This document shows positions 1 to 26,081 of a stretch of 26,081 nucleotides of DNA, in pieces. A program made the translations under genes and the position numbers. Numbering within the stretch: the first letter of the stretch is position 1; the number at the start of each line of letters is the position of its first letter. This DNA comes from a virus: the IMG/VR virus record IMGVR_UViG_3300021335_000074, positions 1-26,081 of that record. The stretch is one strand, 5' to 3'. The notes under the pieces are model-generated. The model did no database searches. It saw only the letters and a list, made by a program, of their open reading frames with translations, and was not told where the DNA came from.

Positions 1-457
1 TCATGCCACTTACATCGTCAGCATCTGGATCACGTTCACCAGCACTTAGTACATTGATACTATCAAACTTAAACGGAACATTACCACTTTTATCAGGTTG
101 ACCGTTGTATGTATCAAATAATTTTTGGAATCCTGCTACACGATCACTTCCTGCTATAAAAATAACATCAGTATATCCTAAACCTTGTAACATTTCTAAT
201 GCTTGTACAGGTGTGCGTACACTTTCATGACCAATGTTTATACCAGGAAAGAATTGTTTAGCAAACTTTAACTTCGTTGCAAAGTCTAGTGGATCTGTCT
301 TAGGCTTTTGTGTTTGACTTAAGAATAGATAATGATCGCCATCTTGCTTCTTGATAGCGTCTACTAATTTAGCATGACCTATTGTAGGTGGATTTAATCT
401 ACCAAATGCTAATACTGCTTGTTTTTTAGGTGCTTCGTATAACTCTCTTAATAACAT
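1..457 (-). CDS. Nucleotidyltransferase, cytidylyltransferase/NMN-adenylyltransferase-like (3' end outside window)
   Basis: The reading frame starts with ATG at 457 and is still open at the left edge, giving 152 codons. Near residues 16-31 is the signature of the HxGH nucleotidyltransferase superfamily: AFGRLNPPTIGHAKL, with TIGH as the (H/T)xGH motif that binds the nucleotide phosphates. Around residue 100 the stretch VIFIAGSDR fits the strand and loop seen in this fold. The visible end, DDVSGM, is where family members place the second phosphate-binding motif (ISxTxxR or SxTKMR), so the gene is cut only by the window. Family members transfer CMP or AMP to a small phosphorylated substrate; the substrate cannot be read here. 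It lies 4 nt downstream of the ligase-like gene and is probably co-transcribed with it. No strong Shine-Dalgarno site is visible, so translation may be coupled. Superfamily is sure; specific activity is not. Confidence 0.85.
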   Translation of the reverse strand, partial: MLLRELYEAPKKQAVLAFGRLNPPTIGHAKLVDAIKKQDGDHYLFLSQTQKPKTDPLDFATKLKFAKQFFPGINIGHESVRTPVQALEMLQGLGYTDVIFIAGSDRVAGFQKLFDTYNGQPDKSGNVPFKFDSINVLSAGERDPDADDVSGM

Positions 458-461
458 TATC

Positions 462-1562
462 TTAATTAGGCTGCCAACGTGTTCTAGGTACAAGTTTAGT
501 TTTGCTACCTAGTGCAACATATCCTTCACCGCCTTTTTCTCCTCCTGTTGATGCTTTAACATCTGCATCAGCATTATCTAATTGATCTATAATACTATCT
601 TTAGCAGTCATAACCTGCTTTATAAGATCAAACATTTCTGGTAATGCTTTTGGATTAGCATCATTCATTGCTGCTAATTTTGCCTGTTGTCCTTGACTTA
701 CTTTACTAGTTTTTAACCAATCAAAAAACCCTGTAGCAATCTTATCTAACTGCTGCGTACGAGTCATATGGTTCATATACGTATAAATTATTTGAGCTGG
801 ATTACTTAAACCTTGTGTACCTGCTAAAAATTGATCTATATCAGTTGCATACTTTTTAGCCTTTGCTCTTACAGCATCAACAACTTTAGTGTCTACATTT
901 GGTTGATGTGTAACATATGTTTGTCCTAATACTACTGCATCTTTTGAATTAAGTTCTGAAACATTTTCTATAGGGGTTCCTGATTTACTACCCCACTCTT
1001 CATACTTTTGATGTACTACTAAGCCTACCTTAGACCCTGCTATACGCTTTCCTAAATCACTTGAAGGATCTACAGTATACTTTACTTTATTAGGTGTAAA
1101 TTCTAAACCGTCGTTGCTTGATACAAATGATTTACGTGGACTGTATAGTAAGTCACCGTATACGTAACCTCTAAAGTTAGGTGGTGTTGAATTTTTCATT
1201 ACATCAAAAATTTCAGCCATTTCTTGACCAAACTCTTTACGCCATGGTTCTTCTTCTACACCTTTACCTGAATTTTGAATAAAACGTGATAAATCCTGTG
1301 ACGATGTTGATTTGTTTTTGCCCCAACCGTTTTTACCTACAAGTACAAATGTACCATCAGGTTCACGTCCCCAATAAATTGTTGGATTGCCGTCCCACTT
1401 AATAGCAACATCTCCGCTGTCGCTACCTAGTTTTTCTAGTATGTCTGCTGCTTCTAAAGCACCTTTAGATCCTTTAACAAATATCAAATCCTCAAGATGC
1501 TGATATTCGCGCCCAACTTTTGCTGCTTCGGTTAGAACGTGACGGAATTCAGCAAAGCGCAT
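462..1562 (-). CDS. DUF6267-like phage protein with ligase/nucleotidyltransferase-type motifs
   Basis: A 366-residue protein. Residues 52-58 read VAIKWDG, matching motif I (KxDG) of the DNA/RNA ligase and capping-enzyme superfamily, in which the lysine (K55 here) carries the nucleotide. Further candidates are GYVYGDLLY at 132-140 (motif III-like, with D137), FTPNKVKYTV at 155-164 (motif IIIa-like), and near the C-terminus EGYVAL at 346-351 (motif IV-like) and KTKLV at 354-358 (motif V-like). KVGLVVHQKYEEW at 178-190 resembles a conserved block I remember from DUF6267 phage proteins. The I-to-IV spacing of about 290 residues is longer than in classical ligases. The start overlaps the upstream stop by one base (TAATG), with GGAGAG ahead of it. 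The next gene is another nucleotidyltransferase, suggesting the pair acts on one nucleic acid or cofactor substrate. Activity is inferred; it could be an adenylyltransferase without ligase function. Confidence 0.7.
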   Translation of the reverse strand: MRFAEFRHVLTEAAKVGREYQHLEDLIFVKGSKGALEAADILEKLGSDSGDVAIKWDGNPTIYWGREPDGTFVLVGKNGWGKNKSTSSQDLSRFIQNSGKGVEEEPWRKEFGQEMAEIFDVMKNSTPPNFRGYVYGDLLYSPRKSFVSSNDGLEFTPNKVKYTVDPSSDLGKRIAGSKVGLVVHQKYEEWGSKSGTPIENVSELNSKDAVVLGQTYVTHQPNVDTKVVDAVRAKAKKYATDIDQFLAGTQGLSNPAQIIYTYMNHMTRTQQLDKIATGFFDWLKTSKVSQGQQAKLAAMNDANPKALPEMFDLIKQVMTAKDSIIDQLDNADADVKASTGGEKGGEGYVALGSKTKLVPRTRWQPN

Positions 1563-1897
1563 TAGTACTCTCCTGACTCTAGTTTTGGCATTTCCTCGTC
1601 ATAAAGTTTTTCAATGATAGCATCTTCATCTTCTTTTGTAAAGACACTTTGCGGATTGGCTGCGACATTAAATTTAGCACAATAATCTTTAATTGCACTT
1701 TTTATCATAGGTCTTGTGTTTGCTACAAAGTTACAATCATTGCCTTTAATGCTTTCGTCTTGCATTTTAACCATACAAGGGTAATAAGACTTGCGATAAA
1801 AATTAGGATCGTTTTTCATAAAGACCATTAGGTCGTCAGTAACACTAAATGGTAATTCTTTTTCAAACTTTTTGCTAGTAAATTCATCTATACGCAT
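1562..1897 (-). CDS. Conserved phage protein of unknown function, 111 aa
   Basis: I start it at the ATG at 1897 (MRIDEFTSKKF...). That codon follows the stop of the upstream gene by one base and has AGGAAG about 8 nt ahead; the longer frame, up to 1969, would run inside the upstream gene. The protein is soluble-looking, with lysines and acidic residues mixed and no signal peptide or membrane segment. It has two cysteines (in the YYPCM and GNDCNF stretches) and a third in DYCAKF, and an acidic C-terminal part (FTKEDEDAIIEKLYDEE). I recall similar short proteins in marine T4-like phages, but no function. It is translationally coupled to both neighbours (gap of 1 upstream, one-base overlap downstream). 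Confidence 0.75.
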   Translation of the reverse strand: MRIDEFTSKKFEKELPFSVTDDLMVFMKNDPNFYRKSYYPCMVKMQDESIKGNDCNFVANTRPMIKSAIKDYCAKFNVAANPQSVFTKEDEDAIIEKLYDEEMPKLESGEY

Positions 1898-1898
1898 A

Positions 1899-2468
1899 TT
1901 ACCACTTCCTACATGACCAGTATCTTGCTTTTGTTCTTGGACCTGGATTATCACAGTTGTGTCTAGCACGGAATGAACGTCTACGTGCTGGGTTAGACTT
2001 TTTAATCTTCATGTTAGGATCGCCAAAGTTTACTTTTTTTACATTCTTAGTCTTTGGATCTCTAACATATACTTTAAATTTTTTAACATCTCCACGCATA
2101 GGTTTACCAAGTTTAACTTTACGTCCTTGATATTCTGCTTCGTCCATTTCGTCGTCATCATTGTACCACATTACACCATATTCTTCAAAGAAATCATCTC
2201 CGTCATATGTTTCTTCAATAATTTCTTCATCAAGGTCTGTACTAATTTCTATATCAAAATCGTCAAATCCATTTTCAAACATATAGTTTGCTAGTCTTTC
2301 AGCATATTCTTCTGCTTCATCTTCTGAAAGCTCTCTCGCTAACGGTATTTGATAGGCGCTTGCACCTTGATCTGTTTCAAGTAATTCGTTACCTGGAAAG
2401 ATAGATTCGTCTAAGTTTTCAGTTATGCTATCGTCTTTTTCAAATATTACTCTTACAAAATGTTCCAT
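1899..2468 (-). CDS. DUF5872-like phage protein, 189 aa
   Basis: The protein has two parts. Residues 1 to about 110 are strongly acidic (runs such as LDEEIIEETYDGDDFFEEYG). The last 75 residues are basic and carry a block I associate with DUF5872: KFKVYVRDP, VNFGDPNMKIK, SFRARHNC and a C-terminal ARYWSCRKW. The histidine and two cysteines (RHNCDNPG...YWSC) could bind metal, but that is inference. Such domains occur in several marine T4-like phage proteins, without an assigned role. The start ATG at 2468 has AAGGAA 6-7 nt upstream. The gene lies 9 nt below a tail-fibre-like gene and is followed at 1-nt spacing by another conserved protein, so it belongs to the same transcript. The acid/basic two-part design might allow DNA mimicry or DNA binding, but nothing proves it. 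Confidence 0.8.
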   Translation of the reverse strand: MEHFVRVIFEKDDSITENLDESIFPGNELLETDQGASAYQIPLARELSEDEAEEYAERLANYMFENGFDDFDIEISTDLDEEIIEETYDGDDFFEEYGVMWYNDDDEMDEAEYQGRKVKLGKPMRGDVKKFKVYVRDPKTKNVKKVNFGDPNMKIKKSNPARRRSFRARHNCDNPGPRTKARYWSCRKW

Positions 2469-2477
2469 GATATTTCC

Positions 2478-3266
2478 TTATAAGCCTTGGAGTTGTGTTA
2501 CTAAATCATTTAGTGCATCTGATATACTTTGTGGATCTGTTTCGTCACCAATAGTTACGCTAAGGGTTGAAAAATCAACACCACTGCCGCCGCCACCTAG
2601 TAGTCCTGTATTATCTGTTAGTTCGCTTATGTCTGTTGGTACTGTAGGCGCTGTATATTCAAATGTAAATACACCTGTAGTATTATCATATGATAAACTT
2701 GCACCAGCATCGGAAGTATCTGTTACACTAAGATCAGTTAGTGCAATGCCACCTCCTGCACCAGTTTGATCTGCTACCCACTGGTAATCTGCTCCAGTCC
2801 AACTTAGTATTTGACCGCTAGTTGCAGTGCTTGTATTTAAGAGACTATTTACACTAGAATCTCCATAACTAGCAGCATCAGGATCAACATTTACAAATGA
2901 ACCACTTGCATTATCAAACGCAAGTATTTGCCCGTCGCTTACACTAGTAATGTTTACATCTGCTAAATCTTCTAATTGACTAGGAACACTTGGAGCACCT
3001 GTTAAGTCTGCATATAGTCCACTAAACAATGTAGGTCTATTAAGTAAATTATTATAATCGCCATTAAATGTATTTGCTGTAAGAGCATATACAGAAAGGT
3101 CTGGTTTGTTTGTTAGGCTGTTGTAGTCACCATCAAAGGATTGAAGGCCACCTAGATTAACATAGACTTCATCAAAATTATCATTTACTTTACTAAATGC
3201 TGTGCGGAGACTTTCACCGTCGCCTGCATAGTCTGTTGATCCTATATTAATTATTTTTTGTGCCAT
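2478..3266 (-). CDS. Tail-fibre-like virion protein, 262 aa
   Basis: The N-terminus (IINIGSTDYAGDGESLRTAF followed by SKVNDNFDEVY) is a module shared with the protein at 24150-24836; phages commonly use it at the start of fibre or baseplate-associated proteins. Three short fibre-type repeats follow: DYNSLTNKPDL (47-57), DYNNLLNRPTL (70-80) and LYADLTGAPSV (84-94). The rest is Ser/Thr/Asp/Gly-rich and nearly free of cysteine and lysine, as in extended beta-structured fibres. It contains GQILAFDNASGSF and GQILSWTGADYQW, two copies of another fibre repeat. The start at 3266 has AAGGACG upstream. The gene sits 11 nt after another virion-type gene. It probably binds a baseplate or fibre partner through its N-terminus, but no receptor-binding tip is recognisable. 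Confidence 0.8.
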   Translation of the reverse strand: MAQKIINIGSTDYAGDGESLRTAFSKVNDNFDEVYVNLGGLQSFDGDYNSLTNKPDLSVYALTANTFNGDYNNLLNRPTLFSGLYADLTGAPSVPSQLEDLADVNITSVSDGQILAFDNASGSFVNVDPDAASYGDSSVNSLLNTSTATSGQILSWTGADYQWVADQTGAGGGIALTDLSVTDTSDAGASLSYDNTTGVFTFEYTAPTVPTDISELTDNTGLLGGGGSGVDFSTLSVTIGDETDPQSISDALNDLVTQLQGL

Positions 3267-3277
3267 TCTTTACGTCC

Positions 3278-3700
3278 TTAATAGTTCAACATTATACTGT
3301 CAACTGTTCCGTTTGTCCAGTTTCCTAGTATTGCTCTAACCCAAACATAGTTTCCTACAAAATTATAGTTAGCATTTATATTACTACTAGAATACGAAAG
3401 ATCAGTTAATGTAATACTTTCTCCTACCGATATAGCACCTGTTGTATCAACAGTTCCTTGTACACTTGTATTGGTTTGTAATGTAATATCAAACCAATCT
3501 CCTTCTGAAGGATCAACTTCTAATGACCCTTGCATCTTTATCTCTCCAGAAAATCCGTTTAAATTAATTTGGACAGTATGAAATCCGTCTGCACGGCCAT
3601 AATATCCGTCAGCTTTAAACTTATCTCCAGTGTATGATTGTACTGTGCTATCATCTGGATGTGTTTGTGTTGGTACTATTGTTTTACTATTATTCGGCAT
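3278..3700 (-). CDS. Putative virion beta-sandwich protein, 140 aa
   Basis: The ATG at 3700 (MPNNSKTIVPTQTHPDD...) is the best start. A TTG at 3715 in frame is possible but lies inside the upstream gene. The composition is rich in Ser, Thr, Asn, Gly and aromatic residues, with alternating strands (FHTVQINLNGFSGEIKMQGS, ITLQTNTSVQG, YVWVRAILGNW). GFSGEIKMQGSLEVDPSEGDWFDI is the kind of segment seen in phage discoidin- or jelly-roll-like virion proteins; this rests on general resemblance only, so the family is not named. There is no clear Shine-Dalgarno site. The ATG follows the upstream stop by 4 nt, and a GATAAATA box overlaps that stop, so translation may rely on coupling. Confidence 0.7.
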   Translation of the reverse strand: MPNNSKTIVPTQTHPDDSTVQSYTGDKFKADGYYGRADGFHTVQINLNGFSGEIKMQGSLEVDPSEGDWFDITLQTNTSVQGTVDTTGAISVGESITLTDLSYSSSNINANYNFVGNYVWVRAILGNWTNGTVDSIMLNY

Positions 3701-3704
3701 ACTA

Positions 3705-4373
3705 TTATTTATCAATATCTTGCTTACATACTAATTTATCTATTCGCCGAATAGAAGGTGCAATCATTAATTTAATAAGATTTAAAACACGTTCGTCACG
3801 AGCATAAAAATAATAATTTGCACAGTGTAGAGATTCACGAATTGCATCTCTACATACAACACCCATTTTTACTTTATCTTCGTTTTTATCTAACCAAGTG
3901 TTAAATCCAGGATCAACATTATAGTCTCCAAATGTAATTTTATAGTCATAACCAGTATGTTCGTCAACTATAATTGTATTTGGCACAACATGTTTAACAA
4001 GTTCTTTAGGCGGCGCCGAAAAACTTATAGGATCAGAAATTTTAGTTGCAAATAATAATAACCAAGATTTGTCATTGCTGTATACATGTACACTAGGGTG
4101 CTCGATCCTTATTTTATAATCAACATTTGTATTTTTAAGTTCGTGATATATTGCAACACATTCATAAAATATATGAGGTTCTATAGTAAACTGACGGTAG
4201 CCGGTAGATCTAACTAACGGCATACCTTTTTCTGATCTATGATAAAGTTCGTCTAATACTTCTTTAGCATAATTAAAATTTTTATCTCTAAAAATTGTTG
4301 CTAGAGAGTTACGAAAAACAAATTTGTAAAGATATTTGTTATAGAACAGTTTATTTGATTCAGATTGTAACAA
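3705..4373 (-). CDS. Conserved phage protein of unknown function, TTG start, 222 aa
   Basis: No ATG lies near the beginning of this frame. TTG at 4373 is the best start because GAGGA sits about 5 nt before it. This places the start 14 nt inside the end of clpA, so the two are probably translationally coupled. The N-terminus (NKYLYKFVFRNSLATIFRDK) is basic and aromatic. The middle holds YKIRIEHPSVHVYSND and SWLLLFATK. I recall similar proteins in marine T4-like phages but no function. It has no signal peptide or clear membrane helix. The stop TAA is part of the sequence GATAAATA, which resembles a late promoter for the next gene. It could be a virion or host-takeover protein; nothing here decides. 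Confidence 0.7.
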   Translation of the reverse strand: MLQSESNKLFYNKYLYKFVFRNSLATIFRDKNFNYAKEVLDELYHRSEKGMPLVRSTGYRQFTIEPHIFYECVAIYHELKNTNVDYKIRIEHPSVHVYSNDKSWLLLFATKISDPISFSAPPKELVKHVVPNTIIVDEHTGYDYKITFGDYNVDPGFNTWLDKNEDKVKMGVVCRDAIRESLHCANYYFYARDERVLNLIKLMIAPSIRRIDKLVCKQDIDK

Positions 4374-6609
4374 GGGATTCCTCTACACACTCTAGTAATA
4401 GACTGTCAGAATCCTCTGTAGTTGTAACAGTTACAGTTCCGCCATTTTTCAAATTACCAAACAGTAGTTCTTTTGATAGCGGTCTTTTAATTTCGTTATC
4501 AATAACACGCTGTAAAGGTCTTGCACCCATTTTAGGATCAAATCCTTTGTCTACTAAGTAGTCGAGTGCTTCATCTGAAACTTTAATATTAACTCCTTTG
4601 TCTGTAACCATTTTTCTAAGTTCGACAAGAAACTTACCAACAATTTTAAGCATAACTTCTTTGTTCAACTTACCAAATGTAATTACACCATCTAGTCTAT
4701 TTCGAAATTCTGGACTGAAGAACTTTTTAAGTTCAGTATCTTCGTAGTCTTTTTCAACTTCTTCGTTAAAGCCAATAGCATTTTTGTCTGCATCTTTGGC
4801 TCCAAGATTAGTTGTAAGAATCAAAATAGCATTTCTTGCATCAGCTTCTTTACCATTTGATCCTGTAACTTTACCATTGTCCATAATTTGTAGCAAAATT
4901 TGAGAAACATCTGGATGTGCTTTTTCAATCTCATCTAATAGCAATACACAATTAGGACTTTCTTGTAATTTTGTAATTAACTGGCCTGCATTGTCTTCAA
5001 AACCTACATAACCCGGAGGCGAACCAATTAATTTAGCAACTGAATGCTTTTCTTGATATTCACTCATATCAAATCGAACTAATTTAACACCTAGTTGAGT
5101 TGATAGTTGCTTTGCAGTTTCTGTTTTACCTACACCTGTTGGACCCATAAATACAAATGAACCTACAGGCTTGTCATCAGGTTTCAAACCTGCTTGTGCA
5201 ACTAGAATTTTATCAACAATATTATCAATTGCTTCATCTTGACCGTACACTTCTGCTTTAAGATTTACTTCAAGATTAGCAAGTCCTGAAGTTTCTTTTT
5301 CAGCAATGTTTTCAACAGGCATATTAATCATTTTAGCCAGTTCGAACTGTACTTCTTCTTCAGTTACTAACTTTTCAACTTCGGGGTCTTTTAGTTTAAA
5401 TCTTGCACATGCAACATCAATAAGGTCAATTGCTTTATCTGGTAACTTTTTATCACTTTGATATTTAATTGATAGTTTGACTGCCGCTTCGATTGCTTGT
5501 TCGGTAATACCGGTGCTATGAAATTCTTCGTAATACTTTTTAATACCACGTAAGATGTCTTTAGTTACTTCCGGAGTTGGCTCGTCGACAGTTACACGTT
5601 GGAATCTACGCATCAATGCACGATCCTTTTCAAAAGTTTTGCGATATTCTTCCCAAGTTGTACTTGCTACAACTTTAATATCACCTTTTGATAGTGCAGG
5701 TTTTAGCATATTTGCTAAATCATTTGTTTTGTCGCCACCACCGGCTCCGGCACCGTTCATCATGTGTGCTTCATCAATGAACATTACAGTCTTGCCTTTT
5801 TTCTGTAATGCTTTAATGACAAGTTTTAAACGTTCTTCAAAATCACCTCTATACTTTGAACCTGCAAGCATTGCGCCGATGTCAAGATTGTATACTTCGT
5901 ACTCTTGCAGGAACGGAGGAACATTATCATTAACAATATTATAAGCAAGGCCTTCAGCAATAGCAGTTTTACCAACACCAGGATCGCCTACAAGGATAAC
6001 ATTGTTTTTATTACGGCGTCCTAATGCCAAGGCAATACTTTCTAATTCTTCAGCACGACCAATAATTGGATCAATCTTATCTTTATTTGCTTCTTCGTTT
6101 AAGTTAGTTGTAAATGCACGTAGAGCTTTTTGCATTGCTCCAGACATTTCTTCGTCTTCAATTTCGTTTTCAACTTCTGAACTAATATATTCACTAAATG
6201 TTTCTTTTGAAACACCTGCCTTTTCAATCCAGTAAGTTGCAATAGATTTTTTCTCGTTAAGAACACTTAGAAAAACATCACTTAGTTCTATGTTATTTCT
6301 TCCAATAAACAAAACTTGTGTAAAGGCCCTGTTTAAAACACGCTCAACTGTTTGTGTTTTTTTAGGTTTCCATTTTTTAATCTCAGGATCCATTTTAATA
6401 TCATCGCACTGAGTTTTTAGATAATTTTCAAGATTGCTTTTAATAAAAACAGGATCTGCACCATACCCTTTAATAATAGTTTCAAAAGATGAATGACACA
6501 TTAGAGCAAACACAAGATGCTCTAGTGTAATATATTCATGATGCAATTTTTGTGCGTCTTTAATAGCCTTTTCAAAGACAAGTTGTAGTTCTTTACTAGG
6601 TTCAACCAT
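4360..6609 (-). CDS. clpA: ClpA-type AAA+ unfoldase
   Basis: A 749-residue protein, almost the length of bacterial ClpA (about 758). It has a Clp N-domain (1-145), a first ATPase domain with Walker A GDPGVGKT (208-215) and Walker B VMFIDEAH (275-282), and a second with Walker A GPTGVGKT (489-496), Walker B LLLDEIEKAHPD and sensor-2 GARPLQR (695-701). The ClpB middle coiled coil is absent. An IGF tripeptide at 612-614 (KNAIGFNEE) lies where ClpA/ClpX carry the IGL/IGF loop that docks on ClpP, so it can probably feed substrates to the host ClpP. Aromatic-hydrophobic pore loops (KYRGD at 252-256 and GYVG at 533-536) are intact. It has its own sigma70-like promoter just upstream, over the end of dnaJ. 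The ribosome site is AAGGA, about 11 nt from the ATG. No ClpS or ClpP gene is visible in the window. Confidence 0.96.
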   Translation of the reverse strand: MVEPSKELQLVFEKAIKDAQKLHHEYITLEHLVFALMCHSSFETIIKGYGADPVFIKSNLENYLKTQCDDIKMDPEIKKWKPKKTQTVERVLNRAFTQVLFIGRNNIELSDVFLSVLNEKKSIATYWIEKAGVSKETFSEYISSEVENEIEDEEMSGAMQKALRAFTTNLNEEANKDKIDPIIGRAEELESIALALGRRNKNNVILVGDPGVGKTAIAEGLAYNIVNDNVPPFLQEYEVYNLDIGAMLAGSKYRGDFEERLKLVIKALQKKGKTVMFIDEAHMMNGAGAGGGDKTNDLANMLKPALSKGDIKVVASTTWEEYRKTFEKDRALMRRFQRVTVDEPTPEVTKDILRGIKKYYEEFHSTGITEQAIEAAVKLSIKYQSDKKLPDKAIDLIDVACARFKLKDPEVEKLVTEEEVQFELAKMINMPVENIAEKETSGLANLEVNLKAEVYGQDEAIDNIVDKILVAQAGLKPDDKPVGSFVFMGPTGVGKTETAKQLSTQLGVKLVRFDMSEYQEKHSVAKLIGSPPGYVGFEDNAGQLITKLQESPNCVLLLDEIEKAHPDVSQILLQIMDNGKVTGSNGKEADARNAILILTTNLGAKDADKNAIGFNEEVEKDYEDTELKKFFSPEFRNRLDGVITFGKLNKEVMLKIVGKFLVELRKMVTDKGVNIKVSDEALDYLVDKGFDPKMGARPLQRVIDNEIKRPLSKELLFGNLKNGGTVTVTTTEDSDSLLLECVEESLVTI

Positions 6610-6649
6610 TTATATTTTATTCCTTGATTGTAATTTTGTGCATTGTTAA

Positions 6650-6677
6650 ATTATAACACCACTGTATCAAAAGTCAA
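6650..6677 (-). promoter_or_regulatory. Sigma70-type promoter for clpA
   Basis: On the minus strand, TTGACT (6672-6677), a 16-bp spacer and a perfect TATAAT (6650-6655). It overlaps the last codons of dnaJ and points into clpA, whose ATG is 41 nt below the -10. The only mismatch to the -35 consensus is its last base. It suggests early transcription by unmodified host RNA polymerase. Confidence 0.75.
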
Positions 6678-7518
6678 GATGTATTTTACTTTTTAACTTA
6701 TTAACTTCGTCAAGTAATTCTCCCTTGTCGATTCGAGGAACAATCGCTTTCACAATAACAATAGCATTACCTTTTCTTCCGTTTCGCGGGTTTGGCATTC
6801 CTTTCCCACGTAGATTAAATTTCGCGCCTGGATTTGTGCCTGGTGGTATTTTAACATTAAGTGTTGCTCCGTCAAGCATTTTTACATTTACTTGACAGCC
6901 TGTCATTAAGTCAAATACACTAACGGATTCTTCGCAATATAAGTCGTCGCCTTGTCTTAGCCATTTGTTGTGTTGTTTGATTCTTACTTTAACAAGTAGA
7001 TCACCTCTAGGTAATCTGTTGTCTCTATCATCTCCTAAGTTTGCATATCTAACAGTTTGTCCTGCTTGTACGCCTGCAGGTAATGTAACAGTTACTTGCT
7101 CGACCTTACTAGATCCAGTTTGATACTTTAATGGAACAGTGTGTCCACTAAACGCTTGTTCTAATGTAATGTCAGTAACAATCTGTATGTCTCTATTTGA
7201 ACGTTGTCGCTGCTGTCCTCCAAATCCTTGTCCAAAAAATGATGAGAACATATCATTCATGTCAGCACCACCAAACCCAAAAGGATTTTGAGCAAAACCC
7301 TGAGGGCCCATCTGTTGTGGATCGTCAGTGCCATACTGATCGTACATTTGTTTGCGTTCAGAATTACTTAGTGTCTGATATGCTTGATTTATTTCTTTGA
7401 ATTTAACTTCATCACCCCCACGATCAGGATGATGTTTCATAGACATTTTTTTGTATGCCTTACGAATTTCGTCTTGAGACGCTGTTTTGTTGATTCCGAG
7501 TGTGTTGTAGTAGTCCAT
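6667..7518 (-). CDS. dnaJ: DnaJ-like co-chaperone (type II, no zinc finger)
   Basis: A 283-residue Hsp40. The J-domain covers residues 1-65, with the HPD motif at 30-32 that stimulates the ATPase of DnaK. A Gly/Phe-rich linker follows (about 70-105, e.g. NPFGFGGADMNDMF and FFGQGFGGQQ), then the two beta-barrel client-binding domains (about 108-265) with TLPAGVQAGQTVRYANLGD and KIPPGTNPGAKFNLRGKGMP. The four CxxCxGxG zinc motifs of DnaJ are missing, so it is CbpA-like. It should work with the host DnaK in the cytoplasm, perhaps in virion assembly or replication-complex remodelling. The start ATG at 7518 has no Shine-Dalgarno site and lies within a 9-bp stem (see that entry), unlike the other genes here. 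The neighbour clpA also acts in proteostasis. An alternative start further in would destroy the J-domain, so the start is firm. Confidence 0.96.
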   Translation of the reverse strand: MDYYNTLGINKTASQDEIRKAYKKMSMKHHPDRGGDEVKFKEINQAYQTLSNSERKQMYDQYGTDDPQQMGPQGFAQNPFGFGGADMNDMFSSFFGQGFGGQQRQRSNRDIQIVTDITLEQAFSGHTVPLKYQTGSSKVEQVTVTLPAGVQAGQTVRYANLGDDRDNRLPRGDLLVKVRIKQHNKWLRQGDDLYCEESVSVFDLMTGCQVNVKMLDGATLNVKIPPGTNPGAKFNLRGKGMPNPRNGRKGNAIVIVKAIVPRIDKGELLDEVNKLKSKIHLDF

Positions 7519-7542
7519 ACAATTACTTATCGCATGGACTAC
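7510..7542 (-). promoter_or_regulatory. Inverted repeat burying the dnaJ start codon
   Basis: In the mRNA, the 9-nt arm GUAGUCCAU pairs perfectly with AUGGACUAC, whose first three bases are the dnaJ start codon; the loop is 15 nt (7519-7533). No purine-rich ribosome site is present in the loop. On the minus strand no T-run follows, so it is not a terminator. It could control translation, for example as an RNA thermometer or by coupling to passing ribosomes. Confidence 0.6.
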
Positions 7543-7550
7543 TTAGTGTT

Positions 7551-7883
7551 TTATTTTTTGGCAAGAGCCTCTTTGCCATAAAATGCTGCTACAATCGCTG
7601 CTACTGATACAAAATATGTAGGAGCCATATCCCCTAAAATTTTACCAGCATTTTCTAATCCAATTAGACTTGCAACAACTACTGCAAACGGATACAGTAG
7701 CATACCAAAGAGTGCAAACCATGCCATGTTGCGTTGTGCATCACGCATTGCATCTTCGTCTTCCATACGCTTCCGCTTAAACTCTAAATCAAGTTCCATT
7801 TCTTCTTTAGAAATATGTCCGTCACCGTTAGTATCTTTTGCTAAAAGTTCTGCGTCAACTGTAACTGTTTTCTTTTCTGCCAT
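7551..7883 (-). CDS. Small membrane protein with one EF-hand, possible holin
   Basis: A 110-residue protein. Residues 17-28 (DTNGDGHISKEE) form a textbook EF-hand loop: D17, N19, D21, H23 at position 7, I24 and E28 at position 12, so calcium binding is likely. A charged helix follows (29-50, KRKRMEDEDAMRDAQR), then two predicted membrane segments: about 53-75 (MAWFALFGMLLYPFAVVVASLIG) and about 86-103 (MAPTYFVSVAAIVAAFYG). The short length, two membrane segments and basic tail (KEALAKK) fit a holin or antiholin. It is the last gene of the lysis cassette, 1 nt after the previous stop; GGGG lies about 9 nt before the ATG. I know of no assigned function for this EF-hand/TM arrangement. A host-envelope sensor or superinfection-exclusion protein is an alternative. 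Confidence 0.8.
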   Translation of the reverse strand: MAEKKTVTVDAELLAKDTNGDGHISKEEMELDLEFKRKRMEDEDAMRDAQRNMAWFALFGMLLYPFAVVVASLIGLENAGKILGDMAPTYFVSVAAIVAAFYGKEALAKK

Positions 7884-7884
7884 T

Positions 7885-8244
7885 TTACTTTTTCCCCTCT
7901 AGTTTTTTAATTCGAGCATCGAGCTCTGGCCATACATCAAACTCGTGAAGCTCTTTGCATGGATGGCTGTTCTTTTCAAGTGCAATAAGTCTTGCTTCGA
8001 TTTCATCAATCTTTGCAGTTATTTTAGGATACTTTACACGCCACGCATTTGGATCATTTTGGAACCAAGTCCACCCCCAACGTATTGCTAAGTATTCTAA
8101 TGTTGCATCAAATTTTTGTACAGCCCATGTAGCCATTCTTGTATCTTTAAACCAGAACAAAAATGCTGCTCCAAATAGCGAACCTGCTATAGCTGTATAA
8201 ATCCATAGACGATCACTCGCCATTTGTTGTATCATGTCCCACAT
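7885..8244 (-). CDS. Single-TM protein with C-terminal coiled coil, possible holin/antiholin
   Basis: A 119-residue protein. Residues 13-32 form one membrane segment (LWIYTAIAGSLFGAAFLFWF). A basic aromatic stretch follows (KDTRMATWAVQKFDATLEYL... WGWTWF), and then a likely coiled coil (about 75-119: KIDEIEARLIALEK and ELDARIKKLEGKK). The TM plus coiled-coil plan occurs in phage membrane proteins that control lysis; this is inference from position. It is the first gene after a perfect late promoter box TATAAATA at 8271-8278, so it and the EF-hand protein below can be made late and independently of the upstream lysis genes. GAGGG sits 8 nt before the ATG. No homologue is recognised. Confidence 0.75.
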   Translation of the reverse strand: MWDMIQQMASDRLWIYTAIAGSLFGAAFLFWFKDTRMATWAVQKFDATLEYLAIRWGWTWFQNDPNAWRVKYPKITAKIDEIEARLIALEKNSHPCKELHEFDVWPELDARIKKLEGKK

Positions 8245-8270
8245 AAAAAGCCCTCACATTCTATATATTG

Positions 8271-8278
8271 TATTTATA
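8271..8278 (-). promoter_or_regulatory. T4-type late promoter box TATAAATA
   Basis: The minus-strand sequence TATAAATA equals the T4 late consensus. Its left end is 27 nt before the ATG of the gene at 7885-8244, and it overlaps the stop codon of the CHAP-like gene. Other GATAAATA boxes in the window lie at the same distance from gene starts. Confidence 0.75.
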
Positions 8279-8792
8279 TAATATGACGTCTTACGCCAAT
8301 AGAATAACTAGCACGATACATAACTACACTAACTTTATTACTTTGATTCCCTCCAAGAATCCACCAATGTTCTACACCATTAATTTCTTGTTTGCGTAAA
8401 AAGAATCCAACATGTCCTTGCCAAGGAATATTACCTCGAGGAAATATAACTATATCTCCTGGTTTAATTTTAGATCGTTCTATTGCTGTACCCCAATCTA
8501 AAAAAGCTCTTGCTGTAAGGGGATATCTGTGCGATCTATTACTAGGTATATTACTTTCTTCTAGTACACTATTAACAAAGGCAGCACACCATTCGGTACG
8601 CACTGGATCAACGCCAGTAAAATCTCGTAATTCTGCTCTGTGAGTTTGTTCTGTGTAACCTAAATAGCTCGCTGCTTTAAAAGCAGGATTACTTGTAGGT
8701 AAAATGATTTGATTTGGTTTTATTTCTCTAGGGTTTTCTGCTTGACATGCAGAAATTAAAGTCGCTAGAATAGCTATGAATATTGCCCTCAT
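8274..8792 (-). CDS. Lipoprotein with CHAP/NlpC-type (TIGR02594-like) peptidoglycan hydrolase domain
   Basis: A 172-residue protein. Residues 1-16 are a lipoprotein signal (MRAIFIAILATLISAC, lipobox ISAC with C16). The mature domain has WCAAFVN with C69 as candidate nucleophile, PGDIVIF (111-117), GHVGFF with H127, and LGGNQSNKV with N149. These motifs and their order match the TIGR02594/CHAP-like cysteine amidase group. It should cut peptide bonds in the cell wall while held in a membrane. The serine after C16 of many outer-membrane lipoproteins is Gln here, which is compatible with outer-membrane sorting. AAGGAAAG precedes the ATG. It follows the spanin genes by 9 nt. A lipidated wall hydrolase next to a separate endolysin is unusual. 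It could also be a virion-entry or superinfection factor. Confidence 0.85.
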   Translation of the reverse strand: MRAIFIAILATLISACQAENPREIKPNQIILPTSNPAFKAASYLGYTEQTHRAELRDFTGVDPVRTEWCAAFVNSVLEESNIPSNRSHRYPLTARAFLDWGTAIERSKIKPGDIVIFPRGNIPWQGHVGFFLRKQEINGVEHWWILGGNQSNKVSVVMYRASYSIGVRRHII

Positions 8793-8801
8793 TTTCTTTC
8801 C

Positions 8802-9257
8802 TTAATTTCTAAATGGATTTAGTGATTCTAATATTGAAGGCTCTTCTATATTCTGCTGTGCTTCTACTTGTTCTTTAGCACCTTCAATATTTGCATTTGC
8901 TTTATCTAATGCTTCTTCTGATTCTTGATAGTAACGTTTGTATGCAGCAATAATTGCTCTTTGTTGTTGCAGTAGTGCCATTACGTCACTTAGATTCAAA
9001 GATAATGTTTCATAACCGTCGTCAGTTAACCCAATAAGAACAGGATCTTTTCTTGACCTTTCTAATTCGGCAAAAACTTCTTCAGCGTTTTCTCTTGTAA
9101 TAAGAACAAACTCAACATCTCTTAGATTTAATTTTTGTGCATCTGGCAAAATTAGTTGAGGTTTGTCAACTGGCTTTGCTGATACTTCAATACGTTGTGG
9201 CATAGAAGAACAACCACTTACTATCATAATTGTGATTATGAGTGCTAGATATCTCAT
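8802..9257 (-). CDS. Probable outer-membrane spanin subunit (Rz1-like lipoprotein)
   Basis: I start it at ATG 9257, which overlaps the upstream stop as ATGA and has GAGGAA about 8 nt before it; an ATG at 9275 would be longer but lacks a signal start. The product is 151 residues. It begins with a lipoprotein signal (MRYLALIITIMIVSGC, lipobox VSGC, C16 followed by Ser). A region rich in helix (YETLSLNLSDVMALLQQQRAIIAAYKRYYQ) and a charged coiled coil (EEALDKANANIEGAKEQVEAQQ) follow. Rz1 proteins are lipoproteins encoded next to a TM/coiled-coil partner, which is the layout here. It is larger than most o-spanins and lacks their Pro-rich body, so the role rests on position and signal. Confidence 0.7.
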   Translation of the reverse strand: MRYLALIITIMIVSGCSSMPQRIEVSAKPVDKPQLILPDAQKLNLRDVEFVLITRENAEEVFAELERSRKDPVLIGLTDDGYETLSLNLSDVMALLQQQRAIIAAYKRYYQESEEALDKANANIEGAKEQVEAQQNIEEPSILESLNPFRN

Positions 9258-9751
9258 AGGTTTTTCCTCTTCCATGCTTCGGATTGAATATCCGGATTAA
9301 AGTTTGGATTAGCGTCTCTCCAACATTCTGGATTAATTTCGCTAGGTTTAGTTGCAGCTAATTCAGATTCTAATAATGGACTTCCACTTATTATTTCTAA
9401 ACATCTTAGAACATTATTTGATGCGTTGTTAAGAACTTTTTGTGTTGCTTCAGTTCTTGAAACTGCTGCTGCTCCTATGTCGTGCCTTGATAATCTGTTT
9501 TCTAGTGCCTTATTTCTGTCATTAATTGCAGCAAAGTCATTTTGAAGTTTTTCGTTCTCAACTATCATTGCTGCAAAATCAGACTGCAAACTAGAAACAG
9601 TTTCTTCGCTTATAGCTACTGCCGTTTCTAGCTTTGCGTTGTTTTCATTAAGGATTTTCATACGTTCTTGTGTATCATTATAATACCAGCCAAACGCCGT
9701 CGCGGTTAGAAGTGTAACTATAAACATCACCCCTGCCAATTTCATACCCAT
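9254..9751 (-). CDS. Probable inner-membrane spanin subunit (Rz-like)
   Basis: A 165-residue protein with one N-terminal membrane segment (about 4-22, LAGVMFIVTLLTATAFGWYY) and little after it but a periplasmic coiled coil (about 28-90: ERMKILNENNAKLETAV, ENEKLQNDFAAINDRNKALENRL). This is the classical Rz topology. Two cysteines late in the chain (RCLEII and NPECW) could form disulfides in the periplasm. It stands between the endolysin gene (4 nt upstream) and the lipoprotein gene, which it overlaps by ATGA, as Rz and Rz1 genes commonly do. AGGAG lies about 9 nt before the ATG. Disruption of the outer membrane at the end of infection is the inferred role. Confidence 0.75.
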   Translation of the reverse strand: MGMKLAGVMFIVTLLTATAFGWYYNDTQERMKILNENNAKLETAVAISEETVSSLQSDFAAMIVENEKLQNDFAAINDRNKALENRLSRHDIGAAAVSRTEATQKVLNNASNNVLRCLEIISGSPLLESELAATKPSEINPECWRDANPNFNPDIQSEAWKRKNL

Positions 9752-9755
9752 AATG

Positions 9756-10631
9756 TTAGTCTCCTAAGAGAACTCCTAAAGTTGCTGGACCAGCAATACC
9801 GTCAGCAGTTAAGCCATTGGCTGCTTGCCACTCTTTAAGTGTTCTTTCAGTACCTGGACCAAATATACCATCAGCCCCAATACCAAGTGCTTCTTGCATT
9901 AGTTTAACACCTTCGCCTCTAGCACCTTTACGTAGTACTCCGATATCGTCAATGATATCTTCAATGTCATCATCGTCAGCTGCAAGTGCTTCAGCATCCA
10001 TACCCAACACTTTGAGTGCATGTGTATAACGCTTTTGACGATCTTCTAGTCCAATTGAACCACCATTAATAATCTTAGTCATACGTTTTACGTCATCGCC
10101 ATCTGCAATGTCGTTTAAATTTTTATTGTCCCAGAACCAGCAAGCTGATTCAATAGCACCTGCTGGAGTTGCTACATATTCTGCTGCTTCTTCTGCTGTC
10201 ATACCAATGCTTGCACCAAACCGTGTATAGTTTTCGCGTCCTGTTAACTGCTTCAAACCACGACCACGGAATCTCCAACCGTCGCCTTCTTCTACGTTGC
10301 CCATTTTGTATTTACGAAACTCGTCCATATATACATAGTTTGCAATCATTTCTGGGTTACGTGCATATTCGGCTGCATCACGCTTAGGCGGTGCGCCAAA
10401 ATATCTACCAAAAACTGCATTAAGTGCTTTTTCGCTATAGTTAAGATTTTCTTCTAGTCTTTTAAATCCGCCGCTTTCGTGGGCGCATTGGCTTAAGAAG
10501 TGTGCAACTCTGCGCTCTGTTGTAATACCATATTTAGGTAGTAGTTCGCATAATGCATCATACCAATCGTCTGCGTCAGCAGAGATGATTTCTCCAAGAT
10601 GTTCCTTGGTAAAGTCAAATTCAAAACTCAT
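9756..10631 (-). CDS. Endolysin: GH19-type muramidase/chitinase-like domain plus peptidoglycan-binding domain
   Basis: The start is the ATG at 10631 (MSFEFDF), preceded by AGGAAG; a longer frame would run into the upstream gene. The 291-residue protein has a GH19-like catalytic domain (about 20-210). CAHESGGF (49-56) holds the likely catalytic E52, and GDGWRFRGRGLKQLTGRENY (117-136) is the hallmark of phage and bacterial GH19 lysozymes. An acidic linker (213-230, DDDDIEDIIDD) leads to a peptidoglycan-binding domain 1 (232-290: GARGEGVKLMQEALG, DGIFGPGTERTLKEWQ, DGIAGPATLGVL). It cuts the glycan strands of peptidoglycan. It has no signal sequence, so a holin is needed for export; candidates lie downstream. 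First gene of the lysis cassette, 10 nt after the upstream stop. Confidence 0.93.
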   Translation of the reverse strand: MSFEFDFTKEHLGEIISADADDWYDALCELLPKYGITTERRVAHFLSQCAHESGGFKRLEENLNYSEKALNAVFGRYFGAPPKRDAAEYARNPEMIANYVYMDEFRKYKMGNVEEGDGWRFRGRGLKQLTGRENYTRFGASIGMTAEEAAEYVATPAGAIESACWFWDNKNLNDIADGDDVKRMTKIINGGSIGLEDRQKRYTHALKVLGMDAEALAADDDDIEDIIDDIGVLRKGARGEGVKLMQEALGIGADGIFGPGTERTLKEWQAANGLTADGIAGPATLGVLLGD

Positions 10632-10641
10632 ATTTCTTCCT

Positions 10642-11349
10642 TTATATTGAAACTCTTTCAACAACAAGAGTACTATCTTTATTATCGAAAGTTAGTTTAT
10701 GTCCATATTTAGTAATATTATAGTCGCCGATATACTTAGAAAGAAAAATAATTTCTGCAAAGTCATCAGCATTGAAAGATTCTTGAATAGACTCTATTGT
10801 TGCTACAGTTGGTCCAAAATCAAGCACTTTAAATTGTATTGGATCGGCATATTCTTTTTTGACCGTTAGGATATCATCTAACATATAGCTTTCGCTCAAG
10901 TAACTTTTATTAAAAAAGTCATTATAGTGATTTTCAGATACATATGATTCGTATGCATCATTATCTAAAGGGATCATTTTTTCTAAAACATCTTGATCTA
11001 AATCATAAGATGTAAAGTTTTTGTGATATCTATATTTTAAATCTAAACCAGTTAGATTTTTTACGCCAGCTGCTATTTCCATAATTTGTTCTGGCACATG
11101 TCTATTGCGTTCTATTTCAACAAATACTTTAAATGTGCCATCTGACTGTTCACCTGGTGTAGCATCTGCATCTAAAACAAATTCGTAACCTGACTCTAAA
11201 AAGTTTTCTAAGTCTTTAGCGGCCGCAAGTTCTTTAACACTAAAACATAATGTAACAATGTCTTTATCATCGCCCATTTTAGATTTATATGAGTCAACTT
11301 CTAATACTTTATAAACTAGATCTTTAAGATCGCCTTTTCTTAGTCCCAT
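10642..11349 (-). CDS. Conserved phage protein, possible virion component, 235 aa
   Basis: The start ATG overlaps the stop of the gene above (TAATG), so it is translationally coupled. The N-terminal half has KGDLKDLVYKVLEVDSYKSK and a beta/alpha pattern with FKVFVEIERNRHVPEQIMEI. The middle has many aromatic residues (LKYRYHKNFTSYDLD, SYVSENHYNDFF), and the C-terminus ends in strands (DYNITKYGHKLTFDNKDSTLVVERV). No enzyme motif, signal or membrane helix can be seen. I recall proteins of this type next to the 172-residue protein gene in marine T4-like phages, usually annotated as hypothetical or structural. The upstream late promoter at 11891-11898 supports a late, possibly structural role. 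Confidence 0.75.
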   Translation of the reverse strand: MGLRKGDLKDLVYKVLEVDSYKSKMGDDKDIVTLCFSVKELAAAKDLENFLESGYEFVLDADATPGEQSDGTFKVFVEIERNRHVPEQIMEIAAGVKNLTGLDLKYRYHKNFTSYDLDQDVLEKMIPLDNDAYESYVSENHYNDFFNKSYLSESYMLDDILTVKKEYADPIQFKVLDFGPTVATIESIQESFNADDFAEIIFLSKYIGDYNITKYGHKLTFDNKDSTLVVERVSI

Positions 11350-11867
11350 TACGCTACTGCTCCTGCTTCTGCTTCTGGTGCTGCAACTTCGTCTGCTGGC
11401 TGTGCTTCTTGTTGTGCTGTTATTTGGTTAGCAGGATCGAGTACAGTTTTTTCTAGTGCGCCACCATAAATTTCTGCTAGTAAACTTTTTGGTATTTGTA
11501 TTTCAACCATCCAAATAGGCAAACGATCTAGTTTACCTTTCTTTGTTCCTGGACGATAGTCTTCTGGAGATTCAATTTTACGAGGAACAATTAGGTCTGA
11601 TTTTTTATACTTAACTTTACAATCATAATCTGTAAGACGTTTTCCGCCCATTGGATCAGGCATTTTGTCTCTTGGCCACATAAAACAACAGGTTACCCAA
11701 TGTCTATCAATTTTAGGACCTTCACAGAGTTCACCTTCTTCCCAGTTGTCATAAACGTATAGATCTAAATCGTCTAATACACGTTCATAATCTTTTAAAA
11801 CAGTAAATGCTGTGTCGCTGTTGTAAATGCTTTCAACATTTTTTATTATATCTAAACTATCGTACAT
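11349..11867 (-). CDS. Conserved phage protein, possible virion component, 172 aa
   Basis: The ATG at 11867 (MYDSLDIIKNVES) is the right start because a late promoter box lies 24 nt above it; the longer frame to 11963 would extend past that promoter. A GGAG sits 11 nt before the ATG. The core holds DNWEEGELCEGPKIDRHWV, WPRDKMPDPMGGKRLTDYDC and LPIWMVEIQIPKSLLAEIYG. I recognise this pattern from conserved proteins of marine T4-like phages, but not a function. The C-terminal 30 residues are low-complexity Ala/Glu/Gln (ADEVAAPEAEAGAVA), probably disordered. Downstream it is coupled to the 235-residue protein by TAATG. Confidence 0.8.
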   Translation of the reverse strand: MYDSLDIIKNVESIYNSDTAFTVLKDYERVLDDLDLYVYDNWEEGELCEGPKIDRHWVTCCFMWPRDKMPDPMGGKRLTDYDCKVKYKKSDLIVPRKIESPEDYRPGTKKGKLDRLPIWMVEIQIPKSLLAEIYGGALEKTVLDPANQITAQQEAQPADEVAAPEAEAGAVA

Positions 11868-11890
11868 TTGTTCTTTTCTCCGACTATACT

Positions 11891-11898
11891 TATTTATC
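11891..11898 (-). promoter_or_regulatory. Late promoter box GATAAATA
   Basis: GATAAATA on the minus strand, 24 nt before the ATG at 11867. It differs from the T4 late consensus TATAAATA only in the first base, and the same octamer recurs at other gene starts in the window. Confidence 0.65.
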
Positions 11899-11954
11899 GT
11901 ATTTACAATCAATACCACGTAGTTTTCTCTCATACTGAGATGGTAAATACTTTT

Positions 11955-11993
11955 GTAGGACAAGCATGTTCCTGCGAACGTGAACTAGCCTAC
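11955..11993 (+). promoter_or_regulatory. Structured leader of phoH
   Basis: Between the divergent genes, the plus strand can form a nested fold. GTAGG (11955-11959) pairs with CCTAC (11989-11993) around an inner 7-bp stem (11965-11971 with 11976-11982, one G-U pair) closed by a CTGC tetraloop. AGGAGG (12012-12017) follows at normal spacing from the phoH ATG. A weak late-type box, GGTAAATA at 11942-11949, lies just upstream and is the only promoter candidate I see for phoH. The fold is a prediction by eye. Confidence 0.45.
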
Positions 11994-12021
11994 TAATCCA
12001 AACTCATCATAGGAGGACTTA

Positions 12022-12750
12022 ATGGGTGCAAAAAGGAAACAGCGTTTACAAAACGCTAACTCAAACTCCAATTACAGTAATGTAATTAATTTCAAAACAC
12101 ATCAAAAAAAATTAAACGTAGAAATACTTCCAAGAAATAGACATCAAGAATCATATGTACTAAAACTGTTAGACCCGTCGAAAGACATAGTTTTTGGCAT
12201 CGGGCCGGCAGGTACAGGTAAAACACTGTTAGCAGTACAAGTGGCTGTAAAGATGTTTAAAGAAGGAAAAGTTGATAAAATCATTGTTACAAGACCAGCA
12301 GTGTCAGTTGACGAAGATTTAGGGTTTCTGCCAGGCACATTAGAACAAAAAATGGCGCCTTGGACAAGACCGATATTCGACGTACTACGTGAGTATTTTG
12401 ATGCTCGTCAAATCGAGGGCATGATCGAAGAAGGTATTATCGAGATTGCACCACTAGCATATATGAGAGGTCGTACATTTAAATCAGCATTTATTCTTGC
12501 TGATGAAATGCAAAATGCTACACCAAATCAAATGAAAATGTTACTAACACGTTTAGGCGAATATTCAATGATGGCAGTAACGGGCGATTTAGCCCAAGCA
12601 GACCGTTTAAAAGATAACGGTTTAATCGATTTTGTTACTTTGCTAGAAAAATCCAATTCAGAACGTTTGGACGTAGTCCATTTTGAGCAAGGAGATATTG
12701 AACGACATGATGCAGTTAAAGAAGTACTTCAAGTTTATGGAGACGAATAA
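12022..12750 (+). CDS. phoH: PhoH-like ATPase
   Basis: A 242-residue protein with the PhoH domain: Walker A GPAGTGKT (61-68), IIVTRPAVSVDEDLGFLPG (87-105), Walker B-type AFILADEMQN (156-165, D161/E162), and MMAVTGDLAQ (183-192). The first 40 residues are basic and Asn-rich and look disordered. PhoH proteins are P-loop NTPases of the helicase-like class, linked to RNA metabolism; they are common in marine phages, where a phosphate-stress role has been proposed but not settled. It is the only complete plus-strand gene here. AGGAGG precedes the ATG, and the leader is structured. Its stop abuts the stop of the convergent deaminase gene with no spacer. No pho box was recognised. Confidence 0.95.
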   Translation: MGAKRKQRLQNANSNSNYSNVINFKTHQKKLNVEILPRNRHQESYVLKLLDPSKDIVFGIGPAGTGKTLLAVQVAVKMFKEGKVDKIIVTRPAVSVDEDLGFLPGTLEQKMAPWTRPIFDVLREYFDARQIEGMIEEGIIEIAPLAYMRGRTFKSAFILADEMQNATPNQMKMLLTRLGEYSMMAVTGDLAQADRLKDNGLIDFVTLLEKSNSERLDVVHFEQGDIERHDAVKEVLQVYGDE

Positions 12751-12782
12751 CTAAATTTTAACTACATTTAATTTAGATTTTT
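12751..12782 (+). terminator. Candidate AT-rich terminator of phoH
   Basis: CTAAATT (12751-12757) and AATTTAG (12770-12776) form a 7-bp inverted repeat with a 12-nt loop, followed on the plus strand by ATTTTT. The stem is AT-rich and therefore weak. It lies inside the 3' end of the convergent deaminase gene. Confidence 0.35.
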
Positions 12783-13197
12783 CCAAAAAATCAATACCCT
12801 GTGTACTACGATATTCATTTTTGTAGTACACAGTGGTTATACCACTTTGGTAAATTAATTTTGCACATTCTATACAAGGCGAATGTGTAATAAAAATACT
12901 AGCGCCTTCACCGCTTTCTGCTGAACGTGCTAATTTAGCAATGGCGTTCGATTCGGCATGTAGAACTTCTGTCTTAGATTTTAGTTCGTATTTTGCATCA
13001 CTAGATCTATTACCATAGTCAACTAATACTTCTTCCTCGCATTCATTAGTCCAACCACTAGGCATACCATTATAACCTATACTTATAATACGGTCGTCCT
13101 TTACAACAATCGCACCTACCTGCAAACGCTTTGCCGAACTTAGTTGTGCGAAACGTTCTGCAACATCCATGTACGCATCGATAAATTTTTGCTTCAT
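12751..13197 (-). CDS. Deoxycytidylate (dCMP) deaminase
   Basis: The product is 148 residues from the ATG at 13197. That ATG follows the upstream stop by one base and has AGGAAG 11 nt above; a GTG at 13209 is possible but sits directly on the ribosome site. The zinc-binding and catalytic motif of cytidine/deoxycytidylate deaminases is complete: HAE at 80-82 (H80, E82) and SPCIECAKL with C108 and C111. GAIVVKDDRIISIGYNGMPSG (28-48) is typical of T4/eukaryotic-type dCMP deaminase. The reaction dCMP to dUMP supplies the substrate for the ThyA encoded two genes upstream. It is the last gene of the nucleotide operon. The extra zinc site of T4 Cd cannot be judged. Confidence 0.93.
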   Translation of the reverse strand: MKQKFIDAYMDVAERFAQLSSAKRLQVGAIVVKDDRIISIGYNGMPSGWTNECEEEVLVDYGNRSSDAKYELKSKTEVLHAESNAIAKLARSAESGEGASIFITHSPCIECAKLIYQSGITTVYYKNEYRSTQGIDFLEKSKLNVVKI

Positions 13198-13198
13198 T

Positions 13199-13489
13199 CT
13201 AATATCCACTTCCTTTTGAATAGGGGTTGCCTGTAAACTCTTGTGCAGTCAAAGTCTTTTTTTTTGAATCTTTTGTGAGCTCGTATACAAGATATTCATT
13301 TGGTGTGTATATACGATCCCATGACAAGTTGTGTATAGGCGGTCTTCCCATTGCATCAAAATATGTTTTAACTAGCACATATTTTTGTCCAGGGTGTATT
13401 AGTTTGCCACTACCTGTGCGCTTCCACCAATATGCTCTTTTGTAAAACGCTCGTTGTTGCGGATCTCCATATGCAGTTGCACCCATCAT
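13199..13489 (-). CDS. Unknown small protein between thyA and dCMP deaminase, 96 aa
   Basis: The first ATG (13489) overlaps the thyA stop as ATGA. The product is basic and aromatic (KRAYWWKRTGSGKLIHPGQKY), with a likely beta-rich fold (YVLVKTYFD, NEYLVYELTK), no cysteines and no membrane segment. The Gly/Ser-rich tail (GNPYSKGSGY) overlaps the ribosome site of the deaminase gene. I do not recognise it. The position between two enzymes of dTMP synthesis suggests a role with them, but that is inference only. Confidence 0.65.
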   Translation of the reverse strand: MMGATAYGDPQQRAFYKRAYWWKRTGSGKLIHPGQKYVLVKTYFDAMGRPPIHNLSWDRIYTPNEYLVYELTKDSKKKTLTAQEFTGNPYSKGSGY

Positions 13490-14346
13490 ACAGCCATTGG
13501 AGCCTTAATACTCGGCATAGGATCGTAATCTAATAATTTATAATCACTGGTTTTTGTTGTTAGTAATTCTGCAATGTTATCAAACGCTGGCATTTCAAGT
13601 TTAGGGCCCGGCTTAGGCTTTCGCATAATTTGATCTTTAACTTGTAAATAATGGTTTTTATAGATATGACAGTCGCCACCAGTCCAGATAAATTCTCCTA
13701 CTTCTAGTTTACAAATCTGTGCTAACATATGCGTAAGTAGACTGTAACTAGCAATGTTAAAAGGTACACCTAAAAACATATCTGCTGAACGTTGATATAA
13801 TTGACAACTTAGTTTTCCGTTAATAACTTTAAATTGTGATAATGTATGGCACGGTGGCAACGCCATTTCGTCTAGTTTGTTTGGATTCCATGCACTTAGT
13901 ATAATACGTCTACTATTTGGATCTCTAGTAATTTGACGTATAATTTCTGCAATTTGGTCAACACCATCGCCGTTAAAGTTACGCCATTGTGAACCGTATA
14001 CAGGTCCTAAATGTTTTGTATGTGTAGTATTAATATACCCTAGGTCTTTACCTTGCTTATCAGCATTTGCAGTCCAAATAGTTGTTTTGTCTATTAAATC
14101 ATTGCGTGGCTTTTCAAAAGTAATTTCAGCAAGTCTGCGCTCGTCTGTACTACCTTCTAAGAACCACAACAATTCTCCTACAACACTTTTCCATGCAAGT
14201 CGTTTAGTAGTTACTGCAGGAAAACTTTCTTGCAAGTTAAAACGCATTTGATGACCAAACAGTGTTCTAGTACCAACGCCTGTCCGGTCTTCTACGTCTT
14301 CTCCTTCAATAAGAATCTTTTCTATTGCGTTTATGTACTGTTTCAT
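13486..14346 (-). CDS. thyA: Thymidylate synthase (ThyA type)
   Basis: A full-length (286-residue) folate-dependent thymidylate synthase that turns dUMP and methylene-tetrahydrofolate into dTMP and dihydrofolate. Visible motifs are DRTGVGTRTLFGHQMRF (20-36), FPAVTTKRL (42-50), VYGSQWRNF (116-124), LPPCHTLSQF with nucleophile C166, YQRSADMFLGVPFNIASY (184-201) and the TGGDCHIYKNH block (222-232). It is ThyA and not the flavin-dependent ThyX common in marine phages and many alphaproteobacteria. AAAGGA lies 5 nt before the ATG. The gene upstream overlaps it by 41 nt, and DHFR, which regenerates the folate, is encoded just above. No intron or frameshift is present, unlike T4 td. Confidence 0.97.
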   Translation of the reverse strand: MKQYINAIEKILIEGEDVEDRTGVGTRTLFGHQMRFNLQESFPAVTTKRLAWKSVVGELLWFLEGSTDERRLAEITFEKPRNDLIDKTTIWTANADKQGKDLGYINTTHTKHLGPVYGSQWRNFNGDGVDQIAEIIRQITRDPNSRRIILSAWNPNKLDEMALPPCHTLSQFKVINGKLSCQLYQRSADMFLGVPFNIASYSLLTHMLAQICKLEVGEFIWTGGDCHIYKNHYLQVKDQIMRKPKPGPKLEMPAFDNIAELLTTKTSDYKLLDYDPMPSIKAPMAV

Positions 14347-14497
14347 CTTTATCCTTTTCTATCGGGTTATCGTAGTAGTCGTGTGTGCCTGCTCTGTAAC
14401 GCTGTTTACGCTCGGCTATAATCATAGAAGAATGCCAAGCTACCGATCCCATAAAAACAAGCAACACTAAACTAACGGCTATTTCAACAATACTCAT
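14306..14497 (-). CDS. Small single-TM protein, 63 aa
   Basis: The start at ATG 14497 overlaps the DHFR stop as ATGA and has GGAAA about 7 nt before it. Residues 3-23 are one membrane segment (IVEIAVSLVLLVFMGSVAWHS). The rest is a charged cytoplasmic-type tail (AERKQRYRAGTHDYYDN, EKDKDETVHKRNRK). Its 3' end runs 41 nt into thyA in another frame, the longest overlap in this operon. I do not recognise it. It is one of several small membrane proteins placed between enzymes of replication and nucleotide synthesis. Confidence 0.7.
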   Translation of the reverse strand: MSIVEIAVSLVLLVFMGSVAWHSSMIIAERKQRYRAGTHDYYDNPIEKDKDETVHKRNRKDSY

Positions 14498-14979
14498 GTT
14501 CGTTTCCAAATTTGAAATTTAACAGACGGGTGTTTTTCTTCGAAAGAAAGTGAAAAATTATCTTCAATTGCTTTAAGATCTAAAAACGTATCACAGTTAT
14601 AATCACCCGGAATACGACTTAGATAAAATTCATCAATAATTCCTAGTGTTTGATTAATAATATTTGGACCGCCAATAATCCAAGTTATTATTCCTGGGTT
14701 ATCGTCTGCGTACATTCCAATCTCGTGCTTTAGATCTCCATTAATATAATAATGGGCGCCGGGGTACTCGTTAGCTCGAGATGTTGCTAAAACGTTTATT
14801 CTTTTAGGTAATGGTCGAGGCATGTGAGGATCTTTCCAAGTAGTCGACCCCATTATAACAGTATGACCTGCTGTGTTATCTTTAAACCATTTTAAGTCTT
14901 TACTGTTATGAGGCCAAGGAAGTGTTCCTCCTTTGCTTACTCCACCTTTATTATCACATGCTAGGATTGCTTTGATCAT
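14494..14979 (-). CDS. Dihydrofolate reductase
   Basis: I take ATG 14979 (MIKAILACDNKGGV) as the start, because the DHFR fold begins exactly there; the open frame to 15093 overlaps another small gene. The 161-residue product has GGTLPWPHNSKDLKWFK (17-33), with the LPW motif and the acidic residue that contacts folate, VIMGSTTWKD (NADPH site) and WIIGGPNI, the second NADPH-binding motif. It reduces dihydrofolate made by ThyA. The ribosome site is weak (GAAGAG close to the ATG). It overlaps the small upstream gene by 26 nt and the next by ATGA. T4 calls this enzyme Frd. Confidence 0.93.
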   Translation of the reverse strand: MIKAILACDNKGGVSKGGTLPWPHNSKDLKWFKDNTAGHTVIMGSTTWKDPHMPRPLPKRINVLATSRANEYPGAHYYINGDLKHEIGMYADDNPGIITWIIGGPNIINQTLGIIDEFYLSRIPGDYNCDTFLDLKAIEDNFSLSFEEKHPSVKFQIWKRT

Positions 14980-15127
14980 GCTCTTCACCAAAATGTACTG
15001 CTCTATTACCATCAGTGGTATAGGGTACAATTTTTTTCCTTTTGTTTTCTTTAAAGATCTTATCCCAGTTGCTATCAAATGTTTTCTTATCAACTGAACT
15101 AGGTCTTTGTTTGCTTCCTTTGCTCAT
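14954..15127 (-). CDS. Small conserved phage protein, 57 aa
   Basis: A short frame from ATG 15127, directly after the ferredoxin stop, to TGA at 14954-14956. The N-terminus MSKGSKQRPSSVDKKTFDSNW followed by DKIF is a pattern I recognise from very small conserved phage proteins (KGSxQRP...F..NWDxIF). The tail (NRAVHFGEEHDQSN) is charged. It has no cysteine or membrane helix. Function is unknown. The conserved N-terminal pattern and tight coupling with both neighbours argue that it is real, despite its size. Confidence 0.7.
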   Translation of the reverse strand: MSKGSKQRPSSVDKKTFDSNWDKIFKENKRKKIVPYTTDGNRAVHFGEEHDQSNPSM

Positions 15128-15475
15128 TTATTCAATCTCTACTATGGGTATAATTCCATATTTTTCATATTTGTTAGGTTCTCCGTCATACTTTTCAGCA
15201 TCGGGCATTGGATCTTTTTGATCTGTAATATTAGGCCATTCTAAAGATGCACGTTCATTTATTTTAAACCAAAATTCTCGTTGATCGTCTGGTAATTCAC
15301 TGTCTTGTACAATAGCATCTGCAGGACACTCTGGTACACAAACTCCACAATCAATACATTCTTCAGGATTAATTGCTAGAAAGTTTTCACCTTCGTAAAA
15401 ACAATCAACTGGGCAAACTGCTACGCAATCAGTGTGCTTGCATTTAATACAATTATCTGTTACTAGATAAGTCAT
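15128..15475 (-). CDS. fdxA: 7Fe ferredoxin (FdxA, Azotobacter FdI type)
   Basis: A 115-residue ferredoxin that matches the Azotobacter FdI family over its whole length. Cysteines lie at 9, 12, 17, 21, 25 ([17 protein letters not shown]) and 40, 43, 46, 50 ([11 protein letters not shown]). By analogy with FdI, C9, C17 and C50 hold a [3Fe-4S] cluster and C21, C40, C43 and C46 a [4Fe-4S] cluster. The family-specific C-terminal part is present too ([19 protein letters not shown]). It carries electrons in the cytoplasm; the partner is not known. It has the strongest ribosome site of the operon (AGGAGG, about 4 nt from the ATG). It is set among clamp loader, DHFR and ThyA genes, which suggests service to nucleotide metabolism. 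It is an auxiliary metabolic gene probably gained from a bacterial host. Confidence 0.95.
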
Positions 15476-15610
15476 CTAACCTCCTATTACAGAGTACAAA
15501 ATAATCAAAACAAATAAAGCCCACATAACAATGCCGACTTTAAACATTTGCTCGCTTTTCTTTTTACCTGCGATCAAACCCATCTTTTTTAATTCTTTCC
15601 TTAAATTCAC
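15476..15610 (-). CDS. Small single-TM protein, 44 aa
   Basis: The frame begins with GTG at 15610, overlapping the clamp-loader stop as GTGA, and ends with TAG directly before the ferredoxin ATG. An ATG ten codons in (15583) is the alternative start. The product has a basic N-terminus (RKELKKMGLIAGKKKSEQ) and one membrane helix (about 25-43, GIVMWALFVLIILYSVIGG). The AGGAGG site of the ferredoxin lies in its last codons. No homologue is recognised. Its perfect fit into the space between two real genes supports it. Confidence 0.6.
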   Translation of the reverse strand: MNLRKELKKMGLIAGKKKSEQMFKVGIVMWALFVLIILYSVIGG

Positions 15611-16521
15611 AATCTCGCTAGTTTAATTAGCACAGCGGCTAAATTAATTTCAGGATCTACGACCAATGTATGATCTACCATCCCTTGCTTAATAATTATC
15701 ACTGCTTGATCTTGCTGTTCCTCGTTTCCGAACAATTCAATGTTATCATAAAGCCAGCGATATACTTCTTCCATTTCTTCTGGGCGAATGGCACCACACA
15801 AAAGCCTTCGTGCTTCTTGAATCTTACCTGCTTTAAACAGCTCAACCATATCAAGTTTCCAGTCGCTTTCGCCTGTGTCACCTTCATTAGGTTTGTTTAA
15901 CGCACCGTCTACACTGTTCATTTGTACAGTGTTAATACATTTACGTAAGTCTGGATAAGTTGCTTTTACATAGGTATCGAGCGTATCCAAATCAGGAGTA
16001 ACACCTTCGGTAATAAGGATTTCAGCAACTCTAGCCGTGAACTCAGTTTGGTCAATCCTAGCAATGTGGAAGCCCTGACACCTACTATGCAAAGCGGGTA
16101 TAATACGATTTGGATAGTTACAAGTAAGAATGAAACGAGCAGTAGTATGATACTCTTCCATAACACCACGCAACGCTGCCTGAGCGTTTGGAGATAAGTA
16201 ATCAGCCTCATCAAGTAGCACCACCTTAAAGTCCCCAAATGGGATCATCTGTACAAAGTTTACAATTTTATCGCGAACATCATCTACAGAGTTTGTTCGC
16301 GATGCGTTAATTTCTAAAATGTCTAACTCATTTATATCTAATTCATTAAACAACAATTTTGCAAGTGTAGTTTTACCAATACCTGCATTACCACTAAACA
16401 GTAAATGTGGAATAGTTTTGTCTTTAATCCAAGTTTGTACTTGTTTACGTTGTGCTTCGTCACGAAACACATAGCCATCTACTGTTTTAGGACGATACTT
16501 TTCTACCCAGAGTTCTTTCAT
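15607..16521 (-). CDS. 44: Sliding-clamp loader ATPase subunit (T4 gp44-like)
   Basis: A 304-residue AAA+ protein of the RFC/gp44 group. Motifs are ELWVEKYRPKTVDGYV (3-18, the RFC box), Walker A GNAGIGKT (44-51), Walker B VVLLDEADYLS (100-110) and SRCQGF (146-151), the SRC arginine-finger motif of clamp-loader subunits. The C-terminal part is helical, as in the collar domain. It loads the gp45-type sliding clamp onto primed DNA together with a gp62-like partner. Neither gp45 nor gp62 is in the window; in T4, gene 62 follows 44 directly, but here a 44-residue membrane protein does. The start overlaps the small upstream gene by ATGA, with AGGAAAG before it. Confidence 0.95.
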   Translation of the reverse strand: MKELWVEKYRPKTVDGYVFRDEAQRKQVQTWIKDKTIPHLLFSGNAGIGKTTLAKLLFNELDINELDILEINASRTNSVDDVRDKIVNFVQMIPFGDFKVVLLDEADYLSPNAQAALRGVMEEYHTTARFILTCNYPNRIIPALHSRCQGFHIARIDQTEFTARVAEILITEGVTPDLDTLDTYVKATYPDLRKCINTVQMNSVDGALNKPNEGDTGESDWKLDMVELFKAGKIQEARRLLCGAIRPEEMEEVYRWLYDNIELFGNEEQQDQAVIIIKQGMVDHTLVVDPEINLAAVLIKLARL

Positions 16522-16679
16522 CTACTTTCCTGTTCTAATCTAAATTGACAATAATAATTCATCCAAACTTCGTATGCTACATATGCTATTATAGCACCAA
16601 ATACTGGTACTGTAAAGAAGTTTATCAACATAAAATATGCAAACACAACTGCCGCTATATAATCATACCATCTAATCAA
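16518..16679 (-). CDS. Small membrane protein, 53 aa, TTG start
   Basis: The frame begins with TTG at 16679, overlapping the exonuclease stop as TTGA, and stops by an ATGA overlap with the clamp-loader start. It fills the gap exactly. An internal ATG at codon 17 is the alternative start. The product is very hydrophobic (YIAAVVFAYFMLINFFTVPV and FGAIIAYVAYEVW), probably two short or one hairpin membrane segment, with a charged tail (QFRLEQESR). No function is recognised. Confidence 0.6.
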   Translation of the reverse strand: MIRWYDYIAAVVFAYFMLINFFTVPVFGAIIAYVAYEVWMNYYCQFRLEQESR

Positions 16680-17215
16680 CGTGTTATACCTAGTTCTTTG
16701 TATGCAAGTTGTACACCTCTTGCCTGAAAATAAGCGTCAGCAAGAGCATTATGCAGGTCTGCTTGTCCTAGTACTTTACGTGGGTCTGTTTTACAACAAC
16801 TAAAAAGTGTTCTGCTATCTTTTACTTGCCAAAATTGCCAAGGAATAGGTTTACCAGAACCTCTACACATATCTTCAAGTATTGTAAGATCAAAACCATA
16901 ACCCTGACCCAAGATAGTATCTACACCAACTACCCATTTTGATAGTTGTTTTAATGCTTCTTCGACACTGATCGAACCCGTTTGATCAAAGGCTTCATTT
17001 CTTGCTTTTTCGTCTTGTTTAGCCCACCATTCAATAGTATCATCACTTATTGTTCGACCTAAACGATCCTGGTCATCTACACAAATTTTAAAGTATAGTT
17101 CTGAATGCGGTTCGCTTGCATCAAAAGGATTAAATTTAATTGCACCTAAACTTAATACTACACAACTAGGTTTAGTGTCTAGTGTTTCAAGATCGATCAT
17201 TGCATGTGTAGCCAT
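16676..17215 (-). CDS. dexA: DEDDh 3'-5' exonuclease, T4 DexA-like
   Basis: A 179-residue exonuclease. D8 and E10 (MIDLETLDT) form motif I, D109 (GYGFDLTIL) motif II, and H155 to D160 (LHNALADAY) motif III, giving the DEDDh set of DnaQ-like enzymes. VLSLGAIKFNP and DDTIEWWAKQDEKARNEAF are blocks shared with T4 exonuclease A (DexA) and the related Rv2179c-like family. It removes nucleotides from 3' ends of DNA or RNA; T4 DexA prefers single-stranded DNA. AGGAAG lies 6 nt before the ATG, and the start overlaps the stop of the small upstream gene (TAATG). Confidence 0.88.
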   Translation of the reverse strand: MATHAMIDLETLDTKPSCVVLSLGAIKFNPFDASEPHSELYFKICVDDQDRLGRTISDDTIEWWAKQDEKARNEAFDQTGSISVEEALKQLSKWVVGVDTILGQGYGFDLTILEDMCRGSGKPIPWQFWQVKDSRTLFSCCKTDPRKVLGQADLHNALADAYFQARGVQLAYKELGITR

Positions 17216-17379
17216 TATTTCTTCCTATTCTCTTGTCCAATACCAGATACAATTAAAAACACGTATAACAATGGCCAAGCCCAGCCAGATAAGTATCCTG
17301 TAATATGTAGTGCCATTAAAGTTATACCAGTTAAACCAGTAGTTCCAACGCCACTACTTTGCGGTGTAGGAAATTTCAT
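17215..17379 (-). CDS. Small membrane protein, 54 aa
   Basis: The frame runs from ATG 17379 (ATGA overlap with the HAD gene stop) to TAA at 17215-17217 (TAATG overlap with the exonuclease start). The product has a Gly/Thr-rich start (PQSSGVGTTGLTG) and a hydrophobic stretch (about 18-46, TLMALHITGYLSGWAWPLLY then VFLIVSGIG), probably two membrane passes, ending in QENRKK. The double overlap strongly supports a real gene. Function is unknown; it is not an obvious holin. Confidence 0.65.
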   Translation of the reverse strand: MKFPTPQSSGVGTTGLTGITLMALHITGYLSGWAWPLLYVFLIVSGIGQENRKK

Positions 17380-17960
17380 TTATTTTCTCCTGTAACTATA
17401 TCGTAAATTTCACCCCAATTTTTAACTCTTGTAAAAGAGTCATCGTGCATGTTATATCCATGCTCCATAACCAAAGGACGTAAACCTACGTTAGCACCTG
17501 CTTGTGCATTTTCTACTTTATCTTCGATCCACCAAAGATTGCTTCCTTCAAATTGTTCTAGTACTTTGTCTTTATCGGCACCAGTACCTAAACAAATTAA
17601 TTCTTTAAATGTGCCTTCACCAAAAACTTTATCTAAATTCTTTTTACGTAACTTTTGTGCATATTTGTTTTTGCTAAGGCTTGTAATACAAATAAATTGC
17701 CAACCTTCGTCTGCTAGTTTAGTAACATATTCTACTGCATCACGTAAGGCCGGTAAAAAACCAATCATGGCACTTTCATTAAAATGCCTGATCATAGTAT
17801 GTCCTTGATTATTAGAGATATTATAACGCTCGCCAATGTTGTACAACAATCTTGCACCCTTAACCTCTTTGAAACCATGCTCTTCCATGTATAGGTTGAA
17901 TGCATATTCCCAATTAAATAAGACGCCATCTGCGTCCACTAACATTGTTTTTTTCATCAT
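17376..17960 (-). CDS. HAD-superfamily phosphatase, 5'(3')-nucleotidase-like
   Basis: A 194-residue HAD protein. MLVDADGVLFNW carries D9 and D11, the nucleophile and acid/base pair. FICITSLS (89-96) is motif II, the K130/K132 region motif III, and WWIEDKVENA (143-152) motif IV with E146 and D147. The pattern resembles deoxyribonucleotidases of the 5'(3') type, which would release phosphate from nucleotides; substrate is inferred from the operon. It is the first gene of the replication/nucleotide operon. Its own sigma70-type promoter lies just above. The ribosome site GAGAGG is one arm of a 10-bp inverted repeat, so translation may depend on which promoter made the mRNA. Two ATGs stand side by side. 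Confidence 0.85.
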   Translation of the reverse strand: MMKKTMLVDADGVLFNWEYAFNLYMEEHGFKEVKGARLLYNIGERYNISNNQGHTMIRHFNESAMIGFLPALRDAVEYVTKLADEGWQFICITSLSKNKYAQKLRKKNLDKVFGEGTFKELICLGTGADKDKVLEQFEGSNLWWIEDKVENAQAGANVGLRPLVMEHGYNMHDDSFTRVKNWGEIYDIVTGENK

Positions 17961-18018
17961 AAAGCCTCTCTTGCCTAATATTTTACTTACTGTATTATAT
18001 TAGCATCAGAGAGGCTTT
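17961..18018 (-). repeat. 10-bp inverted repeat around the HAD gene promoter
   Basis: AAAGCCTCTC (17961-17970) and GAGAGGCTTT (18009-18018) are perfect complements with a 38-nt loop. On the minus strand the promoter-distal arm lies between the -35 and -10 boxes, and the proximal arm contains the ribosome site GAGAGG next to the ATG at 17960. Only RNA that comes from further upstream contains both arms. Confidence 0.75.
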
Positions 18019-18025
18019 TTGTCAA
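17994..18025 (-). promoter_or_regulatory. Sigma70-type promoter of the replication/nucleotide operon
   Basis: A perfect -35 TTGACA lies at 18020-18025. At 17-bp spacing follows TAATAT (17997-18002); a perfect TATAAT at 17994-17999 has 20-bp spacing. The likely start of RNA is near 17985-17990, about 25-30 nt before the HAD gene ATG. Suited to early transcription by host polymerase. Confidence 0.75.
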
Positions 18026-18040
18026 GTGTTTTTTAAAAAT

Positions 18041-18460
18041 TTATATGAAAGTTGCAAGTTTGGGGGCTTGCCAATTTTTAGGTTTTAGAACTTTGCCGTC
18101 TTCTCGTTTGATAACTTTACCAGTATTAGGGTCAATTTTAGCAAAGTTTGTACTCATAACTTCTTTCCACGCTGCTTCGCCGTTGAATCCACCTGAGTGT
18201 ATGGCACCAATTGTAACCACTAAGATGTCAATTAGTGCATCTAATTGTTCAACACGATCGTGTCCTTGAAGAGCTACATCTAGTTCTTCTACTTCTTCTT
18301 TGATCAAATCTAGATACATATCATATTGATCTGAATTATATTGATTAGTAGTTTGATCACACGCTTGCATAAATTTTTCTTGATCTGCAAAGGGTGTAAC
18401 TTCTACATTTACGTTATTTTGTTCTCTAGTTTCTGCTGTTGGTCCGTAATGAACGCCCAT
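18041..18460 (-). CDS. MazG-like nucleotide pyrophosphohydrolase
   Basis: A 139-residue protein of the all-alpha NTP pyrophosphohydrolase group. LIKEEVEEL (52-60) is the EExxE-type metal motif, and VEQLDALIDILVVTIGA (70-86) supplies the second acidic set, with D74 and D78. The C-terminal part (WKEVMSTNFAKIDP, DGKVLKPKNWQAP) occurs in phosphoribosyl-ATP pyrophosphatase-like phage and bacterial proteins. It probably splits an NTP or dNTP into NMP and pyrophosphate. Marine phages often carry MazG relatives, with roles proposed in dNTP sanitation or alarmone control. AGAGG lies about 6 nt before the ATG. It closes the gene set below the GroES-like gene, at 10 nt. Confidence 0.9.
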   Translation of the reverse strand: MGVHYGPTAETREQNNVNVEVTPFADQEKFMQACDQTTNQYNSDQYDMYLDLIKEEVEELDVALQGHDRVEQLDALIDILVVTIGAIHSGGFNGEAAWKEVMSTNFAKIDPNTGKVIKREDGKVLKPKNWQAPKLATFI

Positions 18461-18470
18461 TGTTTACCTC

Positions 18471-18851
18471 TTATTGATTTATAAATGAACTAGGGTCGAT
18501 AGTAGCATGTTCACCATCGCCGTATTCTGCTCCAATTTGAACAGAATTTGGTTTTTCGTTTGCCCAACCCAAAACAGATTCAGCTTCTGCCATTCTGAGT
18601 TCAACATCGTTTAATTTAAATGCTCGAGTCCAGCGACCATGTTCGATAAGAATCCAATCGTCTACTTGATACTCGTCATTATTTTCTGGTCCTTTAGAAT
18701 GTACTTGTCCCCAACGTGGGTAGATACCACGAGTTTTTCCATCATCGCTGCTGATAATTAGACCACTTGCGGTTTGTTGTTCTCCGAAGTACATATTTTT
18801 AATAAGGACACGATTGCCAATAGGCTCTGCTACTCCTTCGAAAGATTTCAT
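18471..18851 (-). CDS. GroES-like co-chaperonin (T4 gp31-type)
   Basis: A 126-residue protein of Cpn10 fold. VAEPIGNRVLIKNMYFGEQQ leads to a mobile loop (about 22-36) with TASGLIIS, the counterpart of the GGIVL segment that binds GroEL. GIYPRWGQVHSKGPE and YQVDDWILIEHGRWTRAF (61-78) match the beta-barrel of GroES/gp31, and ELRMAEAESVLGW closes the domain. T4 gp31 replaces GroES so that host GroEL can fold the large capsid protein; the same role is likely here. About 25 extra residues follow at the C-terminus (NSVQIGAEYGDGEHATIDPS). AAAGG lies 9-10 nt before the ATG. With DnaJ and ClpA it makes three protein-folding factors in this genome segment. Confidence 0.88.
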   Translation of the reverse strand: MKSFEGVAEPIGNRVLIKNMYFGEQQTASGLIISSDDGKTRGIYPRWGQVHSKGPENNDEYQVDDWILIEHGRWTRAFKLNDVELRMAEAESVLGWANEKPNSVQIGAEYGDGEHATIDPSSFINQ

Positions 18852-18854
18852 TTT

Positions 18855-19277
18855 TTAACTACCTTTTTTTACAAAATTGCCGTCGTTGTCTTCAACCCAT
18901 TCGTCGTCCATATCTTCAAACATTTCTTGTTCATCTTTAGACAACTCAGCTTCTTCTACTTTTTGCTGGGCTTTAGAAGTTTTTTTAGTACTTGCCTTTG
19001 GCTTTTCTTTTGTTTCAACCTGTGCAGTACTTACTGGCGCTGCTAAATGACTTGGTTCATCAGCAACTGGCATTGAAGAATTGTTATAATAGTCTTTAAT
19101 AACATCTTCACGCTTTTTAATAATTTTACCGCCAGGGCCTAATTCGTCGCCACGTGCATTTACACGCACATTGCCTACTGCCGGAGTAAGTTCATTTCTT
19201 TTGCGTAGTAAGTCCATATCAATTTGCTTACCTTGCATTGTTGTATAGGTCTTTTGACCTTTTTGTCTTTGTGCCAT
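18855..19277 (-). CDS. Conserved phage protein, charged tail, 140 aa
   Basis: The N-terminal part (TMQGKQIDMDLLRKRNELTP, AVGNVRVNARGDELGPGGK and IIKKREDVIKDYY) is a pattern I recognise from conserved proteins of T4-like marine phages. The C-terminal half is low-complexity, first Lys/Ser/Thr-rich (EKPKASTKKTSKAQQK), then acidic (EQEMFEDMDDEWVEDNDG), and probably disordered. AGGAG lies 8 nt before the ATG, and the gene has its own late promoter box (19304-19311). Late expression next to the GroES-like gene fits a head-assembly or virion role, but I cannot name the function. Confidence 0.8.
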   Translation of the reverse strand: MAQRQKGQKTYTTMQGKQIDMDLLRKRNELTPAVGNVRVNARGDELGPGGKIIKKREDVIKDYYNNSSMPVADEPSHLAAPVSTAQVETKEKPKASTKKTSKAQQKVEEAELSKDEQEMFEDMDDEWVEDNDGNFVKKGS

Positions 19278-19303
19278 TTTAATTCTCCTGTGAATTATGT
19301 ACG

Positions 19304-19311
19304 TATTTATC
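19304..19311 (-). promoter_or_regulatory. Late promoter box GATAAATA
   Basis: GATAAATA on the minus strand, 27 nt before the ATG at 19277 and overlapping the stop codon of the DnaE-like gene. It can drive the conserved protein, the GroES-like gene and the MazG-like gene as one late unit. Confidence 0.65.
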
Positions 19312-19834
19312 TCAAGAACTCACGCCAGTCTAGGCCATATTGGATTGAATTTATCTTATGTACTCCTATCAAATATAACACATAACTAGCAACACTTGAT
19401 CCTCTGCCTACACCCCATACAATGTTATTCTCACGCATAAAATCTACAAGATAAATCATATAGCGTAATAGTGGATACATATCACGTTGTTTATATGCTT
19501 CTAATTCTTCTAAGCACCTAGCCCACTCTGTTGTAAGTTTGCCGCCTATCTTACCTAATAAATGTGCTTCAACATCTAGCTCTTTATATTCATCAGGCAT
19601 AAACCATTCACTTTGACATACATTGTCAAAAGTCTTTTGATCTACATCTAATGGAATGTACTTTTGTAGTTTGTCAAAGCCTTGCTCTTCCATAGCAGTA
19701 TTGAACTTGTCTACATCGTCGTTTGCATCGCACAATACCACATGGACTTTATCCGCATGACCACTATAGATCATATCGATCAAATCGCGATTAGAGAATC
19801 GTGGAATACCTAGTTCGTCTGTTTTCATAAGCAT
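19307..19834 (-). CDS. DnaE-like fragment without polymerase active site, 175 aa
   Basis: Residues 137-175 resemble bacterial DNA polymerase III alpha (DnaE): NIVWGVGRGSSVASYVLYLI, then GVHKINSIQYGLDWREFLR. In DnaE the motif GxGRGSxxxSLVAYxLGI...LFERFLN precedes the catalytic aspartates. Here the protein ends exactly at the ERFLN equivalent, so no catalytic residue is present. The middle (DEYKELDVEAHLL, EELEAYKQRDMYPLL, YMIYLVDFM) matches the helical region before it in DnaE. The first 60 residues look unlike DnaE. No frame below the stop continues the polymerase, so this is a compact protein and not a broken gene. ATG 19834 or 19828 may start it; neither has a ribosome site, and a near-consensus sigma70 promoter would start RNA at about 19834. 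Confidence 0.75.
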   Translation of the reverse strand: MLMKTDELGIPRFSNRDLIDMIYSGHADKVHVVLCDANDDVDKFNTAMEEQGFDKLQKYIPLDVDQKTFDNVCQSEWFMPDEYKELDVEAHLLGKIGGKLTTEWARCLEELEAYKQRDMYPLLRYMIYLVDFMRENNIVWGVGRGSSVASYVLYLIGVHKINSIQYGLDWREFLR

Positions 19835-19840
19835 ACAAGT

Positions 19841-19869
19841 ATTTTAACTGATATTGATTAAATTGTCAA
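19841..19869 (-). promoter_or_regulatory. Sigma70-type promoter of the DnaE-like gene
   Basis: TTGACA (19864-19869), a 17-bp spacer and TAAAAT (19841-19846) on the minus strand: one mismatch to the full consensus. The predicted RNA start, about 7 nt below the -10, falls on or next to the ATG at 19834, so the mRNA would be leaderless or start at the second ATG with a 6-nt leader. It overlaps the end of the 77-residue gene. Confidence 0.7.
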
Positions 19870-20077
19870 GATCAGAATCACTGTTTTCTTGTGATTTTTG
19901 GAAAGATTTTGCCCTACGAGAGCGCAATTCTTCTTGATACATAAAAAGAATAGTATTAATTTGGCTTTGTACTTCTGGGTTTCTTGTCATCCAATATTTA
20001 CGACTGAGCTCGATTGCTTTTTCTTCGAGCTCATTATCACTTAAATCTGATAAACTGTCAACAAGAGGATTGAACAT
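19844..20077 (-). CDS. Small conserved phage protein, 77 aa
   Basis: A charged helical protein (LSDNELEEKAIELSRKYWMT, VQSQINTILFMYQEELRSRR) with a Ser/Asp-rich tail (SQENSDSDLDNLINIS). It has no cysteine or membrane helix. I recall similar short proteins in marine T4-like phages, without function. ATG 20077 lies 2 nt below the upstream stop (TAATAATG); AGGA is 14 nt away, so coupling is probable. The 3' end contains a sigma70 promoter for the next gene. Confidence 0.7.
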   Translation of the reverse strand: MFNPLVDSLSDLSDNELEEKAIELSRKYWMTRNPEVQSQINTILFMYQEELRSRRAKSFQKSQENSDSDLDNLINIS

Positions 20078-20079
20078 TA

Positions 20080-20694
20080 TTATTCAAACTGTCCTAATAG
20101 TTTGGCAAACACTTTTTGTCCATTATCTCTAGTCCAAAAATCAATAACAATTGGATCTGTATTGTTTGGAACATTAACAACTAATGAAGTTGCGGTGCTT
20201 GATGCGTCCCAGTTGTCAGAAGATAGTCTTTTAAATTCGCCTGAGTTTTCACTTAAAAAAGTAATTTCTCTTGTAGAAGCAGAATCGCTTAATAGTTCAA
20301 CACGCATTTTTGCATAACCTTCATCTGGCCATTCTGAAAGTGTAAGCGTAATGTTTCCTGTTGACGATACTGCTTGATAGTGTCCGTTTTGAAAACTAAG
20401 GTTTTGATTAGCTGAAACACCATCACTAACTAGTACTTGTTCTGTAGATTGATTTAAGTTCGCTCTAGTTAAAGTGCCGCCTGCTAGGTTGTTAATTTCT
20501 GCTAGTTCAGTGTCGTCGCCTGTTAGTGCAGATTTTAAAATAACTTTACTTTGTAGATCTTCTACTTCTGCTTTTGCTGCTGCTAAACTATCTTTAATAA
20601 TTGTAAAATTATCACGAAATCCTTGGCTGTCGTTATCGACACCTGCTACTGGATATTCGTTATCTATTGTTAAACTTATAATGTTACTGGCCAT
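20080..20694 (-). CDS. Putative virion protein, 204 aa
   Basis: The N-terminus (YPVAGVDNDSQGFRDNFTII followed by KDSLAAAKAEVEDLQSKV) is a variant of the GDGxxLRxAFxKVNxNF module seen in the two other fibre-like proteins of this window, followed by a short coiled coil. The middle is Asn/Gln/Ser/Thr-rich, and the C-terminal half is beta-strand-like (NITLTLSEWPDEGYAKMRVE, ATSLVVNVPNNTDPIVIDFW). It is likely a baseplate or fibre-associated virion protein. GGAGAAG lies 9 nt before the ATG, and a late box (20717-20724) lies 23 nt above it. Confidence 0.75.
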   Translation of the reverse strand: MASNIISLTIDNEYPVAGVDNDSQGFRDNFTIIKDSLAAAKAEVEDLQSKVILKSALTGDDTELAEINNLAGGTLTRANLNQSTEQVLVSDGVSANQNLSFQNGHYQAVSSTGNITLTLSEWPDEGYAKMRVELLSDSASTREITFLSENSGEFKRLSSDNWDASSTATSLVVNVPNNTDPIVIDFWTRDNGQKVFAKLLGQFE

Positions 20695-20716
20695 TTTATA
20701 TCTTCTCCATATGTAT

Positions 20717-20724
20717 TATTTAGC
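20717..20724 (-). promoter_or_regulatory. Late promoter-like box GCTAAATA
   Basis: GCTAAATA on the minus strand, 23 nt before the ATG at 20694 in the short gap after the 1125-residue gene. It keeps the TAAATA core of the late boxes. Confidence 0.5.
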
Positions 20725-20728
20725 GTAG

Positions 20729-23700
20729 TTAAACATTAAAGATATAGTTTTGGAATACTATATAACGTTCTTCATTAATACCTTCTGCGCTATCTAGTAC
20801 ATATCTGTCAATGTCTAAGTTTAAATTTTTAAAGTCAAATTGTCCTTCTTTTAGTGCATTTAAAACATTAAGTCTAACTTGCTCTGCTTGTCCTTCTTTA
20901 CAGTATGCTAACGGTATTGCTAATACATATCCTAGTTCTTGTATTGTATTTTCTTGTGGTGTTCGCATCCAAAGAGGTAGATACTTACTTTGACTCTTTC
21001 CTATTTCTTCTAATTTTTCTCTCATGTTAGAAATATTACTAATGTAATATCTTAACTCATTTGCTGAATTGATTACTACTGCGTTAGTGTCTGCTTTAAT
21101 ATTGTTTACTATTTTATCTCTAAATCTTTGACGTAGTGGTTCAGAGTCTGAAATGTCAATATCAATGTTTACTTCAGTTACACCATCTCTAAGTGTAATA
21201 TCAATATCATTGTTGTCAAGCTCTTGCTGTAACGGTATGCCTTCTCTATTTCGAATAGTAAAACTATTCTCGCCGTCAATAACTACTTCTTGATCTCTAA
21301 ATCTTCCATCGACTGGAACTGTGTTTACACCTGTATCTTGTGCTGTTGTATCATCTTTTGTTTCAATAGCAACACTATCAACAGTGATTGCTGGATCAGG
21401 TTTTGCTATAACAAAATCTGCTGTTTTTCCGCTAGTTGGCTCTTGCGGGTCAACTACTTCTAAATAAACAACTTCGTAAATTGTATCAGTTGTTCCTGGT
21501 TCTCTTGCTTTTGCTGTTTTAATTGCACCTGTTCTGTATTGTTTACGTTTATGATTTTTGGCCGCAGCGGCTACAAACTCGTCTATTTTCTTAGTTTCAA
21601 TGCCGGCATATGCTAGTATATTAATAGTTGGTTGTATACCAAAATTTGGATCGGCTGCCCTGTATATTGTATTTGGTGGAAATACTAAAGGATCGCTAAT
21701 AAATCTTCTGTATTGATCTCTCATAGATGGACTTAACATTGGACGCATATACAAATTACTGTACAATGTATCATCTTCATCATTGATAAGAACTGTAAAT
21801 TCTTGTGTTATTGCACTATAACCAAACCTGTCTGCTGCTTTAATAGTAAACGTTTTTCTTCTATCAATACTTGTAGTACCTTCATCTAACGAAAAGTTTG
21901 CACCGTCAAATGTAGTTAAGCCTAAATTTTCTAGTGTACCAAACTGTGCTACTTTTCCAACAATTTCTCCATTGTATGCTAAACTTAGACCATTTGGTAA
22001 AGAACCGCTTTCAAGTGTATACACTAGTCTTGCATCTGGAACAGTTGTTGCTGCTACAACTCTAAGTGTGCTAATAAAGTTTGCTGTAATAGTTCCTAAA
22101 TCTGATGGAGTGATCCATTGTATAGTACTATCAACTTCTCCAAGAACTTTTAAACTAAATGTTTTAGATGTAGCAGGGTTTGTTATATCGCTGTTTGCTG
22201 TGCTAATAATAGACTTTTCAAAAAAGTCATCTTCAAATAATGCTAGTCCATATCTTTCACCAATTGCCCATTCTCTGCCAGGCTGGAAGTTTTCGTTAAA
22301 TTTAACAACACTAACATTATCGTTTATTAGCTCGTAAACTAAATCATCGTCGGTTCCTGCATCATAAAAAATTTGTCTTATTTTGTATTCTCGAGTATAG
22401 ATACTTTTAGGAGCCTTAAATCTAACAAAATCTCTATCTGCTGATAGTATATTAACTGGCCAAGGTTTAGGATCAGAGCCATCATTTAGTCTAAAAATTC
22501 TTAAAATTTTATCAGCCATTGGTTCAATGGCACCTCCAACAATAGGTTCTTGATCCCCTGCTGACAAATTAATTTCTATGCTGCTGCTTGGACTTCTAAT
22601 CGTCCATTCTACATAGTCTATTATTTCTTTTACACTATAACTTTCAGTGTTAGTAAATTTTAAATTTTTACCTATAAAATTTTGTGCTGCTATAAAATTA
22701 ATTCGTTCAACGTATAGGTAATAACTTTCAAGAGTTTGATTTTGCTGTATTATAAATTCTATCTTAGGTTCTAAAGGCGTAGTTAATGTTATAATATCAA
22801 AGTCGTCATTTGTTCCATCAACTGCTTCAACTAGGTAAGAACGTCCTTCAAGTGATAGTCGTAGTCCTCTTAGTACTGCAAGATCTTCAATACCGTCGTT
22901 GAGTGTCACACCGTCTTGTTCAGTTAGTGGTAGTTTATAAATTTTAAACGATCTATTACCAGACTGTGTATCTTCATATATTGTTCCTGTAACAATAGCA
23001 TAATCAAGATCTAATGAAAAACGTGTTGCTGTTATTGTAAATTTATATTCTTTTGTTACTGCTGGCTGATATCCCAGTGTCCCTGCAATTTCTCCTGAGA
23101 TAGTATCAAGTTTTGTTCCTGCTGGAATAACACTTGGCGATCCGTCATCATTAAAATCTTCTAGATTATAAAGAACTTTACCATCAAGTGTGTCTGAATC
23201 GTATACATCTAAATAAACAATAACATTATTGTTAGCACGTTTGTATCCTAAGTCTGCAGGCGTTAACCATATTGGCTGTCTAATATTAGTATTGTCAGCT
23301 CTAAATATACCTGTAGAAATTTTTAGTATGGAATTATCAGCACGTAAGAAATCGTCACCAACTACATATATTCTAAATATACGTTGTGGAGGATTTTCAG
23401 TGTAACCGTCGTTTACTGTTACTCTAAACTCATAGTATCTATTTAATTTTTTTGGTGTTTGTGATTCGTAAGCAAAGTCAAAGGTAAAAGTATCATAAAA
23501 GAAACTATCCCAACCGTTGTCACTGCGTATAGCAAAATCTGATGGAAATATATCATAAGGTGATGTATCCCAGCCTCCTGATTCTGCACGTTTGTCTAGT
23601 GCAAGTAATGGTTCAACTACACCAACAATTTTACCTTCGGGCGTAAGAGATATACCAGGAGGAAGTTCTCCGTCACCAGGTCTAATATAATATTCTAACG

Positions 23701-24106
23701 GCTGTCCTGCACTAACATCAGGATCTTGTGCTATAAGTTGATAATCAATAAATTCATTGTCAAGGATAAAGAAACTATCTCCGCGACCAACTGGAAGCAA
23801 GTCAGGATTTGTAACCCAAAACGGTTCGTCTTCGTCACCTACTAAAAATATAATAGTACGATCTTCAAATCCATCTGGACTAACTGCTCTAAAAACTACT
23901 TTATATTCTATAGTAGTCGGTAGTTCAAATGGTGTTCCCCTAACTTCAAGTTCTTCTATTCTTACGCCATCAGGCAATTTACCTGCAATAACATGTATTT
24001 CAACTACATCACTTGATATAGGTAATGTTAGATCACCAGGATCTAACCTAACTCTTTCTGTAAGAGTAATAGTATGGTTGTTGGGTACATTCCAGAGATT
24101 TGCCAT
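20729..24106 (-). CDS. Large virion protein with Ig-like (He_PIG-type) repeats, 1125 aa
   Basis: The largest gene here. Ig-like modules with the He_PIG signature (LPxGxxL...GxIxGxx) are visible at about 136-165 (ELPPGISLTPEGKIVGVV), 275-350 (VIPAGTKLDTISGEIAGTL) and 665-720 (SLPNGLSLAYNGEIVGKV). Each follows a conserved lead-in (FWVTNPDLLPVG, IWLTPADLGYKR, IQWITPSDLGTI). The C-terminal 95 residues (LPLWMRTPQENTIQELGYVL; IVFQNYIFNV at the end) are a block I recall from marine T4-like virion proteins. No cysteine clusters, signal or enzyme motifs are seen. It is probably a tail, baseplate or fibre component that contacts the cell surface. AAGGAA lies about 9 nt before the ATG. A late box sits 25 nt above the start. 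Confidence 0.85.
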   Translation of the reverse strand: MANLWNVPNNHTITLTERVRLDPGDLTLPISSDVVEIHVIAGKLPDGVRIEELEVRGTPFELPTTIEYKVVFRAVSPDGFEDRTIIFLVGDEDEPFWVTNPDLLPVGRGDSFFILDNEFIDYQLIAQDPDVSAGQPLEYYIRPGDGELPPGISLTPEGKIVGVVEPLLALDKRAESGGWDTSPYDIFPSDFAIRSDNGWDSFFYDTFTFDFAYESQTPKKLNRYYEFRVTVNDGYTENPPQRIFRIYVVGDDFLRADNSILKISTGIFRADNTNIRQPIWLTPADLGYKRANNNVIVYLDVYDSDTLDGKVLYNLEDFNDDGSPSVIPAGTKLDTISGEIAGTLGYQPAVTKEYKFTITATRFSLDLDYAIVTGTIYEDTQSGNRSFKIYKLPLTEQDGVTLNDGIEDLAVLRGLRLSLEGRSYLVEAVDGTNDDFDIITLTTPLEPKIEFIIQQNQTLESYYLYVERINFIAAQNFIGKNLKFTNTESYSVKEIIDYVEWTIRSPSSSIEINLSAGDQEPIVGGAIEPMADKILRIFRLNDGSDPKPWPVNILSADRDFVRFKAPKSIYTREYKIRQIFYDAGTDDDLVYELINDNVSVVKFNENFQPGREWAIGERYGLALFEDDFFEKSIISTANSDITNPATSKTFSLKVLGEVDSTIQWITPSDLGTITANFISTLRVVAATTVPDARLVYTLESGSLPNGLSLAYNGEIVGKVAQFGTLENLGLTTFDGANFSLDEGTTSIDRRKTFTIKAADRFGYSAITQEFTVLINDEDDTLYSNLYMRPMLSPSMRDQYRRFISDPLVFPPNTIYRAADPNFGIQPTINILAYAGIETKKIDEFVAAAAKNHKRKQYRTGAIKTAKAREPGTTDTIYEVVYLEVVDPQEPTSGKTADFVIAKPDPAITVDSVAIETKDDTTAQDTGVNTVPVDGRFRDQEVVIDGENSFTIRNREGIPLQQELDNNDIDITLRDGVTEVNIDIDISDSEPLRQRFRDKIVNNIKADTNAVVINSANELRYYISNISNMREKLEEIGKSQSKYLPLWMRTPQENTIQELGYVLAIPLAYCKEGQAEQVRLNVLNALKEGQFDFKNLNLDIDRYVLDSAEGINEERYIVFQNYIFNV

Positions 24107-24130
24107 ATAAACTTTTTCCTTTTACATAGC

Positions 24131-24138
24131 TATTTATC
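24131..24138 (-). promoter_or_regulatory. Late promoter box GATAAATA
   Basis: GATAAATA on the minus strand, 25 nt before the ATG of the 1125-residue protein at 24106, in a 43-nt gap. Confidence 0.65.
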
Positions 24139-24149
24139 GGAATTTGAGC

Positions 24150-24836
24150 TTAACTAAATTGACCAAAGTCTAAATCTAAGTCTGTTGGTGCGTCTACAGT
24201 TCCAAATTCAATATCAATGTAATATCTAAAATAGTCAAGAAAAGAATTAATTCCTGTTCCTTTTGGTTCTCCGAAATCAAAGTCATTAAAGAAACCGTTA
24301 TGATCTCTAATATCTATTCCGTGAACAAGGGATTGAACATTTGCTGCTGTCATTAAATCGACATTTACAATATCATTTTGGTTTGCATTTAGTGTTGCAT
24401 TTAATGAAGGATTTGTATCCGATGCTAATGATGCATTACCTGAAATTTTAACAGCATTACTATTTTGATCAACAGTTGTAGTAATACCTTGTTCACCAAC
24501 AACTCTTAATGCTTGTCTTGCTGGCACAGTCATTGCACCAGTATTGGCAATGATATCTCTATCAGCAAGAGTCGAATCAACAGCTATTGTAATAGAATTA
24601 GTGTTTTCTGTTACATTTACACTATCACCACCTATAATAGATCTAAACTCTAAGTCGTAACCGTTTCTTATTTTGAAAATTCCTGCACCTGTTCCTAAGT
24701 TTAAACCTTCTGTTTTATCGTCAATACGTAAGTCTAGGTCTTCTAAACTACGATTTACCTTTATAAATGCTTCACGAAGATCGTCACCTGTGCCGTCGTT
24801 TGCTATTCTACCAATGTTAATTAATTCTATTGCCAT
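24150..24836 (-). CDS. Putative fibre/baseplate-associated virion protein, 228 aa
   Basis: The N-terminus (ELINIGRIANDGTGDDLREA then FIKVNRSLEDLDLRIDD) is the same module as in the protein at 2478-3266. The body is repetitive and Asn/Asp/Thr-rich with alternating strands (IRNGYDLEFRSIIGGDSVNV, TENTNSITIAVDSTL, RVVGEQGITTTVDQNSNAV). The C-terminus is rich in Asp and Phe (GFFNDFDFGEP, DLDLDFGQFS). It lacks cysteines and catalytic motifs. It is probably part of the tail or baseplate. AGGAT lies 8 nt before the ATG. The late box at 24860-24867 lies 24 nt above the start and is shared head-to-head with the plus-strand gene. Confidence 0.75.
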   Translation of the reverse strand: MAIELINIGRIANDGTGDDLREAFIKVNRSLEDLDLRIDDKTEGLNLGTGAGIFKIRNGYDLEFRSIIGGDSVNVTENTNSITIAVDSTLADRDIIANTGAMTVPARQALRVVGEQGITTTVDQNSNAVKISGNASLASDTNPSLNATLNANQNDIVNVDLMTAANVQSLVHGIDIRDHNGFFNDFDFGEPKGTGINSFLDYFRYYIDIEFGTVDAPTDLDLDFGQFS

Positions 24837-24859
24837 GGATTCATCCTATCTGTTATATG

Positions 24860-24867
24860 TATTTATC
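24860..24867 (-). promoter_or_regulatory. Late promoter box GATAAATA, divergent pair (minus half)
   Basis: GATAAATA on the minus strand, 24 nt before the ATG at 24836. It is separated by two bases from its mirror copy on the plus strand (24870-24877). Confidence 0.7.
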
Positions 24868-24869
24868 AA

Positions 24870-24877
24870 GATAAATA
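24870..24877 (+). promoter_or_regulatory. Late promoter box GATAAATA, divergent pair (plus half)
   Basis: GATAAATA on the plus strand, 19 nt before the ATG at 24897. GGAGA follows at 24887-24891 as ribosome site. With the minus half it forms the perfect palindrome TATTTATCAAGATAAATA apart from the two central bases. Confidence 0.7.
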
Positions 24878-24896
24878 GTTTATACAGGAGATATTA

Positions 24897-26081
24897 ATGG
24901 CACGACCATCATTCAATAATATTGGACTTAGACGAGATCTAAATCTAGCAGACGTAGATGACCCATCAGCAGCCTTAAACAACTTGCTTAATAACTTGGT
25001 TGTTACAGATGAAGGACAAACATTTAGTGGCGGCGATTTAGACGCTATTAAGGGCATATCAAATTCAACAGTTACTAATCGAGATATTGCTGCTATGGCA
25101 AACTTAGCAGTTAAAAACGCATATTTAGACCCTGAAACAAACGAGATTGTAGAAGAAGTTGCTATACCTATTATTACAGTTAAAAACCAGTTAGATACAA
25201 TTACTGCTACTACTAGTGATCCACCGTTTTTCAATGGCGGCGACGGCCTATTTTGTAGTTTTTACGAAACAGATCAAATTAATAACAATCTTAATATTAA
25301 CTCAAGAGGTAGTGATGTTGTATTTGGCTCGCCTGTAGTTACTAAAAAGTTTTGGACCAACGGACTATTTGAATTTTCTAATAAACTTGACGATGCATTA
25401 AACGGTGCTAATGGTGCTATGCAATGGGAAGGTTATTATGTGCCTGACTCAAGCGGAACAACTACAATTAATATTGGTGCCACTGGTTATCTTATAGTTG
25501 AATTTGGCAACGAAAATGATGCATACGAAACCAAAAAAAATATATACACGCTTGAAAGGAGAGTATTTTCTACCTCAGGCACATCAGCAGATGAAAGAGT
25601 TAATATAACAGAGCAAGAAGCAAAAACTGTAGCAATTGGCGATAAAGTTACAGCAGCATTTGATAATAACGGCACTCCAATTTTAGCAACAGAAATTTCA
25701 CAAGGACTAACAGTTGACGGTGTTGGAACTACATCAATGGTTTTTAATCAACCTGTTACACTACCTGCAGGTTCTAGAATAGATCTTAGTTTAGAAGATC
25801 GTATCGGCGGGGACGAATACAGATTTAGTGTAATATTAACTAACTTAGAAAAATATGTTCCAAGATTGATTAGATTTACATTTTGGTTTCCAGGCGAAGA
25901 GATAAATTATTTTAACAAAGTCATAGACGTCAACTTGTCAACTGCACAGCGACCAGGTAGTGGCAGTTTTCCTTATTGGTATTTGTACACTCAGGTAGGG
26001 GAAATTAATACCGAAGAAAGTTTTAAAGGATTTTATGATAAGCGTCTATTAATGGGTGGCGGAACTATTGGTCCTGAAGAT
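24897..26081 (+). CDS. Putative virion protein (3' end outside window)
   Basis: ATG at 24897 with GGAGA 5-6 nt before it; 395 codons are open to the window edge. The start MARPSFNNIGLRRDLNLADV is followed by DDPSAALNNLLNNL, a short helical part, and then long beta-rich stretches (TTTINIGATGYLIVEFGN, RIDLSLEDRIGGDEYRFSVI, LIRFTFWFPGE). MQWEGYYVPDSSGTTTINI resembles wall- or carbohydrate-binding jelly-roll segments (PA14-type), but only loosely. It is transcribed late from the divergent promoter. It is probably a tail or baseplate protein. I do not recognise the exact family. Confidence 0.75.
   Translation, partial: MARPSFNNIGLRRDLNLADVDDPSAALNNLLNNLVVTDEGQTFSGGDLDAIKGISNSTVTNRDIAAMANLAVKNAYLDPETNEIVEEVAIPIITVKNQLDTITATTSDPPFFNGGDGLFCSFYETDQINNNLNINSRGSDVVFGSPVVTKKFWTNGLFEFSNKLDDALNGANGAMQWEGYYVPDSSGTTTINIGATGYLIVEFGNENDAYETKKNIYTLERRVFSTSGTSADERVNITEQEAKTVAIGDKVTAAFDNNGTPILATEISQGLTVDGVGTTSMVFNQPVTLPAGSRIDLSLEDRIGGDEYRFSVILTNLEKYVPRLIRFTFWFPGEEINYFNKVIDVNLSTAQRPGSGSFPYWYLYTQVGEINTEESFKGFYDKRLLMGGGTIGPED

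Follow-up and report, generated by a model that had tools for sequence, protein, structure and literature searches.

Known systems in which the RNA start decides translation

In IS10 and IS50, read-through RNA from outside folds and hides the ribosome site of the transposase gene, whereas RNA from the internal promoter does not, an arrangement that shields a mobile element from chance promoters. Translation control by a promoter placed within a hairpin has been described for genes e, soc, 49 and I-TevI of phage T4 (PMC3014915). RNA arriving from upstream of these genes buries the Shine-Dalgarno (SD) sequence or start codon in a helix, and transcripts begun at the inner promoter, which do not carry the 5' strand of the helix, are translated. 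The inner T4 promoters are late (TATAAATA), the silenced RNA is early, and the genes guarded are lysis, head and endonuclease genes. In Bacillus subtilis, a hairpin of 20 bp or more has been proposed to block translation of sigG from spoIIG-operon read-through RNA (PMC5942855); transcripts begun at the local promoter are unable to form it. sigG is a host sporulation gene with a sigma-F/sigma-G promoter, and we found neither a family with covarying arms nor a phage early/late setting described for its hairpin in the literature consulted.

The locus analysed here probably works in a similar way, with translation depending on where the RNA starts: RNA from the operon's own promoter would be translated, and read-through RNA would hide the SD of the first gene. 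The principle is already known from T4 e, soc and 49 and from sigG; what is new is the use of a sigma70 promoter spacer as a hairpin arm, the proposed reversal of timing, and the extent of the phenomenon.

A promoter inside an inverted repeat

The window, the whole stretch of 26,081 nucleotides analysed here, is a ~26-kb fragment of a T4-related phage whose minus strand carries nearly all genes. A gap of 80 bases between a MazG-like gene and a HAD/NT5C gene holds a promoter and an inverted repeat. On the minus strand, 5' to 3', this element reads TTGACA AAAAGCCTCTCTGATGC TAATAT AATACAGTAAGTAAAATATTAGGCAAGAGAGGCTTT ATGATG. The features of the junction are as follows.

19841-19869, minus: sigma70-type promoter TTGACA-17-TAAAAT before a 175-aa polymerase-like gene (pol175); possible source of early read-through
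19304-19311, minus: GATAAATA, a late promoter motif of T4/cyanophage type (motif as in PMC2984593), upstream of g140
18471-19277, minus: GroES-like gene and g140, a co-directional read-through unit with gaps of 3-10 bp
18041-18460, minus: MazG-like gene, directly upstream of the hairpin; putative source of read-through RNA
18020-18025, minus: -35 hexamer TTGACA, just outside the hairpin
18008-18018, minus: distal (5') arm AAAGCCTCTCT, the anti-Shine-Dalgarno arm, within the 17-nt promoter spacer
17997-18002, minus: -10 hexamer TAATAT, in the 5' half of the hairpin, with the extended TGC at 18005-18003
17992-18003, minus: inner 5' arm CTAATATAATAC, overlapping the -10
17988-17992, minus: predicted transcription start region (~17990), in the hairpin loop, placed by its distance from the -10
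17975-17986, minus: inner 3' arm GTAAAATATTAG of the inner repeat
17961-17971, minus: proximal (3') arm AGAGAGGCTTT, ending at the ATG and containing the SD GAGAGG (17970-17965)
17376-17960, minus: HAD-type 5'-nucleotidase gene (NT5C, Pfam PF06941), first gene of the operon; T4 30.2-like by the annotation of its phiM12 homologue
17215-17379, minus: TM54, a gene for a 54-aa membrane protein that overlaps the stop of HAD; in most relatives it leads the operon
16676-17215, minus: Rv2179c-like exonuclease gene (exo), overlapping TM54
16518-16679, minus: 53-aa ORF bridging exonuclease and clamp loader and overlapping both
15607-16521, minus: clamp-loader ATPase gene, an operon member linked by the 53-aa ORF

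The promoter (TTGACA-17-TAATAT, 18025-17997) has 10 of 12 matches in addition to the extended TGC. The initial annotation had described a promoter within a perfect 10-bp inverted repeat whose proximal arm carries the ribosome site of the HAD gene, GAGAGG. The promoter does lie inside the repeat and the site does lie in the proximal arm, and the element is stronger than that account suggested. The outer repeat (18018-18008 / 17971-17961) is perfect over 11 bp, not 10, and 93% matched over 14 nt, with a gap of 36 nt; an inner repeat of 12 nt (83%, 5-nt loop) makes the stem longer. The predicted start falls in the 5-nt loop of this inner repeat, so both 5' arms lie upstream of it and both 3' arms downstream. 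As had been proposed, RNA from the local promoter would thus lack the 5' arm and leave the ribosome site free.

As at sigG, the upstream unit is co-directional with the operon, and on the window's minus strand no intrinsic terminator was called in the interval from MazG to the promoter. From HAD through TM54, exonuclease and the 53-aa ORF to the clamp loader, successive genes overlap stop to start.

The 175-aa ORF (pol175; 19307-19834, minus) matches a DNA polymerase III alpha-like profile in part only. It is present in syntenic relatives, where the conserved sigma70-type promoter before it sits inside the end of g77.

Predicted folding and chance expectation

Minus-strand RNA from 17950-18045 folds at -25.9 kcal/mol (z -6.05), a value that none of 200 shuffles reached; overall, fold z values for the hairpin range from -6 to -7, and it ranks second among the most stable 70-nt stretches of the window's minus strand. 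Perfect repeats of at least 11 bp are not rare per se (three in the window, 0.9 expected). In 20,000 shuffles, the promoter spacer never attained an 11-nt run of pairing with the SD/start region. A chance origin of the hairpin is rejected by both the fold and the spacer shuffles. No Rfam family matched the element site up to E 1.

Folding both possible RNAs, the check proposed in the initial annotation, separates them clearly. The predicted cost of opening the stretch from SD to AUG is 18.4-18.9 kcal/mol in read-through RNA versus 2.9 kcal/mol in RNA starting at ~17990. The ribosome site is thus predicted to be paired in upstream RNA and free in inner-promoter RNA, as in T4 e, soc and 49.

The element belongs to a junction

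Judged by gene order, the element belongs to the junction between MazG and the replication operon, and not to HAD. HAD homologues at 78-81% identity (L003-L008) keep TTGACA-17-TATAAT and lack SD-hiding arms; four others (L011-L014) likewise keep the promoter with arms that do not pair. In the two contigs where this could be checked (L004 and L005), HAD lies far from MazG. A conserved block, present whole or in large part, runs struct1125-struct204-g77-pol175-g140-GroES-MazG, then, across the junction, (HAD)-TM54-exo-clamp loader-Fdx-DHFR-ThyA-dCMP deaminase-PhoH. The arms occur at this junction whatever gene leads the operon: HAD in the window and L171, the exonuclease in L244 and L246 (directly behind the element, with one further gene between in L246), and TM54 in most. 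HAD homologues were therefore rejected as a comparison set; they are misleading because most lie at other genomic places. The expectation that the arms would be conserved as a pair wherever the promoter is kept fails among L003-L008 and L011-L014 and holds at the syntenic junction, an outcome that depends on the comparison set because the element belongs to the junction.

The carriers are uncultured T4-related bacterial viruses, probably of marine origin. No DNA similarity to the locus was found in INPHARED, no HAD in the genome contigs and no TM54 in cultured phages; around the HAD genes of C48C1, DLP6 and phiM12, gene orders differ. The window's own subtype is represented by only two sequences in IMG/VR, and an exact 23-mer of the window found its sole match among viral contigs in the L002 contig. 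This closest relative (L171/L002, HAD 87% identical) has a 15-bp stem, CATAAAGTCTCTCTT/AAGAGAGGCTTTATG. Three positions of its 5' arm are changed relative to the window; on the mRNA strand, and only there, these changes preserve the pairing or lengthen it to 15 bp.

Covariation of the arms among relatives

Searching with the TM54 alignment yielded 80 loci, and 62 distinct elements were compared. Long arms, in which the promoter spacer pairs with the leader and SD, are present in 46 of the 62 distinct promoters at the junction; roughly one related promoter in four has weak arms or none, and some TM54 loci with HAD upstream have weak TM54 arms. The -35 sequence TTGAC[A/T] is invariant across the 46 long-armed elements. 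In every one of the 46, the 3' arm includes the SD and the predicted start lies downstream of the entire 5' arm, so that, as at sigG, the promoter lies within the repeat and its own RNA, with a leader of 15-30 nt, would lack the 5' arm. A typical element (L263) reads TTGACTCCTTAGCATTTATACGTTATAATATGTATAAAGCTAAGGAGTTTTCATG, with the -35, the spacer as 5' arm, the -10 in the loop and the leader as 3' arm.

The initial annotation had called for compensatory arm changes in related phages, and the junction class has them. RNAalifold found no structure in the mixed alignment (A2) because the TTGACA class misaligns there; the analysis was therefore restricted to the TTGACT class (A3, 34 elements). 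In A3, 91.6% of cells are paired versus 35.8-48.9% with the partners slid, and 78 double-change cells are spread over nine pairs. Pairing is thus kept through compensatory changes in the junction class, as in the T4 elements, and in two sequences for the window's subtype. A covariance model of the TM54- and exonuclease-first elements (R1) places the element at the junction in ~40 loci, with weaker ones at other genes. Its match to the window element is not significant (rank 9, 7.8 bits, E 7.5), so the window and L171 form a divergent subtype, tied to the rest by position and architecture and not by sequence.

Departures from perfect pairing indicate which molecule carries the structure. The arms were aligned as DNA palindromes, which does not favour wobble, and on the mRNA strand 48 departures are G-U and six A-C (p 3e-9, unclustered). 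After clustering the counts are 22 versus 3 at 85% and 13 versus 1 at 80%; at the coarsest clustering the difference is weaker (p 0.02-0.03). As read from this substitution pattern, natural selection acts on pairing in the mRNA, and not on a DNA dyad or an antisense RNA.

The arms could instead form a DNA dyad spanning the -10, either a cruciform or an operator for a dimeric regulator, with RNA pairing incidental. They do straddle the -10, and in some promoters (L005, L008, L013 and L349) the -10 is flanked by palindromes that do not involve the SD. The G-U excess is not expected from DNA symmetry, however, since at an operator A-C and G-U departures would be equally frequent; moreover, arm sequences vary freely among relatives, and those of the window are 36 bp apart. 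We regard this explanation as very unlikely.

The same wobble bias, lying on the mRNA strand, weighs against the idea that the hairpin terminates plus-strand (antisense) transcription coming from the PhoH side. The plus-strand stem of the window is slightly more stable (-27.8 kcal/mol, z -8.2) and is followed by TTTTTG, but its L171 counterpart has an additional A-C mismatch and TTTATG in place of the T-run, and in relatives where both strands match the covariance model the plus strand scores lower. Such a role is highly improbable.

Stems beside ribosome sites can also be operators, as at T4 gene 43 (PMC3014915), and the hairpin might be a regulated translational operator on read-through RNA, bound by a protein or sensing temperature, instead of a constitutive block. 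Apart from the pairing, the SD and the promoter, however, neither arm sequences nor loops are conserved, and the sole loop motif is the -10, which leaves this reading scarcely any probability.

Termination and related designs

A further alternative is that the hairpin is a terminator or attenuator specific to read-through, where upstream RNA stops at a U-run, internal RNA continues, and burial of the SD is a by-product. TTTT lies within 2 nt of the SD arm in 26 of the 46 relatives, and terminators do occupy related positions. At the MazG | clamp loader junctions of L104 and L159 and before HAD in L036-L049, the SD hairpin gives way to a GC-rich terminator that has the -35 hexamer as its loop. 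In L159 it reads AAAGGGTC TTGACA GACCCTTT CTTTTT, followed directly by TATAAT. These terminators appear to share the task of stopping the upstream transcription that feeds the operon, with a restart at TTGACA-17-TATAAT; they differ in halting RNA synthesis, not translation, and in holding the -35, not the -10 and start, in the loop. In the promoters of DNA-ligase-like genes (L125:764-815 and L102:1091-1142), the -10 occupies the loop of a perfect stem; a T-run follows this stem, which does not include the SD.

The window itself argues against termination. It and L171 have only UUU before the AUG, the stem being followed by UUUAUG, and no terminator-like site, with a GC-rich stem and U-run, was called on the window's minus strand. 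The U-run is absent in 20 of the 46 relatives (for example L163-L165, L183, L186, L256, L262, L300 and L314); all 46, by contrast, carry the SD in the 3' arm. We therefore consider termination an unlikely, although the least improbable, alternative; partial termination may add to the effect in the 26 relatives with a U-run, but not in the window. The promoter-in-hairpin, terminator and ligase designs seem to serve one purpose in different ways, namely to insulate the gene from transcription arriving from upstream.

Proposed mechanism

We return to translation that depends on the RNA start. Polymerase at the embedded host-type (sigma70-like) promoter would make a ~30-nt leader without the 5' arm, leaving the SD of the first gene free. 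RNA entering from upstream, from the structural genes and g140-GroES-MazG, would carry the promoter spacer as RNA; the spacer would pair with the leader through the 11-bp stem and the inner stem and bury the SD. The replication operon would then follow its own promoter only. Through the stop-to-start overlaps from HAD to the clamp loader, the block may spread by translational coupling. Silencing, timing and start site are what we infer from the computed anatomy, stability, covariation and promoter motif classes.

The element differs from T4, sigG, IS10 and IS50 in promoter class, use of the spacer as an arm, timing, genes guarded and number of covarying examples. In contrast to T4, its 17-nt promoter spacer provides the 5' arm, its inner promoter is TTGACA-17-TAATAT and not a late motif, late motifs lie upstream, and replication genes are guarded. 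Unlike IS10 and IS50, it sits at a fixed phage operon junction.

Timing of the upstream promoters

T4-like cyanophages use NATAAATA as their late promoter motif (PMC2984593). The form [T/G]ATAAATA precedes struct204 in 45 of 52 loci and g140 in 26 of 64 (~2 expected each), and was never found before HAD, TM54, exonuclease, clamp loader or MazG in the loci scanned. In the window, GATAAATA stands before the tail connector, struct1125 and g140, and NATAAATA is absent between the arms of the element. By contrast, TTGAC[A/T]-17-TAnnnT precedes TM54 in 59 of 62 loci and pol175 in 61 of 65. A gp55-type late sigma is encoded in G010 and G011, two long contigs with the element, and in G007 (L019); the other 12 of the 15 contigs searched, many of which are fragmentary, yielded no such sigma.

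Late transcripts coming from g140 would continue across GroES and MazG and enter the operon. The upstream late-type motifs, together with the late sigma in two element-bearing long contigs, support late read-through, and with such motifs feeding the upstream unit, late read-through mRNA would be expected to make no replication proteins. On these motif assignments, the claim that the T4 order is reversed, with late read-through silenced and the early transcript active, is plausible. Its restriction to late RNA needs qualifying: pol175 has an early (sigma70)-type promoter, so early read-through would be blocked too, and the hairpin would block any read-through, not only late. Switching off the whole operon late, as also proposed, would rest on early promoters fading late and on translational coupling.

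How common the arrangement is

Among 157 sigma70-type promoters of the loci compared, five hide the SD by at least 8 kcal/mol (0.3-0.6 expected) and 15 by at least 6 kcal/mol (~4 expected). At the 6 kcal/mol threshold, two long contigs have 3 of 19 and 1 of 9 sigma70 promoters of this kind, with 0.1 and 0.0 expected. A 142-aa gene in L347 (G013) and L350 (G009), MTMHLVGPYMTTTNYKKRK..., also starts behind a promoter in an SD hairpin.

With less assurance than for the mechanism, we lean towards a broader reading in which gating by transcript origin is an undescribed, widespread device in uncultured T4-related phages. The spacer would serve as an antisense arm when transcribed through, relatives would swap this design with a promoter-in-terminator at the same junction, and, in the reverse of the T4 order, early replication operons would not be expressed from late read-through RNA.

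Early and late phage genes are arranged head to tail, with few terminators, and how early genes stay silent under late read-through is rarely asked. Dozens of natural covarying arm pairs make start-dependent translation directly testable. The compact rule of a spacer complementary to the downstream SD offers a way of finding it in other genomes, and the element is a ready design for read-through-proof promoters.

Other hairpins at gene starts and ends

Several further structures were observed. In L352 (G017:30000-31500), on the reverse strand near 31196-31238, a hairpin AAAACTCCT/AGGAGTTTT with a late-like GTTAAATA in its loop precedes a 256-aa ORF, resembling the order of T4 gene e within the same phage group. 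In the window, the start codon of DnaJ (7507-7550, minus) falls within a strong hairpin, AGTAGTCCAT/ATGGACTACT. Its loop carries a late-motif variant, GATAAGTA, and the arrangement may represent a T4-e-like late promoter or a thermosensor. Tried as a second test case, this hairpin was not clearly conserved in relatives at 40-45% identity. In the DnaJ homologues of L341 and L342 (around position 1000), TTGACA-17-TATAAT ends almost at the ATG, and pairing of the spacer with codons that follow the start (AACG[T/C]CT../..AGGCGTT) places the AUG in a loop. Near the 3' end of the dCMP deaminase gene (window 12782-12851), beside the convergent PhoH, lies an 11-bp perfect stem, CTGTGTACTAC/GTAGTACACAG, possibly a shared 3'-end structure.
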